Below, piece after piece: positions 1-64,000 of a stretch of DNA of 64,000 nt (position 1 is the stretch's first letter; each line of letters starts with the position of its first letter). A program made the position numbers and the translations under genes. The stretch spans positions 2,232,001-2,296,000 of the forward strand of contig NZ_JARRAH010000001.1 of the NCBI RefSeq assembly GCF_030553305.1, given 5' to 3'. The notes beneath the pieces are model-generated. The model did no database searches, had not been told where the DNA came from, and saw only the letters and a list, made by a program, of their open reading frames with translations. Source of the DNA: Halomarina ordinaria. Lineage in GTDB: Archaea; Halobacteriota; Halobacteria; Halobacteriales; Haloarculaceae.

Positions 1-1374
1 TTCGACGAACCTGCCAATGAGGTCTGCCGTCGGTTCGGGGAATGCTCGGCGAACCACATCGTACTCGAACACCTTCGACGGATCCGAAAGCGTCTGCTGA
101 AGGGCCTTCCCACCGAAGAGGGCCTGCTCGCGCCATTCTCGCTCATCATGTGGGAGGGCCTCCAGAAGCGCTCGCACACACACGGTCGGGACAGGTGCCC
201 CATCGCGCAGAGCACAGATCGCCTCGTAGAGACGTGTGAGTTCTTCCGTCCAGAGATCGGGCTGGTTGAGGGTGGTGTACGGAATCCCCTCGCGCCGGAG
301 CGCCGCAGCGAGCGATCGTACATGGCGGTTCGTCCGTCCAAGGACGAAGACTGCGACGCCCTGCTGTGGGGTATGCGTATCGAGAGCGTGTCGAACACAC
401 GCACCGAGGCGGCTAGCATCCCTCGTAACCACTCGTTGTACTGTTCCGCCCTCTCGTGCGGACGTGAGTCCTGCTGTCTCGTTCGCGGGGTGAGACCTGA
501 GGATGCTGCGGGCGGCGATTGTAATCGCCGAGGGGACACGATAACTCTCGTTGAGCGTTTCAACACGGTCGACAGGCATTCGCTCGAAGAGGGCCGGCGT
601 CGCCTCGCGGAACGAGTAGATGCTCTGGTTCGCGTCCCCTGCGAGATAGATAACATCGAATCCTCCACTGTCACGCCATTCACGGAAGAGCGCATATTCC
701 TGCGGAGAGAGATCCTGAAACTCGTCGATGAAAAGAACCCGACCCTGAGGGTGGTAGCTCTCGTCGATGGCGAGGTTGACATAGTCATGGTGCTCGAAGA
801 GCGGACGGGGAGCCGTCTCGGCTTTATACGCCTTCCACGCCTCTAGAGCAGCGTGGACCTCCTCGCTGGAGAGTGGAAGGGAAATCGGTGCGTTGACGTG
901 CGCAGCGGCATCTCGACGTGTGAGCGCGAGATGTTCCGCAAGTCGAAAGACCTTGTTCCCGGTTGGTTCCGATTCTGGACGACCCTCCACACGAGCTCGA
1001 AGACTGGTCGTCATCATCTCGGGTGCATATTCGAAGCCCCAGTCGCGGCAGAATCCCTCGTAGATGTCGCCATTGTGGACCGGAGTGATGACCTGCTCTC
1101 GGGGGTTATCGAGACCGCCAGCCCGGAGACACGAAGAGAGTGCCGCGCCGTGGAAGGTACGAGCGTGCTTCTTGACCGTGTCCATCGACTCCTCGGGGAA
1201 AACTTCGTGGAGTCGGTCTGCGACCTCCGTCCGGGCCGCCCGAGTGAACGTGAGATACAAGCAGTCGTCGAGCGAGTATCCGCTCTTGGCGTGCGACGAG
1301 ACATACCCGACGAGGGCGGTCGTCTTCCCCGCACCCGGAGCGCCGTCGATTTTCACGACTTCAGTCATGTTCAT
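1..1374 (-). CDS. UvrD/Rep-like superfamily 1 DNA helicase, partial (C-terminus beyond left edge)
   Basis: 458 codons stay open to base 1, so the protein is cut by the window, not broken. Visible SF1A motifs in order: Walker A GAPGAGKTT at about residues 11-19, motif Ia-like FTRAARTEVADR, Walker B/motif II LFIDEFQDLSPQE near residue 195, motif III LAGDANQSIYSFREA, and motif IV LNESYRVPSAI. These identify an ATP-dependent 3'-5' helicase related to UvrD, PcrA and phage homologues. The start overlaps the stop of the upstream gene as ATGA (1371-1374), so translation is probably coupled. GC is lower than in the rest of the window. Its operon partners are unrecognised, so repair, plasmid maintenance and defence all remain possible jobs. 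A second in-frame ATG lies two codons later. Confidence 0.9.
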   Translation of the reverse strand, partial: MNMTEVVKIDGAPGAGKTTALVGYVSSHAKSGYSLDDCLYLTFTRAARTEVADRLHEVFPEESMDTVKKHARTFHGAALSSCLRAGGLDNPREQVITPVHNGDIYEGFCRDWGFEYAPEMMTTSLRARVEGRPESEPTGNKVFRLAEHLALTRRDAAAHVNAPISLPLSSEEVHAALEAWKAYKAETAPRPLFEHHDYVNLAIDESYHPQGRVLFIDEFQDLSPQEYALFREWRDSGGFDVIYLAGDANQSIYSFREATPALFERMPVDRVETLNESYRVPSAITIAARSILRSHPANETAGLTSAREGGTVQRVVTRDASRLGACVRHALDTHTPQQGVAVFVLGRTNRHVRSLAAALRREGIPYTTLNQPDLWTEELTRLYEAICALRDGAPVPTVCVRALLEALPHDEREWREQALFGGKALQQTLSDPSKVFEYDVVRRAFPEPTADLIGRFVE

Positions 1375-2342
1375 AGCCTCCCGATGAACCGCTCCGGTTC
1401 GTCTCGTGTCTCGGCGATTGTCGCGAGATTCTCCGGGTCGTACTCGATGAGGGTGGGGGTGAACGGGTACACGCGATGATTGCCGATGCGCTTCTGTGGA
1501 CCCAGGATGTCCCCTCGTTCGCGGAGTCTCGAGATGATCTCCGGGTAGAGCTTGTGCGAACCGACGTCGCTCACGCAATCACGGATGGCCTCTCCCTGCA
1601 CCCATACCACTGGCCCCGTGGTATCGAGCGCGTCGAAGTTCGAGACGTCCTCCTCGTGTACGACATTCGTTGGTGCTCGGTCGAGTGCCTCGCGCGTATC
1701 GAAGGGGACGCTAACCCAGTTGCGTAATCGCGAAAGAACGTCATCCGAAATCGCATCGATGCTGTCGTAGTCGTCTCCCTCGATGACGGAGGCCACTTCG
1801 CGCCATACCGCTTTGAGCTCGTTCCAGTGTTCGTCTTCGACATCGACTTCGGCGGGGAAGAACGCGGCAACGTACTGCTCTTCGAGCTTCGCTGTCGCGC
1901 CACGCACCCATTCGCCGGGGGTGAACTCGATCTTCGCGTGATGGTCCTCCCTCGTAAGCTTGATGACGATTCGTCCGTTCCGGCCAGCTCGGTAGAAGTG
2001 GACCTCGTCAGTCTCGTCTAGTAGCTGCGTGACGACCGGGGCCTGAAGCGCCTTCGCGACTTCGTCGTGCCTCGCGTCGAGTGTCGAGCAGACCTTGTGG
2101 AAGGCGCCAGCAACGGCATCGCCATCGATACCCTCGCTTACCCCGTCACGGAGCTTATTCGCGATGGTCCCGCGCTTCAGGTCCGAAGTGTAGAACGTCC
2201 GGGACTGGGTCGAACTGTAGATGACACGGCGTTCGTTCTCCGGACCCGGCTCGGTGACACGAACCGAGACGCCATCGTCGGTCGACGTGAGGGTCAACTC
2301 AACGCCGGGAACGAGAGGGAGAGGCTCGCCCTTCTCAACCAT
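1371..2342 (-). CDS. unknown 323-residue protein in helicase operon
   Basis: I do not recognise this protein. It is soluble, acidic, and has no signal peptide or membrane segment. The N-terminal part looks beta-rich. The last ~90 residues contain VGSHKLYPEIISRLRERGD, followed by a short basic strand region, which could be a winged-helix-like or recognition element; that is inference only. It starts 8 bp inside the 3' end of the small gene before it and ends in an ATGA overlap with the helicase gene, so the genes are very likely one transcript and the products may cooperate. Codon use is less GC-biased than in the chromosome to the right. Confidence 0.8.
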   Translation of the reverse strand: MVEKGEPLPLVPGVELTLTSTDDGVSVRVTEPGPENERRVIYSSTQSRTFYTSDLKRGTIANKLRDGVSEGIDGDAVAGAFHKVCSTLDARHDEVAKALQAPVVTQLLDETDEVHFYRAGRNGRIVIKLTREDHHAKIEFTPGEWVRGATAKLEEQYVAAFFPAEVDVEDEHWNELKAVWREVASVIEGDDYDSIDAISDDVLSRLRNWVSVPFDTREALDRAPTNVVHEEDVSNFDALDTTGPVVWVQGEAIRDCVSDVGSHKLYPEIISRLRERGDILGPQKRIGNHRVYPFTPTLIEYDPENLATIAETRDEPERFIGRL

Positions 2343-2541
2343 TGTGGACCTCCTTCAGGGCTGCCGAAGTCGCACGAAACCTTCCGTCGACGACCGTGTA
2401 AACAATAAGGTCGGTCGACTCGACGGAGACCCCGAGTGCAAGGAGGTCGTCCGCCGTTAAAAACACCGCAACGCCGAGAGGTTGTCCCTGTGCGTCGCGG
2501 TTCATACGGGCGGTCCGCCGCGAAGGGGTGGTCTCGCTCAT
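2335..2541 (-). CDS. small unknown protein (68 aa) in helicase operon
   Basis: Start chosen at the ATG beginning MSETTPSRRTARMNR because it forms an ATGA overlap with the stop of an upstream 46-codon frame; a start three codons earlier is also open. The core, QGQPLGVAVFLTADDLLALG, followed by a short strand-rich segment, looks like a small alpha/beta or beta-hairpin domain; no family recognised. It overlaps the next gene by 8 bp. It is probably the second gene of the operon that ends in the UvrD-like helicase. Confidence 0.65.
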   Translation of the reverse strand: MSETTPSRRTARMNRDAQGQPLGVAVFLTADDLLALGVSVESTDLIVYTVVDGRFRATSAALKEVHNG

Positions 2542-2678
2542 CGGATACACCCCTTCGTGTCGTCGAGAGGTCTCGCGATGAATCTCGATGAGCTTCGATC
2601 GTCAGAGACCTGGATACCGGGTATCCCGGGGATGGTGGTCGTCGTTCGCTTCGGGGCGGGACGTTGGGGCGCGTCCAT
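2538..2678 (-). CDS. possible 46-residue leader gene of the helicase operon
   Basis: A 46-codon frame starts with ATG at 2678 and ends in a TGA sharing two bases with the ATG of the next gene. The product is basic and proline/threonine-rich and I recognise nothing in it. An A/T-rich CTATTGAATG element lies about 30 bp before the ATG, the usual spacing of a haloarchaeal TATA element for a leaderless transcript, which makes this the likely first gene. The exact stop/start overlap is the main reason to believe it; composition alone is weak. Confidence 0.4.
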   Translation of the reverse strand: MDAPQRPAPKRTTTTIPGIPGIQVSDDRSSSRFIARPLDDTKGCIR

Positions 2679-2715
2679 ACTCCCCTTATGACCATTGGGG
2701 TACATTCAATAGAGG

Positions 2716-2731
2716 ACAAATCTAGATTTGT
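2716..2731. promoter_or_regulatory. perfect 16-bp palindrome between divergent genes
   Basis: ACAAATCTAGATTTGT equals its own reverse complement over all 16 bases. It lies in the 66-bp gap between the divergent starts at 2678 and 2745, 38 bp from one and 14 bp from the other, a good position for an operator controlling both directions. A dimeric repressor from the island is the natural candidate ligand, but that is inference. Confidence 0.55.
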
Positions 2732-2744
2732 AGCCCTGATAAAT

Positions 2745-3977
2745 ATGAAACGGTGTGGATACCTGTTGAGCGAGACTGAGCGAGCGTTCCTTCGCGAGGG
2801 GGAAGTCCCAGCAGAAGTTCGATATACGGCAGGAGAGCTAGAAAAACGGGTGGAAGAGAAAGCGGCCCACCTTCCCGAGTTCTTCGAATATCTGCTTGAA
2901 GACATCCGACTCTACAACCAGCGAAATAAACTCGAGATAGCTCAATGGGGGACAAGCTGGCGGAAGTTGTTCAGTATCGGCGGTGACGTCGAAGTAGCGT
3001 TCAGGTATACTGCCCCACGAGCTTCACCAACTGGGGGTGTCATCGAATCACCGTCTAATGGCATCCGTACTGGACGTCGTTTTGGGCGGATGATGAGTCG
3101 GCTGGTACCGTCAGACGGACCGTTTGACCGCGAATCCGTATTAACGGAGTTCGCATGGGGAGTGCTCGAAGGAGTGTTTAATCATCCCGACGAGGAACGT
3201 CGCGCAGAACGCATCCACGATGCAGCGAGGCTATTCACTCAACGGGCTGAAGCAGAGCGACCGATTTACGCTCAGACGCAAGGAGATACGCAGCGAGTGT
3301 TCGGTCACTCATTTGACCGACGGAGACAGCGCTCCGAGGTCGTAGAACAGGTATTGCGGGAAAGGGGTGTCGAACCCGAACCCTGGGTGGTCGGACGGGC
3401 AACGAATCTGGTAGAGCAGTCGCTGGGAGAAAGTCCATATGACCAGCAGTGCGTGTGGGAAACCTTAGACGAGGACGAGCAGAGACAGCAGATTCGTGAG
3501 GTCGTGGTCGAACATCGGCTCGCTGAACGATATCGGTTGGTCGAAAGCCTGAGAGCAGATATAGAGCCGCTACAGAACAAACGGATACGGGGTGTCACAG
3601 GAGAAGAAGTCCTGTCAGTACTGTTTGAGGAAACAGAGTTGCCCCAGAACGGGGCTCCCTCCAGCGAGGAGATGTCCTCCAGAGAGATTGCGAAGAGAAT
3701 CCAGCCAACGAAGGCGCACGGACTAGCAGGGAGTGTAACGTCGGTTGCCGAAGAGCTCTCGGGGCGAACGAATACAGAACCGTGGCGGAGTCGGCCACTT
3801 ATCGACAAATCGGACGAGGGGTGGAAGCTAACCGCATATGGCAAGCTGTTCGCCGCGTATCACCTAGTTGACTCCGACTCGGCGGGTATCACCGTTGACC
3901 CACTTTGGCATCTACCCGAGGTGAGCATCGAATTAGCTCTAGAAGAGCTCATTGAGGGGAAGGAAGACGATGATTAG
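2745..3977 (+). CDS. unknown 410-residue island protein with possible winged-helix end
   Basis: The start ATG at 2745 (MKRCGYLLSETERAFLREGE) was preferred to upstream in-frame starts because those would run through the 16-bp palindrome and the neighbouring promoter. The N-terminal segment resembles, in my reading, a short helical module common at the start of haloarchaeal element proteins (a ...L(T/S)E.(D/E)R.(F/Y)L pattern). The middle is strongly helical and charged. The C-terminal ~100 residues (REIAKRIQPTKAHGLAGSV, then DEGWKLTAYGKLF) look like a helix-turn-helix with a wing. No catalytic motif is visible. The 3' end overlaps the convergent small gene by 4 bp. GC is well below the chromosomal average here. 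Confidence 0.75.
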   Translation: MKRCGYLLSETERAFLREGEVPAEVRYTAGELEKRVEEKAAHLPEFFEYLLEDIRLYNQRNKLEIAQWGTSWRKLFSIGGDVEVAFRYTAPRASPTGGVIESPSNGIRTGRRFGRMMSRLVPSDGPFDRESVLTEFAWGVLEGVFNHPDEERRAERIHDAARLFTQRAEAERPIYAQTQGDTQRVFGHSFDRRRQRSEVVEQVLRERGVEPEPWVVGRATNLVEQSLGESPYDQQCVWETLDEDEQRQQIREVVVEHRLAERYRLVESLRADIEPLQNKRIRGVTGEEVLSVLFEETELPQNGAPSSEEMSSREIAKRIQPTKAHGLAGSVTSVAEELSGRTNTEPWRSRPLIDKSDEGWKLTAYGKLFAAYHLVDSDSAGITVDPLWHLPEVSIELALEELIEGKEDDD

Positions 3978-4237
3978 ATATTCGAGATGTCTACCTCTTC
4001 CTGTATTTCCTCGGAAGAGCGAAGAGCCTCAACAGCAGTGTCTAACCCCTGATCCTCGAAATCTTTGCTCGTTGGATTGTATGGCGAAATCGCCCATGAT
4101 TTAGGCTCTAAATCACCATTTTCGTTTTTCTTGAAGTAATAGACCCAGTGTCGGTTCGTTCCATCCCAGGTGTCAACTCGAACGGTGTATTCGCCCGTCG
4201 CTCCTTTCCCTAAGACGGTAATATCTTGGTTTGACAT
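3974..4237 (-). CDS. small unknown protein (87 aa) at island edge
   Basis: Start taken at MSNQDITVLGKGATGEYTVR; an in-frame ATG 12 codons earlier is possible. The product is a small soluble protein with a beta-rich N-terminal half (VRVDTWDGTNRHWVYYFKK) and a helical acidic tail. I do not recognise the family. GC is among the lowest in the window, as expected of an acquired gene. A TATATG element sits only about 13 bp before the chosen start, too close for a leaderless start, so the N-terminus is uncertain. It is convergent with the 410-residue gene with a 4-bp overlap. Confidence 0.6.
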   Translation of the reverse strand: MSNQDITVLGKGATGEYTVRVDTWDGTNRHWVYYFKKNENGDLEPKSWAISPYNPTSKDFEDQGLDTAVEALRSSEEIQEEVDISNI

Positions 4238-4287
4238 TTCTGAACGACATATACTGTGACGAGTAGGTCTCATAATTCCATCGTTCG

Positions 4288-4908
4288 TTGGGGGTACACA
4301 CTAGTAGAAACCCGTTTCTTCACAAACGGTCGAAAATCAAGAACAAGGCCGAGCGCAACCGCGTCTACGCCTTCACCGAGATCCGCCGGTTGACGGGCGC
4401 GCTCCAGTTGCCGGACCACATCCGCGACCGTGCGTGCGTCCTCTTCGAGTCGGCCCAGGACGCGGACCTCCTGCGCGGGCGCTCCATCGAGGGGTTCGCC
4501 GCGGCGGCCGTCTACGCCACCTGCCGGGTCGACGCCGTCTCGCGGACGCTGGGGGAGGTCGTCGAGCGTGCGAAGGCGACCGACGCGGAGCTGAAGACGG
4601 CCTACGACGCGCTGAACCGCGACCTCGGCCTCCCGACCGGCCCCATCGACCCCCGCGAGTACCTCGCGCGCTTCGCGAGCGACCTCGACCTCCCCCGGGC
4701 GGTCGAACGCCGCGCGCGCGAACTCGCCGACGTGGCCCACGACCGCGCGCTCGTCTCCGGACGCAACCCCGCCGGCGTCGCCGCCGCCTGCCTCTACACC
4801 GCGGCGACCGAGAACGACTGCGACCTCACCCAGTGCCGCGTGGCCGACGTCGCCGACGTCACGCCGGTCACGCTGCGCTCGACGTACTACGACCTGCGCG
4901 AGGAGTAG
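4288..4908 (+). pseudogene. tfb: 5'-truncated transcription initiation factor B (TFB) gene
   Basis: From AERNRVYAFTEIRRLTGAL onward the reading frame matches archaeal TFB through both cyclin-fold repeats (ARACVLFESAQ-type repeat 1, and GRNPAGVAAACLYTAATE in repeat 2) to a normal C-terminus. TFB is known to recruit RNA polymerase through an N-terminal zinc ribbon and B-finger and to bind TATA-TBP through the cyclin folds. The zinc ribbon and B-finger are absent, and no ATG or GTG lies in a suitable place; only a TTG at 4288 opens the frame. GC jumps from island-like to chromosomal at about 4310-4330. I read this as a TFB gene cut by insertion of the island or by a rearrangement. A shortened but translated DNA-binding decoy is possible. 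The 3' end overlaps the convergent MinD gene by 22 bp. Confidence 0.75.
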
Positions 4909-5546
4909 ACGGCAGTCGCGAGTTCTTCGAACGGTTCCGCACACTCGGTCGAGAGCGACGCGACCGGAACACCGGTCGTCGTCGCCGTCGCGACCGTCTC
5001 GGAGGCCGGTATCGTCGTCACGGGTGCGCCGAAGAGCCGTTCCACCCGCGAGACGGGGGGGTCCGCCCCGACGCGGTTGAGCGCGACACCCGCCAGCCCC
5101 GCGTCCAGTTCCCGGGCGAGCACCCGCGCTCGAATCGCGTCGGCCAGCGCGACCGACGACGGCGTCGTGACCACTACGCACGACTCGGCCGCGAGCAGCG
5201 CCAACCCCACGTCGCTGCCCAGCCCCGCCGGGCAGTCGACGACGACGCGACCGTACACCGACTCGACCGCCTCGACGGTCTCGACGAGCCGTCGCGGGTC
5301 GGCCGCCCGCGCGCCTCGAAGGGTTCGACCGCACGGCAGGAGCGCGACGGGGCCGTCCTCACGCACGGCCTCGACGGGGTCGGCGCGGCCGGCCAGCACG
5401 TCGTGGAGGTCGGGGCCGCGCGCGGTCGGCAGGTCTGCCATCCCGAGGTCGGCGTCCACGACGACCGCTGAGAGTGCCCGCCCGAGGTTGTACGCGACCG
5501 TGCTCTTGCCGACGCCGCCCTTCCCGCCGGTGACGGCGACCCTCAC
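4887..5546 (-). CDS. MinD/ParA-family P-loop ATPase
   Basis: 219 residues. The deviant Walker A GGKGGVGKST lies at residues 7-16 with the signature first lysine. The switch I aspartate is in VVVDADLGMADLPT, and the Walker B-like motif is VVVDCPAGLG near residue 100. Family members are membrane- or DNA-associated ATPases that position division, motility or surface machinery. No long C-terminal amphipathic tail is obvious. It is the last gene of a minus-strand set, overlapping the gene before it by 4 bp (5543-5546), so its partners are probably the haloarchaea-type unknowns upstream. Which of the several haloarchaeal MinD paralogues it is cannot be decided by eye. Confidence 0.88.
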   Translation of the reverse strand: MRVAVTGGKGGVGKSTVAYNLGRALSAVVVDADLGMADLPTARGPDLHDVLAGRADPVEAVREDGPVALLPCGRTLRGARAADPRRLVETVEAVESVYGRVVVDCPAGLGSDVGLALLAAESCVVVTTPSSVALADAIRARVLARELDAGLAGVALNRVGADPPVSRVERLFGAPVTTIPASETVATATTTGVPVASLSTECAEPFEELATAVYSSRRS

Positions 5547-6283
5547 GCGAGACGCTCCAGCGTGTCGACCGGCACCTCGACGCCCGCCCGCTCGTGCAGG
5601 GTCGCGGCTCGCTCCTCGGCCACGCTGGCCGCGAGGCGCTCGCGGTCCGCCGCGAGCGCCGCCCGGAGTGCCCGTGCCCCCGCGAGGCCGCCGACGCGCT
5701 CCAGCGCCTCGGTCGCCTCGGCCAGCGAGTCGGCACCGGCCAGTCGCTCGGCGGCCGCGACGCGCGCCTCGATAGCCGCGAGCGCGTCACCTCCGGCGAC
5801 GTCGAGGACGGCGCCCTCGCTCGACCGCTCGTCGGCGAGCGCGTCGTCGGCCACGGGGTCGGCGCACTCGCCGCTCGCGGGGTCGCGCTCGACTCCCCGT
5901 GCGTTCGACGGCTCCGGAACGGCCCCCCGCGGCGGACGGGGGTCGGAGAGCGCGCGGACGACCCCGTCCGGCGTCGCCGTCACCTCGGGCGCCCAGTCGG
6001 GTCGCCCGAACGCCGGGGCCGTCTCCCCGGGGGGCGCCCACGCCACCTCGACGCACCCCTCGGCCGGCGGTTCGGGCGTGGCGAACCCGACGGCGCGCGT
6101 CCCCTCGACTCGCCCCGTGAACTGGCCGTCCGCCCACCCTTTCGCGGGGACACCGTTGCGGCGTGGCGGCCACACCCGGTCGTACGCGGGGTCCAGTTCC
6201 ACTCGTCGAGGACGGTCGCTCCGGAGGACGACCGAGACGAACGTCACCCCGCCGTCGCGGTGCTGCGTGCAGTCGACGTCCAT
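5543..6283 (-). CDS. unknown 246-residue protein upstream of MinD-like gene
   Basis: No enzyme motif seen. The N-terminal ~110 residues are beta-rich and read like a compact immunoglobulin- or jelly-roll-like domain (VSVVLRSDRPRRVELDPAYD; GFATPEPPAEGCVEVAW). A low-complexity acidic linker follows, and the last ~80 residues are alanine-rich helix (ALAAIEARVAAAERLAGADS) that could form a coiled coil. It starts 30 bp after the coiled-coil gene and overlaps the MinD start by 4 bp, so co-translation with the ATPase is likely. A role as cargo or adaptor for the ATPase is inference. Confidence 0.75.
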   Translation of the reverse strand: MDVDCTQHRDGGVTFVSVVLRSDRPRRVELDPAYDRVWPPRRNGVPAKGWADGQFTGRVEGTRAVGFATPEPPAEGCVEVAWAPPGETAPAFGRPDWAPEVTATPDGVVRALSDPRPPRGAVPEPSNARGVERDPASGECADPVADDALADERSSEGAVLDVAGGDALAAIEARVAAAERLAGADSLAEATEALERVGGLAGARALRAALAADRERLAASVAEERAATLHERAGVEVPVDTLERLA

Positions 6284-6313
6284 GACGGCACTTGGCGCGT
6301 TCTCCCGGATAAA

Positions 6314-7162
6314 CTACAGCCGGAGGGCGGGCGCGTCGAGCCACGCGACGGCCGCCTCGACGCTCGCGAAGCGGTCGCAGGCGAGGACGACGGGTGCGCG
6401 CGCCTCGCCCACCCGGAGCACGGCGAGCGCGGCGGTCGGGCCGTCGACCGCGAAGGGGTCCTCGGGGTCGGCTCCCGGGAGAGCCTCGACGGCAGCGCGG
6501 TACTCGCCCTCGACCCGCTCGACGAGGTGTCTGCGGGCGGCCCGGTCGAGGTTGGCGACCCGGTCCGCGAGGCGCCGTCGCTCCTCGCACGCGTCGTATC
6601 GCTCCCGGCGTCGCTCCCGGAGGGCACGCCACTCCTCGCGGGCGGCCTCGCGTTCCGTCTCGCGCTCGGAGAGCCGTCTGGCGACGTCGGTGAGGTCGTC
6701 GGCCGCGGCGCGGGCGGCCGCCTCGTCGCCGGCCTCGCGGAGCGCTCGCACCTCCCCGCGGCGGGTAGCGACGCGCTCGCGCAACCGCTCGACCCGTTCG
6801 CTGGCCGTCGCCAGCCGTCGCCGTACCTCGGTCGCGTCGGTTCGGTCCGGGGCGACGGCCTCGCGCTCGACGGCCGCCGCTCGCCGCGCGAGTCGGTCGC
6901 GCTCGGCGTCCTGTGGGGCGTCCAGTCCCCGCGACCGGGCGGCGGCCGCGAGCGCGGTCCGAACCCGGAGGGTCGTCCCCGGACGGACGACGCCGACGTG
7001 GTCGTGGAGGGGTCCCGGTGGCGGACACTCGACGAACGAACCGGGCGCGCGCACGGCCCGCGCGACCGTCTCGACCGACAACGCCACGTCCCGGAGGTCG
7101 AGCGCCCGCCCCTCGCGCGTCCCGCCTCGGAGGTGGACGCGCACGTCGTCGCGACCGGGCAT
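6314..7162 (-). CDS. coiled-coil protein of the MinD-like operon
   Basis: 282 residues. The N-terminal ~85 residues form a small alpha/beta part (VRVHLRGGTREGRALDLRDV; VGVVRPGTTLRVRTAL). Residues ~95-205 are a nearly continuous arginine/glutamate/alanine heptad region, a strong coiled coil. The C-terminal ~70 residues form a short alpha/beta end (VLRVGEARAPVVLACDRFAS). No membrane segment or nucleotide-binding motif is visible. The 4-bp space to the previous gene and 30 bp to the next indicate one operon. Family not recognised. Its composition fits a scaffold working with a ParA-type ATPase. Confidence 0.75.
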   Translation of the reverse strand: MPGRDDVRVHLRGGTREGRALDLRDVALSVETVARAVRAPGSFVECPPPGPLHDHVGVVRPGTTLRVRTALAAAARSRGLDAPQDAERDRLARRAAAVEREAVAPDRTDATEVRRRLATASERVERLRERVATRRGEVRALREAGDEAAARAAADDLTDVARRLSERETEREAAREEWRALRERRRERYDACEERRRLADRVANLDRAARRHLVERVEGEYRAAVEALPGADPEDPFAVDGPTAALAVLRVGEARAPVVLACDRFASVEAAVAWLDAPALRL

Positions 7163-7165
7163 CCG

Positions 7166-7504
7166 TCACAGGTCCCGGCCGGCGAGCGCCTCCGGGTCGG
7201 GGTGGTCGCTCCCGGCGGCGAACGCGGCGTACGGGAGGCTCCGGCGCTCGCGGGCCTCGTAGGCGCGGGCGGCCCGCCGGACGCGCTCGGGGACGGCGTC
7301 GAACTCGTTGAACGGCGCCACCCACGAGAGTTCGACGCTCCCGGGGTGTTTCTCGCGGAGGCGCAGCGCGTGGAACGCGGCGAGTTCGGTCGGTTCGAAC
7401 AGCGCGACGCGGCCGAACCGCTGTACGACGCACTCCTCGTGCGCCCGGTGGACGTTCCTGAGGCTCCCGCGGGCGGCCCGCGAGTGGGCGATGACGAGCA
7501 ACAC
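7166..7504 (-). CDS. unknown 112-residue protein of the MinD-like operon
   Basis: A small soluble protein beginning MLLVIAHSRAARGSLRNVHR, with a histidine/arginine-rich N-terminal half. The C-terminal part carries aromatic and charged residues (HPGSVELSWVAPFNEFDAVP). No known motif recognised. It is separated by 3 bp from the coiled-coil gene after it and by 47 bp from the gene before it, on the same strand. Strong haloarchaeal third-position GC supports real coding. Confidence 0.7.
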   Translation of the reverse strand: MLLVIAHSRAARGSLRNVHRAHEECVVQRFGRVALFEPTELAAFHALRLREKHPGSVELSWVAPFNEFDAVPERVRRAARAYEARERRSLPYAAFAAGSDHPDPEALAGRDL

Positions 7505-7551
7505 GCCCCGAGGTGGACCCCTCCACTCGCAAAAACGTTCGGATTTCGTAC

Positions 7552-7824
7552 TTATCGGTCGACCCGTTCGACGTCGAACGGGTCGGGGTCGGAGACGAGT
7601 TCGCGGAGGCGCTCGCGGGCCGCCTTCGGGGAGGGTGCCAGTACGACGAGGCCGTCGACGGTACCCTCGCCGCTGGCGCGGTAGGCGTCCTGCTCCTCGA
7701 AGGAGGTGGCGTAGGTGCGGAGGACGCCCCGGACGCGCCGCTCGGTGGCGGCGAGGTCGGCCTCGCCCGCCTCGAACTCGCTCAGCGCGTCTTCGATGTT
7801 CCGCAGGGCGGATATCCGGTCCAT
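7552..7824 (-). CDS. unknown 90-residue protein, first gene of the MinD-like operon
   Basis: Start ATG at 7824 (MDRISALRNIEDALSEFEAG); earlier in-frame starts would run into the upstream intergenic region. The first half is a helical segment with the look of a short coiled coil. The second half (DGLVVLAPSPKAARERLREL) looks like a beta-alpha element. Family not recognised. Five genes from here to 4887 run in one direction with short gaps or overlaps, and I treat them as one functional set ending in the MinD-like ATPase. Confidence 0.7.
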   Translation of the reverse strand: MDRISALRNIEDALSEFEAGEADLAATERRVRGVLRTYATSFEEQDAYRASGEGTVDGLVVLAPSPKAARERLRELVSDPDPFDVERVDR

Positions 7825-7868
7825 CCGACTGCCGAGTGTCGAGCGCGGGGTATAAGTCTCCTGTTCGC

Positions 7869-8177
7869 TCAGTTCGGCGCCGGTCCCGCCCGGCTCTGGG
7901 CGCGCCACCCGCCCGACAGGTCGCACTCGGCGCGCTCCGCGTACTCGATTGTCGTCTCCCGGCTCACCTCTCCCTCCCCTTCCACCCCCTCGACGACGAA
8001 CACGATGTCGTGTGAACTGCCGCAACAGCCCACGTCGCAGAACTCCTCGAAGCGCTCGCCCTCCTCGAACGTCTCGTGGGTCCGTTTCAGCCACGCCCGG
8101 AAGTGCTTCGTGGCGATCTGCTGGCGACCCCAGGCGCTCAGGTCCTCGGGGTGCGAGAGGACGACTCGCGTTATCAT
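7869..8177 (-). CDS. small cysteine-containing unknown protein (102 aa)
   Basis: Begins MITRVVLSHPEDLSAWGRQQ. It carries a compact cysteine cluster, FCDVGCCGSSHDIVF, at about residues 46-60, in a CxxxCC arrangement that could bind a metal. The rest is soluble and mixed alpha/beta; a conserved-looking helix (KHFRAWLKRTHETFEEGERF) precedes the cluster. No family recognised. The gene ends 45 bp before the 90-residue gene on the same strand, so it may be part of that transcript. The start ATG at 8177 leaves 108 bp to the divergent SDR gene. Confidence 0.7.
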   Translation of the reverse strand: MITRVVLSHPEDLSAWGRQQIATKHFRAWLKRTHETFEEGERFEEFCDVGCCGSSHDIVFVVEGVEGEGEVSRETTIEYAERAECDLSGGWRAQSRAGPAPN

Positions 8178-8285
8178 GGCCGACTGTTGGCGGCCGGACG
8201 GCATATGGCTGGTGGGGCGGGTTTCGCCTCCGGCAAGTCGCCCCGTCTCTCGGCGGCTTTTCAGTCCGGCGGTCCTCCTTCCGCC

Positions 8286-9050
8286 ATGGTCGACGTGTCG
8301 CCGACCGACCTCGACGGACGAGTCGCTATCGTGACCGGTGCCTCCTCGGGTATCGGCGAGGAGACGGCGAAGGCGCTCGCGGAGGAGGGCGCACGCGTCG
8401 TGCTCGCCGCCCGCCGCGAGGAGCGCCTCGCCGCCCTCGCAGACGACATCGAGACGGCGGGGGGCGAGGCGCTCGTCGTCCCGACGGACGTGGCCGAGGA
8501 GTCGGAGGTGCGGGCACTGGTCGACGGCGCGGTCGAGGAGTACGGCCGCCTCGACGTCCTCGTCAACAACGCGGGCGTGATGCTCAACGAACCGTTCCTC
8601 GACTCGGAGGTGGACCACTACGAGACGATGGTCGAGGTGAACCTCCTCGGCCTGATGAAGGCGACGCGCTTCGCCGTCGAGGCGATGCGCGAGACCGACG
8701 GCGACGGCCACGTCGTCCAGCTCTCGTCGGTCGCCGGGCGCAAGTCCCTCCCGAGTCACGCCGCCTACAACGGGACGAAGTTCGGCGTCAACGGCTTCAC
8801 CGAGTCGCTCCGTCAGGACACCGTCGGCGAGGGCATCCGGACGACGCTCGTCGAACCGGGCGTCGTCGACACCGAACTCCAGGAACACATCCCCGACGAC
8901 GAGGAACGCGAGGAGACCGAGGCGATGGTCGAGGAGCTGGACCCGCTCACGCCGACCGACATCGCGGCCGCCATGACGTACGCCGTCACTCAGCCACAGC
9001 ACGTCTCCATCAACGAGATACTGGTCCGGCCGACCGAACAGGAACTCTAG
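8286..9050 (+). CDS. short-chain dehydrogenase/reductase (classical SDR)
   Basis: 254 residues with the full classical set: cofactor loop TGASSGIG at about residues 14-21, NNAGVM near residue 96, catalytic Ser in SSVAGRKS, and YNGTK (YxxxK) near residue 160. Family members are NAD(P)-dependent oxidoreductases of alcohols, sugars or acyl-ketones; the substrate cannot be told. Start ATG at 8286 was chosen because the NAD-binding motif then sits at the usual distance from the N-terminus. It is convergent with mcm, overlapping it by 4 bp. Confidence 0.9.
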   Translation: MVDVSPTDLDGRVAIVTGASSGIGEETAKALAEEGARVVLAARREERLAALADDIETAGGEALVVPTDVAEESEVRALVDGAVEEYGRLDVLVNNAGVMLNEPFLDSEVDHYETMVEVNLLGLMKATRFAVEAMRETDGDGHVVQLSSVAGRKSLPSHAAYNGTKFGVNGFTESLRQDTVGEGIRTTLVEPGVVDTELQEHIPDDEEREETEAMVEELDPLTPTDIAAAMTYAVTQPQHVSINEILVRPTEQEL

Positions 9051-11143
9051 ACCGTCCGGAGGTGGTCGGTCTGGGGTTCGTAGACGTCCCCCTGCCGACG
9101 GAGCTTCTCTATCTCGTGTTCGGCCTTCGAGCGCTCGATGCCGGCGGCCTCGGCGCGGTCGAGCACCTCCTCGACGGGCGCGCCCTCGTCGTACTCGGCT
9201 TCCACCTCGCCGATGATGCCCTTGATGTCGCGGATGCGGTCGCGCTGGGTCTTCGAGGTGCCCGTCTCGACGATGTCGGCGTCGAACTCGCCGGTCTCGG
9301 GGTCCATCCCGATGTCCTCCAGCGAGGACCGGACGATTTCGATGACGCGCTTCGCGTCCTCGCGTTCGACCTCGTCGGAGAGGCGCACCCGTGCCGACGC
9401 CTCCGCCAGCCGGACCAGCCCCTCGAGTTTGCGGGCCGTCACGGGAACCGGCGCGTCGCCGTCGGCCCCCTGCGAGCGGAGGTCGACGTAGAACTCCTCT
9501 ATCTCGTCGCGCGCCTCCTCGGTCATGACCGGGAAGCAGGTGCGCTTGGCGAACGCGATGTACTTGCGCAGCACCTCCGCGTCGATCGTGGGATCGACCT
9601 GCTCGGTGACCGTGTCCACCTCGTCCTGCGAGACGTTCGACGTGCTCACCTCGGTCCGGTGGGTGTTCAACTCCCCCGCGTAGTTCGTCTGGATGATGTG
9701 CGCCGCGAGGTCGCGGTCCCGGCTCGCGTCGGGCTTGTCCGTGATGGTGAAGATGAGGTCGAACCGCGAGATGAGCGCGGGTTCGAGTTCGATCTGCTCG
9801 CCGATGGATTCGTACTCGTCGAAGCGGCCGTACTTCGGGTTGGCCGCGCCGAGCAGCGAACAGCGGGATTTGAGGGTGGCGTTGATTCCGGCCTTGCTTA
9901 TGCTGATGCTCTGTTGCTCGAGCGCCTCGTGCATCGCGCTGCGGTCCTCCGGACGCATCTTGTCCAGTTCGTCCACCGCCGCGATGCCCTGGTCGGCGAG
10001 GACGAGCGCGCCCGCCTCCAGCGACCACTGCTGGCCCTCGCCGAAGTCGTCGCGCACCGCGGCGGCGGTGAGCCCCGCCGACGAGGACCCCTTCCCGGAG
10101 GTGTAGACGGACCGCGGAGCTATCGAACGAACGTACTGCAACAGTTGGGACTTCCCGGTCCCGGGGTCCCCGATGAGGAGCATGTGGAAGTCGCCACGGA
10201 TGCGCGAGCCGTCGGGGAGGTGCTTCGTGACGCCGGAGAACAACTGGAGGATGATGGCGAGCTTCTCGTTCTCGTAGCCCCAGATGGAGGGGGCCATCGC
10301 GCCGACCATCTTCTCGTAGATGTCCGGGTCGTTCGAGAGTTCGACGATCTCGCGCTTCTCCTCCTCGGTGATGTCCATCTCCTCGAACTGCTCGTCCTCG
10401 ATCTCGACCGAGACGCCCTCCATGAAGATGTCGAACATGGCGGACTTCTGCTGGCCGGACTCCTGCTGGTCGAGGTGGAGGACGCCGACCACTTTCACGT
10501 GGTCCCCGGCGGTCACCTTCCCGGTGATGTCGTCCTCGATGTGGACGTCGATGTTCTGGGGCGTCTCGCCGCCGCGCAGCCCCTCGGGTGACTCCTGGAC
10601 GCGTATCTTCTGGGCGTCGACGAACTCCGACTGGTCGAAGTTGATGCGGAACGGCCCCTGTCGCTCGCAGCCCTGACACTCGTGCGGTTCCTGGAAGTCG
10701 CCGCCGGTCTGGGGGATGCGCGTCAGCGTGCCACAGCGCTGGCACTCGAAGGCCGCCTGCTGGACCTTCGGACGGACGTCCGTCGCCTTCCGGACGATGC
10801 CCTGGACGCTGAGCAGTTGTCCCCGGTGGCGCGCCCGGATGGCCCGGATGTCGGTCGTCCGGTCGAGGTCGCGCGCCCGGACGTGCGCCTGCCCGAGACT
10901 CACGTCGACCGGCAGGTCGTACAGTCTGAGGGCCTCCTCGGCGTACTCCTGGAGCTGTCCCGGCTGGTTGCGGTACTGCTCGGCGAGTTCCGGGTCGAAG
11001 CGATAGAGGTCCGTCCAGGAGATGTACAGCGAGCGCTGGTCGTTGGGATACTTCCGGGCGAGTTCACCGATCTCGTTGCGGTAGTACGTCCGGTAGAACT
11101 CCTCGAACGAGTCGATGATGTCGGTATCCTCCGCGAGCGCCAT
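9047..11143 (-). CDS. mcm: replicative DNA helicase MCM
   Basis: 698 residues, the normal intein-free length of archaeal MCM. Order: N-terminal OB-fold region with a CxxC...CxxC zinc motif (CQRCGTL and CQGC, near residues 135-160); AAA+ core with Walker A GDPGTGKSQ; a Walker B region ending AAVDELDKM; sensor 1 LLGAANPKYG; arginine finger SRFDLIF; and a C-terminal winged-helix tail (IEKLRRQGDVYEPQTDHLRT). It forms the hexameric ring that unwinds DNA at the fork. No intein interrupts the Walker A or other catalytic sites. A TATA-like element lies 23-33 bp before the start. Confidence 0.97.
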   Translation of the reverse strand: MALAEDTDIIDSFEEFYRTYYRNEIGELARKYPNDQRSLYISWTDLYRFDPELAEQYRNQPGQLQEYAEEALRLYDLPVDVSLGQAHVRARDLDRTTDIRAIRARHRGQLLSVQGIVRKATDVRPKVQQAAFECQRCGTLTRIPQTGGDFQEPHECQGCERQGPFRINFDQSEFVDAQKIRVQESPEGLRGGETPQNIDVHIEDDITGKVTAGDHVKVVGVLHLDQQESGQQKSAMFDIFMEGVSVEIEDEQFEEMDITEEEKREIVELSNDPDIYEKMVGAMAPSIWGYENEKLAIILQLFSGVTKHLPDGSRIRGDFHMLLIGDPGTGKSQLLQYVRSIAPRSVYTSGKGSSSAGLTAAAVRDDFGEGQQWSLEAGALVLADQGIAAVDELDKMRPEDRSAMHEALEQQSISISKAGINATLKSRCSLLGAANPKYGRFDEYESIGEQIELEPALISRFDLIFTITDKPDASRDRDLAAHIIQTNYAGELNTHRTEVSTSNVSQDEVDTVTEQVDPTIDAEVLRKYIAFAKRTCFPVMTEEARDEIEEFYVDLRSQGADGDAPVPVTARKLEGLVRLAEASARVRLSDEVEREDAKRVIEIVRSSLEDIGMDPETGEFDADIVETGTSKTQRDRIRDIKGIIGEVEAEYDEGAPVEEVLDRAEAAGIERSKAEHEIEKLRRQGDVYEPQTDHLRTV

Positions 11144-11165
11144 TACCGTGGCTTGCGCCCGTTCG

Positions 11166-11176
11166 GATTAAAACCT
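11166..11176 (-). promoter_or_regulatory. TATA-like element of mcm
   Basis: GGTTTTAATCC on the minus strand, centred 28 bp before the mcm ATG. That is the spacing expected for a leaderless haloarchaeal transcript, and the surroundings are otherwise GC-rich. Confidence 0.55.
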
Positions 11177-11260
11177 TCCCACAGCGGAGTGAAAGTGACC
11201 CCGACACGCGGTCACGCCCGCCCCGCGTCCTTCTTGTCGCTCGGGTGCCTACGCATCGAT

Positions 11261-12046
11261 GTGACCGTTTCACCGACCCTCGCCTCCGGCGTCCGGTTCC
11301 TGCGCGAGCGCGGCTACGACGTGACGCGCCCGGACGACCGAGGTGAGCCGGACGCGCTGGCGACGCCGACGCCCGCCGCGCGTCCCCTCCTCGACCACCT
11401 CCCCGACGACGAGCGGTCGGTCGCTATCGAGCGCCTCGAGACTGTCGACCCGACGACGGTCGTCGAACGCGTCGCCGGGGCCGTCGCCGCCGACCGCCTC
11501 TGCGCGTTCGTCGCCTCCGCAGCGGACGCCGAGGCCATCCGCGACGTCCTCACCGACCCGCCGCTCGTGGTCCGAGAGACGAGCGCCGGCATGCGTACCT
11601 TCTACGCCGCGCCCGACCGCATCCGCCTCGCGGACCGCGGGTTCGCCCTCTGTCGACGCTTCTTCCCCGAGTTCCGCTGGGAGGAGGTGCCCGTCGGCGA
11701 GGGCGCGCCCCGCCTGGTCCTCTACGACGACGGCGAGGTCGTGGCGGTCCTCGACTCCACCGCCTCGCTCTCCTGTCCCCCGGCGCGCGCCTTCCCCTAC
11801 TCCTACGCCCGGGCGGACGACAAGCGCATCCACGTCGCCGACCGCGAGGGCCACCGCCTCGCCAGTTTCCCCACCATCCGTGCGATGAAGCAGGCCGGCT
11901 ACGCGCCGGTCCCTGCGCCGCTCGTCCCCGAACACGTCCTCGACGGCCGGTGCGACGTCGCCGACGACTGGGCCGTCCTCGTCGACGAGGACGGGGTCGT
12001 CGCGCGCGCGCTGACCGACCAGGGCGACGGCCGGCCGGCGGCGTGA
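11261..12046 (+). CDS. unknown 261-residue protein
   Basis: A GTG start at 11261 (VTVSPTLASGVRFLRERGYD) was chosen; there is no ATG nearby and the region upstream does not look coding. The protein is soluble. A middle segment, VVRETSAGMRTFYAAPDRIR, and LYDDGEVVAVLDSTASLSCP suggest alternating beta strands; SCPPARAFPYSYARADDKR holds a single cysteine in a proline-rich turn. I do not recognise the family. Strong GC3 bias argues that the frame is real. It is divergent from mcm with 117 bp between starts, and convergent with the acidic repeat-tailed gene, 7 bp apart. Confidence 0.7.
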   Translation: MTVSPTLASGVRFLRERGYDVTRPDDRGEPDALATPTPAARPLLDHLPDDERSVAIERLETVDPTTVVERVAGAVAADRLCAFVASAADAEAIRDVLTDPPLVVRETSAGMRTFYAAPDRIRLADRGFALCRRFFPEFRWEEVPVGEGAPRLVLYDDGEVVAVLDSTASLSCPPARAFPYSYARADDKRIHVADREGHRLASFPTIRAMKQAGYAPVPAPLVPEHVLDGRCDVADDWAVLVDEDGVVARALTDQGDGRPAA

Positions 12047-12053
12047 GCGGGAG

Positions 12054-12500
12054 TCACTCCTCGTCGGTCGTCTTCTCGTCGGTCGTCTTCTCGTCGGTCG
12101 TCTTCTCGTCGGTCGTCTCCTCGTCGGTCGTCTCCTCGTCGGTCGTCTCCTCGTCGGTCGTCGAGATGCCGACGAACTGCCAGTGGAGGCGCTCGTCCCC
12201 GTCGACGTGCCGTTCGTTCGTGACGTGGTAGACGTAGGGGCCGTGGGGACACTCCGGACAGCCGTGCTCGCAGGGCTGGCGCTTGTGGACTTCGACGTAT
12301 CCCGGGTGGTCGACGACGCGGACGATCTCCTCCCCGGGCAGCGGCCGTATCTGCGGGGTCGGGTCGTGGTCGGCCGAGAGGAGTTCCTGCGCGTAGATGA
12401 CCGCCATCCGGAGGCTGTGTCCGTTCAACGCCCGCAGCCTCGCTGCGACGTCGTCCGGGAGACCCTCCGGCGGTCGCGGGGACGGTTCGTCGTCGTTCAT
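12054..12500 (-). CDS. unknown protein with cysteine motif and TTDE(E/K) tandem-repeat tail
   Basis: 148 residues, start at MNDDEPSPRPPEGL. The globular part (residues ~1-110) contains CEHGCPECPHGPYVYHVTNE, a C-x3-C-x2-C cluster with nearby histidines that probably binds a metal. The last 35 residues are seven perfect units of TTDE(E/K), coded by 15-bp tandem repeats. The tail is threonine-rich and acidic, and could be an unstructured spacer or modified tail. No family recognised. It is divergent from the TrkH gene. Confidence 0.7.
   Translation of the reverse strand: MNDDEPSPRPPEGLPDDVAARLRALNGHSLRMAVIYAQELLSADHDPTPQIRPLPGEEIVRVVDHPGYVEVHKRQPCEHGCPECPHGPYVYHVTNERHVDGDERLHWQFVGISTTDEETTDEETTDEETTDEKTTDEKTTDEKTTDEE
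12057..12161. repeat. seven 15-bp tandem repeats at the 3' end of a coding region
   Basis: Seven in-frame copies of a 15-bp unit that differ only at one base, giving TTDEE or TTDEK. The order of the last residue, read in protein direction, is E, E, E, K, K, K, E: blocks of like units, as expected of expansion by slippage or unequal crossing-over. Each unit adds five residues without shifting the frame, so copy number could vary between strains. Confidence 0.9.
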
Positions 12501-12646
12501 CGGTCCCACTAGCGCCCCCTACCCTGATGTGTCTTCGTGGCGACCACGGATTCCCCGGCGGCGCGACTCTCCTCGAACAGTGACCTTTTTGCGGCGGTCG
12601 CTGGTAGCGTGAGGGGAACAGCGGTCCGCTGTAACTGTTGGTCCCC

Positions 12647-14182
12647 ATGTCGAGAACGACCGTCGATTACCGCTCCGCACTCAGCTACCTCGGGACGATA
12701 CTGAAGAGCCTCTCGCTGGCGCCGCTCGTCCCGGCGCTCGCCGCGCTGTACTACGGCGAGGCGCTCCTCCCGTTTCTCGTCACGACGGCCGCGATGGCGG
12801 GCGTCGGCGCGGGCCTCGAACGGGCCGAGACCGACCGCCACCTCGGCAGCCGCGAGGCACTCCTGATGGTGAGCGTCACCTGGCTGGTCGTCCCGCTCTT
12901 CGGGACGATTCCCTACCTCGTGGCGGGGCAGGGGACGGTGGCCCACCCCGTCAACGCCCTCTTCGAGAGCATGAGCGGGTTCACCACGACCGGTGCGACC
13001 GTTCTCGGCGAAATCTCCTTCGAGCGACACTCGCGCTCCGTCCTCCTGTGGCGACAGCTCACCCAGTGGCTCGGCGGGATGGGTATCATCGTCCTCATGG
13101 TCGCCATCCTCTCGGAACTCTCCGTCGGCGGCGCGCAGATAATCCGCGAGGAGTCGCCGGGCGTCTCGATAGAGAAACTGACCCCGCGGATTCAGGAGAC
13201 CGCCCGCGCGCTGTGGAAGATATACCTCCTGTTCACGGTCGCCGCGGCCGCGGTCTTCTACGCGCTGCACCTCCTCGGCCTCGCGCCGAACATGGACCTC
13301 TACAACGCCGTCGCCCACGCGCTGACGACGATGCCGACCGGCGGCTTCTCCCCCGAGGCGCGGAGCGCGGAGGCGTTCTCGCCGGCGATTCAGTGGGCGA
13401 TGGTGGCCTTCATGCTCGTCGCCGGGACGAACTTCGCGCTCCTCTGGTACGCGTTCCAGGGCCGACCGAGCCGACTGACGGGCGACTCCGAGTTCCGGGC
13501 GTACCTGTTCGTCGTCGCCGTCGTCGGCCTGCTCGTCTCGGGGTTGCTGTTCCTCGGTGTGGGGCTGGCCGAGACGCCGACGAACGTCGGCGTCATCCCC
13601 GGTGACGTCGAGAACGCCCTCCGACAGGGCGTCTTCCAGACCGTCGCCATCGTCACCACCACCGGGTACGCCAGCATGGACTTCAACACCTGGGGGGAGG
13701 TGGCGCAGCTGACCCTCCTGTTCGCCATGTTCCTCGGCGGCTCCGCCGGTTCGGCGGCCGGCTCGGTCAAGATAATCCGGTGGTACGTCGTCTACCGGGC
13801 GACCGAGCGCCAGTTGTTCACGACCGTCCACCCCGAGGCGGTCCGCCCGCTTCGCCTCTCGCGGGGCACCGTCGACGAGTCGACGGTTCAGGACATCTTC
13901 GTCTTCGTCTTCCTCTTTCTCCTCCTGTTCACCGGTTCGACGGTCCTGCTCTACCTCGACGCGCTCCGCGTCGGGCTGGACATCACCTCGCTGGAGGCGA
14001 CGAGCGTCGTCATCGCGACGCTCGGCAACGTCGGCCCCGGGTTCGGCCTCGCCGGCCCGATGAACAACTTCCTCCCGTTCTCGGTGCCGGCGAAGCTCTA
14101 CATGGTGTTCCTGATGTGGATCGGCCGCCTCGAGGTCCTCTCGGTCCTGGTCGTCCTCACGCCGACGTTCTGGCGCAGTTGA
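12647..14182 (+). CDS. trkH: TrkH/KtrB-family potassium uptake channel subunit
   Basis: 511 residues, multi-pass membrane protein. Four selectivity-filter-like P-loops can be seen, for example SMSGFTTTGATVL (residues ~105-117), LTTMPTGGFSPEA, TTTGYASMDF and LGNVGPGFG. TrkH subunits import K+ and normally depend on a cytoplasmic RCK-type TrkA partner. None is adjacent, although a regulator with an RCK_C-like domain is coded nearby at 17263. Start ATG at 12647 was chosen over a TTG three codons earlier. K+ uptake is central to the salt-in strategy of haloarchaea. Confidence 0.92.
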   Translation: MSRTTVDYRSALSYLGTILKSLSLAPLVPALAALYYGEALLPFLVTTAAMAGVGAGLERAETDRHLGSREALLMVSVTWLVVPLFGTIPYLVAGQGTVAHPVNALFESMSGFTTTGATVLGEISFERHSRSVLLWRQLTQWLGGMGIIVLMVAILSELSVGGAQIIREESPGVSIEKLTPRIQETARALWKIYLLFTVAAAAVFYALHLLGLAPNMDLYNAVAHALTTMPTGGFSPEARSAEAFSPAIQWAMVAFMLVAGTNFALLWYAFQGRPSRLTGDSEFRAYLFVVAVVGLLVSGLLFLGVGLAETPTNVGVIPGDVENALRQGVFQTVAIVTTTGYASMDFNTWGEVAQLTLLFAMFLGGSAGSAAGSVKIIRWYVVYRATERQLFTTVHPEAVRPLRLSRGTVDESTVQDIFVFVFLFLLLFTGSTVLLYLDALRVGLDITSLEATSVVIATLGNVGPGFGLAGPMNNFLPFSVPAKLYMVFLMWIGRLEVLSVLVVLTPTFWRS

Positions 14183-14236
14183 CGACCGGGTAACGCAGCA
14201 CCATGGGACATGGGTCGTCCCCGCCCCGGGACGGCG

Positions 14237-16489
14237 CTACCCGAACAGCCGCTCGCGAACCGAGCGCGCGTGGGGTCGCTCCGCCAGCAGGACCGAGGTG
14301 TCGAGGTCCTCGAGCACGGACAGCGCGAGCGACCCGCGTACCACCCGCGAGAGCAGTCCCTCCTCGGTCGCGCCGACGACCACCAGCGTCCGGTCGGTCG
14401 CCGCCGCCTCGATGGCGCGCTCGACGTCCCCGGTCTCGACGAGCAGTTCGGCGTCCGCGAGGCCGTGGTCCGCGGCCCACTCCGCGAGGAACGCCCGACC
14501 GGACTCGGTCTCGCCCTCGTCGGCGACGTAGAGGACGGAGACGTCCGCGTCGACGGTGTGCCTGAGCGCCCGTGCGACGCCCGCGGAGAGGTCCGACGAG
14601 TAGCCCCCAGCCGTCGGCAGGAGGACCTTCGAGGGGTCGAACCCGCGCTCGTTGAGCACGAGGAAGTCACAGGGGAGGTCCCGGGTCAGTTCGTCGAGGG
14701 TCCCCTCGACGCGGCCGCCGGCCAACCGCGCGCCGCCGTAGCCCATCACCACGGTGTCGACGTCGTGGGTGCGTGCCGCCTCGAACACCTCCTCGACCCC
14801 CCGGTGGGAGAGGATGGTCTGCGTCTCGACGGGGACGTCGAAGCGTTCGGCGTCCGCCCGCGCGTCGGTCAGGAGCCGCTCCGATTCGCGCGAGAGGTTG
14901 GTCCGCTGGGCGGCCGCCGCCGCGAGCGACGTCTGGTCCGGCACCTGGACGACGTGCGTCGCGAGCACCTGTCCGCCCTCGTGCTTCGCGATGGCTCCCC
15001 CGAGGGTCATGAGCGCCCGTTCGGTCCGGGGGTTCGAGAGCGCGACCATGACCGTCGACGCGCCGTCGGCCCGCGCCGCGCTCTCCGGGGCGACGGTCTC
15101 CGCGGCGGTGACGACCGTCTCGGGCATCGTCTCGCCTCGCGTCCGGATGTACTCGCCGAGGAGCCCCTGTCCGTCGGTGTGGCGCCGTGCGTACGCGAAG
15201 TACCAGACGACGGCGCCGACGACGAACGCCGCCGAGAGCGCGAGTTCCCGGCTCCCGACGAACCCGAGGAGGCCGAGCGACAGGACGATGCCGAGCAGCG
15301 GCGTGAGGGGGTAGAGCGGCACCCGGAAGTCCGGGTCGTACTCCGGCGCGTCGGCCTCGCGGAAGACGATGAGCGCGGCGTTCATCAGCGCGTACACGAC
15401 GAGGTGGAGCACGCTCGCCGCCTTCGACAGCACTTCGAGGTCCTGGCCGAGGAGCGCGATGAAGACGACGATGAGCCCCCCGGTGAGGACGATAGAACGG
15501 TAGGGCGTGGCGAACTTCGGGTGAATCTCGTTGAGCCAGTTCGTGACGATCTTGTCCCGGCCCATCGCGAAGTTGATGCGCGCCGAGGCGAGGATGGAGG
15601 CGTTCGCGCTGGAGGCGGTCGCCAGGAGCGCGCCGAGGGTGACGACGGTGACGGCGACGCCGGCGAAGCCGCCGGGGAAGGCGGCCCGCGTGGCCTGCGT
15701 CAGCGGCGCGCTCTGGCTCAACTCGGGCCACGGGACGACGCCGAGCATGATGCTCACCAGTATCGCGTAGAGGACGGTCACGATGGCGACGCTCCCGATG
15801 ATGGCTATCGGGAGGTTCCGACCGGGGTTCTTCAGTTCCTCCGCGACCGTCGCTATCTTCGCGTACCCGAGGAACGAGACGAACACCAGCGCGGTGCCGG
15901 GTAACACCGCGCCGTATCCGAGCGGCGCCAGCCCTCCCTCGCCCGTCAGCGTCGCGTAGTCGAACGACAGCCACCCCTGGAGCGCGAACAGCCCCAGGAT
16001 GGCGAGCAGGAGCGTCACGATGACCGTCTGGACGCCGCCGGTCTCCTTCGCGCCGACGTAGTTCACGAACACGAACGCGCTCCCGGCGACGAGCGCCCCG
16101 ACCTGGATGTCGCTGAGGAAGGCGATACCGGGAACCGGGGCGAGGGTCGTGAGGTACTGACCGAAGCCGATGCTGTAGAAGGCGCTCGCGAACGCGAGGC
16201 CCATCCAGTCGCCCAGACCGGCGATGGAACCGAACAGGGGGCCGAGCGCCCGGTTGACGTAGTAGTAGCCGCCGCCGGCCTTCGGCATCGCGGTGCCGAG
16301 TTCCGAGACCGAGAGGGCGTTGACCATCGCGATGACGCCCCCGACGACGAAGGAGACGACGACGACGGGACCGGCGGCTCTGGCCGCGACCCCGGGGAGG
16401 ACGAAGATGCCCGCGCCGATCATCGTCCCGATGCCGATGGTCATCGCCGAGACGAGGCCGAGGTCCTTCGCGAGTTCCTCGTCGCTCAT
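14237..16489 (-). CDS. APC-family amino-acid permease fused to two universal stress protein domains
   Basis: 750 residues. Residues ~1-470 form a 12-segment APC transporter (IGIGTMIGAGIFVLPGVAAR in the first helix carries the GxG substrate-binding turn). Residues ~485-620 and ~625-750 are two USP domains. The first has the ATP-loop pattern G-x2-G-x9-GT (from GYGG to EGT), the second a related GATEEG...GS loop. Such fusions are known in archaea; the USP pair may sense nucleotide and gate transport. It is followed by a divergent Lrp/AsnC regulator, which hints that the substrate is an amino acid. The USP gene upstream on the same strand may be co-transcribed. Confidence 0.9.
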   Translation of the reverse strand: MSDEELAKDLGLVSAMTIGIGTMIGAGIFVLPGVAARAAGPVVVVSFVVGGVIAMVNALSVSELGTAMPKAGGGYYYVNRALGPLFGSIAGLGDWMGLAFASAFYSIGFGQYLTTLAPVPGIAFLSDIQVGALVAGSAFVFVNYVGAKETGGVQTVIVTLLLAILGLFALQGWLSFDYATLTGEGGLAPLGYGAVLPGTALVFVSFLGYAKIATVAEELKNPGRNLPIAIIGSVAIVTVLYAILVSIMLGVVPWPELSQSAPLTQATRAAFPGGFAGVAVTVVTLGALLATASSANASILASARINFAMGRDKIVTNWLNEIHPKFATPYRSIVLTGGLIVVFIALLGQDLEVLSKAASVLHLVVYALMNAALIVFREADAPEYDPDFRVPLYPLTPLLGIVLSLGLLGFVGSRELALSAAFVVGAVVWYFAYARRHTDGQGLLGEYIRTRGETMPETVVTAAETVAPESAARADGASTVMVALSNPRTERALMTLGGAIAKHEGGQVLATHVVQVPDQTSLAAAAAQRTNLSRESERLLTDARADAERFDVPVETQTILSHRGVEEVFEAARTHDVDTVVMGYGGARLAGGRVEGTLDELTRDLPCDFLVLNERGFDPSKVLLPTAGGYSSDLSAGVARALRHTVDADVSVLYVADEGETESGRAFLAEWAADHGLADAELLVETGDVERAIEAAATDRTLVVVGATEEGLLSRVVRGSLALSVLEDLDTSVLLAERPHARSVRERLFG

Positions 16490-16540
16490 GTGGCGACCAC
16501 CTCGGGGTGCGCCAGCGGGGTCGTGCGAGCGACCATCGCG

Positions 16541-16972
16541 TCAGGCCACCTCCGTCTCCGCTTCGGGGAGCGCGAGGACCGGACGCGGCGGGGCGGTCAC
16601 GAGACGGGTCGCCGTGTCGCCGGCCAGCAGTCGCGCGAGGCGACCGCCGCCTCGCGGACGGAACGCCACCGCCGTCGCGTCGGCGTCGACCGCCTCCTCG
16701 AAGACCGTCTCGACGACGTCCGTGCCGAACGCGGTCCGGGTGTCGACCCCGACGACGTCCCCGAGGGTCGCCTCGACGATACCCAGGAACGCGGCGGCGT
16801 CCTCGCGCCGCTTCTCGACCGGCGCCTTGTCGACCGCGTTCGGGCGTTTCTCGATGACGTGCAGCGCGGTGACGCGCTCGACGGCGTCGAGGTACGGCCG
16901 CAGCGCGGCACACGTCGCGTGGGCGTCCTCGTCGCTCGCGACGGGGACGAGGACGTGGTCGAGTAACACCAT
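16541..16972 (-). CDS. single-domain universal stress protein (UspA family)
   Basis: 143 residues from MVLLDHVLVPVASDEDAHAT; a GTG five codons earlier is an alternative start. The Rossmann-like USP fold is recognisable from the N-terminal VLVPVASDED strand-loop and the C-terminal VAFRPRGGGRLARLLAG...TATRLV region. That last loop is a weakened form of the G-x2-G-x9-G(S/T) ATP signature, so nucleotide binding is uncertain. It lies 51 bp upstream of the APC-USP gene on the same strand and probably belongs with it. Confidence 0.85.
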   Translation of the reverse strand: MVLLDHVLVPVASDEDAHATCAALRPYLDAVERVTALHVIEKRPNAVDKAPVEKRREDAAAFLGIVEATLGDVVGVDTRTAFGTDVVETVFEEAVDADATAVAFRPRGGGRLARLLAGDTATRLVTAPPRPVLALPEAETEVA

Positions 16973-17165
16973 CGACTCAGTGCTCACGGCCGACGACGTG
17001 CGTCGGCCGTGCCGTCCGCGGGTCGGCCGTGCGTCGCCCGGCGCGAGTGGTGGCGTGTCGACGTCGACACCCGGTGTACACCGCGTTCTGCCGTCCGGAC
17101 CGTGCCGAAACGATGGGGGTCATGCCCGGCGCTACGGACGGAATACGCATAATAGCTCCGAAATA

Positions 17166-17182
17166 ATTACTCGTTCAGTAAT
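17166..17182. promoter_or_regulatory. inverted repeat in divergent intergenic region
   Basis: ATTAC-7-GTAAT sits in an A/T-rich patch between the USP gene and the Lrp-type regulator. The 5-bp arms are short and the sequence is a weak operator candidate, supported mainly by position. The whole 16973-17262 gap contains no gene I can support. Confidence 0.3.
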
Positions 17183-17231
17183 CTACACGGGCAAATATTA
17201 ATGATTGAGCAATGCGGTGGTTCGGGACAGG

Positions 17232-17256
17232 GGTATAACGTCTCGTGCCGAGAGAC
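17232..17256 (+). promoter_or_regulatory. TATA element and overlapping inverted repeat before lrp-type gene
   Basis: GTATAACG at 17232-17240 lies about 25-30 bp before the ATG at 17263. Directly after it, GTCTC-7-GAGAC (17240-17256) covers the expected transcription start. A protein bound there would block initiation, as in Lrp-type autoregulation. Confidence 0.5.
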
Positions 17257-17262
17257 GGGCGT

Positions 17263-18027
17263 ATGGAGTATCGGCTCGACGAGATCGACCGCCGTATCGT
17301 CTACGAACTGATGCGTGACGCCCGGAACACCTCCGCGCCGACCATCGCGGAGGCGGTGAACGTCTCGCCGGGGACGATTCGCAACCGCATCAACCAGCTC
17401 GAAGAACACGGCGTCATCACGGGGTACACCGCCGAGATAGACTTCGAACGCGCCGACGGCCAGCTGACCAACCTCTACGTCTGTAACGCGCCGGTCTCCG
17501 AGCGGAAGGTCCTCGCCCAGGAGGCGAGCGCGATTCCCGGCGTCATCAACGTCCGGGAGCTGATGACCGGTCGCCGGAACCTCCACGTCGTCGCCGTCGG
17601 CGAGGACACGGAACACCTGCGGCGAATCGCCCGGGCGCTCTCCCGGCTGGGTATCGAACTCGAGGACGAGACGCTGGTCGAAGCCGAGACGCACAGCCCC
17701 TACACCTCGTTCGGACCGGACGAGGCGGTTCCCGCCACCGAGGCGACGGACTTCGTCAGCCTCACCGGGGAGGCGAACGTCGTCAACGTGACCGTGCCGG
17801 ACGAGGCGCCCATCGTCGACCTCACTCTGGCGGAGGCGGCACGGGACGGCGTCCTCGACGACGACTGGCTCGTCATCGCCATCGAGCGCGGCGACCGGGT
17901 GTTGACTCCCCACGGGACGACCGTCGTCCAGTCCGACGACATCGTCACCGTGCTGTCGAGGAGCGGCGACACCGACCGCGTGCTCGAGGCGTTCGCCGCG
18001 ACGGAGGCGCTACGGGACGAAGGGTGA
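17263..18027 (+). CDS. Lrp/AsnC-type regulator with C-terminal RCK_C (TrkA-C) domain
   Basis: 254 residues. Residues ~1-60 form an AsnC-type helix-turn-helix (LDEIDRRIVYELMRDARNTS; VNVSPGTIRNRINQLEEHG). Residues ~65-150 form an Lrp-like ligand/dimer domain. Residues ~165-250 match the RCK_C domain of TrkA (VSLTGEANVVNVTVPDEAPI; GDRVLTPHGTTVVQSDDIVT). Such hybrids occur beside transporter-USP genes in haloarchaea. It probably senses a small molecule through RCK_C and controls the divergent permease/USP genes and itself. Start ATG at 17263 is preferred to the GTG six codons earlier because it fits the TATA element. Confidence 0.88.
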   Translation: MEYRLDEIDRRIVYELMRDARNTSAPTIAEAVNVSPGTIRNRINQLEEHGVITGYTAEIDFERADGQLTNLYVCNAPVSERKVLAQEASAIPGVINVRELMTGRRNLHVVAVGEDTEHLRRIARALSRLGIELEDETLVEAETHSPYTSFGPDEAVPATEATDFVSLTGEANVVNVTVPDEAPIVDLTLAEAARDGVLDDDWLVIAIERGDRVLTPHGTTVVQSDDIVTVLSRSGDTDRVLEAFAATEALRDEG

Positions 18028-18097
18028 CGTGACCGTGACCCCCGGGTCGGTCCCGGGGCGCGAGACGTCGGACGACCGGCCGGCCTGCCGGGTGGCG

Positions 18098-18262
18098 TCA
18101 CCGCCAGTCGTCGACCGCGACGACGCGGGTGGCCCATATCCAGGCCCCCGGCGTCTCGCAGTCGTACAGGAGCGAGCCGTCGCCGCCGATGTCCAGAATC
18201 ACGTACACGGTCTGTTCGGTCGGCGGCGGACCCGTCGGCGTATCGTCTCCCTGGACGTTCAT
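18098..18262 (-). CDS. small haloarchaeal protein (54 aa)
   Basis: Too short for most gene callers but convincing. The ATG is preceded by a GGAGTG ribosome-binding site 9-14 bases upstream. Codon use is typical, and the C-terminal part, LLYDCETPGAWIWATRVVAV, follows the pattern YD.E.P.AW(I/V).(A/S) that I recall from a family of very small haloarchaeal proteins. A flexible proline/threonine-rich start precedes a beta pair. Function unknown. A perfect 14-bp palindrome lies 123 bp upstream. Confidence 0.6.
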   Translation of the reverse strand: MNVQGDDTPTGPPPTEQTVYVILDIGGDGSLLYDCETPGAWIWATRVVAVDDWR

Positions 18263-18384
18263 GGGGTATCACTCCTCGGTGGACGGCGCGGCGTACCGCC
18301 CGGCGCACGCCCCGCGCGTCGCCCGACATCGTCCGCCACGAACGCCCGACCTCCTGTTGGTGGTCCGACAGGGTGTGCCGTTCG

Positions 18385-18398
18385 CCTAACCGGTTAGG
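18385..18398. promoter_or_regulatory. perfect 14-bp palindrome
   Basis: CCTAACCGGTTAGG is identical to its reverse complement. It lies in the 422-bp gap (18263-18684) between the 54-residue gene and the subtilase gene, and could serve either. The rest of that gap holds only A/T-rich promoter-like stretches (18510-18605, with GGATTTAATTG near 18599) and no gene I can support. Confidence 0.45.
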
Positions 18399-18684
18399 GT
18401 CGCGTCCGCCTAGCCCACCCGTCGGACACCGACTCGCGACGGGACCTCCTCGAACCCGTCACTGACCGCGCGCGGGGAGTGAGTATCTATCCGACGCCGA
18501 CGCCTCCGTTTTTTCGATAGTTCGTCGAATATGAGGCGGAACTTCTGAGTATCTTGGTGTAATTGACCTCTAAAGACAACGAGTGACTGAGTTTCGAGGG
18601 ATTTAATTGCCCGGGGTGATTCGACGGCGTACAGGGCGGGAATCGTACCGCTCAGCCACGAAACGGACGGCAGAGAGACACACT

Positions 18685-19929
18685 ATGACATCCAGAGACA
18701 CATCTACGCGGTTCGGTCGGCGGAACTTTCTGAAGACGGTCGGCGCGCTCGGCGGCGCGACGGCGCTCGGCGTCGGGGGCCGCGCGCTGGTCGACGCACG
18801 CGACGAGTTCGTCGAGGTCAACGTCGGCTACGCCGAGGAGAGCGGCCTCGACGCCGCGCTCTCGGCGGCGGACGACGTCGTACGGGAGTTCGACTTCGAC
18901 GCCCTGACGCTCCGTCTCCCGGCGGACGTCGTGGGGTGGCTCGCGTCGCGCTCGGACGTGCGGTACGTCGAGGGGAACGGACAGTTGCGGCTCCTCGACG
19001 ACGAGTCGGGCGAGGACCGGCCGGCCGAACAGACGCTCCCGGGGGGTGTCGAGCGCGTCGGTGCCGGTCGCCTCCACGAGAGCGGCGTCACGGGTCGCGG
19101 CGCGTCCGTCGCCATCGTCGACACGGGTATCGCGAGCGGCCACCCCGACCTCGAGTCGAACCTCGGCGGGGGCAAGGCGTTCGCCGAGCGCGAGGAGGAG
19201 GTCGTCGTCGACGAGGACGAGGACGGCACGAGCATCACGATTCGCGACGGCGAGGACGCGACGGGCCCGGCGTGGCAGGACACCCACGGCCACGGGACGC
19301 ACTGCGCGGGTATCGCGGCCGCCGCCGACAACGGACGCGGGGTCGTCGGCGTCGCCCCCGAGGCGACCCTCTCGGCGGTGAAGATAGGCACCGCCGACGG
19401 CATCGACGCCGCCGACGTCGCCGCCGGCATCGAGTTCGTCGCCGACGAGGGGATGGACGTCGCGAACCTCAGTATCGGCGAGGAGACCCCTTCGCAGGTC
19501 ATCGCTGACGCCTGCACGTACGCCCACGAGCGGGGCGTGTTGCTCGTCGCGGCCGCGGGCAACGCCGACGAGGGCGACGACAACTCCGGGATTCGCTACC
19601 CGGCGGTCTTCGAGGAGGTCGTCGCGGTCGCGGCGACGACCGGCACCGGCGACATGGCGGAGTTCTCGCTGACCGGCCCCGAGGTCGAGGTGGTCGCGCC
19701 CGGCGAGGACGTCTACTCGACCGCACCGAACGAGGCGTACGGCGAGAGTTCCGGCACGTCGATGGCGTCCCCGCACGTCACCGGCGCGGCCGCACTCCTG
19801 CTCGGCGAGGGGTACTCGAACGAGGAGGCGCGCCGGCGCCTCCGCGAGAGCGCGCGGGACCTCGGCCTCGACGAGTCCGAACAGGGGAACGGACTCGTCG
19901 ACGTCGCGGCGGCGCTGGACCTCGACTGA
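18685..19929 (+). CDS. Tat-exported subtilisin-like serine protease (halolysin family)
   Basis: 414 residues. The twin-arginine signal FGRRNFLKTVGALGGATALG is followed by a propeptide (I9-inhibitor-like, residues ~45-110), then the S8 catalytic domain: Asp in VAIVDTGIASGHPDL, His in HGHGTHCAGIAAA, oxyanion Asn in AAAGNADEGDD, and Ser in GTSMASPHVTGAA. It is probably folded in the cytoplasm and exported by Tat, as is normal for haloarchaeal secreted enzymes. It ends right after the catalytic domain, lacking the C-terminal extension of larger halolysins. Start at 18685 puts the RR motif next to the N-terminus. Confidence 0.95.
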   Translation: MTSRDTSTRFGRRNFLKTVGALGGATALGVGGRALVDARDEFVEVNVGYAEESGLDAALSAADDVVREFDFDALTLRLPADVVGWLASRSDVRYVEGNGQLRLLDDESGEDRPAEQTLPGGVERVGAGRLHESGVTGRGASVAIVDTGIASGHPDLESNLGGGKAFAEREEEVVVDEDEDGTSITIRDGEDATGPAWQDTHGHGTHCAGIAAAADNGRGVVGVAPEATLSAVKIGTADGIDAADVAAGIEFVADEGMDVANLSIGEETPSQVIADACTYAHERGVLLVAAAGNADEGDDNSGIRYPAVFEEVVAVAATTGTGDMAEFSLTGPEVEVVAPGEDVYSTAPNEAYGESSGTSMASPHVTGAAALLLGEGYSNEEARRRLRESARDLGLDESEQGNGLVDVAAALDLD

Positions 19930-20281
19930 CGTACGCCCCCGGGAGGTGCTTCCTCGCGTGAGCGTCACGCGTTCGAATTACCCCCGAACGTGTCGCTCCG
20001 ATACGAACTCTCTTGAACTCCTCTCGGTACCAAGGGGGGAACCGACGGCCGCGGGGAAACCGCCCCGAACGTCTCGCGCCACCTGGACGCTGACGTGCGG
20101 GACGGTTCGACCGCGTCTCCCGACGCACGTCGCCCGTTCGAATCCGACGTCCGGTATCGGCCGAAGCACCACATACAGGAATTATTACATTATTACTTCT
20201 ATGAATATAACTGATATCCGCAACAACCTCGGTAATAAGGTACCACACATTTTCGTCCCGACCGCAGATTTCATACCTAAT
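19930..20281. other. 352-bp intergenic region with A/T-rich promoter patch
   Basis: No gene is supported. From about 20165 to 20282 the sequence turns A/T-rich, including the tandem ATTATTAC-ATTATTAC (20181-20196), and is the likely control region of the sensor-regulator that follows. An in-frame ATG at 20201 exists, but the codons after it are unlike haloarchaeal coding sequence. Confidence 0.45.
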
Positions 20282-23200
20282 ATGACACGTTCGCGTTCGA
20301 ACGTCGACACTACGCTCCTCGAGACCGTAGTGGAGACGACGACGAACGGCGTCGTCATCCTCGACGACAACGACGTGGTGGCGTTCGCCAACCGCGTCGC
20401 CGAGCGACTCCTCGGGTACGACCCCGGCACCCTCGCCGGCTCCCCCGTGAGTCGCCTCTTCCCGGACGAACAGCTCTCGACGCTCGAGATCGTCCGCGCC
20501 TGGACGCCGTTCGAGGTCGACCCCAGCGACGGTTTCGAACGCGAGTTCACGATGCTGAACCGCGAGGGACGGGAGGTCTCGGTTCGCCTCTCCGTCCGCG
20601 AGACGGAGTACGAGGGGCGACAGTTCTACACCGTGGCGTTCCGGGAGGCGCCGGAGTACCCCGACCCGACCCACTGGCTCAGCACCGAGCGCCACCGTCG
20701 CGCGACGCTGTTCGAGACGTCGAGCGACCCCATCGTCGACTGCGACTTCCGCGACGGCAAGCCCGTCGTCAGGGCGGTCAACGACGCGTTCGAGAGCGTC
20801 TTCGGGTACGACGCCGACTCGGTCGTCGGCCGCCCGCTCGACTCGGTCCTCGTCCCAGACGAGGAACACGACCACCACCGGTCGCTCGTGCGGCGCCTCC
20901 TCCACGGCGAGCAGGTCCGCGCGGAGGTCCGTCGCCGGACGGCCGACGGCCCCTGCGAGTTCCTGTTGCGCGTCTTCCCCTTCGAGGCCAGCGGGAACTC
21001 GGGCGCCTACGCCATCTACACGGACATCTCGGAGCGAACCGAGCGAGAGCGGGAACTCCGCGAGGCGAAAGAGCGCTTCGAGACCGTCTTCGAGTACGCC
21101 AACGACGCCATCCTCATCTTCGACCCCGAACGCAACCGGTACGAGCAGTGCAACCCGCAGGCGTGTGACCTCCTCGGGTACACGCGCGAGGAACTGCTCT
21201 CGCTGCCCCCGGCCGACATCCACCTCACGGAGTGGGACCTGTTCGAGGAGTTCATCGTGACCGTCGTGCGCGACGGGTCGGGCTGGACCGACCAGCTCTG
21301 CTGTTTCACGGTCGACGACGAGGTCCTCCCGACGGAGATATCGGCGTCGCGTATCGAGATAGACGACCGTCCGCACGTGCTCGCGCTCGTCCGCGACGTC
21401 TCCGAGCGACGGAAGGCCGAACAGGAGATCCGCCAGCGCTCGGCCGCCATGGAGACGACGACCGACGGCATGGCCATCCTCGACGCCAACGGCAAGTACC
21501 TCTACGTCAACGAGGCCCACGCCGCCATCTACGGCTACGACGACCCCATCGACCTCGTCGGCGGGACGTGGACGCAACTGTACGACGAGGACGAGGTCGA
21601 ACGGCTCGACACGGAGATACTGCACGCCGTCAGGCGCGACGGCCGCTGGCGCGGGGAGGCCGTCGGCCGGCGGAAAGACGGGAGCACGTTCCCCCAGGAA
21701 CTGACGCTCACCGAACTCGACGACGGCGAACTGGTGTACGTCGTGCGCGACATCACGGAGCACAAGGCCCACGAGCGGAAACTCGAGGCGCTCAGCGAGG
21801 TCAGCCACGAGTTGATGGTCGCGGAGGACACCGAGGCCATCACGCGGCGGACGCTCGCGACCCTCGGCGAGGTCCTCGAGTCCGACATCGCCTGCATCAG
21901 GCTGTTCGACGAGGACGCGAACGCGCTCGAACTCGCCGCGACGACCGACGAGGCGCAGGCGCTCCTCGACCGCCACCTCGCGTTCGACCTCGACGCGACG
22001 CTCGCCGGTCGCGCCTACCGACACCAGGAGGTGGTCGTCGCGGAACGCGACGAGGACGTCTCGAACCGCCTGAGCGTCCACCTCCCGCTCGGCGACCACG
22101 GGACGATGACCGCCTTCGTCCGGCCGGCCGACACCGACGACCCGGACGTCCACTACGCCGAACTGCTGGCGGCGGGCGTCAGGGTCGCGCTCGAACGCAG
22201 CGAGCGCGACCGGATGCTCCGCGAGAACGAACGCGAACTCCGCCAGCAGCGCGACCAGCTCGGCACGCTCAACGAGATCGCGACCCTCATCGAGGAACTC
22301 ATCCAGCGACTGACGAGCGCGACGACCCGCGAGGAGATCAACCAGACCGTCTGTGACCGACTCGTGACCTCCGGCTTCTACGAGCGCGCCTGGATCGGTG
22401 CCGCGGACGTGACGGACGAGGACGTCACGCCGACGGTCGGCGCCGGCATCGACGACGACTACCTCGACGCGCTCGACACGATGCCCACCTCGGAGATCGG
22501 AAACGGGGTCGTCGTCCGGGCGATCCGGACCGGGGAGGTCCAGATCGTGCGACAGTACCAGCTCTCGGAGGGCGAACCGGCGCTCGTCGGCCCCGAGACG
22601 GACCCGCCGCACGAGATGGAGGCGGTCGCCGCCGTCCCTCTCATGTACGGGAGCCAGATATACGGCGTCCTGGTCATCGACACCTCGCGCGAGGACGCCT
22701 TCGGCGAGACGCCGCGGGCCGCCCTCGGGGTGCTCGGCGACGTCGTCGGGTTCGCCATCAACGCCGCGCTGAACCGCAAACTCCTCCTCTCGGACACCAT
22801 CGTCGAACTCGAGTTCGAGGTCGACGACGACCGAAGTACGGTGGTGTCGCTGTCCGACCGCCTGGGGTGCCGCTGTCACCTCGAACACGAGACGGCCCTC
22901 CAGGGCGGGGCGTTCCTCTCGTACCTCCGGCTCTTCGACGTTCCGCTGGACGAGGCGCTCGCCGCCGCCGAGGCGATGCCGTCCATCACCGAGTCCCGGG
23001 TCGTGGGGGAACACGACGGCGACGTCCTCCTCGAGGTCACGAAGACGGAGTCCACGTCGAGCGTGCTCATCGAGGTCGGCGCGACGGTCCGCACCATGAC
23101 CGCCGAGGAGGGCGTCGGGCGCCTCGTGGCGGAGGCCCCGCTGACCGCCGACATCCGCGACGTCGTCGAGGCGTTCAGGCGGCGCTACCCCCACTCCGAC

Positions 23201-23461
23201 CTGGTCGCGAAGCGGGACGTCAACCACCCGGTCAAGACGGCCGCCGAGTTCCGGGGGGAGGTCGAGGAGGCCCTCACGGACAAACAGCGCGTGGCGCTCG
23301 AATCGGCCTACGCGTCGGGCTACTACGACTGGCCGCGGGAGAACACCGCCGCCGAACTCGCCGACTCGCTCGGCGTCTCGTCGCCGACGCTCCACCAGCA
23401 CCTCCGGAAGGCCGAACAGAAACTCCTCGACGCGTTCATGAGCGGAACCGACGACCACTGA
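20282..23461 (+). CDS. multi-PAS/GAF sensor with bacterio-opsin-activator HTH_10 output
   Basis: 1059 residues. In order: PAS (~10-125), PAS (~135-255), PAS (~260-380), PAS (~385-500; ETTTDGMAILDANGKYLYVN), GAF (~510-650), a helical linker, GAF (~670-835), a bat-type dimer/sensor domain (~840-1000) and HTH_10 (~1000-1055; KQRVALESAYASGYYDWPRE, then LGVSSPTLHQHL). There is no histidine kinase or receiver domain. It is therefore a one-component cytoplasmic transcription regulator that may sense redox state, oxygen, light or small molecules. Targets are unknown. A 7-bp-arm hairpin follows the stop codon. Confidence 0.88.
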   Translation: MTRSRSNVDTTLLETVVETTTNGVVILDDNDVVAFANRVAERLLGYDPGTLAGSPVSRLFPDEQLSTLEIVRAWTPFEVDPSDGFEREFTMLNREGREVSVRLSVRETEYEGRQFYTVAFREAPEYPDPTHWLSTERHRRATLFETSSDPIVDCDFRDGKPVVRAVNDAFESVFGYDADSVVGRPLDSVLVPDEEHDHHRSLVRRLLHGEQVRAEVRRRTADGPCEFLLRVFPFEASGNSGAYAIYTDISERTERERELREAKERFETVFEYANDAILIFDPERNRYEQCNPQACDLLGYTREELLSLPPADIHLTEWDLFEEFIVTVVRDGSGWTDQLCCFTVDDEVLPTEISASRIEIDDRPHVLALVRDVSERRKAEQEIRQRSAAMETTTDGMAILDANGKYLYVNEAHAAIYGYDDPIDLVGGTWTQLYDEDEVERLDTEILHAVRRDGRWRGEAVGRRKDGSTFPQELTLTELDDGELVYVVRDITEHKAHERKLEALSEVSHELMVAEDTEAITRRTLATLGEVLESDIACIRLFDEDANALELAATTDEAQALLDRHLAFDLDATLAGRAYRHQEVVVAERDEDVSNRLSVHLPLGDHGTMTAFVRPADTDDPDVHYAELLAAGVRVALERSERDRMLRENERELRQQRDQLGTLNEIATLIEELIQRLTSATTREEINQTVCDRLVTSGFYERAWIGAADVTDEDVTPTVGAGIDDDYLDALDTMPTSEIGNGVVVRAIRTGEVQIVRQYQLSEGEPALVGPETDPPHEMEAVAAVPLMYGSQIYGVLVIDTSREDAFGETPRAALGVLGDVVGFAINAALNRKLLLSDTIVELEFEVDDDRSTVVSLSDRLGCRCHLEHETALQGGAFLSYLRLFDVPLDEALAAAEAMPSITESRVVGEHDGDVLLEVTKTESTSSVLIEVGATVRTMTAEEGVGRLVAEAPLTADIRDVVEAFRRRYPHSDLVAKRDVNHPVKTAAEFRGEVEEALTDKQRVALESAYASGYYDWPRENTAAELADSLGVSSPTLHQHLRKAEQKLLDAFMSGTDDH

Positions 23462-23462
23462 G

Positions 23463-23480
23463 CGTCGAGCCTCCTCGACG
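23463..23480 (+). terminator. stem-loop after the PAS/GAF regulator
   Basis: CGTCGAG-CCTC-CTCGACG starts 2 bp after the stop codon. It has no following T-run, so it may be an RNA 3'-end stabiliser instead of a terminator. The remainder of 23462-23810 has short C-rich repeats (CTCGCCCCGTTCTCG-like, 23500-23540) and no gene I can support. Confidence 0.4.
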
Positions 23481-23810
23481 CGCACGAACGCGCCCCGTCC
23501 TCGCCCCGTTCTCGTCCTGCTCTCGCCCCGTTCTCGCGCCCGCTCGGGTCACGAGCGTCCGTGACGCCGAGGCCGCCGACCGGCCGGGTCACTCCCCGCG
23601 GCGGGCAACTCATGGCCGCGTGACGGTAGGTCCGGTTGTGGCCGTCACCCATCTATCGTAGGTCCCCCGCGCGCTGGCGCCGCCCGGGACCCTAACCTCG
23701 TCGACTCCGTGCGGCCGACGGCGCTAGGTCGACAGTTCTCGTGGTTGGCAGTTCAACCTCGAATCGTCCCCCCGACCGGGGCATCGAACACATCGAACGA
23801 CGTGATACCA

Positions 23811-24509
23811 ATGACAGATATCGACATGCGACAGGCGTTGAAGTCCGCGTTCTTCATCGTCGTGGTCGTCTCCGTCGTCCTCGGCTCCATGGGCGCACTC
23901 GCCGCACAGAGTGACTCCCAGGGAGACGGGAACGGGGACGGGGACGCCGAGAGCGACAACGTGACGAGAGACAGCGCGAACGACGGCGGCGATGGTGCGG
24001 TCGAAGTCGAGAGCGTCGACGACGGCCTCGACATCGAGAGCGACGACCAGTCCATCACCCATAGTGACGGCGACGTCGAAGTAGAGAACGACGACGACGG
24101 CCTCGAGTACGAGACCGCCAACGACGGCGAGGACGTCGACCTCGAGAGCGACGACTTCGAACTCGAGCAGGACGCCGACGGCGCCGAAATCGAGAACGAC
24201 GACCTCGACTACGAGAGCGCCGACGGCGACCTCGACTTCGAGAGCGTGGACGGGCCCGTCGACATCGAACTCGACGGCGAGACCGGTGAGCTCGAGATCG
24301 AGACCGCCGACGGCAGCATCGAGGAGACCGACGGCGAACTCGAGTACGAGACCGACGACGTCGAGTTCGAGAACAGCGGTGACGGCGACGTCGAGTACGA
24401 CGACGGCACCAACGACGTCGAACAGGACGGCGACTTCCTCGAAGTCGGCGGCGACAACGGCTTCGACGTCGAGAGCGACGGCGAGCAGGCGGACGTGGAG
24501 TACAACTGA
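23811..24509 (+). CDS. secreted, extremely acidic repetitive protein
   Basis: 232 residues. An N-terminal Sec-type hydrophobic segment (LKSAFFIVVVVSVVLGSMGA) with a likely cleavage site after ALAAQ is followed by ~195 residues made almost only of D, E, G, S, N, V, L, I and aromatic residues. No lysine or arginine occurs after about residue 50. The pattern alternates short hydrophobic/aromatic strands and acidic turns (DGLEYETANDG, DLDFESVDG, ELEIETADG), resembling a beta-solenoid or adhesin-like stack. A cell-surface or extracellular role, for example ion binding or matrix, is inference. A T5 stretch about 40 bp after the stop may end the transcript. Confidence 0.8.
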   Translation: MTDIDMRQALKSAFFIVVVVSVVLGSMGALAAQSDSQGDGNGDGDAESDNVTRDSANDGGDGAVEVESVDDGLDIESDDQSITHSDGDVEVENDDDGLEYETANDGEDVDLESDDFELEQDADGAEIENDDLDYESADGDLDFESVDGPVDIELDGETGELEIETADGSIEETDGELEYETDDVEFENSGDGDVEYDDGTNDVEQDGDFLEVGGDNGFDVESDGEQADVEYN

Positions 24510-24540
24510 CTCCGACCCTGACTCGACGGATACCACCTCG

Positions 24541-24553
24541 CGGCCCTTTTTCG
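24541..24553 (+). terminator. T-tract downstream of the acidic protein gene
   Basis: CGGCCCTTTTTCGG: five T residues in an otherwise GC-rich region, 38 bp after the stop codon. Archaeal termination often uses T-tracts. Support is positional only. Confidence 0.35.
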
Positions 24554-24647
24554 GTCCGGCGTCCCGGACGTCCCCACGACCGACCCATGGCACTGCTCAC
24601 CAGTGTCCACGTCGTCCCGTCAGTTCGTGACGCGGCCTCAGCGCGTA

Positions 24648-24860
24648 TGCGCCTGCGAAGCGTCCACTGGACGATGACGAGTCCCTCTGAGCGACCCAGT
24701 CGACTCGCGAACGGCACGTCGCACCCCTCCTCGACCGCGTCTCTCATCGCGACGTCCATCAACCGACGCGGGAAGAGCAGTTCGACGGCCCCGAGGAGCA
24801 ATCGGACGACGTACGTGCCCGGTCGCTCGTCGGCCACCCGATTGACTGTCGTCCTGACGA
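24648..24860 (-). pseudogene. possible decayed small membrane-protein gene
   Basis: On the minus strand about 70 codons have haloarchaeal codon bias and encode a hydrophobic segment, TYVVRLLLGAVELLFPRRLM, then RSEGLVIVQWTLRRR. This resembles short haloarchaeal membrane proteins with a PxR...ARxEG pattern. There is no convincing start codon upstream, and no stop follows where expected. I read it as a remnant or frameshifted gene. The rest of the 24510-24958 gap shows nothing recognisable. Confidence 0.3.
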
Positions 24861-24958
24861 CAGAGACGGACGCGCTCCGGTGACGGTCGGACGCACGAGA
24901 CTGCCAGTGAGTGTGTGCGGCCACACGGCGGTCGACCGCGTTTCGACGCTCCCCGGGG

Positions 24959-26182
24959 TCACTCCGCGCCGACGACGTCCTCGTCCGTCGGTCCCTGCCC
25001 GTCGAACTCGGCGACGAGGGCGTCCAGTCGCTCCGGTCGGTCGACCGCCGGGAGGGGTCGGTCGGCGGTGTCGCAGGGGGCGTCCACATCGAGTCTCTCA
25101 CAGACGAGGTCGGCCGTCGCTTCCGCCATCCGGCGATAGGTGGTCAGCTTGCCGCCGACGATGCTCGCCACGTCGTCGACGCCGTCCGCGGCGTGGTCGA
25201 GGAGGAAGAACCCACGCGAGATGCCGCGTCCGCCGCGCTCGTCCTCGTCGGGCGCGTACAGCGGCCGGACGCCCCACCACGTTCGCGTCTCGGGTGCGTC
25301 CGCGACCGGCGGGAGCATGGCGGCACACTCCTCGACGCTGGTCTCGACCTCCCGGGGGTCCGTCCCGTAGTCGTCCGGGTCACGGACGGGGACGCTCGTC
25401 GTGCCGAGGACGACCTCGGTCCCGTGGGGCACGACGATGTCGCCGTCGGCGGGGTTCCGACAGCGGTTGAGTACCGGCCCGAGGCCGGCGTACTCGACCG
25501 AGAGCATGACGCCTCGGGTGGGGCGCATCTCGACGTCGAGCCCGGCCATCGCGGCGAACTCGCCCGCCCAGGCACCCGTCGCGTTGACGACGTAGTCGGC
25601 CTCGATTCGGTCGCCGACCGTGCCGCCGACGTGGACGCCCGTCACCCGCCCGCGTTCGACCGTCACGTCCTCGACGGGCGCGTGCGTGTGTATCGTCGCG
25701 CCGTGGTCGCGTGCGTCGCCGGCGTTCGCGGCGACGAGGCGCGACGGGTAGACGACCGCGTCGGGCACCCGCAGGACGCGCTCGGTCTCCGGCGCGAGGT
25801 CCGGCACGATTTCGCGCGCCTCGTCGCCGTCGAGCGTCTCCGTCGGTATCCCGACGTCCGCGCAGGCGCTCCGTTTCGTCTCGAAGTAGCCCGGGTCGTC
25901 TCCGGCGAGTTGGACGAACAGACCGCCGGTGTCGCGGATGCAGGCACCGGCGACGTCTCGGAGTATCTCGTTCTCCTCGAGGCACTCCTCGGCGCCGCGC
26001 GCGTCGGCCTCGGCGTAGCGGGCGCCGCTGTGGAGCAGCCCGTGAGAGCGACCGGAGGTGCCGCTGGTCAGTCCACCGCGCTCGACCAGCGCGACGTCCA
26101 CGCCGCGGAGCGCGAGGTCACGAGCGACGCCGGCACCCGTCGCGCCGCCACCGACGACGAGGACGCCCGTCTCGAGAGTCAT
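24959..26182 (-). CDS. GlpA-like FAD-dependent oxidoreductase (short form)
   Basis: 407 residues. FAD-binding GGGATGAGVARDLALRG lies near the N-terminus, with the glycerol-3-phosphate dehydrogenase signature SGRSHGLLHSGARYA following. The end matches the dehydrogenase catalytic core (IVGGKLTTYRRMAEATADL). Anaerobic GlpA carries an additional C-terminal [2Fe-2S]-binding (BFD-like) domain that is missing here, and no glpB, glpC or glycerol kinase is adjacent. It may oxidise glycerol-3-phosphate or a related hydroxy compound with another electron acceptor. It ends next to, and on the same strand as, a second flavoprotein with a 1-bp gap. Confidence 0.85.
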   Translation of the reverse strand: MTLETGVLVVGGGATGAGVARDLALRGVDVALVERGGLTSGTSGRSHGLLHSGARYAEADARGAEECLEENEILRDVAGACIRDTGGLFVQLAGDDPGYFETKRSACADVGIPTETLDGDEAREIVPDLAPETERVLRVPDAVVYPSRLVAANAGDARDHGATIHTHAPVEDVTVERGRVTGVHVGGTVGDRIEADYVVNATGAWAGEFAAMAGLDVEMRPTRGVMLSVEYAGLGPVLNRCRNPADGDIVVPHGTEVVLGTTSVPVRDPDDYGTDPREVETSVEECAAMLPPVADAPETRTWWGVRPLYAPDEDERGGRGISRGFFLLDHAADGVDDVASIVGGKLTTYRRMAEATADLVCERLDVDAPCDTADRPLPAVDRPERLDALVAEFDGQGPTDEDVVGAE

Positions 26183-26183
26183 G

Positions 26184-27359
26184 TCACGGTTTGGGACGAC
26201 TCACGTAAGGGTCCTCTGACGAGGCACTGTGTGGGTGGTCGCCGACGAGCCCGGAATGGCTCGGACGAGGTTGCCGCTGTCGCGCTGTCGACGTCAGGTG
26301 GTCGACGACGTACTCCGCATCCCTGCCGACGCCGGTGAACAGCCCCGACGTCATCGCGTACAGGAAGAACAGGCCGACGAAGTAGAGCCCCGGCTCGTCC
26401 GGGACGACGCCGCGCACGTGGACGGGTTCCTTGGGCTGTTCCTTCCCGTCGAAGACCGGGAGGTCGATCCACGAAAAATCAGGGCGGAAGCCGGTACACC
26501 AGACGACGTTCTCGACGTCGAGGACGCCGCCGTCCCCGACAACGGGGCGACCGTCGTGGACGCCGGTCGTGCGAGGCACCCGCTCGACGCCGGCCGCGGT
26601 CAGGTCACTCGGCTTCGTGCGTACCAGCGGACCGCCCTGTGAGAGCACCTTCGGGCGGATACGGCGCCCAATCGGTGTCCCCGTCGTGAAAACCCGGTGG
26701 AAGAGCACGCGCATCACGAACGGAACCCCGAGGTGACGGCCGACCCACGAGTCGATGTGGAACGGCACGTGGCCGACGTCCCGTCCCGACAGCCACGTTT
26801 CGTGCTCGTCGGCGACGTCGAGGGCGATTTCGGCACCCGAGTTGCCCGCTCCGACGACGAGCACGTCCCCGTCCTGGAGCTGACCGGGGTTGCGGTAGTC
26901 GCTCGTGTGCAACTGGAGGACGTCGTCGGAGAGCTCCGCCGCGAACTCCGGGACCTTCGGGACCTGGTAGCTCGCCATCGCCACCACGACGTTCTCCGCC
27001 TCGATTCGCCGGTCGTCCGCGGTGACGAGGAAGCCGTCGCCGCTCCGTCCCAGCCCGACCACGCGGACGCCGAGTTCGACGGGCAGGTCGAACCGCCGGG
27101 CGTAGGTCTCCAGGTAGTCGGCCACGTCGTCCTTCGTGGGGAAGGCGTACGGCGAGCCCGGGTAGTCCATCCCCGGTAGGCTCGAGTAGCGGGCGGGCGT
27201 GAACACCCGGAGGGAGTCCCAGCGGGCCCGCCACGCGTCGCCGACGCGCTCGCTCGCATCGAGGATGACGAAGTCCCGGTCGTGCTGCTGCAGGTAGTAC
27301 CCGGTCGCCAGTCCGGCCTGGCCGCCGCCGATGACGACGGTGTCGTGTCGTTCGGTCAT
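26184..27359 (-). CDS. flavin-containing monooxygenase-like NAD(P)/FAD oxidoreductase (CzcO type)
   Basis: 391 residues. The N-terminal FAD motif GGGQAGLATGYYLQQ and a second NAD(P) motif, VVGAGNSGAEIALDVA near residue 165, together with VGDAWRARWDSL and the late VVWCTGFRPDFSWID, place it in the FMO/CzcO flavoprotein family. Members oxygenate small nucleophiles or ketones using NADPH and O2; the substrate is unknown. The last ~30 residues (after the ATG-like FAD-binding end) are low-complexity. It lies in a flavoprotein pair with the GlpA-like gene, and downstream of an HTH regulator on the same strand. Confidence 0.85.
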   Translation of the reverse strand: MTERHDTVVIGGGQAGLATGYYLQQHDRDFVILDASERVGDAWRARWDSLRVFTPARYSSLPGMDYPGSPYAFPTKDDVADYLETYARRFDLPVELGVRVVGLGRSGDGFLVTADDRRIEAENVVVAMASYQVPKVPEFAAELSDDVLQLHTSDYRNPGQLQDGDVLVVGAGNSGAEIALDVADEHETWLSGRDVGHVPFHIDSWVGRHLGVPFVMRVLFHRVFTTGTPIGRRIRPKVLSQGGPLVRTKPSDLTAAGVERVPRTTGVHDGRPVVGDGGVLDVENVVWCTGFRPDFSWIDLPVFDGKEQPKEPVHVRGVVPDEPGLYFVGLFFLYAMTSGLFTGVGRDAEYVVDHLTSTARQRQPRPSHSGLVGDHPHSASSEDPYVSRPKP

Positions 27360-27415
27360 GTCTTCGTCCCCTGGCGAGCGTACGCACCGGAGGGACGTGA
27401 TGATGCCGCGTGCAG

Positions 27416-27434
27416 GATTTCACGCCCTGAAATC
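27416..27434. promoter_or_regulatory. inverted repeat upstream of the flavoprotein pair
   Basis: GATTTCA-CGCCC-TGAAATC, perfect 7-bp arms, 57 bp before the monooxygenase-like start and 82 bp after the end of the upstream HTH gene. It is a candidate operator for the flavoprotein pair; a transcript-end hairpin for the HTH gene is the alternative. Confidence 0.4.
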
Positions 27435-27516
27435 TCGGTCGGCCAGGTGCCCGCCACATCCAGTGTCCCGACTGACCGGTGTGTCAGTTCGACGGCGGTG
27501 GTCGTCGCCAGTGGCG

Positions 27517-28329
27517 TTACGAGTGCGCGCGAGACTCGAAGGTGCCGGAGTCTACTGGCGTCGCCTCCGCGCGAACCCGCTCGAAGACCGAGATGGCCCA
27601 GTCGCGAGCCTCCGGGGCGTCCGTATCGATGACAGCGACGAGCGCCCCTGTCTCGGCGTCGTGGCAGCAGATTCCGGCCCGGTCGTCCACGATGCCGAGG
27701 CCGCAGCGGTCGCCGTCGGGGAGGTGGTCGTGGACGAGGACAGTCGCGTTCTCACAGGCGGCGACTTCCACGATTCGGTCCGGGTCCCAGGCGAACATCC
27801 CCTCCAGGGCTTCGGGCGTGAACACGTATTCGAACGTCATTCCCTCGAGGACCGCGCCGCAGGCCGTCTCGAGATTGCTCGACTTGTAGACGATGTTGTC
27901 GAACCCGCGTAACGACGAGGTCGACGCGATGAGCCGGCCGAGGCGCTCGACGGGCTCGTAGGGGTACCCTGGCCCGGGATAGGAGACCACCGCGTCGGCA
28001 AAGAGGTCGACGTCGAACCCCGGCATCTCGACCGGCAACCACTGCCAGACGTCGCGAAGCTTCTCCTCGACCTCCATCGCGTCGCGGAACGTCAGGAACC
28101 GGTCGGCGACGTACTCGCCGAGGCGGGTCAACCCGTACGCGGAGCCGTCTCTGCGGAGCCATCTACGCTCTTCGAAGTCGGCGAGCACCCGTCCGACGGT
28201 CGGCGAGGAGGCGCCGGTGGCCTCACACAGCCCTCGACGGTCTGTCGGTCCGTCCCGCAGCGTCTCGAGGACCCCGACGCGGTGAGCCGACGTGGCCAGG
28301 AACTGGATGTTGTCGATACCCCCAGTCAT
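27517..28329 (-). CDS. winged-helix transcriptional regulator with C-terminal sensor domain
   Basis: 270 residues. Residues ~1-80 form a winged helix (LETLRDGPTDRRGLCEATGA; SSPTVGRVLADFEERRWLRR). The remainder is the methanogen/haloarchaeal regulator-type sensor domain with a basic core (MTFEYVFTPEALEGMFAW; VLVHDHLPDGDRCGLGIVDD). This architecture is common for haloarchaeal one-component regulators; the ligand is unknown. It sits upstream of the two flavoprotein genes on the same strand and may control them. Confidence 0.8.
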   Translation of the reverse strand: MTGGIDNIQFLATSAHRVGVLETLRDGPTDRRGLCEATGASSPTVGRVLADFEERRWLRRDGSAYGLTRLGEYVADRFLTFRDAMEVEEKLRDVWQWLPVEMPGFDVDLFADAVVSYPGPGYPYEPVERLGRLIASTSSLRGFDNIVYKSSNLETACGAVLEGMTFEYVFTPEALEGMFAWDPDRIVEVAACENATVLVHDHLPDGDRCGLGIVDDRAGICCHDAETGALVAVIDTDAPEARDWAISVFERVRAEATPVDSGTFESRAHS

Positions 28330-28495
28330 ACGCGAGATAGGGGGGCGAGCACGTTAGCGTTTCTACCGGGGAGAGAGACAGGCAACGGTACGTTCGAGGG
28401 GATTGGCGGGTCAGGTGGCGTGTCCTCGTCTATTTTTTAGATTCGAATCCACGTACTCGTACACCTCGCGCTCCTCACTTCGTTCGAAGCAGCGA

Positions 28496-28520
28496 GAGTG
28501 GGACCGCGCGGATTTGAACC
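28496..28520. repeat. 25-bp exact copy of the tRNA-Pro 3' end
   Basis: GAGTGGGACCGCGCGGATTT plus GAACC is identical to 28607-28631, which covers the T-arm and acceptor 3' end of tRNA-Pro. The copy is in the same orientation, 111 bp downstream of the gene. No other part of the tRNA is present, so this is not a second gene. Confidence 0.9.
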
Positions 28521-28551
28521 TCGTCGGGACCTCATTTCGCTCGCTCTCGTC

Positions 28552-28577
28552 CGGTTCAAACCGCACGGTGTTCACTC
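28552..28577. repeat. degenerate inverted copy of the tRNA-Pro 3' end
   Basis: CGGTTCAAACCGCACGGTGT and following bases match the tRNA-Pro T-arm/acceptor end in the opposite orientation with a few changes and one indel. It lies between the tRNA and the exact direct copy, so the two can pair as a long imperfect stem-loop. Confidence 0.65.
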
Positions 28578-28609
28578 TCGACTCGTCACGTTCGTTCCTC
28601 GTACAGGAG

Positions 28610-28682
28610 TGGGACCGCGCGGATTTGAACCGCGGTTACAGCGTCCCAAACGCTGAAGGATACCAAGCTACCCCACGGTCCC
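28610..28682 (-). tRNA. tRNA-Pro (anticodon UGG)
   Basis: Full cloverleaf on the minus strand: acceptor GGGACCG pairs CGGTCCC, anticodon arm CAGCG-UUUGGGA-CGCUG gives anticodon UGG, T-arm CGCGG-UUCAAAU-CCGCG, discriminator A. There is no intron and no encoded CCA. It lies 23 bp after the stop of the membrane-protein gene on the same strand and could be co-transcribed with it. Confidence 0.96.
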
Positions 28683-28705
28683 GCAGGCGGACAGACGGGA
28701 GAGCC

Positions 28706-29386
28706 TCACGAAAGGGTTTCGTTCCGGGCGTCGCCGCGTCGCGCGAGGACGACGCCGACGGCGATGAGGCCGAACCCGACGACGACACCGACGGTCGCCT
28801 GTCCGGCCACGACCGCGCCGACGATGGCGAGGATAGCCCCGCCGAGACACCCCCCGACGACGAGGCGTTCGGTCCGGCGGTCGAAGCGCCCGCCCCGTCG
28901 CCCGTGGTAGTCCGCACTCCCGAGGAGCGCGAGCAGGGTGCCGACGGCGCCGACCACGCCGGCGTCCGTCGCCAGGCCGGCGAGGAGGACGAGCGCCGCG
29001 ACGGAACCGCCGAGCGCGAGCGTCCGGCGAGGGGGGAGGGGGTTCACCCGCGGGCCGTAGCGGGTGTGGTAGGCGACGGCCGGGACGGCGACGAACAGTC
29101 CCACCGCGAGGCCGGCCGCGACCCGACCGAGGGCGAGGCCGACGAGCGCGGTGAGCGCGGCGCCCCCGGCACCGGCGGCGAGGACGTACCGCGGGACGAG
29201 GACGGTCGTCGGGTCGGGGGAGGCGGCGACGCTGTAGGCGACGAAGGGGTAGAACAGGACGAGCGCGAGCGCCAGCGCGGCGAGGGGGTCGCCCTCGAAG
29301 AGCGCGACGAACAGGCCGGCGGGGAACGCGAGCACGAGGCCGACGACGATGGCCACCTCGGGGACGCGTCGACTCGACTGGTCCAC
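28706..29386 (-). CDS. haloarchaeal multi-pass membrane protein (226 aa)
   Basis: A GTG start at 29386 (VDQSSRRVPEVAIVVGLVLA) is preferred, since earlier frames run into the region upstream of the divergent TRAM gene. About seven hydrophobic segments rich in Ala, Val, Leu and Gly are visible, with loops such as YGPRVNPLPPRR and YHGRRGGRFDRRTER. No transporter signature or catalytic motif recognised. Function unknown. It is immediately upstream of tRNA-Pro. Confidence 0.75.
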   Translation of the reverse strand: MDQSSRRVPEVAIVVGLVLAFPAGLFVALFEGDPLAALALALVLFYPFVAYSVAASPDPTTVLVPRYVLAAGAGGAALTALVGLALGRVAAGLAVGLFVAVPAVAYHTRYGPRVNPLPPRRTLALGGSVAALVLLAGLATDAGVVGAVGTLLALLGSADYHGRRGGRFDRRTERLVVGGCLGGAILAIVGAVVAGQATVGVVVGFGLIAVGVVLARRGDARNETLS

Positions 29387-29490
29387 GGTGGCGAGATGGA
29401 CCGAACGCCCCAAAGCGTTGCGATACGGCGCGTTTTCGCGCGATTCTGCGAGGCGCAAGCGTTTAGACCGCGCACCCTGTTTCCACGCGT

Positions 29491-29994
29491 ATGCCCGACT
29501 GTCCACTCGCGGACCAGTGCCCCAGTTTCTCGGAGCGAATCGCCGGGATGGGGTGTCAACACTACGGCGACCGGGGGGGCGCCGAGTGGTGTGACCACTA
29601 CAACCTCCCGATACGAGAACTCAAACAGCAACCGGTCAAGCCCGGCGAGGAGGTCGTCGTCGACGTGACGGACATCCACCGGAGCGGTTCCGGCGTCGGG
29701 CGCACCGACGACGGGTTCATCGTCCTCGTCGACGGCGTCCTCCCCGACGCCCGGGCGCGGGTGAAGATAACGAAGGTCCGCTCGAACCACGCCATCGCCG
29801 ACGAACTCGAACGCATCCCGATGGACGAGGACGAGGACGAAGACGACGACGAGTCCGAGGGCGACGGGGCGGACGGGGACGATGGCGAGAACGGTGGCAC
29901 GAACGGGGACGAGGCCGAGGCCGGGGGGAAGGGCGGTCGGCGTCGCTCGCGCCGCGAACGACTGGGCAGTCGCGACAACTTCTGGGGCGGATGA
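29491..29994 (+). CDS. TRAM-domain protein with cysteine-rich N-terminus
   Basis: 167 residues. An N-terminal cysteine/histidine cluster (CPLADQCPSF...GMGCQHYGD...WCDHY, residues ~4-36) could bind zinc or iron. Residues ~50-105 form a TRAM beta-barrel (GEEVVVDVTDIHRSGSGVGR; VDGVLPDARARVKITKVRSN), a fold known to bind RNA. A strongly acidic low-complexity stretch and a basic RRRSRRER tail end the protein. It overlaps the Tfx-like gene by 4 bp. A TATA-like element lies about 27 bp before the ATG. Probable role: RNA chaperone or RNA-modification accessory; inferred from the fold. Confidence 0.85.
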   Translation: MPDCPLADQCPSFSERIAGMGCQHYGDRGGAEWCDHYNLPIRELKQQPVKPGEEVVVDVTDIHRSGSGVGRTDDGFIVLVDGVLPDARARVKITKVRSNHAIADELERIPMDEDEDEDDDESEGDGADGDDGENGGTNGDEAEAGGKGGRRRSRRERLGSRDNFWGG

Positions 29995-30452
29995 GCGACA
30001 TCGCCGACGCCGCGGACGTTCTCGACCGCGTCGGCTTCCGCTCCGAACGGAGCATCCTCACCCGCCGACAGGCCGAGGTCCTCTGTCTCCGCGAGCAGGG
30101 GTTCGCGCAGGCCGACATCGCCGAGTGGCTGGGCACCTCTCGCGCGAACGTCTCGAGCGTCGAGGCGAGCGCCCGCGAGAACATCTCGAAGGCCCGCGAG
30201 ACGGTGGCGTTCGCCGAGGCGCTCCGCGCGCCCGTGCAGGTCTCCATCGAGGGCGGCACCGACCTCTACGACGTCCCTTCGCGGGTGTACTCCGCCTGCG
30301 ACGAGGCCGGCGTGAAGGTCAGCTACGCCGCCCCCGAACTGATGAAACTCGTCTCCGACGCCGCCGGCGACGCCGTCCGGGGGCGGGAGGTGCGCCGCGA
30401 CATCCTCATCGGCGTCACCAGCGAGGGGGCCGTCCGGGTCCGGACGCCCTGA
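29991..30452 (+). CDS. Tfx-family DNA-binding protein
   Basis: 153 residues. LTRRQAEVLCLREQGFAQAD and IAEWLGTSRANVSSVEASAR match the Tfx helix-turn-helix. Tfx was first described in methanogens as a regulator of a formylmethanofuran dehydrogenase operon, a pathway haloarchaea lack, so here it must control something else. The C-terminal domain (residues ~70-150) is the usual Tfx partner domain. The gene overlaps the TRAM gene, implying linked expression. Confidence 0.88.
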   Translation: MSDIADAADVLDRVGFRSERSILTRRQAEVLCLREQGFAQADIAEWLGTSRANVSSVEASARENISKARETVAFAEALRAPVQVSIEGGTDLYDVPSRVYSACDEAGVKVSYAAPELMKLVSDAAGDAVRGREVRRDILIGVTSEGAVRVRTP

Positions 30453-30497
30453 CGCCCACCCGGAGGAGCTATTTTCCGTCCCGTGGCAGAGTCGAGC

Positions 30498-31280
30498 ATG
30501 GACTTCGGACTCGACGGTGACAGCGCGCTCGTGACGGCGGGGAGCAGCGGCCTCGGCCTCGCCAGCGCGAAAGCCCTCGCCCGCGAGGGCGCGCACGTGG
30601 CGGTCTGCGGGACGACGCCCGACCACCTCGCGGCGGCGGAAGCGGAACTCGCCGACCTCGGGGAGGGCGACGTGCTGGCGATGGAGGCGGACATCACCGA
30701 CCGCGAGCAGGTAGAAGGGTTCGTCGACGCCACGGTGGCGGCGTTCGGCGGCCTCGACCACGTCGTGACGAGCGCCGGCGGGCCGCCCTCCGGGTCGTTC
30801 CTCGACACCGACGACGAGGACTGGTACGCCGCCTACGACCTGCTCGTGATGAGCGCCGTCTGGACGACCCGCTTCGCCCACCCCCACCTCGCCGACGGCG
30901 GCGGGACCATCGTGAACATCACCTCCGTGAGCGTCAAGGAGGTCATCGACGGCCTCGTGCTCTCGAACGCGGTCCGGCGGGCCGTCGTCGGCCTGATGAA
31001 GACGCAGTCGCGCGAGTTCGCCCCGGAGGTGCGCGTCAACGCCGTCCTCCCCGGGAGCCACGAGACCGCGCGCATCAGCGACCTCGTCGAGCAGGGCGTC
31101 GAGCGCGGCGAGTACGACTCCTACGAGGCGGGGCTGGCGGAGTGGGGGTCGGGCGTCCCTCTCGGACGCATCGGCGACGCGCACGAACTCGGCGAGGCCG
31201 TCGCCTACCTCTCGAGCGACCGCTCCAGTTACGTCAACGGCGTCTCGCTCCCCGTCGACGGCGGGTCGATGCGGTCGTGA
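30498..31280 (+). CDS. SDR-family protein lacking the YxxxK catalytic pair
   Basis: 260 residues. The N-terminal cofactor loop TAGSSGLGLASAKALA and the Rossmann fold are clear, and the C-terminus (LSSDRSSYVNGVSLPVDGGS) is that of a FabG-like SDR. NNAG is replaced by SAGG, and where YxxxK belongs the sequence reads SNAVRRAVVGLM, so neither the catalytic Tyr nor the Lys is present. Ser residues precede it (TSVSVKEV). This substitution occurs in a known divergent SDR subgroup. Activity could depend on other residues or be absent. A TATA-like CTATTTT lies about 25 bp upstream of the ATG. Confidence 0.85.
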   Translation: MDFGLDGDSALVTAGSSGLGLASAKALAREGAHVAVCGTTPDHLAAAEAELADLGEGDVLAMEADITDREQVEGFVDATVAAFGGLDHVVTSAGGPPSGSFLDTDDEDWYAAYDLLVMSAVWTTRFAHPHLADGGGTIVNITSVSVKEVIDGLVLSNAVRRAVVGLMKTQSREFAPEVRVNAVLPGSHETARISDLVEQGVERGEYDSYEAGLAEWGSGVPLGRIGDAHELGEAVAYLSSDRSSYVNGVSLPVDGGSMRS

Positions 31281-31296
31281 CCCGCGTCCCCCGGTG

Positions 31297-32286
31297 TCAC
31301 TCCTCCAGCCGGTCGACCACCTCGCGCACGCGCTGGGCGTCGCGCGTCGGCACCACGAGCACGCGGTCGTCGTAGGCGGCGACGGTGATACCCTCGCAGC
31401 CGACGACGCTCACGTGGGTGTCCTCGTCGGTGGCGACGACGCAGTTCTCCGCGTCCAGCGCGAGGGCGTTCCCCACGACGACGTTCCCGTTCCCGTCGCG
31501 CTCGCCGATGCGGGTGAGCGCGTCCCACGCGCCGAGGTCGTCCCACGCGAAGTCGGCGGGGACGACGGCGGCGTTCGTGGCGTCCTCCAGGACGGCGTAG
31601 TCGACGCTCACCGAGTCGACGAGGCGAAAGCCCCGCTCCGGCTGGCCGGCGTCGAGGCCGTCGACCAGCGGTTCGAGTTCGGAGTCGCGCGCCGCCGCGA
31701 GGAACGCGTCGGGCGTCCACGCGAAGATACCCGCGTTCCAGAGGAAGCCGTTGTAGCGGTAGCGTTCCGCCGCGCCGGCGTCGGGTTTCTCGAAGAAGCC
31801 GGCGACGTCGAAGTAGTCGCCGTGGTCGGTCCCGGGCTTGATGTAGCCGTAGCCGGTCGCCGCGCGCGTCGGTTCGACCCCGAGGGTGACGAGCTTCCCC
31901 GTCTCGGCCGCGACGCCGAGCGCGCGCTCGGCGACGCCGGCGAAGTCGCCCTCGACGTGGTGGTCACTCGGCAGGTTGAGCAGGACGCACTCGCCCTCGC
32001 GCTCGCGGACCTCGTGGGCGGCGTAGGCGAGCGCCGGCCCCGTGTCCCGGCCCGCCGGTTCGACCAGCACCGCCGCGTCGGGCGCGTGCGCCGGGACGAG
32101 GTCGGCGTACTCCGGACGCGTGAGGACGTAGGTGGCGTCGACGAGTCCCTCGACTCGCTCGACGGTCCGAGTGAGCAGGGAGCGCTCGCCGTCGAGCGCG
32201 AGGAACTGCTTCGGTCGCTCGGGCGAACTGGCCGGGTAGAGTCGCGTGCCGACGCCGCCCGCGAGGACGACAGCGATTCGCTTCAT
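31297..32286 (-). CDS. manC: mannose-1-phosphate guanylyltransferase
   Basis: 329 residues. The nucleotidyltransferase signature LAGGVGTRLYPASSPERPKQ lies near the N-terminus, FVEKP-type motif FFEKPDAGAAERY at about 165-177, and the nucleotide-binding NAGIFAWTPDAFL follows. It makes GDP-mannose from mannose-1-phosphate and GTP for surface glycans and N-glycosylation. Only the single nucleotidyltransferase domain is present; no phosphomannose isomerase fusion. It is convergent with the atypical SDR gene. Confidence 0.9.
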   Translation of the reverse strand: MKRIAVVLAGGVGTRLYPASSPERPKQFLALDGERSLLTRTVERVEGLVDATYVLTRPEYADLVPAHAPDAAVLVEPAGRDTGPALAYAAHEVREREGECVLLNLPSDHHVEGDFAGVAERALGVAAETGKLVTLGVEPTRAATGYGYIKPGTDHGDYFDVAGFFEKPDAGAAERYRYNGFLWNAGIFAWTPDAFLAAARDSELEPLVDGLDAGQPERGFRLVDSVSVDYAVLEDATNAAVVPADFAWDDLGAWDALTRIGERDGNGNVVVGNALALDAENCVVATDEDTHVSVVGCEGITVAAYDDRVLVVPTRDAQRVREVVDRLEE

Positions 32287-32343
32287 GAGACGCGCTTCGC
32301 CCGGACGTCACAAATGCGCGTCGGCGGCCAGACTCCCCCGCCC

Positions 32344-32628
32344 TCACCAGGTCTCGATGCGCCCGTCGCGGATGTCCTCGACGCAGCCCCGGCAGTCGAC
32401 GTGGTCGGCGTCGTAACACGCGGGGCGAAGGCCGTTGTCGAGTTCGACGCTCCGCTTCTCGGCGTGGCGGCGACAGACGATGCGGACGTTGCCCTCCTCG
32501 TCGACGGGGAGGTCGGCCTCGCTCGCGGCCTTCGCGGCCCGGTAGGCCGCCTTCGCCTCGCCGTACTGCCGCCCGGCGGTCCGGAACTTCGAGCGCAGGA
32601 GGAACTCCAGTCGCCGCCTGTTTCCCAT
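32344..32628 (-). CDS. small haloarchaeal protein with cysteine pairs (94 aa)
   Basis: Start at MGNRRRLEFLLRSKFRTAGR. A basic helical N-terminus is followed by a cysteine-containing C-terminal half: IVCRRHAEK, PACYDADHVDCRGCVEDIRD. The Cys/His spacing (C-x2-H, then C-x7-C-x2-C) suggests a zinc-binding fold. The family is one I recall as widespread in haloarchaea, without an assigned function. Start chosen because the earlier in-frame frame is unlike coding sequence. Confidence 0.75.
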   Translation of the reverse strand: MGNRRRLEFLLRSKFRTAGRQYGEAKAAYRAAKAASEADLPVDEEGNVRIVCRRHAEKRSVELDNGLRPACYDADHVDCRGCVEDIRDGRIETW

Positions 32629-32836
32629 GGGCGGTCGTTCGGCTGGGGGTGACAAAACACCGTCGCCGGGGGTCGCGGCCCGCCGCGCCGGCTCCGCTCT
32701 CACCCGACTGCCACGACGCGCTCTGGTGGTGACTCCCGGTCCCGTCCCCCTGCCGGTGTACCCTCGAACACACGTCGAGACGGCGACAGACTGCCGCTGC
32801 GGCCCTCCTGTTCACTTTCACCCCGCTAGCCAAGGC

Positions 32837-32843
32837 TTTTATA
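32837..32843 (+). promoter_or_regulatory. TATA box of the RPA operon
   Basis: TTTTATA within AGGCTTTTATACCATC. It predicts a transcription start near 32867, leaving a leader of about 30 bases before the ATG at 32900. The rest of 32629-32899 contains nothing recognisable. Confidence 0.65.
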
Positions 32844-32899
32844 CCATCAGGAACCAAGCGGCGTACGTCTCCCACTGAAAACACGCGGAGACGGCAACC

Positions 32900-33829
32900 A
32901 TGACGGAACTTCGACAACACGCCGAAGCGATACAGGCGCAGTTCTCCGACCAACTGGACGTGACGACCGAGGAGGTCCTCGACCGCCTCGAGACGCTGGT
33001 GAACGACTACAAGGTGCCCGCCGAGGAGGCGCGGCGCTCCATCGTCAGCAGCTACCTCGACGAAGCGGGGATGGACCGCGAGGAACTCGGCGGTGGCGGC
33101 GGCAACGACCTCGTGCAGTTCGCCGACATCGACGAGGACGAACAGTGGGTCGACGTGCGCGCGAAGGTCGTCGAACTGTGGGACCCCCGCAGCGACGCCA
33201 TCTCGCAGGTCGGCCTGCTGGGCGACGAGTCCGGCACCATCAAGTTCGTCTCGTTCACCACGAGCGACCTCCCCGAACTGGAGGAAGGTGCGGCGTACTC
33301 CCTCGGGAACGTCGTCACCGACGAGTACGAGGGGCGCTACTCGGTGAAGCTCAACCGAACCACGAGTATCCAACAGCTGGACGAGGACATCGAGGTGGGC
33401 GACGACTCGACGGAGGTCGAGGGCGCGCTCGTCGACGTCCAGCGCGGCAGCGGGCTCATCAAGCGCTGCCCGGAGGAGAACTGCACCCGCGTGCTGCAGA
33501 ACGGCCGCTGCAGTGAACACGGCGAGGTCGACGGCGAGTTCGACCTCCGAATCAAGGGCGTCCTCGACGACGGCCGCGAGGTCCGCGAGGTCATCTTCAA
33601 CCAGGAGATGACCGAGGAACTCACCGGGGTCACCCTGGAGGAGGCGAAGCAGATGGCGATGGACGCGCTCGACACGTCCGTCGTCGCGGACGAGATGAAG
33701 GCGGACGTACTGGGCGTCTACTACCGCGTGCGCGGGCCGACGTTCGGCCGGTACGTCCTCGCCAACGAGTTCGAACGACTGGGGCCGGTCGACCCCGAGG
33801 CGGCCCTCATCAAAGCGAGGTCGATGTAG
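32900..33829 (+). CDS. rpa3: replication protein A, single-stranded-DNA-binding subunit (Rpa3 type)
   Basis: 309 residues. A helical N-terminus, then one OB fold at about residues 70-165 (VDVRAKVVELWDPRSDAISQ; VGLLGDESGTIKFVSF), then a zinc finger RCPEENC...RCSEHGE near 190-210, then a C-terminal domain. The length and the immediately following partner gene match the haloarchaeal Rpa3-type pair, as opposed to the longer three-gene Rpa1 operon. The product coats single-stranded DNA in replication and repair. A strong TATA box precedes it. Confidence 0.9.
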   Translation: MTELRQHAEAIQAQFSDQLDVTTEEVLDRLETLVNDYKVPAEEARRSIVSSYLDEAGMDREELGGGGGNDLVQFADIDEDEQWVDVRAKVVELWDPRSDAISQVGLLGDESGTIKFVSFTTSDLPELEEGAAYSLGNVVTDEYEGRYSVKLNRTTSIQQLDEDIEVGDDSTEVEGALVDVQRGSGLIKRCPEENCTRVLQNGRCSEHGEVDGEFDLRIKGVLDDGREVREVIFNQEMTEELTGVTLEEAKQMAMDALDTSVVADEMKADVLGVYYRVRGPTFGRYVLANEFERLGPVDPEAALIKARSM

Positions 33830-34444
33830 ATGTCCGGAGCACCCACCCGCGAAGTCGCCCGACGGGTCTTCGCGAGCGAGTTCAACGACGCGACGTACAC
33901 GTTCAAGGAGAGCGACGAGGAGCGCGCCCCCGTCTACGCGCTGCTCCCGACCGGCGAGCGCGCCAACCGCGTGTTCTTCGTCGGCACCCTCACCGAGACG
34001 GAGGACGTCGGCAGCGACAGCGAGTACTGGCAGGGGCGCGTCGTCGACCCCTCCGGCACGTTCTTCATGTACGCCGGGCAGTACCAGCCCGACGCCGCGA
34101 GCCACCTTCGCGAGGCCGAACCGCCCGAGTACGTCGCCGTGGTCGGCAAGCCCCGCACCTACGAGACCGACGAGGGCGAGGTGAACGTCTCCATCCGTCC
34201 GGAGTCCATCACCACCGTCGACGCCGCCACGCGCGACCGCTGGGTCGTCGAGACGGCGACGCGGACGCTCGAACGCCTGGGGGCGTTCGAGGAGGACGGC
34301 GAGTACGCCCGCATGGCCCGCGAGCACTACGGCGACGAGGGCGAGTACGACGTCGAGCGCTACCGCCGGGCCGCGCTGAGCGCGCTCGAAGACCTCGAGG
34401 ACGAGGACGGGAACGAGTCGGTCGAACCCGAAGCCTCGGTCTGA
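33830..34444 (+). CDS. rpap3: RPA-associated protein (Rpap3 type)
   Basis: 204 residues. Its ATG begins at the base after the rpa3 stop codon, so the two are co-translated. It carries an OB-fold-like central part (ANRVFFVGTLTETEDVGSDS; PSGTFFMYAGQYQPDAASHL). In Haloferax, rpa3 and rpap3 form a dedicated operon and the proteins interact; here the same layout is seen. The C-terminal ~60 residues are helical and acidic. No catalytic motif visible. Confidence 0.88.
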   Translation: MSGAPTREVARRVFASEFNDATYTFKESDEERAPVYALLPTGERANRVFFVGTLTETEDVGSDSEYWQGRVVDPSGTFFMYAGQYQPDAASHLREAEPPEYVAVVGKPRTYETDEGEVNVSIRPESITTVDAATRDRWVVETATRTLERLGAFEEDGEYARMAREHYGDEGEYDVERYRRAALSALEDLEDEDGNESVEPEASV

Positions 34445-34455
34445 ACTAACTCCCC

Positions 34456-36069
34456 CTATTCTATCCCGCCGTCGAGCGCCGCCGCGAGCGTCGCGTCCAG
34501 CGCACCGGTGGCGACGAGCGCGTCGCAGGCCGCGATGTCGGGGTGGAGCACCCGGTCGTCGTCGAGCGGCGGGACGACGTCCCTGACGGCCTCGTATGTC
34601 GCGCCCGTCCCGACACCGTGGCTCAGGTCGTCGTCGACGAACTCCGCGGCCTGCGCCGCGCAGAGCAGTTCGACGCCGACGACGGTGCGCGCCGCATCCA
34701 GTGCGCGCCGGGCGCCGAACGCGGCCGTCGCGCTCATGCTGACGTGGTCCTCCTGGTTCCCGCTGACGGGGATGGTGTCGGTCGAGGCGCGGCCGCTCGC
34801 CCGGCACTCGGCGACCAGCGACGCTGCGGTGTACTGTGCTATCATCAACCCCGAGCGCAGGCCGCTCTCGGTCGTGAGGAACGGCGGGAGGTGGGACTCC
34901 TGGAGGTGAGGGTTGAGCAGGCGGTCGACGCGGCGCTCCGCGATGGCGGCGAGTTCCGTCAGCGCGTTCGTCGCGTAGTCGAGACGCAGTGCGAGCGGTT
35001 CGCCGTGGAAGTTCCCACCGGAGACGACGTCCGCGCGGTCGGTGCCGCTGGTGCGGCGGTCGACGCGGCCGGCGGGGAAGACCAGCGGGTTGTCGGTGGC
35101 GCTGTTGAGTTCCACCTCGACGGCCTCGCGGAGGTGGGCGACGGCGTCGCGGACGGCGCCGTGGACCTGCGGGAGACAGCGCAGCGAGTAGGCGTCCTGC
35201 ACCCGGTCGCAGTTGCGGTGCGACTCGACGACCTCCGAGGCCGCACAGAGGCGCTTGACGTTCGCCGCGCTCGTCGCCTGCCCGGCGTGCGGACGGACCG
35301 ACTGGACGGCCGCCTCGGCGGCCGCCGTCGTCCCCATCGTCACCTCGGTCGTGAGCGCGCCCGCGGCGTCCGCGGCGCGACAGAGCCGTTCGGCGTCGTG
35401 GACGAGGAGCGCCGCGAGGCCCACCGTCAACTGCGTCCCGTTGATGAGCGCGAGACCCTCCTTCGCGCGGAGCGTGAGCGGTTCGAGACCGGCGCGGTCG
35501 AGCGCCGCCTCCCCGGAGAGGACCTCGGTCCCGTCCTGCTCGTCACCCTCCCGCCCCTCCACCTCGACCCGCGCCGACCCCTCCCCGATGAGCACCAGCG
35601 AGAGTTCCGCGAGGGGAGCGAGGTCGCCGCTCGCACCGAGGCTCCCCCGCGAGTGGACGACGGGGTGGACCCCCTCCGCGAGCAGCGTCACGAGGTGGTC
35701 GACGACGACCTCGCGGACGCCGGAGTAGCCCTTCGCGAGCGCGTTGGCGCGGGTGAGCAGCAGCGCGCGGACCTCCTCGCGCCGGAGTTCGCGGCCCGCG
35801 CCGGCGGCGTGACTGCGCACGAGGTTCGTCTGGAGGCGGTCGACGCGTTCGGGCGGGATGCGCGTGTCGACGAGGTCGCCGAAGCCCGTGTTGATGCCGT
35901 AGACGGCCTCGCCGCTCTCGACGACGCTCTCGACGCGCTCGCGCGACGCCCGGACCGCAGTCCGTGCCTCCTCCGCGAGTCGCACCGGCGCGTCCTCGCG
36001 CGCGACGGCGACGACGTCCTCCGGCGTGAGCGACGCGCCGTCGAGTTCGACGACCGACTCAGCGGGCAT
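34456..36069 (-). CDS. hutH: histidine ammonia-lyase
   Basis: 537 residues. The active-site MIO precursor Ala-Ser-Gly is present in RGSLGASGDLAPLAELSLV near residue 142. It removes ammonia from histidine to give urocanate. It is the last gene of the minus-strand hut operon, its start overlapping the hutI end by 11 bp. The ATG at 36069 was chosen; MPAESVVELDGASLTPEDVV gives the usual N-terminus of the lyase fold. Length is typical (about 500-540). Confidence 0.95.
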   Translation of the reverse strand: MPAESVVELDGASLTPEDVVAVAREDAPVRLAEEARTAVRASRERVESVVESGEAVYGINTGFGDLVDTRIPPERVDRLQTNLVRSHAAGAGRELRREEVRALLLTRANALAKGYSGVREVVVDHLVTLLAEGVHPVVHSRGSLGASGDLAPLAELSLVLIGEGSARVEVEGREGDEQDGTEVLSGEAALDRAGLEPLTLRAKEGLALINGTQLTVGLAALLVHDAERLCRAADAAGALTTEVTMGTTAAAEAAVQSVRPHAGQATSAANVKRLCAASEVVESHRNCDRVQDAYSLRCLPQVHGAVRDAVAHLREAVEVELNSATDNPLVFPAGRVDRRTSGTDRADVVSGGNFHGEPLALRLDYATNALTELAAIAERRVDRLLNPHLQESHLPPFLTTESGLRSGLMIAQYTAASLVAECRASGRASTDTIPVSGNQEDHVSMSATAAFGARRALDAARTVVGVELLCAAQAAEFVDDDLSHGVGTGATYEAVRDVVPPLDDDRVLHPDIAACDALVATGALDATLAAALDGGIE

Positions 36070-37261
36070 GGACCACCTCCCCGTCCTTGACGACGACGTC
36101 GACGGCGTTCGTGCCGAACGTGTAGGGGACGTGGACGTGCGAGGGGCCCTCCACCACGACGAGGTCGGCGCGCGCACCCGGTTCGAGCGTCCCGCGGTCG
36201 TCGCGCCCGAGCGCCCGTGCGCCGCCGCGCGTCGCGGCCGCCACCGCGTCGGCCGGCGTCATTCCCATCCCGACGCAGGCGAGGGTCACGGCGAACCCCA
36301 TCCCGCGCGCGTAGCAGTTGGGGTTGAAGTCGGTGGCCACGGCGACGGGCGCGTCCGCCGCGACGAACGGGTCGGGGTCGGCGTACTCGGCGCCGAGGCC
36401 GAAGGCGGTCCCGGGGAGGAAGACGGGCGTGACGCCCGCGTCGGCCAGCGCCGCCGCGTCCTCGCGGGTCGCGTGCAGGAGGTGGTCGGCGCTCGTCGCA
36501 CCCACCTCGGCGGCCAGTCGCGCACCCCCGACGTGAGCGAGTTCCTCGGCGTGGACCTTCGGTGCGAGGCCGTGGTCGAGACCCGCTTCGAGCACCTCGC
36601 GTGACTGCTCGACGGTGAAGACGCCCTCCTCGCAGAAGACGTCGCAGAACTCCGCGACCCCCTGTTCGGCGACCGCGGGGACCTGTTCGGTCGCCACCTC
36701 GGTCGCGTACGCGCCCGCCTCGCGGCCCTCGGGGACCGCGTGCGCGCCCATGAACGTCGGGACGACGTCGACCGGGTGGGCGTCGTCGGCGCGCGCGACC
36801 ACGTCGAGCATCCGGAGTTCGGTCTCCGTGTCGAGCCCGTAGCCCGACTTCACCTCGACGGTCGTCGTCCCGTGGGCGAGCATCACGTCGAGGTGCGAAC
36901 GGAGGTTCGCGAGCAGTTCCTCGCTCCGCGCCTCGCGGACGGCCCGGACGGTCCGGAGGATGCCGCCGCCCGCCACGAGGATGTCCTGGTAGCTCTCTCC
37001 GCGCAGTTTCGCCGCGAACTCGTCGGCACGGTCGCCCGCGAACAGGGCGTGGGTATGTGCGTCGACGAACCCCGGGAGGACCGCCCGGCCGCTCGCGTCG
37101 ATGGCCGTCTCGGCGTTCTCGGGCGGGTGCTCGCGGGTGACCGCGTCGCTCGGGCCGACGGCGACGATGCGACCGTCGTCGACCGCGACCGCCCCGTCCT
37201 CGATACGCTCGTCGGGGCCGCAGAACACCTCGCTCGCGTCGTAGAGCACCGTCCGAGTCAT
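36059..37261 (-). CDS. hutI: imidazolonepropionase
   Basis: 400 residues of the amidohydrolase superfamily. Metal ligands are in PGFVDAHTHALFAGDR (H-x-H) and FMGAHAVPEG / VHAEELAHVG, plus the Asp in VATDFNPNCY. It hydrolyses imidazolonepropionate to N-formimino-L-glutamate, step three of histidine breakdown. Its ATG overlaps the hutG stop as ATGA (37258-37261), and its 3' end overlaps hutH. Start chosen at [20 protein letters not shown]. Confidence 0.95.
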   Translation of the reverse strand: MTRTVLYDASEVFCGPDERIEDGAVAVDDGRIVAVGPSDAVTREHPPENAETAIDASGRAVLPGFVDAHTHALFAGDRADEFAAKLRGESYQDILVAGGGILRTVRAVREARSEELLANLRSHLDVMLAHGTTTVEVKSGYGLDTETELRMLDVVARADDAHPVDVVPTFMGAHAVPEGREAGAYATEVATEQVPAVAEQGVAEFCDVFCEEGVFTVEQSREVLEAGLDHGLAPKVHAEELAHVGGARLAAEVGATSADHLLHATREDAAALADAGVTPVFLPGTAFGLGAEYADPDPFVAADAPVAVATDFNPNCYARGMGFAVTLACVGMGMTPADAVAAATRGGARALGRDDRGTLEPGARADLVVVEGPSHVHVPYTFGTNAVDVVVKDGEVVHAR

Positions 37262-38187
37262 GGCTCGTCCCTCGACGCGACGACACTTAGCACGTGGGCG
37301 AGCGCGCGGGCCGCGGCGTCGACCGTCCGACCGTCGCGGTCGAGCGGCGGCGCGCACTCGACCACCTCGACGCCGGCGACGCGTTCGTCGGCGACCACGT
37401 ACCGGAGAATCCGGAACAGTTCACGCGTCGTGAGGCCGCCCGGCGTCGGCGCGGAGACGCCCGGCGCGGCCGTCGCGTCCAGTACGTCGAGGTCGACGCT
37501 GACGTAGACCCGTTCGACCTCGCTCAGCGCGGCGAGCGCGCGGTCGGCCGCCCCGAGGGGGTCGTCGCCGACCGCCTCCGCGGTCACGATTCGGCCGCCG
37601 CGCTCCGCGACGTACCTCGCGTACTCCCCCGTGGTCTCGAAGTGGCGCGCGCCGAGGCAGGCGTAGGCGTCGAGGCCCGCCTCGAACAGCTGGCGGTACG
37701 GCGTCCCGCTGGTCGGCCCCTCACGTACCGCCCGCACGTCGAGGTGTGCGTCGATGGTCAGACAGCCGAGCGTCCCCCGTTCGAGGAGGGGGCGGGCGTT
37801 CGCGTAGGTGAGCGAGTTGTCGCCACCGAGGAACACCGGGAGGACGTCGCGTCGGTGGAGCGAGCGCGCGACGCGCGCGGCGGTCTCCTGTGCCACCGCC
37901 GAGCTCTTGCCGTCGAAGGCCACGTCGCCACAGTCGCCGACGCGGTCGACCCCGCCCGCGCCGAGGCGATGGGTCTTGACGGCCGCCAGCGCCGTCCGGA
38001 CGGCGGCGGGTCCCTCGCGCGCGCCGGGACGACCGACGACGGCCCCGTCGTAGGGCTCGCCGAGCAGGACGGCGTCGTACTCGTCCGCGTGCGCGACGGT
38101 CGTCGGCTCGACGACGTGGGCGAACTGTTCGTCGGTCGGGTCGGTCGAGGTGGGCGACCAGGGTTCGGCGGGGGCGACGCGGCTCAC
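37258..38187 (-). CDS. hutG: formimidoylglutamase (arginase/ureohydrolase family)
   Basis: 309 residues. The GTG start at 38187 overlaps the hutU stop by 4 bp. Ureohydrolase metal motifs: [44 protein letters not shown]. The first is GGDNS instead of the canonical GGDHS; the second and third are intact. In the pathway it converts formiminoglutamate to glutamate plus formamide. The position between hutU and hutI supports this call over arginase or agmatinase. Confidence 0.92.
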
Positions 38188-39971
38188 GACCCTCCCTCCC
38201 GGCGCATCGGGACGTGGACGCCCGAGCGGTCGGCCTCGTCGACGGCGTCCGCGTAGCCCGCGTCCGCGTGGCGGACGACGCCCATCCCCGGGTCGGTGGT
38301 GAAGACGGCGCGGGCCTTCTCCGCCGCGAGGTCGGAGCCGTCGAGGACGACGTGGTTGTTCGCGTGGAGCGCGTTGCCGATGCCGACGCCGCCGCCGTCG
38401 TGGACGCTCACGATGTCGGCACCCGCCGCGCAGTTCAGGAGCGCGTTGAGCAGCGGCCAGTCGGCGACCGCGTCCGACCCGTCGCGCATCGCCTCCGTCT
38501 CGCGGTGCGGGCTGGCGACGCTCCCCGCGTCGAGGTGGTCGCGCGTGACGACGATCGGTGCAGTGATCTCGCCCTCGCGGACCAGGTCGTTGATGTGCAG
38601 CGCGAAGCGCGCGCGCTCGGTGAGCCCCCCGCCGTCGGCGGTTCCGCCGCCCCCGTCCCGGTGCTCCTCCGTCGCACCGCCGTCGGTCGCGTACCCGAGC
38701 CAGCACACGCGGGCGGGCAGCCCCTGGAACTGGACGTGCTCGCGGGCGAGTGCTATCCAGCGCCGGAGCGCGTCCTTCTCGGGGAACAGGTCGAGCACCG
38801 CCTCGTCGGTCCGGTGGATGTCCGCCGGGTCGCCCGAGAGCGCCACCCAGCGGAAGGGCCCTTTCCCCTCGCAGAACAGCGGGCGGACGTAGGCGGGGAC
38901 GAACCCCGGGAAGTCGAACGCCTCGGTCATCCCGCGGTGGTCCTCGACCTGCCCGCGGATGTTGTTGCCGTACTCGAAGGCGACCGCGCCCCGCTCCTGC
39001 AGGTCGAGGACGGCCCGGACGTGACGCGCCATCGTGTCGAGGCTCGCCTCGACGTACGCCTCCGGGTCCCGTTCGCGGAGCGCGTCGGCCTCCTCGACGG
39101 TGTACCCCGAGGGGTAGTACCCCTCCAGTTCGTCGTGCGCGCTCGTCTGGTCGGTGACGACGTCGGGGACGACGTCGCGGTCGAGCAACCCCTCCAGCAG
39201 GTCGGCGGCGTTCGCCCGGACGCCGACGGAGTACGGTTCGCCCGCCTCGACGGCCGCCTGCGCCCGCTCGATGGCCGCGTCGAGGTCGTCCGCGCGCTCC
39301 TCGCAGTAGCCCGTCTCGATGCGGCGGTCGATGCGGTTCCCGTCGACCTCGGCCGCGAGACAGACGCCGCCGTTCATCGTCACCGCAAGTGGCTGGGCGC
39401 CACCCATCCCGCCGAGGCCGCCCGTGACGACGAGTCGCCCCGCGAGGTCGCCGCCGAAGTGCTGGCGCGCGCACGCCGCGAGCGTCTCGTAGGTCCCCTG
39501 GAGGATGCCCTGCGTCCCGATGTACGCCCACGACCCGGCGGTCATCTGGCCGTACATGGTCAGTCCTCGCGCCTCGAGTTCGTGGAAGTGCTCCCAGTCG
39601 TCCCACTTCCCGACGAGGTTCGAGTTGGCGACGAGCACCCGCGGGGCGCGCTCGTGGGTGCGAAAGCGCCCGACGGGCTTGCCCGACTGGACGAGCAGCG
39701 TCTCGTCGTCGCCCAGCGTCCGCAGTTCCTCGACGATGGCGTCGTAGGCGGCCCAGGACCGCGCGGCCCGCCCGGTCCCGCCGTAGACGACCAGCCGTTC
39801 GGGCGCCTCGCCCACGGCGGGGTCGAGGTTGTTCTCCAGCATGCGCAGGGCCGCCTCCTGGCGCCACCCCTCGCACTCGACGTCCGTCCCGGTCGACGCT
39901 CCCGGCGAGGACCGCCACCGCTCGCTCGGTTCGCCGACGTCGAATCGCCGCTCTCGCGTGCGCTCTTCCAT
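38184..39971 (-). CDS. hutU: urocanate hydratase
   Basis: 595 residues, slightly longer than the ~555 of bacterial enzymes. [20 protein letters not shown] at the N-terminus, the NAD-binding [20 protein letters not shown] near residue 185, and the active-site region around [16 protein letters not shown]. It catalyses the NAD+-dependent hydration of urocanate to imidazolonepropionate. It is the promoter-proximal gene of the operon; the regulator is divergent across an 85-bp gap. Start ATG at 39971. A low-complexity insertion ([12 protein letters not shown]) lies near residue 430. Confidence 0.95.
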
Positions 39972-40026
39972 ACCCGGGGAGAGGACCCCCGCGTGCGAAT
40001 ACGTGTCCACGGCGTGCGGTGGGGGA

Positions 40027-40034
40027 TTTATATG
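40027..40034 (+). promoter_or_regulatory. TATA box in the hut divergent promoter
   Basis: TTTATATG lies 23-30 bp before the ATG of the HTH_10 gene in the 85-bp region shared with hutU. The region holds no other obvious element; control of both directions from here is inferred from position. Confidence 0.55.
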
Positions 40035-40056
40035 TGGTCCCGTGAACCCTCCGACG

Positions 40057-40704
40057 ATGTACGAGGCCACCTTCCGCCTCTCGGGTGCGGGCGGGTACGC
40101 GGCGGCGACGGCCGGGACCGACGCGCGCATCGAACTGTGGTGCAACGACCACTGCGACCTGCTCCACGTCACGGACGGGGCGACCGAGGAGACGCTGTCG
40201 CGGGTCCGCGAGACCCTCGGGGTCAGGGAGGCAATCCGGGAGTCGGGGGAACTCGTCGTCGTCACCGAGCGCTGCCTCAAGGAGCGGGACCCCCAGCACG
40301 TCGAGCGGTACCTCCGCGCGCACGACTGCCTGCTCGTCCCGCCCCTGCGCTACGCGGACGGGGCGAAGCTCTGTCGCCTGCTCGCGCTCGACCCGGCGGC
40401 GCTCACCGCCTGCTACCGCGACTTCGTCGACGACGGGTTCGACGTCTCCGTCGAGGCGAAACGCGAGGTGGGGTCGGTGACGCCCGACGCCCCCCTGCTG
40501 ACGCTCGACGAGGTGCTCCCGACGCTCACGGCCCGCCAGCGCGAGGTCTTCACGACGGCCTACGCGCGCGGCTACTACGAGATACCCCGCGGGACGACGA
40601 CCGCGGCCGTCGCGGACGTCGTGGGCGTCGACCGCCGCACCGCCGAGGAGCACCTGCGTCGCGCGGAGAACAAACTCGTCGCGGCGCTCGTCCCGTACCT
40701 CTGA
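40057..40704 (+). CDS. HTH_10 regulator, probable hut operon regulator
   Basis: 215 residues. An N-terminal bat-type sensor part ([34 protein letters not shown]) and a C-terminal HTH_10 ([40 protein letters not shown]). The two cysteines in [11 protein letters not shown] could bind a ligand or metal. Its divergent placement and shared promoter region with hutU make it the likely pathway regulator; whether it activates or represses cannot be read. Same output domain as the 1059-residue PAS/GAF protein. Confidence 0.85.
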
Positions 40705-40709
40705 ACGGC

Positions 40710-41408
40710 CTACCGTAGCGCCTCGACGAGCGCGCGGACCTGCGCCCAGCCGTTCTCGCGCAGCGCCGTCGGGAACCGCTCTCGCGCACCCGAGAGCGCG
40801 TCCGAGAGCGCCCCCGGCGCGTCCTCGAAGACGCCGGTCCCGTGGCCGACGAGGAGTCGCTCCGGGTCGAGGCCGGCCAGCACGTGGGGCGGCCGGAGGC
40901 GACAGAACAGGGAGACGCCGACGCGCTCCTCGCCGACGGTGTACGGCGGGGCGGTCCCGAGCGCGTCGGGCGCGTAGAGCGTCCCGTCGGCCTCCCGGTA
41001 CGCGAGGCGCTCGTTCCACCCCCGGAAGGGGGTGTAGGGGAGCAGGCGGAAGCCCGACTCGCCGAGCGTGGTCGAGCACCGTTCGAGCGGCGCGTCGACG
41101 CGCGCGGCGGCCCGGTCGAGGCCCTCCGGGACGTGGACCGCGACCTTGTGTCGTCGGGCGAGCGCACTCGCGTCCCGGACGTGGTAGTCCGAGAGGACGA
41201 CGACGCCGGCGACCGTCCCGAGGTCGGCGAGGCGGTCGTCGACGCCGGGGGCGTCGAGGGGGTCGAACACCCACACGCCGTCGTCGCCGCGCACCGCGTG
41301 ACTCGTCCGCCGGCCGTCCTCTTCGGGGTGCGCGAGCCACCCCACCCCGTCGTCCCACCAGTCGACGATGCGATAGTCCGCGGCCTCGGTTCGGTCGTAC
41401 ACGGTCAT
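40710..41408 (-). CDS. metallo-beta-lactamase-like protein with degenerate metal site
   Basis: 232 residues. The overall order of strands and the C-terminal LLVGHGTGVFEDAP recall MBL-fold hydrolases, but the key H-x-H-x-D-H motif is reduced to VVVLSDYHVRDASALARRHK, which lacks the first and third histidines. The conserved PYTPFRGWNE and APDALGTAPPY segments follow. It is therefore probably non-hydrolytic or uses a changed site. A TATA element (AAAATATTTT) lies 30-40 bp upstream of the ATG. Convergent with the hut regulator, 5 bp apart. Confidence 0.75.
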   Translation of the reverse strand: MTVYDRTEAADYRIVDWWDDGVGWLAHPEEDGRRTSHAVRGDDGVWVFDPLDAPGVDDRLADLGTVAGVVVLSDYHVRDASALARRHKVAVHVPEGLDRAAARVDAPLERCSTTLGESGFRLLPYTPFRGWNERLAYREADGTLYAPDALGTAPPYTVGEERVGVSLFCRLRPPHVLAGLDPERLLVGHGTGVFEDAPGALSDALSGARERFPTALRENGWAQVRALVEALR

Positions 41409-41541
41409 CGAGGAGTAACACTGGAAGAAGTCAGGGTAAAAATATTTTCACGGTCGGATTCCTGTCACCGGACCGGTACCCGGCGCGTTCGCCGTCCCCG
41501 GGTGGGTGTCCGGTAACGCCGCTCCGGCCCCGCGTCTGACG

Positions 41542-41565
41542 AACTGTTAAGTAGAGTGAACAGTT
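41542..41565. promoter_or_regulatory. inverted repeat just upstream of the ribbon-helix-helix gene
   Basis: AACTGTT-10-AACAGTT, perfect 7-bp arms, ending 11 bp before the ATG at 41577. The position over the expected promoter/start and the one-turn half-site spacing fit a dimeric autorepressor; the RHH protein itself is the candidate. Confidence 0.55.
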
Positions 41566-41576
41566 ACCGAGGGAGC

Positions 41577-41981
41577 ATGGGCAACAAGAACAAGACCATC
41601 TCGTTTCGTGTGAACGAGGACGTCTTCGAGACGCTGCGCGACATCGCCGAGGAACGCGACATCTCGCTCTCGGCGGTGTTTCGCGACTACGTGGACCAGC
41701 TCGTTGCCCACGACGGTCAGGTGCGAGTCGTCCCCGAACACGAGTACGACGCCGACGACGACGGAGCGTCGAGCTTCCCGCCGAAGGTCGAGGTACCCAA
41801 GAGCTTCATCCGCGAACACGAGCGCCTCGAACTGGAGACCGACCACCTCCGCGAACAGCTCGACGAGTACAAGCGCTACGTCACGCAGCTCTCCGAACAG
41901 CTCGACGACGGCGACGACGAGGAGGTCATCCAGCTCGAAGACCTGGACGACGACGGCGACGAGCCGTTCCAGCTCGGGTAG
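41577..41981 (+). CDS. ribbon-helix-helix (CopG-like) protein with coiled-coil tail
   Basis: 134 residues. The N-terminal KNKTISFRVNEDVFETLRDI followed by ERDISLSAVFRDYVDQLV is a typical RHH motif (strand then two helices). An acidic linker and a coiled-coil stretch (EHERLELETDHLREQLDEYK) follow, with an acidic end. It probably acts as a dimeric DNA-binding protein that oligomerises through the coiled coil. A GGGAG ribosome-binding site lies before the ATG. No toxin gene is adjacent, so an antitoxin role is not supported. Confidence 0.8.
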   Translation: MGNKNKTISFRVNEDVFETLRDIAEERDISLSAVFRDYVDQLVAHDGQVRVVPEHEYDADDDGASSFPPKVEVPKSFIREHERLELETDHLREQLDEYKRYVTQLSEQLDDGDDEEVIQLEDLDDDGDEPFQLG

Positions 41982-42068
41982 TCGCCCGACGCGCCGGCAC
42001 ACGACGTCACACGACCGCCCTCACTCGTCGGCTACCCGACTCCCGGCAGCAGACGGCCGCTATACCTC

Positions 42069-43316
42069 TCACGCCGCCCGCGTCACGTCCGCGAACAGTT
42101 CGCAGTAGTCGGCGAGCAGTCGCGGGAGCAGGAACCGTCGCTGGACGGTCTCACGTCCCCCCTCGCCGAGGCGCTCGGCCAGCGCCTCGTCCTCCAGCAG
42201 GCGACGACAGCGCTCGGCCGTCGCCTCGATGTCGCGCGGTTCGACGAGGTAGCCGTTCTCGCCGTCGGTGATCTGCAGGGGGATGCCGCCGACGTTCGTC
42301 CCGACGACGGGCCGGCGCTTCCAGAGCGCCTCCGAGACGGTGAGGGCGAACCCCTCGCGCAGCGACTTCTGGAGGACGACGTCCGCGGCGCGCTGCATGG
42401 CGTTGACGCCCGCGTCGGGGAGGTCCGTCAGGAGGTGGACCGACTCGTCGTCCGCGGTCTCGCCCTCGACCGCGTCGTATATCTCCTGGCCCTCGGGGTC
42501 GTCGTCCGGCATCCCGCCGACGAACGCCAGTTGCACGTCGGGGACGTCCTCGGCCACGAGTCGGTAGGCCTCCACGACCCCGAGCGGGTCCTTCCACGGG
42601 TCGAAGCGCGACACCTGCACGAGCAACGGTCGGTCGGGGTCGACGGGGTAGCGGTCCAGGTCGGCGGCCGCGGCCGCCTCGCCCGTGAGGTCGGCGAGCG
42701 GGCGGTTCTTCGGCGCCAGCGGGTCGATAGCGGGGTGGATGACGGTCGCCTCTGTGTCGAGGGGCCGGGCGTACTCCTGCCGGCTCACGACCACGCGGTC
42801 GACCCGTTCGAGGTCGGACTCGAAGAACGCGAGCGTCTCCGGCGCCGGGTCGGTGAGGTCGATGTGACAGCGCCAGACGAACGTCGTCTCCGGGAACCGT
42901 TCCGCGAGGTGGCCGACCATCCCGAGCGTCTGGGGGTCGTGGAGGACGACGACGTCGTACCGCCGCTCGACGGCGGCGGCGTTCTCGGCGACGGTCTCGT
43001 GGTACGTGGCCTCCATGGCCTCGGTCAGCGACGCCCCGTCACCCTGGAGGCCGTTGTGGATGGCCTTCGTCACCTCGTAGAACGCGTCGGGCGCCGTCAT
43101 CACCTGCCAGTCGGCCTCGACGCCGAGGTCCGTCGAGAGCGGCACGAGCGACCGGAGCATCTCCGCGACCCCGCCGCCGCTCGCGGTCGTGTTGACGTGA
43201 CACACCGTCAGGTCGGAGACCGCCCCCGCCCGCTCGCGGATGGCACGCTGCGTCCGGTCGTCGAGGAGCGGTGCGTACGAGGCGAACGTCCGGTCTGCGG
43301 TGGGAGCGAACTGCAT
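42069..43316 (-). CDS. treT: GT4 glycosyltransferase, trehalose synthase (TreT) type
   Basis: 415 residues, GT-B fold. CHVNTTASGGGVAEMLRSLV near the N-terminus, WRCHIDLTDPAPE mid-protein, VQVSRFDPWKDPLGVVEAYR at the start of the second domain, and the donor site LREGFALTVSEALWKRRPVV. These match TreT, which makes trehalose from a nucleotide-glucose and glucose. Trehalose is a compatible solute in haloarchaea. The acceptor specificity cannot be proven by eye. A 19-bp inverted repeat lies upstream. Confidence 0.8.
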   Translation of the reverse strand: MQFAPTADRTFASYAPLLDDRTQRAIRERAGAVSDLTVCHVNTTASGGGVAEMLRSLVPLSTDLGVEADWQVMTAPDAFYEVTKAIHNGLQGDGASLTEAMEATYHETVAENAAAVERRYDVVVLHDPQTLGMVGHLAERFPETTFVWRCHIDLTDPAPETLAFFESDLERVDRVVVSRQEYARPLDTEATVIHPAIDPLAPKNRPLADLTGEAAAAADLDRYPVDPDRPLLVQVSRFDPWKDPLGVVEAYRLVAEDVPDVQLAFVGGMPDDDPEGQEIYDAVEGETADDESVHLLTDLPDAGVNAMQRAADVVLQKSLREGFALTVSEALWKRRPVVGTNVGGIPLQITDGENGYLVEPRDIEATAERCRRLLEDEALAERLGEGGRETVQRRFLLPRLLADYCELFADVTRAA

Positions 43317-43344
43317 CGATACGTCCCCCTTTCGACCCCATACA

Positions 43345-43363
43345 TGTGAGTGTATCTCTCACA
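43345..43363. promoter_or_regulatory. inverted repeat upstream of the TreT-type gene
   Basis: TGTGAG-TGTATCT-CTCACA, perfect 6-bp arms, 29-47 bp before the ATG at 43316. It does not match the TACT-N7-8-GAGTA site known for the haloarchaeal sugar regulator TrmB. Operator role is inferred from position. Confidence 0.4.
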
Positions 43364-43423
43364 GTAGTTCGCGCCGCTCCGACGCATCGGTCCCGCGTTC
43401 GGTGAGTGAGCGCCCGGGAGCGT

Positions 43424-43876
43424 TCAGGAGAGTCGTCGTTTCCGGTCGCGCGCGGCGCCCGCCGCCGACCCGTAGCCCTCGACCTCGGCGAGTTCCTCGA
43501 CCGCTTCGAGGGTCCGCACGGCGTCGTCGAGGAACGAGAGGACGTCGCCGGGGTAGGCGTAGAGCATGTAGTCGTCACCCATCACGTCGACGATGGCGTC
43601 CGGGCCGAGGCCGCCCTCGCGCAGTTCCAGCAGGTAGGCGATGAACTTCTCCTCGGGGTGCCCGCAGTGGGGGTTCGACTCGCAGTCGCAGTCGAGGAAG
43701 TCCGTCGCGAATTCGAGGACCCGGTCCTGGGTCGCGTCGTCGAGGTTGGCCAGCCCCTCGCCCTGGAAGAGGATGTCGAGCGTCGCCCCCTTGAACGCCC
43801 CCTTCGGGATGTTCGTCTCCAGCTGCGAGGCTATCTGCCGGTGGTTCTTCAGGTATATCTTGTCCGTGATGGCCAC
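43424..43876 (-). CDS. haloarchaeal protein with cysteine cluster (150 aa)
   Basis: Begins MAITDKIYLKNHRQIASQLE. A metal-binding-like segment, FLDCDCESNPHCGHPEEKF, at about residues 60-78 (C-x-C...C-x-H) is followed by a helical region with a hydrophobic patch, DYMLYAYPGDVLSFLDDAVR. The family is conserved in haloarchaea as I recall it, but I cannot name a function. It is transcribed away from the TreT-type gene's promoter region on the same strand as the LutBA gene, 46 bp after it. Confidence 0.8.
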   Translation of the reverse strand: MAITDKIYLKNHRQIASQLETNIPKGAFKGATLDILFQGEGLANLDDATQDRVLEFATDFLDCDCESNPHCGHPEEKFIAYLLELREGGLGPDAIVDVMGDDYMLYAYPGDVLSFLDDAVRTLEAVEELAEVEGYGSAAGAARDRKRRLS

Positions 43877-43922
43877 GCTTGCCCGAGAGAGGGGAGCGCG
43901 GGGTAAAACTCCCTCGACTACC

Positions 43923-46148
43923 CTACACCAGCAACTCGACGGGGTGAGTCGTCGGCCGCGAGAGCAGCGAGTCCAGCTGTTCGAGACAGGAGGTCCCGCT
44001 CGCGACCACCCGTCGGTCGCGCGCCTCCTCGGTCGTGAACTGCTCTCGCAGGCGGTCGCCCACGTCCATGCTCAACTCGTAGTACTGCTGTTTGTAGCCG
44101 AAGCTCCCGGCCATCCCGCAGCACTCCACGTCGGAGGTGACGACGTCGAAGCCGAGGTCCGACAGCACCGTCTCGGTGTACGATTCGAGGCCGAGGGTGC
44201 GCTGCTGGCAGTGGCTGTGGTAGGCGATGCGCTCGCCGGCCCCCGCGCTCAGGGCGTCGGCGTCGGCGCCGTTGTGGAGCAGGCCGTAGACGTACTCCAT
44301 CACCTCGTAGCTGCTGTCGGCGAGACGCTCGTGGGAGGCGGGTTCGAGGAACTTCTCGTACTCGCGGGCGAACATGGCGAGGTCGCTCGGCTCGACGACG
44401 ACGACGTCGCGGCCCGCGTCCAGGTGCTCGGCGAGGTCGGCGTAGACGTCGTGGGCGTGTTCCTCCGCCGTCGCTATCATTCCCTGCGAGAGGGGTGCGC
44501 GCCCGCTGGAGCGCACGTCGGGGACGTGGACGCGGACGCCGAGACGTTCGAGCGCCCGGACGGCGGCCTTCCCCCGCTCGACCTGCACGTGGTTCGTGTA
44601 GACGTCGGGGTAGAGCACCGCCTCGCGGGTCGGCTCCTCGACGCCTTCGACGCGCGAGTCGCGCGCCGCGAACCACTCGACGAGCGTCTCGCGCTGGAAC
44701 TCGGGGAGCGTCCGCCGGGCGTCGATGCCGACGACCTGCTCCAGCACCTGCCGGGCCGGGCGGGTCTTCGCCACCCAGTTCGAGAGGGGCGCGGTGGCGC
44801 TCCCGAGCCTCGCCAGCGTCTCGAAGTTGCCGAACAGCCGCTTCTGGCGGTCCATGCCGCCCTCCTCCTCGTCGGGCGTCAGTCCGTCGACGAGGAAGTC
44901 GAAGCGCTCGTCCTCGCCCTCCCGATTGATGCGGTCGCGGACGACCGTGTTTATCCACGGGATGTCGATTTCCACGGGACAGGCCGGCACGCAGCGCGAA
45001 CAGCCCGTACAGAGGTCGTTGAACTCGGCGGCGACGTCGAGGCCCTCGATGCCGGCCTCCCAGCCGGTGGCGATACCGCCGGAGTACGTCTCCCCGCCGA
45101 AGGCGTGGCCGCCGACGCTCTGGAAGTTCGCACAGACGTTCGAGCAGGCCGAACAGCGGATGCAGTAGAGCGTCTCCTTCAACTGGGGGTCCTCGCGCAT
45201 CGCCAGCCGGCCGTTGTCGATGAGCACGAGGTGGAACTCCCTGTCAGAACCGCGCTCGGACAGTGGCGTCTCGTCGTCGTCGAAGTCGAGCGTCGGCGTC
45301 TTCGTCGGCGGCGTCATCAGCGAGACGTAGCTCGTGATGTCCTGACCCGTCCCCGAGCGGCCGATGAGTTCGACGAACGGCGCGAGGTCCTCGACGCTCG
45401 GAACGACCTTCTCGACGCCCGCGACGGCGACGTGCGTGTCGGGGACCGAGGCGCTCTTTCGCGCGTTCCCCTCGCTCGTCACCAGCGCGAGGGTGCCCGT
45501 GTCGGCGGTGATGAAGTTCGCGCCGGTCATCCCCACGTCCGCCTCGCGGACGAGGGCGCCCAGTTTCTCGCGGGCGAACATCGTCAACTCCTCGGCGGTC
45601 TCGAGGGGTTCCTCGGGGTCGAAGTGGGCGTTGAACAGGTCGGCGATGCCCGCCCGCGACTTGTGGATGGCGGGCGCGACGATGTGGGAGGGGGCCTCGT
45701 CGGCCACCTGCAACACCCACTCGCCGAGGTCCGTCTCGACGACCTCCCGGCCGTCGGCTTCGAGCGCGTCGTTGACCTCTATCTCCTCGGTCGTCATCGA
45801 CTTCGACTTCACGACGCGCTCCGCCTCCTTCTCGGCGCACACCTCCCTGACGTAGTCGTTGGCGTCCTCGGCGTCGTCGGCGATGTAGAGCGTCCCGCCG
45901 TTCTCCTCGACGGTCTCGCGCAACTCCTCGATGAGGTCCGGCAGGCGCTCGATGGCGTCCTCCTTGATGGCGCGGGCCTCCGACTTCAGTTCCTCGTAGT
46001 CGTCCAGTTTCGCCACCGACGCGTACCGTCCCGCGTTGAATCCGCGGGTGTTCTGCTCGACGGCGTCGCCCTCCGTCGCCATCAGTTCGCGTATCTTCGC
46101 GGCCTTCGCCTCCCGGGAGACGGCCCCGTTGGCGGCGCGCTCACTCAT
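43923..46148 (-). CDS. fused LutB-LutA lactate-oxidation iron-sulfur protein
   Basis: 741 residues. A LutB-type LUD domain (~1-310; VTSEGNARKSASVPDTHVAV) is followed by a 2x[4Fe-4S] ferredoxin-like region (CIRCSACSNVCANFQ and CTGCSRCVPACPVEIDIPW, ~345-410). Two CCG domains in the LutA/GlpC style end the protein (HSHCQQRTLG... and VTSDVECCGMAGSFGYKQQY). In bacteria LutA and LutB are separate subunits of an L-lactate-oxidising complex with LutC; here one polypeptide carries both. Its start overlaps the LutC-like end by 8 bp. The C-terminal ~390 residues are paralogous to the end of the divergent Dld. Confidence 0.88.
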   Translation of the reverse strand: MSERAANGAVSREAKAAKIRELMATEGDAVEQNTRGFNAGRYASVAKLDDYEELKSEARAIKEDAIERLPDLIEELRETVEENGGTLYIADDAEDANDYVREVCAEKEAERVVKSKSMTTEEIEVNDALEADGREVVETDLGEWVLQVADEAPSHIVAPAIHKSRAGIADLFNAHFDPEEPLETAEELTMFAREKLGALVREADVGMTGANFITADTGTLALVTSEGNARKSASVPDTHVAVAGVEKVVPSVEDLAPFVELIGRSGTGQDITSYVSLMTPPTKTPTLDFDDDETPLSERGSDREFHLVLIDNGRLAMREDPQLKETLYCIRCSACSNVCANFQSVGGHAFGGETYSGGIATGWEAGIEGLDVAAEFNDLCTGCSRCVPACPVEIDIPWINTVVRDRINREGEDERFDFLVDGLTPDEEEGGMDRQKRLFGNFETLARLGSATAPLSNWVAKTRPARQVLEQVVGIDARRTLPEFQRETLVEWFAARDSRVEGVEEPTREAVLYPDVYTNHVQVERGKAAVRALERLGVRVHVPDVRSSGRAPLSQGMIATAEEHAHDVYADLAEHLDAGRDVVVVEPSDLAMFAREYEKFLEPASHERLADSSYEVMEYVYGLLHNGADADALSAGAGERIAYHSHCQQRTLGLESYTETVLSDLGFDVVTSDVECCGMAGSFGYKQQYYELSMDVGDRLREQFTTEEARDRRVVASGTSCLEQLDSLLSRPTTHPVELLV

Positions 46149-46647
46149 CGAGAATCACCACCCGGACCGTCTTCGGGCCGTGGGCGCCCTTCACCAGTTC
46201 ACCCATGTCGGCCGTGGCGCTCGGGCCGGTGGCGATGATGGCGGTGTCACCCCCCTCGCGGAGCCACGGACCGAACTCGGTGAACGCCTCGCGCATCCCC
46301 GGGACCACGTCCTCGCTCCGGACGACGACGACGTGGTGGTCGACGAAGAGACTCACCGCCTCGGCCCCCTCCGGCGTCGATCCGAGGACGACGCTGCCGT
46401 AGTCGGCGATACCCATCCGCGCGGCGGTGACGCCCGTCGTCGCGGCCTCCAGCGCCGCGGCCGTGGGGTCGACCGTCACGTCGGTGTCCGAAAGCGAGAC
46501 CCCCTCGAAGGGCAGGTCGACGCCGACGGTCGGCCCCTCAACGACCGCCGACAGCGTCGCGGCGAACTCCTCGCGCGACGTGTGCGTCCACTCGACGTCG
46601 AGACGGTCGAGCGAGTCCTCGAACGTCCGGACTGCCTCTGCACTCAT
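46141..46647 (-). CDS. lutC: LutC-like LUD-domain protein
   Basis: 168 residues, start at MSAEAVRTFEDSLDRLDVEW. A single LUD domain with the signature end REGGDTAIIATGPSATADMG and LVKGAHGPKTVRVVILDE. It is the probable third component of the lactate-oxidation complex, co-expressed with the LutB-LutA fusion (8-bp overlap). A TATA-like TTGATAATCC lies 21-30 bp before the ATG. Confidence 0.88.
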   Translation of the reverse strand: MSAEAVRTFEDSLDRLDVEWTHTSREEFAATLSAVVEGPTVGVDLPFEGVSLSDTDVTVDPTAAALEAATTGVTAARMGIADYGSVVLGSTPEGAEAVSLFVDHHVVVVRSEDVVPGMREAFTEFGPWLREGGDTAIIATGPSATADMGELVKGAHGPKTVRVVILDE

Positions 46648-47002
46648 ACTTCCACCTACGGTCCCGGGATTATCAATCACCCACATCGCCCCCACACGTC
46701 CCGGTAACCGGGCGGATTCCGAGTCACCACGTACACCCCTCCACCCGTTCGAAGAAGCGGGAACGACAGACGGTCGCTCTCGCCAGCGGTCACCGGTCGC
46801 ACGCGTTGGGCCGACTGGCTTCCCCACGCTCTCGCGGTAGCCGACAGCATCACCGTCGCCGTCGCGTTCGTGTTTCGCCGGTCAGTCGCCCGGGCGATGA
46901 GTGTCGACAGGGTACCGGCTTCGGCGTTCGGCCGTTCTCGCGTACACCGCCGGGACGTCGCGATTCGCCCCCGTTTATGCCCGTGGGGTGGGAAGACAGG
47001 GT
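46648..47002. other. 355-bp divergent promoter region of the lactate genes
   Basis: No gene is supported. TATA-like elements lie at each end: 46668-46677 for the LutC direction and GTTTATGCC near 46974 for dld, both about 25 bp from the starts. Between them I see no operator-type repeat. The arrangement suggests shared lactate-responsive control. Confidence 0.5.
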
Positions 47003-50000
47003 ATGGCGACCGACCCGGGGACGTCACCGGACCCCGCAGCCGACGTACGGAGCGACTACGACTACGTCAACGACGACGTCACCCGGCCCGGCCTCGTCTC
47101 GGACCTCGAGGCGCGCGTCGCCGGCGACGTTCGGTTCGACGACTACTCCAGACAGCTGTACGCGACGGACGCGAGCGCCTACCGCGCGCTCCCCGTCGGC
47201 GTCGTCTGCCCGACGTCGACGGCCGACGTCGCGAGCGTCGTGGCGTACTGCGCGCTCCGCGAGATACCCGTCCTCCCGCGCGGCGGCGGGACGAGCCTCG
47301 CGGGGCAGACGGTCAACGAGGCCGTCGTCCTCGACTTCACCCGGTACATGGACGACGTCCTCGACGTCGACCCCGAGGGACGGACCGCCACCGCGCAGGT
47401 CGGCACCTACCTCGGGAGCCTCAACGAGCACCTCGCGCCCCACGACCTGAAGTTCGCGCCCGACCCCGCCTGGGGCGACAAGAGCGCCCTCGGCGGCGCC
47501 ATCGGCAACAACTCGACGGGCGCGCACTCGCTCGTGTACGGCAAGACCGACTACTACATCGAAGAGGTCGAGGCCGTCCTCGCCGACGGCACCGTCACGC
47601 GCTTCGGCGAGGTGTCGGTCGAGGAACTGCGCGAGAAGGCCGACCCCTCCTCGGAGGCGTGGGGTCCCGACGGTCCCGAGAGCGACCTCCTGCCGCGCAT
47701 CTACGAGCAGGCGACCCGGGTCCTCGACGAGGAGGCAGAGGAGGTGCGCGAGCGCTACCCCGACCTGAAGCGCAACGTCTCCGGGTACAACCTCGACATG
47801 CTCGTCGACGAGGCGGCGGGCGAACGCCGTCTGCCCGACGACTCGGGCGTCGACCCCGAGAGCGAACCGGGCCGGGTGAACCTCGCGCGCCTGCTCGCGG
47901 GCAGCGAGGGGACCCTCGCCGTCGTCACCGAGGCGACCGTCGCGCTCGAACCCATCCCGGAGACGAAGTCGGTCGCCCTGCTGACCTACGACTCGGTCAT
48001 CGAGGCGATGGAGGACGTCGCGCCCATCCTCGAACACGGCCCTGCGGCCGTCGAGGTGATGGACGACGTGTTGCTCGACCTCGCGCGCGAGACGGCGGAG
48101 TTCCGCGACGTGGTCGGCCTCCTCCCCGAGGGGACCGACTCGGTGCTCCTCGTGGAGTTCTACGCCGAGGGCGACGCGGACGGCAAGCAGAAGGTCGCGG
48201 ACCTCATCGCCGACCGCGTCCCCGACGGCGTCAGCGAGGTCGACCCGAGCGAGGGGGCGGCGAGCGTCACCGACGACCCGCACACCGCCCGGCAGGCGCT
48301 CGAAGCGCACGACGCCGAGACGCGCTCGAAGTTCTGGAAGATGCGCAAGTCGGGGCTCCCCATCCTCCTCTCGCGCACCTCCGACGCGAAGCACATCGCC
48401 TACATCGAGGACACCGCCATCCCCGCCGAGAACCTCCCGGCGTACGTCGCCGACTTCCAGGCCGTCCTCGAGGCGCACGACACGTTCGCCTCCTACTACG
48501 CTCACGCCGGCCCAGGGGTGCTCCACATCCGCCCGCTCATCAACACGAAGACCGCCGAGGGCGTCGAGACGTTCGAGGCCATCGCCGACGAGGTGACCGA
48601 CCTCGTCGTGAAGTACGGCGGGTCGGTCTCGGGCGAACACGGCGACGGGCGCGCCCGGACCCAGTGGAACCGCAAACTGTACGGCGACCGCCTCTGGCAC
48701 GTCTTCCGTGACCTGAAGTCGGCGTTCGACCCCGACTGGCTGCTCAACCCCGGCAACGTCTGTGGCGACTTCGACATGAGCCGGAACCTCCGGTTCGACC
48801 CCGAGTACGACTTCGAGGCGGGCTTCGACCCGGCGCTCGAGTGGGCCAACGAGAACGGCTTCCAGGGCATGGTCGAACTCTGTCACGGCTGCGCTGGCTG
48901 TCGCGGCGAGCAGTCCACCACCGGCGGGGTGATGTGCCCGACGTTCCGCGCCGCCGAAGAGGAGATTCAATCCACGCGCGGGCGAGCGAACATGCTCCGC
49001 TCGGCGATGAGCGGCGAACTCGACCCCGAGGAGGCGTTCACCGACGAGTTCGTGGACGAGGTGCTCGACCTCTGCATCGGCTGCAAGGGCTGTGCGAAGG
49101 ACTGCCCGAGTGAGGTCGACATGGCGAAGATGAAAGCCGAGGTCACCTACGAGTACAAGCAGCGCAACGGCGCGAGCGTCCGCGACCGGGTGTTCGCCGA
49201 CATCGACCGCCTCTCGGCGCTCGGCAGCGCCTTCGCGCCCGTCTCGAACTGGGCGAGCAAGGTGCCCGGCGCGCGCGTCGCCATGGAGAAGGTGCTCGGC
49301 ATCGCCCGCGAGCGCTCGCTCCCCGAGTTCCACCGCGAGACGTTCGTCGACTGGTTCGAGGCCCGCGGCGGGACGACGGTCCGACGGAAGGAAGCGGACC
49401 GGACGGTCCTGCTGTTCCCCGACACGTACACGAACCACAACCACCCCGAGGCGGGGAAGGCGGCTGTCAGGGTACTGGAGGCGGCGGGTGTCTACGTCCG
49501 CATCCCCGAGGGGACGACCGGCAGCGGGCGACCACCCTACTCGAAGGGCTTCCTCGGGAAGTCCCGCGAGCAGGCCCAGCAGAACGTCGCGGCGCTCGCG
49601 CCCGAAATCCGCGACGGCTGGGAGGTCGTCGTGGTCGAACCGTCCGACGCCGTCATGTTCCAGTCGGACTACCTCGACCTCCTCTCGGGGAGCGACGTCG
49701 AGACGGTCGCCGACCACACCTACGGCGTCATGGAGTACCTCGACACCTACCGCCTCGACGAGGTGCTCGACTTCGGTGCGGTGGGCGAGTCGCTCACCTA
49801 TCACGGTCACTGCCACCAGAAGGCCACGCTGAAGGACCACCACGCGGTGGGCGTCCTGCGCCGTGCCGGGTACGACGTCGACCCGCTCGACTCGACGTGC
49901 TGTGGCATGGCGGGGAGTTTCGGCTACGAGGCCGAACACTACTCGATGAGCAAGGCCATCGGGAGCATCCTCTACGACCAGGTGGACGCGAGTCCGGGTG

Positions 50001-50104
50001 ACGCGGTCACCGCACCGGGCGCGTCCTGCCGGTCGCAACTCGGCGACCACGCGGGCGAGGAACCGCCCCACCCCGTCGAGAAACTCGCCGCCGCGCTGGC
50101 CTGA
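47003..50104 (+). CDS. dld: FAD-linked D-lactate dehydrogenase fused to iron-sulfur/CCG module
   Basis: 1033 residues. An FAD_binding_4 domain (PRGGGTSLAGQTVNEAVVLD; GAIGNNSTGAHSLVYG) and the C-terminal FAD-oxidase domain (HGDGRARTQWNRKLYG) lie in residues ~40-560. Two [4Fe-4S] motifs follow (CHGCAGCRGEQ... and CIGCKGCAKDCPSEVDM, ~630-710), then two CCG domains (HCHQKATLK, STCCGMAGSFGYEAEH). It oxidises D-lactate (or a related 2-hydroxyacid) to pyruvate and passes electrons to the membrane pool. Start ATG at 47003 follows a TATA element at the usual distance. Divergent from the lutC-lutBA operon. Confidence 0.92.
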   Translation: MATDPGTSPDPAADVRSDYDYVNDDVTRPGLVSDLEARVAGDVRFDDYSRQLYATDASAYRALPVGVVCPTSTADVASVVAYCALREIPVLPRGGGTSLAGQTVNEAVVLDFTRYMDDVLDVDPEGRTATAQVGTYLGSLNEHLAPHDLKFAPDPAWGDKSALGGAIGNNSTGAHSLVYGKTDYYIEEVEAVLADGTVTRFGEVSVEELREKADPSSEAWGPDGPESDLLPRIYEQATRVLDEEAEEVRERYPDLKRNVSGYNLDMLVDEAAGERRLPDDSGVDPESEPGRVNLARLLAGSEGTLAVVTEATVALEPIPETKSVALLTYDSVIEAMEDVAPILEHGPAAVEVMDDVLLDLARETAEFRDVVGLLPEGTDSVLLVEFYAEGDADGKQKVADLIADRVPDGVSEVDPSEGAASVTDDPHTARQALEAHDAETRSKFWKMRKSGLPILLSRTSDAKHIAYIEDTAIPAENLPAYVADFQAVLEAHDTFASYYAHAGPGVLHIRPLINTKTAEGVETFEAIADEVTDLVVKYGGSVSGEHGDGRARTQWNRKLYGDRLWHVFRDLKSAFDPDWLLNPGNVCGDFDMSRNLRFDPEYDFEAGFDPALEWANENGFQGMVELCHGCAGCRGEQSTTGGVMCPTFRAAEEEIQSTRGRANMLRSAMSGELDPEEAFTDEFVDEVLDLCIGCKGCAKDCPSEVDMAKMKAEVTYEYKQRNGASVRDRVFADIDRLSALGSAFAPVSNWASKVPGARVAMEKVLGIARERSLPEFHRETFVDWFEARGGTTVRRKEADRTVLLFPDTYTNHNHPEAGKAAVRVLEAAGVYVRIPEGTTGSGRPPYSKGFLGKSREQAQQNVAALAPEIRDGWEVVVVEPSDAVMFQSDYLDLLSGSDVETVADHTYGVMEYLDTYRLDEVLDFGAVGESLTYHGHCHQKATLKDHHAVGVLRRAGYDVDPLDSTCCGMAGSFGYEAEHYSMSKAIGSILYDQVDASPGDAVTAPGASCRSQLGDHAGEEPPHPVEKLAAALA

Positions 50105-50156
50105 GCGCCCCCGAGTCGTAACCTATATCAAATCGCGCGGGGGTAGATGGTGATGT

Positions 50157-50231
50157 GTCCGGGTTGGGGTAGTGGACTATCCTTCAGCCTTGTGGAGGCT
50201 GAGACGCGGGTTCGATTCTCGCACCTGGACC
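50157..50231 (+). tRNA. tRNA-His (anticodon GUG)
   Basis: Acceptor GUCCGGG pairs CCUGGAC, anticodon arm CAGCC-UUGUGGA-GGCUG gives GUG, T-arm GCGGG-UUCGAUU-CUCGC, discriminator C. The genomic base before position 1 is T, so the identity nucleotide G-1 must be added after transcription. No intron. A TATA element (CTATATCAAAT) lies ~25-35 bp upstream. Confidence 0.96.
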
Positions 50232-50271
50232 TCGTTTCTACGCGAACGACAGTGAGCGCTGACGAGTCCCC

Positions 50272-50282
50272 CGAGAATCGAA
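50272..50282. repeat. inverted copy of part of the tRNA-His T-arm
   Basis: CGAGAATCGAA is the exact reverse complement of TTCGATTCTCG in the tRNA-His T-arm (and in the direct copy at 50308). It lies between the tRNA and the direct copy, and can pair with the latter as an 11-bp stem enclosing a second small hairpin (AGCGA...TCGCT). Confidence 0.75.
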
Positions 50283-50307
50283 GTAGCGAGGAGCTTCGCT
50301 CCGAGCG

Positions 50308-50332
50308 GGGTTCGATTCTCGCACCTGGACCT
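50308..50332. repeat. 25-bp exact copy of the tRNA-His 3' end
   Basis: Identical to 50208-50232 (T-arm, acceptor 3' strand, discriminator and one base beyond), exactly 100 bp downstream and in the same orientation. Nothing else of the tRNA is duplicated, so it is not a gene. Confidence 0.9.
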
Positions 50333-50357
50333 TCTTCCGAGCGCTCTCCGGTGAGTG

Positions 50358-50379
50358 GGTGCTCGCGCCAGCGAGCACC
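50358..50379. terminator. 9-bp-stem hairpin between tRNA-His and convergent glycan gene
   Basis: GGTGCTCGC-GCCA-GCGAGCACC, a perfect stem in the gap between converging transcription units. No T-run follows on either side, so its role as a terminator is uncertain; position is the support. Confidence 0.45.
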
Positions 50380-50423
50380 GCGAACGAACGGAGTACGACC
50401 CACGCCGAGGTCCTGCGTCTACT

Positions 50424-51626
50424 CTACTCAGCCGCTTCCTTCGCTTCCACGTCCGCGAGGAGTCGCTCGGAGACGCGCCGCGAGGATTCCCCGTCGACGT
50501 GGTCGAAGAACCGTTCGCGGACCCGTGCGCGCTCCTCGGCGTACCCGTCGTCCTCCAGTGCTTCGGTGAGTTCGGCGCACAACGACTCCGTGTCGGTCGC
50601 CTTGGGGCCGGGGGTGGTGTCGTCGTAGTCGAAGTACAGTTCGCGGTCCTCCGCGAGGTACCGTTCCAGGTCGAACGGGAAGAACACGAGCGGGCGGTCG
50701 AGCAGGAGGAAGTCGAAGTACAGCGAGGAGTAGTCGGTGACGAGGACGTCCGCGTGACGCATCGCGGGGTGGACGTCGAGTTCGGCGGGGAGGTGGACGA
50801 CGTGCTCGTACTCCTCGCCCACCTCGACGGCCGCGTTCGGGTGGAGCTTGAGCAGGACGGTGGCGTCGTGCTCGCGCGCCCACTCGTCCAGCCGTGCGAG
50901 GTCGAGGTGCTCCACGACGCCCCGGCCGCTCTCGCGCCAGGTCGGGGCGTAGAGGACGACGTCGCGGTCGGCGGCGAGCGCCTCGACGTCGGCGAGCGCG
51001 TCGGCGTCGAACCCGATGGTCTCGCCCTCGACCGGCCCGAACAGCGCGTCGTTGCGGGGGTAGCCGAGGGGGAGGATACGCTCCTCGTCGACGTTGAACG
51101 CCGTGGCGAACCGCGAGCGGAGCGCCGCGCTCGTGACGACGACGTACCGGTAGGTGCGGTAGATGAGGAGCGTGCGAATCAGGTTCGCGAGGCCCATCCG
51201 GTGGCGGTAGTAGGAGTCGTCGAGCGAGATGCGCTTCAGCGGGACGCCGTGCCAGAGGTTGACCGGTTCGGAGCCGAGGGCGGCCTCCATCCCCACGTCG
51301 TTGAGCGAGTGGGTGAAGAAGACGTGCCCGGCTCGGAGCGTCGTCAGCCGGCCCCGGAGGCTGTCGCGGTGGTACGCCTCGTAGCCCGCCGCGCGGAGGT
51401 CCGCGAGCAGGTCGTCCCGCCGGGTCATCCACACCGGGCGGACGTCGCTATCGCCGTTGGCGAGGTGGAGGAAGAGGTACTTCGAGTTCTCCGCGAAGCG
51501 GGTCCCGCCGCTGCAGCCGAAGGCCCACAGCCGCTCGTCTCGCGGGACGAGAAACGAGAGGGCGTAGAGGGCGAGCGTGAGCAGTCGGTCGAGGGCGGCC
51601 CGGACGGCGGCCGCGTCAGTCGGCAT
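50424..51626 (-). CDS. CDP-glycerol:poly(glycerophosphate) glycerophosphotransferase-like (TagB/TagF family)
   Basis: 400 residues. A GT-B-like phosphotransferase fold with the family features NLWHGVPLKRISLDDSYYR (acceptor-side His), VVLYAPTWRE near residue 235, LLKLHPNA, and the donor site VLVTDYSSLYFDFLLLDRPL. Bacterial members polymerise teichoic-acid backbones by transferring glycerol-phosphate or ribitol-phosphate from CDP-alcohols. The start lies 11 bp inside the end of the nucleotidyltransferase gene, which could make the CDP-donor. A phosphate-containing surface polymer is implied, but its structure is unknown. There is no signal peptide; it probably acts at the inner membrane face. 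Confidence 0.85.
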   Translation of the reverse strand: MPTDAAAVRAALDRLLTLALYALSFLVPRDERLWAFGCSGGTRFAENSKYLFLHLANGDSDVRPVWMTRRDDLLADLRAAGYEAYHRDSLRGRLTTLRAGHVFFTHSLNDVGMEAALGSEPVNLWHGVPLKRISLDDSYYRHRMGLANLIRTLLIYRTYRYVVVTSAALRSRFATAFNVDEERILPLGYPRNDALFGPVEGETIGFDADALADVEALAADRDVVLYAPTWRESGRGVVEHLDLARLDEWAREHDATVLLKLHPNAAVEVGEEYEHVVHLPAELDVHPAMRHADVLVTDYSSLYFDFLLLDRPLVFFPFDLERYLAEDRELYFDYDDTTPGPKATDTESLCAELTEALEDDGYAEERARVRERFFDHVDGESSRRVSERLLADVEAKEAAE

Positions 51627-52359
51627 ACGTCCCGGCGTTCGTCATCGCCTCCCATCGGTCGCGGGCGGTCTCCAGGTCGTCCGCGTCGTCGATCTCTATC
51701 CACGGGTTCGACGCCTCCACGTAGCCCACCTCCCGTTCGTCGAACAGGTGGGCGAAGACGGCCTCGTACCACTCGTCGACGCGGCCGTCGTCGATGAACG
51801 CGTCGAGGTGGTCGACGAGGCGGTCGGCGCAGTCGGCCGTGAACTTGCAGACCCCGATGTACTCCCCGTCGGGGTCCGCGAGGTCCTTGCCGATGGCCGT
51901 GATTCGGCCGTCCTCGATGGCGACGCACATCTCCTCGTCGCCCAGGTCCTTCTCGCAGTCGACGACGAGGCGCGAACCGTCGGCCGTCGAGAGCGACCGA
52001 AGGAACGACGACGGGAACACCGTGTCGGAGTTGACGAGGGTGAAGCCGTCGCGGAGGTGGTCGCGCGCGAGCCACAGCGAGTAGATGTTGTTCGTGGTGT
52101 CGAAGTCCTCGTTGTGGACGTACTCGAACGCCAGGTCGACGTCCGCCGTCTCCTCGCAGTAGGCCCGTATCTCCTCGTCCCGGTAGCCGGTGACCATCGT
52201 CACCGTCCGGTAGCCGTCCGCGTCGAGGGCGCGGAGGATGTGCCCGAGGATGGGCAGGCGCCCGACCTCGAGCAGGGTCTTCGGCGTGTCGTCGGTCAGG
52301 GGCCGCAGTCGTCGCCCGCGGCCCGCGGCGAGGACGACGGCATGGTCGCGCTCGTTCAC
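51616..52359 (-). CDS. sugar/alcohol-phosphate nucleotidyltransferase (LicC-like)
   Basis: 247 residues from a GTG start at 52359 (VNERDHAVVLAAGRGRRLRP). An ATG nine codons earlier also opens the frame, but the shorter N-terminus is typical. The signature AVVLAAGRGRRLRPLTDDTP with PKTL, and DTTNNIYSLWLAR with VNSDTVFPSSF, resembles phosphocholine/alcohol-phosphate cytidylyltransferases. It could make the CDP-activated donor for the overlapping TagF-like enzyme. The exact substrate is not visible. Confidence 0.82.
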   Translation of the reverse strand: MNERDHAVVLAAGRGRRLRPLTDDTPKTLLEVGRLPILGHILRALDADGYRTVTMVTGYRDEEIRAYCEETADVDLAFEYVHNEDFDTTNNIYSLWLARDHLRDGFTLVNSDTVFPSSFLRSLSTADGSRLVVDCEKDLGDEEMCVAIEDGRITAIGKDLADPDGEYIGVCKFTADCADRLVDHLDAFIDDGRVDEWYEAVFAHLFDEREVGYVEASNPWIEIDDADDLETARDRWEAMTNAGTYAD

Positions 52360-52479
52360 ACCACATACGGCTACGTAGAGGTACATAGTGTTTCTGACCG
52401 TTCCCCGAACACACGGAGACGAACCGTCGGGTGCGGCGGCTCGTCGGGTTCGGCGACGCGCTCCCTGCTGGCGGGCGGT

Positions 52480-53364
52480 CTACTTGTAGCCGAGCGAGCG
52501 GAGGCGTTCCTCCAGGTCCTCTACGTTCTCCTCCTCGCGGGCCGTCTCGGGGTCGTACTCGCCGGTGTCGGTCCCCGTCGTCTCCACCCACGGGACGCGC
52601 CGGATACACGGGAGCAACACGTCGCCGGGGTGGCCGTAGACCCCCCACTCGCCGACGGCGTTGCCGTGGTCGGCGCTGATAGCCACCCGTTCGGCGTCGA
52701 GGTTGGCGAGCAGGAGCGCGACGTCGTCGAGGACGAGACGGAGGTTGTCGCGGTAGGCCTTCCACACCTCCGCCATCGGAATCGTCCGGCCGGCCTCCCC
52801 CCAGAGCGAACTGAACCCGACGCCGAAGTCGGCGGGGTCGCCGTACGTCCCCATGTCGGGCCGCGAGAGGAACGGACCGTGTGGCTGCATGTAGTGGACG
52901 ACCATCCGGTCCGCGTCCCCCTCGCGCCAGGTGTCGATGGCGCGGTCGGTCACCGGCCGCGGCGGGACCGTCGAGACGTCGTCGTCCCAGGCGTACTTCC
53001 ACACCTCGTCGAGGACGGCCGGTTCGGCGCCGAAGCGGACCTTCGAGGTGAACGGGTTCGACGTGACGTACGCCGTGCGCTCGACGTCGGCCGCGTGCTC
53101 GCGCGCGAACGTCCGTTCCATCCACTCGTTGGACTTGCTCCCGACGGACCACAGCGTCCCGACGTTCTCGCGGCCGACGAAGTCGTACTCGTCGGCCACC
53201 TCCCGCATGAGGTCCGTCCGGCAGGCGTCGAGGACGAGCAGCACGTCCCAGTCGCGCTCCCATATCGGCGTCCCGACGTTCCGGACCCGGTTGACGAACG
53301 CCGGACAGCCGTAGACGAGGGCGGTGCCGACGGTTCGCTCGGTGAGTTCCCCCAGTGTTCCCAT
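52480..53364 (-). CDS. alkaline-phosphatase-superfamily (sulfatase-like) enzyme
   Basis: 294 residues. The metal-binding start LLVLDACRTDLMREVADEYD carries the D-A-C-R nucleophile pattern. The second metal site is ISADHGNAVGEWGVYGHPGD near residue 230, with HYMQPHGPFL between. Members act on sulfated or phosphorylated glycans or transfer phospho-alcohol groups. In the glycan cluster it may trim or transfer a phosphate group. There is no signal peptide or membrane segment in the visible frame. A TATA-like element lies about 30 bp upstream. Confidence 0.82.
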   Translation of the reverse strand: MGTLGELTERTVGTALVYGCPAFVNRVRNVGTPIWERDWDVLLVLDACRTDLMREVADEYDFVGRENVGTLWSVGSKSNEWMERTFAREHAADVERTAYVTSNPFTSKVRFGAEPAVLDEVWKYAWDDDVSTVPPRPVTDRAIDTWREGDADRMVVHYMQPHGPFLSRPDMGTYGDPADFGVGFSSLWGEAGRTIPMAEVWKAYRDNLRLVLDDVALLLANLDAERVAISADHGNAVGEWGVYGHPGDVLLPCIRRVPWVETTGTDTGEYDPETAREEENVEDLEERLRSLGYK

Positions 53365-53482
53365 CTTCGCTCTCCCAATCGCGAAGGCCGGGGATAACGT
53401 TTATCGCCGGTGGTATCCCGTTCAATGATATCGTTTGTCACACTAAATAAAAGCTTATGAGACAGTCCACTCCTCGTGACTC

Positions 53483-53623
53483 ATGGAACTGTCCGCGCTC
53501 GCGACGGCACTCACCTGGGGCTGTATCCTCGGGTACGGCGCGCTGGCGTACCGGGTCGCCGTCGTCCCGCGGTACGAACGCACTCGGGGCCGCGCTCGCT
53601 CCCCCACCCGTAGCCGGCGCTAG
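53483..53623 (+). CDS. 46-residue single-pass membrane protein
   Basis: MELSALATALTWGCILGYGA starts a hydrophobic segment of about 24 residues that is followed by a basic arginine-rich tail (ERTRGRARSPTRSRR), so the tail is predicted to be cytoplasmic. GC3 is very high, as in real genes here. An A/T-rich ATAAAAGCTTA element lies about 26-36 bp before the ATG. No family recognised; it may be a small membrane partner of the glycan enzymes or of the CinA-like gene. Confidence 0.5.
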   Translation: MELSALATALTWGCILGYGALAYRVAVVPRYERTRGRARSPTRSRR

Positions 53624-53663
53624 CGGGGGAAACGGCTAACCGCCGGTCGCTCCTCCGACGGGT

Positions 53664-54404
53664 ATGGAGGCGGCCCTGCTCACTATCGGTGACGAGTTGC
53701 TCGCGGGGGACATCGAGAACACGAACGCCACGTGGCTCGCCCGCCAGCTCGCGGCGCGCGGCGTGGCGCTCGAACGCATCACGACGGTCCCCGACGACGT
53801 CGACGTCGTCGCGTCGCACGTCCGACGGTACAGCGAGCGGTTCGACGTCGTGCTCTGTACGGGCGGCCTCGGCGGCACGCCCGACGACATGACGATGGAG
53901 TCGGTGGCCGCGGCGTTCGACCGCGACCTGGTCGTCGACGAGGCGGCCCGCGAGGATATCGAACGGACCGTCGCGGCCATCGCCGACGAGTACCCGAACA
54001 TCGACGTGAACGTCGAGCGCCACGCCTCGCTCCCCGAGGGCGCGCGCCCGCTGCTGAACGGCGAGGGACTCTCGCCGGGGTGCGTCGTCGAGAACGTCTA
54101 CGTCTTCCCCGGCATCCCCCGCGAGATGAAGGCGATGTTCGCCGACGTCGTCGAGGCGTTCGGCGGCGACCTGCAGTCGCGCACCCTCTTGACGCCGCTC
54201 CCCGAGGCCGAGGTGACGCCGACGCTCGAAGCCGCCCGCGACGACCTCCCGGAGGTGGTCCTCGGGTCGTACCCGAGCAGACGGGGCGTCCCGAACCGCG
54301 TCAAGATAACCGGCGAGCGGGCCGCGGACCTCGACCGGGCGGAGGCGTGGCTCCGCGAACGAATCGAGGTACACGACGAGGAGGAGGCAGAGCGCGAGGC
54401 CTGA
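53664..54404 (+). CDS. CinA/MoaB-like molybdopterin-binding-domain protein
   Basis: 246 residues. The N-terminal MoCF-type domain carries LLTIGDELLAGDIENTNATW and the phosphate-binding VVLCTGGLGGTPDDMTMESV. PGIPREMKAMFADV marks the CinA-type extension; the amidase half of bacterial CinA is missing. Archaeal members act in molybdopterin or nicotinamide-nucleotide chemistry. Start ATG at 53664. It is convergent with the M50 protease gene, 7 bp apart. Confidence 0.85.
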   Translation: MEAALLTIGDELLAGDIENTNATWLARQLAARGVALERITTVPDDVDVVASHVRRYSERFDVVLCTGGLGGTPDDMTMESVAAAFDRDLVVDEAAREDIERTVAAIADEYPNIDVNVERHASLPEGARPLLNGEGLSPGCVVENVYVFPGIPREMKAMFADVVEAFGGDLQSRTLLTPLPEAEVTPTLEAARDDLPEVVLGSYPSRRGVPNRVKITGERAADLDRAEAWLRERIEVHDEEEAEREA

Positions 54405-54411
54405 GGGCGAC

Positions 54412-55641
54412 TCAGCGCGAGTCGTCCGGGACCCCCGGTCGCTCCCCGTCCCCGCCCCGGCCGCCGTCAGCCGCCCGCGCGTTCCGCGGTCGGCGCGCGT
54501 CGAGCGACCCGCTGGAGCGGATGATGGTGAGGGCGGTCATGAGGTCCGTCCGCGAGACGAGGCCGACGAGCGACTCACCGTCCATGACGGGCAGGCGACC
54601 GACGCTCGACTGTTGCATGCGCGAGAGCGCCTCCATCGCGTCGGCGTCGGGCCCGATGGTGACGAGGTCCGTCGACATCACCTCCTCGACGCGGTAGGCG
54701 TCGCGTTCGACCTCCTTCACCGCCTTCGCGTCCTCAAGGGTGACGAGCCCCACCACCCGTCCGTCGCGCATGACGGGGTACCCGGTGTGGCGCTCGCTGA
54801 ACATCCGGTCGAGGAGGGTGGCGACGCTGTCGCGCGCGTCGATGACGTGGAGGCGCTCGCGCGGCGTCATGATGTCGCGGACGGTCACCCCCTCGAAGGC
54901 GGCCTTCATCACCGTCTGCTGGGCCTCGGAGGCGGCCCCGATGTAGATGAAGAAGGCGACGCCGACGAGGAAGATGTTGAACCCGCCGAACAGCCCCAGC
55001 AGGCCGAGGACGATGGCGAACACCTTCCCCACCTCCGCCGCGATCTGGGTCGCCCGGGCGTACGGCCGGGTGCGCGCGAGCAGCGCCCGCAGGACGCGCC
55101 CGCCGTCCATGGGGAACCCCGGCAGGAGGTTGAACGCCGCGAGCGCGACGTTCGTGATGGCGAGGTAGCCGACGACGAACAGCACCGCGCCGAGGACCGG
55201 TTCCCCGCCGGGCAGGACGGCGAAGACGGCGTAGAACAGCGCGCCGAGCGCGACGCTCACCGCGGGGCCGGCGAGGGCGATGTAGAGCTCCTGTTTCCAG
55301 TCCTCGGGCATCTCGCTCAACTGCGCGATACCGCCGAACAGCCACAGCGTGATGGAGGCGATGGGGAAGCCGAACCGACGCGCGACCAGCGAGTGGCCGA
55401 GTTCGTGCAGGAGGACGCTCGCGAACAGACCGACGGCCGCGAACGTGCCGAGCACGTACGGCGTCAACCCCTGCGACAGACCGTCGAGCGCGATGTCGGC
55501 GCCGAGGACGCCGTTGAGCGTGTCGACCCAGAGTCCCACCTGCGTGCCGATGATGTAGGCGAACAGCGGCAACACGAGCAGGAACGTCAGGTCGAGCTTG
55601 ATGGGAATCCCGAAGGCGCTCCCGATACGGAAGCTTCGCAT
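54412..55641 (-). CDS. site-2-type M50 membrane metalloprotease with two CBS domains
   Basis: 409 residues. HELGH in LLHELGHSLVARRFGF (residue ~80) and the second zinc motif NLLPGFPMDGGRVLRALLA (~170), within about six membrane segments, identify the intramembrane protease. Residues ~250-370 are paired CBS domains (MTPRERLHVIDARDSVATLL; MSTDLVTIGPDADAMEALSR). The CBS pair probably senses a nucleotide and regulates the protease. A TATA-like element lies about 27 bp upstream. The tail is basic and low-complexity. Confidence 0.93.
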   Translation of the reverse strand: MRSFRIGSAFGIPIKLDLTFLLVLPLFAYIIGTQVGLWVDTLNGVLGADIALDGLSQGLTPYVLGTFAAVGLFASVLLHELGHSLVARRFGFPIASITLWLFGGIAQLSEMPEDWKQELYIALAGPAVSVALGALFYAVFAVLPGGEPVLGAVLFVVGYLAITNVALAAFNLLPGFPMDGGRVLRALLARTRPYARATQIAAEVGKVFAIVLGLLGLFGGFNIFLVGVAFFIYIGAASEAQQTVMKAAFEGVTVRDIMTPRERLHVIDARDSVATLLDRMFSERHTGYPVMRDGRVVGLVTLEDAKAVKEVERDAYRVEEVMSTDLVTIGPDADAMEALSRMQQSSVGRLPVMDGESLVGLVSRTDLMTALTIIRSSGSLDARRPRNARAADGGRGGDGERPGVPDDSR

Positions 55642-55774
55642 ACCCGTAATCGGCGCCGCACGCTATTAAGTCACGGCCGTCCGGGCCACGTCCCGTCTCG
55701 TCGTCACCTCCCTCCCGTCCCCCTACCGGCGAGACGACCAACAGTTATGTCCGAACCTCCCCTCGACGAGGGTG

Positions 55775-56023
55775 ATGGAAGGCCCCGGTTCGCCGTCGTC
55801 GACCCTCCTCGCGCTCGGGTTCGGGACGGTCGTCGCCGCCATCGGCGTCGTCGTCTTCGAGGGCCGACACCGGGCGTGGTGGGCGCTGGTCTGTCTCTCC
55901 CTCCTCGCGGCGCTGGCGAGCGTCGTCGACCTCGTCTCGGTCCCCCCGACGCTCCTCCTCGGGGCGTTCGTCGTCGCCGTCCTCACGTACTCCCTCGTCA
56001 CCCTCTCCCGCCCGCCGAGGTGA
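55775..56023 (+). CDS. small membrane protein (82 aa, three segments)
   Basis: Start ATG at 55775; a GTG one codon earlier is possible. Three hydrophobic segments can be seen (LLALGFGTVVAAIGVVVFEG; WWALVCLSLLAALASVVDLV; LLGAFVVAVLTYSLVTL) separated by short charged loops. No family recognised. It is divergent from the M50 gene, and 32 bp before the cupin gene. Confidence 0.65.
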   Translation: MEGPGSPSSTLLALGFGTVVAAIGVVVFEGRHRAWWALVCLSLLAALASVVDLVSVPPTLLLGAFVVAVLTYSLVTLSRPPR

Positions 56024-56055
56024 GCGCTTTTCCCCCCACGGACCGAGCGTCGGGT

Positions 56056-56424
56056 ATGACAGACCCGTTCGTCCGTCGCGCGGCCGAGGTGGAGTACGAC
56101 CCCGTCGACGCCGCCGAGGGCCTCTCGAAGGGCGTCCTCGTCGGGAGCGACGACGGCGCGCCGAACCTCGCCATCCGGCGCTTCACCCTCGCGCCCGGTG
56201 CCGAGGTCCCCAGACACACCAACGAGATAGAGCACGAACAGTACGTCCTCGCGGGCGAGTACGTCGTCGGCCTCGACGACGAGGAGGTCACCGTGCGCGC
56301 CGGCGACTCGCTGTTCATCCCCGCCGGGACCGTCCACTGGTACCGCAACGACGGCGAGGCGGAGGGGGCGTTCGTCTGCGCCGTCCCGACGGGCGACGAC
56401 ACCATCGAGGTCGTCGAGGAGTAG
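56056..56424 (+). CDS. cupin-domain protein
   Basis: 122 residues. The conserved cupin motif 1 can be read in PRHTNEIEHEQYVLAGEYVV (H-x4-E-H-E-x3-L) and motif 2 in GDSLFIPAGTVHWYRNDG. The three metal-ligand positions are present as H, E and H. Small cupins bind a divalent metal and may act on small molecules or as sensors; the substrate is not visible. Start ATG at 56056. Confidence 0.85.
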   Translation: MTDPFVRRAAEVEYDPVDAAEGLSKGVLVGSDDGAPNLAIRRFTLAPGAEVPRHTNEIEHEQYVLAGEYVVGLDDEEVTVRAGDSLFIPAGTVHWYRNDGEAEGAFVCAVPTGDDTIEVVEE

Positions 56425-56498
56425 CCGCTACGGGCGTGTGGCCCGTCAACATCGCTTCCGGACGAACCAAATACCGCGACCGCGTACGGTCTCGAAAC

Positions 56499-58529
56499 GT
56501 GTCACAGCAGGTCGCGCGGGTGGACACGCTGTTCCTCCACGAACGGCACAAGCACTACAGCGTCGTCGTCGAACGCGACGGGGAGCGCGTGCTCCACGCC
56601 GTCCTCGAACTGAAGGAGACGAGCGCCGGCCCCCGCCCCGCCCGCTTCCGGGTGCAGAAGGGTTCGACCGAGGACCTCCGCAGTCCCGACCAGTTCGTCG
56701 AACTGGCCCGCCGCGCCGAGCGCATCCGCATCTCCGAGCAGACCTCCGTCGAGGCGCGCGAGGAACTGCGCGCACTCCTCGACGGCTTCCAGCTGGAGGC
56801 GAAGGTCGTCCGGACGTGTCGCTACTGCGCCGGCGCCGGTCGGTACTCCCCGCTCACGAGTCGGACGGCCATCAGAGCCGACGACGAGTACATCTGTCCG
56901 GACTGCGCGAAGCGCGAACTGGAGCGGGAACTCCACTACCGCAACCTCCGCTCGGGCGCGCGCGACCGCCTCGAAGAACTCCTGCTCGAGGTCGGCGACC
57001 TCGAACGCATCGTCAACCTGCTGCAGGGCCGCCTCGACCCCGAACTGACGAAGTTCGACGAGATAAGCGCGACCGTCGAGGAGGTCGACCCCGTCCCGAC
57101 CGACTCGCTGGACGTCCACCCGGAGCTGAAGTCGCTCGTCACCGGGCAGTTCGACACCCTGCTGCCCGTCCAGAGCCTCGCCGTCGAGAACGACCTGCTC
57201 GACGGCCGCGACCAGCTCGTCGTGAGCGCGACGGCCACCGGCAAGACGCTCGTCGGCGAACTCGCCGGAATCGACCGCGCGCTGAAGGGCGAGGGGAAAC
57301 TGCTCTTCCTCGTCCCGCTGGTCGCCCTCGCCAACCAGAAACACGAGCAGTTCGAGGAGAAGTACGGCCACCTCGTCGACGTGACCATCCGGGTCGGCGC
57401 CTCGCGCATCCGCGACGACGGCGCCCGGTTCGACCCGAACGCCGACGTCGTCGTCGGGACCTACGAGGGCATCGACCACGCGCTGCGGACCGGTCGGGAC
57501 CTCGGCGACGTCGGCACCGTCGTCATCGACGAGGTCCACACCCTCGGCGAGCAGGAGCGTGGCCACCGCCTCGACGGCCTCATCTCGCGGCTCAAGCACT
57601 ACGCCGAGACCAACGACTGCGACACCCAGTGGATCTACCTCTCGGCGACCGTCGGCAACCCCCGTCAGCTCGCCGCGGGACTGGAGGCGACGCTCATCGA
57701 GTTCGAGGAGCGCCCCGTCCCCATCGAGCGGCACGTCACGTTCGCCGACGGCCCCGAGAAGGTGGACATTGAGAACAAACTCGTCAAGCGGGCGTTCGAC
57801 GCGAAGTCCTCGAAGGGGTATCGCGGCCAGACCATCATATTCACCAACTCCCGGCGGCGCTGTCACGAGATATCCCGACGCCTGCAGTACGACTCCGCGC
57901 CCTACCACGCCGGCCTCGACTACGGCCGCCGGAAGAAGGTCGAGCGCATGTTCGCGAACCAGGACCTCGCCGCCGTCGTCACCACCGCGGCGCTGGCCGC
58001 CGGCGTCGACTTCCCCGCCTCGCAGGTGGTCTTCGACTCGCTGGCGATGGGCATCGAGTGGCTCTCCGTCCAGGAGTTCCACCAGATGCTCGGGCGCGCC
58101 GGCCGCCCCGACTACCACGACACGGGGACCGTCTACGTCCTCGTCGAACCGGACGGCTCCTACCACAACTCCATGGAGCGCACCGAGGACGAGGTGGCTT
58201 TCACGCTGCTCAAGGGAGAGATGGAACCCGTCGCCACCCCCTACGACGAGGGGGCGGCCGTCGAGGAGACGCTCGCCAACATCGTCGTCGCCGGTCGGGG
58301 TGCCAAGCGCCTCAACGACCGCATGATCGGCGAGGTGCCGACGAAACACGCCCTCGGCAAGCTCCTCCAGTACGACTTCATCGAGGGTACCCGGCCGACC
58401 CGCCTCGGGCGCGTCGTCTCCCGGCACTTCCTCTCGCCGAGGCGGGCGTTCGTCATGCTCGAGGGCATCCGCGCCGGTGACGACCCGTACGACATCGTCG
58501 CCGCGCTGGAGTTGCTCGAAGAAGAGTGA
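56499..58529 (+). CDS. haloarchaeal DEAD/DEAH-box helicase
   Basis: 676 residues from a GTG start at 56499 (VSQQVARVDTLFLHERHKHY). A TATA-like AAATACC lies 24-31 bp upstream and supports this start. An N-terminal ~100-residue domain is followed by a zinc-finger-like CRYCAGAGRYSPLTS...YICPDC. The helicase core follows: variant Walker A VVSATATGKTLVGELAG, VIDEVHTLGEQERGHR (DEVH), SATVGNPRQLAA, and motif VI QMLGRAGRPDYHD. It is of the Ski2/Hel308-like superfamily 2 type. Probably acts on RNA or DNA structure; the exact job is not known. Confidence 0.88.
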   Translation: MSQQVARVDTLFLHERHKHYSVVVERDGERVLHAVLELKETSAGPRPARFRVQKGSTEDLRSPDQFVELARRAERIRISEQTSVEAREELRALLDGFQLEAKVVRTCRYCAGAGRYSPLTSRTAIRADDEYICPDCAKRELERELHYRNLRSGARDRLEELLLEVGDLERIVNLLQGRLDPELTKFDEISATVEEVDPVPTDSLDVHPELKSLVTGQFDTLLPVQSLAVENDLLDGRDQLVVSATATGKTLVGELAGIDRALKGEGKLLFLVPLVALANQKHEQFEEKYGHLVDVTIRVGASRIRDDGARFDPNADVVVGTYEGIDHALRTGRDLGDVGTVVIDEVHTLGEQERGHRLDGLISRLKHYAETNDCDTQWIYLSATVGNPRQLAAGLEATLIEFEERPVPIERHVTFADGPEKVDIENKLVKRAFDAKSSKGYRGQTIIFTNSRRRCHEISRRLQYDSAPYHAGLDYGRRKKVERMFANQDLAAVVTTAALAAGVDFPASQVVFDSLAMGIEWLSVQEFHQMLGRAGRPDYHDTGTVYVLVEPDGSYHNSMERTEDEVAFTLLKGEMEPVATPYDEGAAVEETLANIVVAGRGAKRLNDRMIGEVPTKHALGKLLQYDFIEGTRPTRLGRVVSRHFLSPRRAFVMLEGIRAGDDPYDIVAALELLEEE

Positions 58530-58533
58530 CGGT

Positions 58534-58779
58534 TCAGCCGAGTTTCGACGTCGCCGTCTCCAGCAGGTCGCGCGCCTTCCGCTCGACCTCGTCGACCGAC
58601 CGCTCGACCTCGTGGACCCGTTCGCGCGGGATGCGACGGACGGTCCCGGTGCCGTCGTCGGCCTCGTCCCAGAGGACCCAGTGGTCGTCCACGTAGGCGA
58701 CGCGCTCGTTGTCGACCCGCTCCGTGACGACGTCCTCCTCGGGCGTCTCGTAGGTGATGGCGGCGGTCCCGACGTCCAT
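58534..58779 (-). CDS. small unknown protein (81 aa)
   Basis: MDVGTAAITYETPEEDVVTE starts a beta-rich N-terminal half with a tryptophan pair region (YVDDHWVLWDEADDGTG), and the last ~35 residues are helical and charged. No family recognised. It is 5 bp from the PRC-like gene upstream on the same strand and convergent with the helicase. Confidence 0.65.
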   Translation of the reverse strand: MDVGTAAITYETPEEDVVTERVDNERVAYVDDHWVLWDEADDGTGTVRRIPRERVHEVERSVDEVERKARDLLETATSKLG

Positions 58780-58784
58780 CCGGC

Positions 58785-59027
58785 TTACAGGTCGTCGAGC
58801 CGAATCTCGTCGTCGGTGACCTCCGCGATGGACGCCTCCTGCAGCGGGTAGGTGTCCTCGTCGCTGTCGCCCCAGCCCAGTTTCGACATCACCGTGTCGG
58901 TGACGCCGGGGTCGGGGTCGACGTGTGCGGTCCCGTGTTCGACGTCGACGACGCGACCGACCGTCTCGCCGCGTGCATCTACGACCTTCTTCCCCTCGTC
59001 GTCTTCGGTGATATCTCGTACGGACAT
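58785..59027 (-). CDS. PRC-barrel-like protein (80 aa)
   Basis: Start at MSVRDITEDDEGKKVVDARG. ITEDDEGKKVVDARGETVGR followed by VVDVEHGTAHVDPDPG is the small beta-barrel pattern of PRC-barrel domains, and a short C-terminal extension (LQEASIAEVTDDEIRLDDL) follows. PRC barrels occur in RNA-processing and photosystem proteins and in stand-alone archaeal proteins; its partner may be the next gene, with which it forms a pair. Confidence 0.78.
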   Translation of the reverse strand: MSVRDITEDDEGKKVVDARGETVGRVVDVEHGTAHVDPDPGVTDTVMSKLGWGDSDEDTYPLQEASIAEVTDDEIRLDDL

Positions 59028-59170
59028 CGCACTCTCACTCACTCGGCCGAACGGCTTCACCGATGAGCCTGCGTCCGCAGGTGGTTGATGTGACCCCTCG
59101 AACACCACGCACCGAGAACGAGAATACATCGAACGTAGACTATGTTCGGACCGACCACCCGGGAGAACTT

Positions 59171-59249
59171 ACGCCAGCGGCGTGCGTTCGACGACGGTCC
59201 CGTCGTAAGTCGGGTACTGTTCGACGATTTCACCCTGCTCCGCGTCGCC
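59171..59249. repeat. 79-bp direct copy of the radical SAM gene 3' end
   Basis: Matches 59376-59454 with one mismatch, offset 205 bp. In the minus frame it still encodes GEIVEQYPTYDGTVVERTPL, the end of the radical SAM protein, but not the rest. The 126 bp between copies contain GATTTTTGGTGCAGATTTTT, which I recall as a common haloarchaeal intergenic motif. The remaining gap from 59028 holds no gene. Confidence 0.9.
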
Positions 59250-59373
59250 GCTCGCACCTTTTTCGTCGTCGGGTGCGCTCGCAGGCTCGCGCACCACTCC
59301 TCGAAAAATCTGCACCAAAAATCCCGGAGCCTCGCTTCCGCTCGTCTCCGGAGGAACGCACCCTCGACGGCAG

Positions 59374-60366
59374 TCACGCCAGCGGCGTGCGTTCGACGAC
59401 GGTTCCGTCGTAAGTCGGGTACTGTTCGACGATTTCACCCTGCTCCGCGTCGCCCTCCTCGACCATCTCCTCCAGGAGCCACCACGCCAGTTCGACGTGG
59501 CTGTCCTTCACGACGTAGAACTCCTCGGGAACGCCGAGGGCCTGTAGTTGAGTCTCGGTGAGCCACGTCTTGCCGTAGACGAGCGTCCCGTCGTCGGTCA
59601 CCTCGTCGAACTCGCGGCCGACGTTCTTCGCCATGCGCTTCAGGCGATTGCGGTGCTGGGCGGCGTCCTTGAAGACGCTCGTACAGAAGTACACCTTCGG
59701 GTGGTCGCCCATCTCCTCTAAGACGTCGTGGCTCCCCTCGACGGCGCTCATGTGGCCCTCGCGGAGTTCGAAGCCCTGTTCCTGCATCCGGCGGTAGTTC
59801 CCGTCGCTCATCTCGAACTCGTTGACGTTGCAGAAGTCGGCGGCCCCCTCGTCGAGGAAGTCGAGGAACTCCCGCTCGCCGCGGATGCCGGGAATCTCGA
59901 AGGCGGGCGTCAGCCCCTCCTCGCGGGCGACGTAGAGGATGTCCTCCCACTCGGTCCCGTGCATCTCGCCCCACAGTTCGTAGGGGGGGTGGAAGCGAAT
60001 CTCGTCGAGGCCCGCCTCCGAGAGGCGGCGCATGTTCTCCCGGCCGCCGGTGATGCCCGTGTAGAGGTGGGTGTGGTGGTCCTCGCCGAACTCGTCTTTG
60101 AGCAGCGAGAGGTACCGACAGGTCTTCTCCATCGCCTCCTGGGGTTCGCCGCCGGTGATGGAGGTGCCGAGGGCGTCCATGCGTTTCGCCTCCTCTACGA
60201 CGTCCGCGTCGGACTCGACGAGGCGCTCGTTGGCGTAGACGTCGGTGACGTTCTTGCGGTTCTCGCCGAGGGGGCAGTAGAAGCAGTCACGCTGGTCGCA
60301 GTAGCCGTAGACGAACAGCACCATCTTGCCGCCCATCGCGCACTGCTCACAGCCCCTGGAGATCAT
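59374..60366 (-). CDS. radical SAM protein with unusual cysteine spacing
   Basis: 330 residues. The cluster motif reads YGYCDQRDCFYCPLGENRKN, i.e. C-x4-C-x2-C, instead of the usual C-x3-C-x2-C; CEQCAMGGKM precedes it at the N-terminus. GTSITGGEPQEAMEKTCRYL supplies the GGEP motif that binds SAM. The substrate cannot be told. A TATA-like GATTTTTGCC lies ~30 bp upstream of the ATG. Its last 26 codons are repeated just downstream of the gene. Confidence 0.88.
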   Translation of the reverse strand: MISRGCEQCAMGGKMVLFVYGYCDQRDCFYCPLGENRKNVTDVYANERLVESDADVVEEAKRMDALGTSITGGEPQEAMEKTCRYLSLLKDEFGEDHHTHLYTGITGGRENMRRLSEAGLDEIRFHPPYELWGEMHGTEWEDILYVAREEGLTPAFEIPGIRGEREFLDFLDEGAADFCNVNEFEMSDGNYRRMQEQGFELREGHMSAVEGSHDVLEEMGDHPKVYFCTSVFKDAAQHRNRLKRMAKNVGREFDEVTDDGTLVYGKTWLTETQLQALGVPEEFYVVKDSHVELAWWLLEEMVEEGDAEQGEIVEQYPTYDGTVVERTPLA

Positions 60367-60404
60367 TCACCGGTGCTTCGCCGTCGAGAGGCAAAAATCG
60401 TCCG

Positions 60405-61040
60405 TTACGTCGACGGCCCCTCGTTCTCCTTCCAGACCGTGACGACCGTCCGTCCGAGCGACGACTCCTCCAGCGCGGGTTCGAGCGCCGACCACTCCGC
60501 CCCCGGGTCGACGTCCGGCGCCTCCGGGAGTCCGTAGAGGCGCATCCCGTAGACGTGCCGCCCGTCGCCTTCCGGGGGGCAGGGGCCGACGTAGCCGACG
60601 CTCCCCGAACTGTTGACCCCCTGCGAGACGGTGACCGTCTCCTCGACGCCGCCGGCGTCCGTCTCGAACTCCACGCGCTCGCGGGTCGCGACACCCGCCG
60701 GTATCGTCGAGATGGTCGCCGGGAGGTCCCACAGCGTCCAGTGGACGAACGGTTCGGGTCGGACGGAGGTGTCGAGGAAGACGACCGCGAGCGAGTCGAC
60801 GGCCGGCGCGATAGAGGTCATGATGAGTTCGGGCGAGATGTCGGTCCCGTCACAGGTGTGGCGCGCCGGGAGGGTCTTGTCCTCGCGCAGCGCCGCCACC
60901 TCGAAGGAGATGTCCGGGGGGACGCCCTCCCCCCCGTCGGACGCGTTCTCCCCCGGTCCGGTGGTCTCGGAACTGCTCGTACAGCCGGCGAGCACTCCTG
61001 ACAGCGCGGCGGCACCGACGAGAAAGCCCCGTCTATCCAT
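60405..61040 (-). CDS. YbhB/YbcL-type PEBP-family lipoprotein
   Basis: 211 residues. A Tat/lipobox signal MDRRGFLVGAAALSGVLAGC ends in the acylated cysteine. The PEBP core contains FVHWTLWDLPATISTIPAGV and GYVGPCPPEGDGRHVYGMRL, the ligand-binding pocket of Raf-kinase-inhibitor-like proteins. It is anchored on the outer face of the membrane; the ligand is unknown. Probably expressed separately from the radical SAM gene 38 bp downstream, which has its own promoter element. Confidence 0.88.
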   Translation of the reverse strand: MDRRGFLVGAAALSGVLAGCTSSSETTGPGENASDGGEGVPPDISFEVAALREDKTLPARHTCDGTDISPELIMTSIAPAVDSLAVVFLDTSVRPEPFVHWTLWDLPATISTIPAGVATRERVEFETDAGGVEETVTVSQGVNSSGSVGYVGPCPPEGDGRHVYGMRLYGLPEAPDVDPGAEWSALEPALEESSLGRTVVTVWKENEGPST

Positions 61041-61129
61041 ATGGTTCCACTACGGTCCGCCCGGACTTCAACCCCACCGACCCGCCGCCAGCCACGAAGT
61101 ATTTACCGTCCTTCGTCGGAGTGGACTCC

Positions 61130-61789
61130 ATGACGATGTCACGTCGTCGCTTCGTGGCTGGGGCGACGGGAACCACAGCGCTGGCTGCGCTCGCGGGCTG
61201 TCTCGGCGTCATCACCGGCAGCGAGGCACTCACCTTCGACGCGCGCCCCGCGACCCTCCCGGAGTCGGCGCGCGAGGGGACGGGCTACGAGGAGGACGAC
61301 GTCTCCCGGATGACCGTCACCCGCGAGGTCTCTGCCGCCGGACAGACCCGGGAGGTGGAGGCGAACAACGTCCTCGCGCAGTACGACAAGGGCGTCGACC
61401 TCCCGATGATCGGGCGCCTGCGCGCGGCCGTCTTCACCGTCCTCAGCACCCCCAAGGTCGACGTCCTCGGCCGGACGTTCAACCCGGTCGCGGACATGTC
61501 GACGGACGAACTCGTTGAGATGGTCCAGCGACGCTACGAGAACGTCCAGAACGTCGAGCGCGTCGACTCGCGCACCGTGTCCCTGCTCGGCGAGGAGACG
61601 AACGCCGTCCGCTACCGGGCCGACGCGACGCTCGCGGAGGAGTCGGCCACCGCCGAGGTCCACCTCACCGTCACCGAGGCGGTGGGCGCGGGCGAGGACT
61701 TCGTGCTCTGTTTCGCCGGCTCCCCCACGTTCCTCGACGAGCAGGAGACGGTGACGACGTTCATCGAGGCGACCGAGCACGAACCGTAA
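61130..61789 (+). CDS. haloarchaeal Tat lipoprotein (219 aa)
   Basis: MTMSRRRFVAGATGTTALAA precedes a lipobox LAALAGC. The mature part has no enzyme motif; conserved-looking segments are GYEEDDVSRMTVTREVSAAG and AEVHLTVTEAVGAGEDFVLC. I recall the family as a haloarchaeal unknown lipoprotein. TATA-like ATTTACC lies 24-30 bp before the ATG at 61130, supporting that start as leaderless; ATG at 61136 is the alternative. Divergent from the PEBP lipoprotein gene. Confidence 0.8.
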   Translation: MTMSRRRFVAGATGTTALAALAGCLGVITGSEALTFDARPATLPESAREGTGYEEDDVSRMTVTREVSAAGQTREVEANNVLAQYDKGVDLPMIGRLRAAVFTVLSTPKVDVLGRTFNPVADMSTDELVEMVQRRYENVQNVERVDSRTVSLLGEETNAVRYRADATLAEESATAEVHLTVTEAVGAGEDFVLCFAGSPTFLDEQETVTTFIEATEHEP

Positions 61790-61839
61790 CCGGCCGACCC
61801 CAAAGAGAAATTACCGACGGAGGGCATACTCACGCTCGA

Positions 61840-62937
61840 ATGCTGCTGGTGTTGTGCGTCGACCTCGACGACGACCTCGGGCGAAAGACCGGCTTCGAGA
61901 CGCCGGTCGTCGGCCGCGAGGCGGTCGAGGAGGCGGCCGTCGCGCTCGCGACCGCAGACCCCGAAGACAGCGACGTGAACGTCCTCTTCGAGGGGGTCCA
62001 CCTCTACGACGCCATCGACGACGTGGCGTGCGAGGTGGCGGTCGTCACCGGGACCAACGGGAACGACGTCGCCGCCAACCGGAAGGTCGGCGAGGAGGTC
62101 GACACGGTCCTCGCGCGCCTCTCGACCGGCGAGGACGTCCGCGCGCTGGTCGTGACCGACGGCGCGCAGGACGAGTCGGTCATCCCCGTCATCCGCTCGC
62201 GGGTCCCCATCGACGGCGTCCGCCGCGTCGTCGTCCGCCAGGCCCAGGACCTCGAGTCGATGTACTACACCATCAAGCAGGTGCTGAACGACCCGGAGAC
62301 CCGCGGTACCATCCTCGTCCCGCTCGGCGTCCTCCTGCTCATCTACCCGCTCATCGAACTCGCCGACCGCCTCGCGCTCCCGGGGGCGACCTTCGGCGTC
62401 ATCAGCGGGCTGTTCGGCCTCTACCTGCTGTTTCGGGGCCTCGGCGTCGAGCGCTCCATCGACCGGACGGTCGAGCGCGCGCGCACCGGCCTCTACACCG
62501 GCCGGGTCACGCTCATCACCTACGTCGTCGCGGCGGCGCTCATCGCCATCGGCGGAGCGGGCGGCGTCGAGGAACTCACGCGCGTCGGGCAGTCCGTCCC
62601 CGTCGAGGGGACGCTCGGCATCCCGAACGCCGTCGCCGCCGTCGTCCACGGCGCGGTCCACTGGTTCGCCGCGGCGGGCGTCGTCGCCAGCCTCGGGCGC
62701 ATCACCGACGAGTACCTCCACGGCGGCTTCGAGTGGCGCTACTGCAACGCGCCGTTCTACGTCCTCGCCATCGCGGCCGTCCTCCACGGCGTGAGCGCCT
62801 ACTTACTCGGCGTCGAGGGGGCGTCGTACCTCGCGGCCGCGCTCACCGTCGGCACGCTCCTCGGCGTGGTGAGCACGCTCGCGTTCGCCATCGCGGAGTC
62901 GCGCTTCCCCCGCGACCGGGAGGACGCGCCGGTCTGA
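61840..62937 (+). CDS. DUF373-family membrane protein
   Basis: 365 residues. A soluble N-terminal domain (LLVLCVDLDDDLGRKTGFET; VVTDGAQDESVIPVI; QAQDLESMYYTIKQVLNDPE) is followed by about six membrane segments from residue ~155 on. Both halves are conserved in the archaeal DUF373 family, for which no function is established. The N-terminal half has alpha/beta character; an acidic DLDDD motif near the N-terminus might bind a metal. Start ATG at 61840. Confidence 0.88.
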   Translation: MLLVLCVDLDDDLGRKTGFETPVVGREAVEEAAVALATADPEDSDVNVLFEGVHLYDAIDDVACEVAVVTGTNGNDVAANRKVGEEVDTVLARLSTGEDVRALVVTDGAQDESVIPVIRSRVPIDGVRRVVVRQAQDLESMYYTIKQVLNDPETRGTILVPLGVLLLIYPLIELADRLALPGATFGVISGLFGLYLLFRGLGVERSIDRTVERARTGLYTGRVTLITYVVAAALIAIGGAGGVEELTRVGQSVPVEGTLGIPNAVAAVVHGAVHWFAAAGVVASLGRITDEYLHGGFEWRYCNAPFYVLAIAAVLHGVSAYLLGVEGASYLAAALTVGTLLGVVSTLAFAIAESRFPRDREDAPV

Positions 62938-62966
62938 ATTCGCCGGGCCGAATCGGGGCGTCGACG

Positions 62967-63902
62967 CTACTCGTCGACGTAGCGGAACCAGTCGTCGTGG
63001 TCGTCGGTGCGTCGCTCGACGAGGTCGAAGAACGCCGACTGGAGGTCCTCGGTGACGGGGCCGCGCGTCCCCTCGCCGATGACGTTGTCGTCGACGGTCC
63101 GGATGGGCGTGACTTCGGCGGCCGTCCCGGTGAAGAACAGTTCGTCGGCGGTGTACAGTTCCCCGCGGCTGATGGTCGCCTCGTCGTGGACAGCGTAGCC
63201 GCGCTCGCGGGCGAGTTCGATGACCGTCTTGCGGGTGATGCCGTCGAGGATGGACTCGGCGAGGCCGGGCGTGTAGATGACGCCGTCGTTCACCACGAAG
63301 ATGTTCTCGCCGGGCCCCTCCGCGACGTTCCCCTCCTTGTTGAGGACGATGGCCTCGACGTAGCCGTTCGAGCGGGCCTCCTCGCCCGCCAGCAGGCTGT
63401 TGATGTACGGGCCCGTCGCCTTCGCGTTCGTGGGAATCTGGCTGGAGGCGTGCTTGCGCCACGAGGAGACCATCACGTCGACGCCCTCCTCGAGCGCCTC
63501 GTCGCCGAGGTACGCCCCCCACGGCCAGCAGGCGATCATCGTCCGCGTCGGGCAGTCGCCCGGCGAGACGCCGAGGCTGTTGTAGCCGTAGAACGCCAGC
63601 GGGCGGATGTAACACGAGTCGAGGTCCTGTCGGCGGATGAGTTCGAGCGTCGCCTCGGTCAGTTCCTCGCGCGAGTGGTCGATCTCGAGGCCGTAGGGCT
63701 TGCCCGAGTCGAACAGGCGGTCGAGGTGTTCCTCCCAGCGGAAGATGGCCGGCCCGCGCTCGGTGTCGTAACAGCGCACCCCCTCGAAGACGCCCGTCCC
63801 GTAGTGGAGGGCGTGACTCAAGACGTGAATCTGCGCGTCCTCCCAGTCGACGAACTCACCATCCATCCAGATGGTGTCGACGTCCATGTCGGCGAATGCC
63901 AT
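62967..63902 (-). CDS. ilvE: branched-chain amino-acid aminotransferase
   Basis: 311 residues, PLP fold type IV. The pyridoxal lysine is in NAKATGPYINSLLAGEEARS, and substrate/PLP motifs VEAIVLNKEGNVAEGPGENI and FFTGTAAEVTPI are present. It transaminates the 2-oxoacids of valine, leucine and isoleucine with glutamate. Start at MAFADMDVDTIWMDGEFVDW; an ATG three codons earlier is possible. A TATA-like element lies about 25 bp upstream. The last 98 bases of the window after it hold only its promoter. Confidence 0.95.
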   Translation of the reverse strand: MAFADMDVDTIWMDGEFVDWEDAQIHVLSHALHYGTGVFEGVRCYDTERGPAIFRWEEHLDRLFDSGKPYGLEIDHSREELTEATLELIRRQDLDSCYIRPLAFYGYNSLGVSPGDCPTRTMIACWPWGAYLGDEALEEGVDVMVSSWRKHASSQIPTNAKATGPYINSLLAGEEARSNGYVEAIVLNKEGNVAEGPGENIFVVNDGVIYTPGLAESILDGITRKTVIELARERGYAVHDEATISRGELYTADELFFTGTAAEVTPIRTVDDNVIGEGTRGPVTEDLQSAFFDLVERRTDDHDDWFRYVDE

Positions 63903-64000
63903 ATCCCTCACTGCGCGTCGGCACTATTGAGTGTTGGCGATTATTGCGCACCGGAGGAGACGACCGCAGTGCGCCGATTCACACCATCTCGCGAGGACGA

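Follow-up and report, generated by a model that had tools for sequence, protein, structure and literature searches.

The stretch of DNA analysed in this study (64 kb, hereafter the window) contains two tRNA-bearing sites according to ARAGORN, namely, tRNA-Pro (TGG) on the minus strand and tRNA-His (GTG) on the plus strand. The tRNA-His gene (50158..50231, +) is intact and was identified by ARAGORN and Rfam (RF00005, 46 bits). Its segment from T54 of the T-loop to the 3′ end (50211-50231, +; repeat search), termed D1, is the template of a copy that lies downstream. An imperfect hairpin (hairpin 1; 50231..50266, +) extends from the tRNA 3′ end with CTCGT...ACGAG around GCGAACGACAGTGAGCGC, and was recognised from the sequence and from a class-wide excess of inverted repeats. 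Further downstream lies an inverted copy (I) of the T-loop and the 3′ strand of the T-stem, CGAGAATCGAA (50272..50282, +), which was found by repeat search and has counterparts in tRNA-specific I arms genome-wide. A direct copy of the tRNA-His 3′ end (D2; 50308..50332, +) forms the 3′ arm of a second hairpin (hairpin 2), and the core of this hairpin between the inverted and direct copies (50283..50310, +; read from the sequence) is a variant of the GTAGCGAG...CGAGCGGGG kind. Positions 50208-50232 and 50308-50332 are 25-nt direct copies with 100% identity (25/25) at a spacing of 100, and the 11-nt CGAGAATCGAA is the perfect complement of both 50211-50221 and 50311-50321. The preliminary description, which placed a 25-bp direct copy and an 11-bp inverted copy behind tRNA-His, was exact to the base. 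The core of this unit is degenerate and does not match the type-A motif. Among 4227 Rfam models compared with positions 49900-50900, the tRNA was the sole match, and the unit corresponded to no known RNA family.

The tRNA-Pro gene (28609..28682, −; ARAGORN) is the second unit-bearing tRNA of the window. Repeat search located a 9-nt inverted copy, TTTGAACCG (28552..28560, −), and a 23-nt direct copy of the tRNA 3′ end, GGTTCAAATCCGCGCGGTCCCAC (28498..28520, −), and the core is a degenerate variant. The two tRNAs share one architecture (tRNA, inverted copy, direct copy), as had been proposed. The similar spacing claimed for the two holds only approximately: in 191 tRNA loci with copies, the start of the first copy had a median of 100 nt and an interquartile range of 84-116. 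Hairpins of the GCGAACGNNGTGAGC kind were rejected as a genome-wide background, with 0 matches in the window at no more than one mismatch.

Copies behind the tRNA genes of this genome and of the order

A scan of the other tRNA genes of the genome had been set beforehand as a test of the layout. It covered 57 tRNA places and compared each 3′ end with the DNA that follows it; 16 or more consecutive nt identical to the gene's own 3′ end, located 20-300 bp downstream, counted as a copy. Such copies were present behind 11 of 50 tRNA genes (12 with tRNA-Pro), or about a quarter of the genes tested, compared with 0 of 50 in the upstream control and 10 of 2450 pairings with the downstream region of another tRNA, and chance is therefore excluded. 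The downstream copies in this genome were 17-24 nt long and lay 66-118 nt from the tRNA. The copy-bearing genes were those of Gly-TCC, Met, Lys-CTT, Arg-CCT, Gly-GCC, Val-TAC, Ser-GGA, Ser-CGA, Leu-TAA, Leu-TAG, His and Pro-TGG; Met and Gly-GCC had two tandem copies each, and approximately ten further tRNAs, including Arg-GCG, had shorter or degenerate copies.

Other features of the tRNA genes in this genome were also observed. A tight cluster of approximately 15 minus-strand tRNA genes (G000:C1:2548364-2550038; L017, L031) was devoid of any unit and may belong to a virus or plasmid. Identical complete tRNA-Glu(TTC) genes lay approximately 5.5 kb apart (G000:C1 417559 and 423116; L026, L027, L049), and only one of the two had a unit, which was degenerate. 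AT-rich, foreign-looking DNA started directly after hairpin 1 of tRNA-Pro-GGG (L045) and directly after the direct copy of Leu-TAG (L056); the end of the latter copy resembled the acceptor of Leu-GAG.

Most units share a core downstream of the inverted copy, GATTYGAA-N-CAGG-GA-GY-G...variable...-RC-GA-CC-G-N-GG, after which the direct copy begins at TTC, that is, at T54 of the T-loop. The motif used for searches, GATTYGAANCAGGGAGCG, was built on the inverted copy. This motif had 18 matches in the genome of the window, most of them directly behind tRNAs, compared with 0 for the reversed pattern. With at most one mismatch, it was detected in 165 of 243 genomes and 62 of the 77 genera of the order, and the reversed pattern gave a single match. 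The motif lay 34-378 bp behind a tRNA of the same strand in 68 of the 69 loci read. Haloarchaeal records from a scan of a genome collection agreed with this distribution, and the carriers included Haloferax, Halorubrum, Halorientalis, Halobellus, Natrinema, Haloarcula, Halomarina and others. Bacterial matches to the motif were attributed to chance, having neither a tRNA end nor a direct copy. A motif-independent view of the tRNA-His locus revealed the unit in approximately half of 30 genomes; within Halomarina, four of eight genomes had the unit at this locus, one of the four being degenerate. The earlier suggestion that one process or function lies behind both tRNAs of the window was borne out and proved broader than proposed, given that the layout recurs behind nearly all isoacceptors across the order. 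The units constitute a well-supported, order-wide haloarchaeal family of very small gene-free repeats directly behind tRNA genes, and nearly all haloarchaeal genera seem to have them at numerous tRNAs.

Boundaries and fold of the units

The copies have constant limits. In 142 well-aligned units, the identity of D2 to the local tRNA was 0.86-1.00 from T54 to the 3′ end, and fell to 0.49 and then 0.33 beyond it. This sharply bounded block of approximately 20-22 bp is what an insertion restoring the tRNA should leave. Complementarity between the inverted copy and the tRNA extends over 8-12 nt, covering the T-loop and the 3′ strand of the T-stem (about T54-65), and the inverted copy pairs with the first 8-12 bases of the direct copy, thereby closing hairpin 2. 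A total of 271 direct copies were found in 316 tRNA loci, and 214 of them had an inverted copy (at most one mismatch in nine) where approximately 3 were expected by estimate; 214 of 271 is not an unbiased frequency because the loci were partly chosen through the motif. A minihelix formed by the D2 acceptor strand and the spacer before I, as hinted by GTCC/GGAC in the His unit, was rejected for want of any excess in 213 units, with a pairing run of at least 5 at 0.103 observed and 0.087 under the null. The copied acceptor strand, having no pairing partner, does not serve an RNA structure; restoration of the tRNA upon insertion accounts best for its presence. One-base changes or insertions in the T-loop of the direct copy (TTCACAATCC, TTCAACATCC, TTCGACATTCC) were observed at L178, L196, L199, L207, L225, L161 and L260; they occur in several genera, as though the resemblance of the copy to a T-loop were being removed.

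Compensatory base changes, whose lack would together with the lack of copies at other tRNAs have counted against the preliminary description, are present in the units, as are copies at other tRNAs. The Y:R pair of the core was C:G in 90 cases, T:A in 72, C:A in 5 and T:G in 5 (p=8e-36). A pattern search that left four core pairs free yielded 135 distinct cores, in which these pairs were TA 63, CG 55 and GC 11; GC 109 and AT 17; GC 106, AT 3 and CG 2; and GC 108, GT 18 and AT 6. Each of the four exceeded all 2000 shuffles, and both sides had changed in 66, 17, 5 and 6 rows, respectively. Related sequences among the 135 cores are not independent, but alternative pairs recur in distant genera. 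A second core type, exemplified by CCTGCAAGTCGC...CGTCTTGCTCCGG, keeps the stem with different letters (GCAAG/CTTGC, GGAAG/CTTCC, GCCAG/CTGGC and ATCAG/CTGAT). Haloferax larsenii and H. elongans (L197/L214) have an identical tRNA-Ser, and both arms of the elongans unit have changed, from C:G to A:T. Judging from paired positions that covary across genera, hairpin 2 is maintained. The first base behind the tRNA is often where hairpin 1 begins; this hairpin is unconstrained in sequence and has perfect arms of up to 15 nt; arms of at least 8 directly after the tRNA were present in 59 of 167 loci, compared with 4 of 167 control windows.

The mismatches and loops of the core bear on the level at which the units operate. 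In an RNA structure, G.U would be expected to be tolerated much better than A.C. The unit cores contained 29 G.U and 19 A.C, compared with 45 and 0 in the tRNA acceptor stems of the same genomes (p=5e-7), where 12 of the 19 A.C cells fall at one pair beside the tandem G.A and the counts without that pair are G.U 26 and A.C 7. Apical loops were triloops in 100 of 116 cases, with GNA in 65, and the GNA loop is exceptionally stable in DNA. The mismatch profile, the GNA triloops and the unpaired acceptor strand favour the DNA level, short of proof, and we infer that the units belong to this level rather than to that of RNA. Type-A cores at many loci have conserved pairs flanked by two to three G.A mismatches, with GNA triloops at most apices; together these features might constitute a DNA shape recognised by a protein. 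A kink-turn reading of the GA/GA core was rejected on account of the G:C pairs that lie between the tandem G.A and the internal loop.

Turnover and candidate origins of the units

Units accrete in tandem; an array comprises 1-4 copies, and the gap is about 106-134 nt. Behind tRNA-His of two related species (L284, L287), units A and B stand in opposite order. Behind tRNA-Ser-GGA of Halorubrum, three hairpin-1 modules occur in free combination with either of two core types, alongside sites that are empty or chimeric. The unit is absent in some close relatives at the orthologous tRNA. Units are approximately 100-150 bp long, and none of those in the loci read contained a gene or cargo; circular or excised forms of a unit were not observed. 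The concordance of core variants was 65% between tRNAs within genomes and 26% between genomes (p=2e-4), pointing to spread within genomes or to a partner specific to each genome. Homologous recombination between the 20-bp copies, for which no dedicated enzyme is needed, could also account for unit swaps and empty sites.

We put at about evens the reading in which the units are tRNA-specific, gene-free mini-elements that insert at T54 through a folded hairpin imitating the right half of the T-arm. A unit runs from the tRNA 3′ end (from T54) through hairpin 1, the inverted copy (T54..~65) and the core to the next copy of the 3′ end. Units would be inserted and lost as DNA, presumably by site-specific recombination within the T-loop sequence of tRNA genes, and each would supply its own T54-to-3′-end segment, so that the tRNA would stay whole. 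The recombining site may be hairpin 2 folded from single-stranded DNA, like the folded attC of integrons, and its I:D2 stem would reproduce the right half of the T-arm in double-stranded form. Arrays would afterwards expand, contract and reshuffle through recombination between repeats. The data establish the link to tRNAs, the boundaries, the fold, the arrays and the turnover; the enzyme and the single-strand step are postulated by analogy with integrons. The integron integrase IntI was above the curated cut-off of TIGR02249 in 0 of 117 genomes, and a Y1 (HuH) transposase was found neither in the genome of the window nor in 57 of the 117 genomes; the known hairpin recombinases IntI and Y1_Tnp showed no association and were rejected as the enzymes of the units.

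The preliminary description had offered two explanations, namely, hairpins acting in termination or 3′ processing and small elements capturing tRNA ends. The latter fits best because of the tandem arrays, modular order, empty sites and lack of cargo; the former is disfavoured by the near parity of A.C with G.U, the absence of units in many species and the unpaired acceptor strand. A function as pre-tRNA 3′-trailer hairpins, for termination, 3′ processing or shielding of the tRNA from its own antisense copy, would agree with the constant position of the units on the tRNA strand, with the strong covariation of the core pairs and with the ability of the inverted copy to pair with the tRNA itself, and hairpin-dependent termination is possible in haloarchaea (PMC7237163). 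However, the ratio of G.U to A.C is far from that of real RNA stems in the same genomes, many species lack the unit at the orthologous tRNA, the copied acceptor strand is left unpaired, and the number, order and core type of units vary freely; we judge such a function improbable. Slippage and template switching at tRNA 3′ ends, followed by quasipalindrome correction that keeps the arms complementary and by homologous recombination that generates arrays, swaps and losses, would create inverted and direct copies with no dedicated enzyme. The compensatory changes and the near-equal tolerance of A.C and G.U fit such correction at the DNA level, repeat-mediated deletion could produce the chimeric hairpin-1 junctions and the empty sites, and the IntI and Y1 searches provided no recombinase for the units. 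Nevertheless, slippage at each tRNA cannot create a shared core, since the same NCAGGGAGYG...RCGACCGNGG stands behind tRNAs of different sequence across the order, and the constant, exact boundaries at T54 and the 3′ end also speak against it. We consider this origin rather unlikely, albeit the strongest of the alternatives.

Finally, the units might be attL/attR scars of tRNA-targeting proviruses or plasmids that have lost the body of the element. Duplication of tRNA 3′ ends by haloarchaeal integrative elements is known (PMC3119063, PMC7911831, PMC7921747), including prophage-related duplications in Haloquadratum (PMC3119063). However, the att site of pleolipovirus/SNJ2 comprises 13-14 bp of the tRNA 3′ end without the T-loop (PMC8371274), whereas the block copied in the units reaches T54. 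At L191, L232 and L137, a provirus sits between the tRNA and the unit, with its own tRNA-end repeat preceding the unit, and units are therefore not virus ends. The exact motif had only three matches in 2.9 million viral contigs, none beside a tRNA or with tRNA sequence, and the units were rejected as viral attP on this basis. The integrated regions of this genome also lack the motif: no distal motif copy was found behind Pro-GGG, Glu-TTC, Val-CAC, Asp, Ala-GGC, Lys-TTT or a plasmid tRNA-Glu, and the units were likewise rejected as ends of full integrated elements in this genome. Remnants of 100 bp with a common core at dozens of tRNAs would be unexpected from such scars, which we regard as a very improbable source.

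Returning to insertion through a folded hairpin, we tentatively propose, with somewhat less than even confidence, that the units represent a new class of minimal mobile archaeal DNA, that is, cargo-free cassettes of ~100 nt that would enter tRNA genes through folded single-stranded hairpins. A stem imitating half of the T-arm of its target would then explain how one family with a common core reaches dozens of tRNA targets, and the question is raised of how one element family acquires arms matching each target. If hairpin recombination is true, it would be a second invention of site-specific recombination on a folded single strand besides integrons and would further explain why recombination concentrates at tRNA 3′ ends. 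If the units instead prove to be RNA elements, they would form a large unrecognised class of tRNA trailer structures.

Comparison with known systems

The tyrT locus of Escherichia coli contains 178-bp repeats, each with 19 bp of the tRNA-Tyr 3′ end (rtT RNA). These repeats resemble the haloarchaeal units in being tandem, in lying directly 3′ of a tRNA and in each copying its 3′ end. However, tyrT is a single locus with one tRNA, whereas the haloarchaeal units occur behind nearly all isoacceptors of an entire order, and we know of no inverted T-arm copy or shared core in the tyrT repeats. Haloferax gibbonsii LR2-5 has 11 partial tRNAs, several of them beside a full copy (PMC7921747), and the main text of that study mentions them with no structure, inverted copy, family or explanation given; the units may account for some partial-tRNA calls in haloarchaeal annotation. 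Full-text searches of an open-access library yielded no description of the unit family beyond such passing "partial tRNAs", and the novelty of the family, judged from open-access papers, is provisional. The family looks like an undescribed one of minimal elements dedicated to tRNA ends.

SNJ2/pleolipovirus and other archaeal elements with tyrosine integrases also insert at tRNA 3′ ends and restore the tRNA (PMC8371274, PMC7911831). These elements are kilobase-sized, carry integrase genes and share no hairpin, whereas the units are gene-free, and proviruses of the SNJ2 type displace units. REP/BIME palindromes with RAYT (Y1) transposases and MITEs are likewise tiny, non-coding, palindromic repeats dispersed in genomes. 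In contrast to them, the units are strictly bound to tRNAs and have target-specific arms, and the genome of the window has no Y1_Tnp protein.

The attC arrays of integrons, which occur in archaea too as CALINs (PMC9668308), consist of tandem units that each terminate in a folded hairpin, with conserved boxes that pair, with mismatches and with an apex that varies, as do the haloarchaeal units, and the G|TTC boundary of the unit stem resembles the G|TT crossover. However, the haloarchaeal units have neither IntI nor gene cargo, and their arms copy the local tRNA instead of following a fixed consensus. By analogy, the units appear to work like integron attC arrays but are not members of them.
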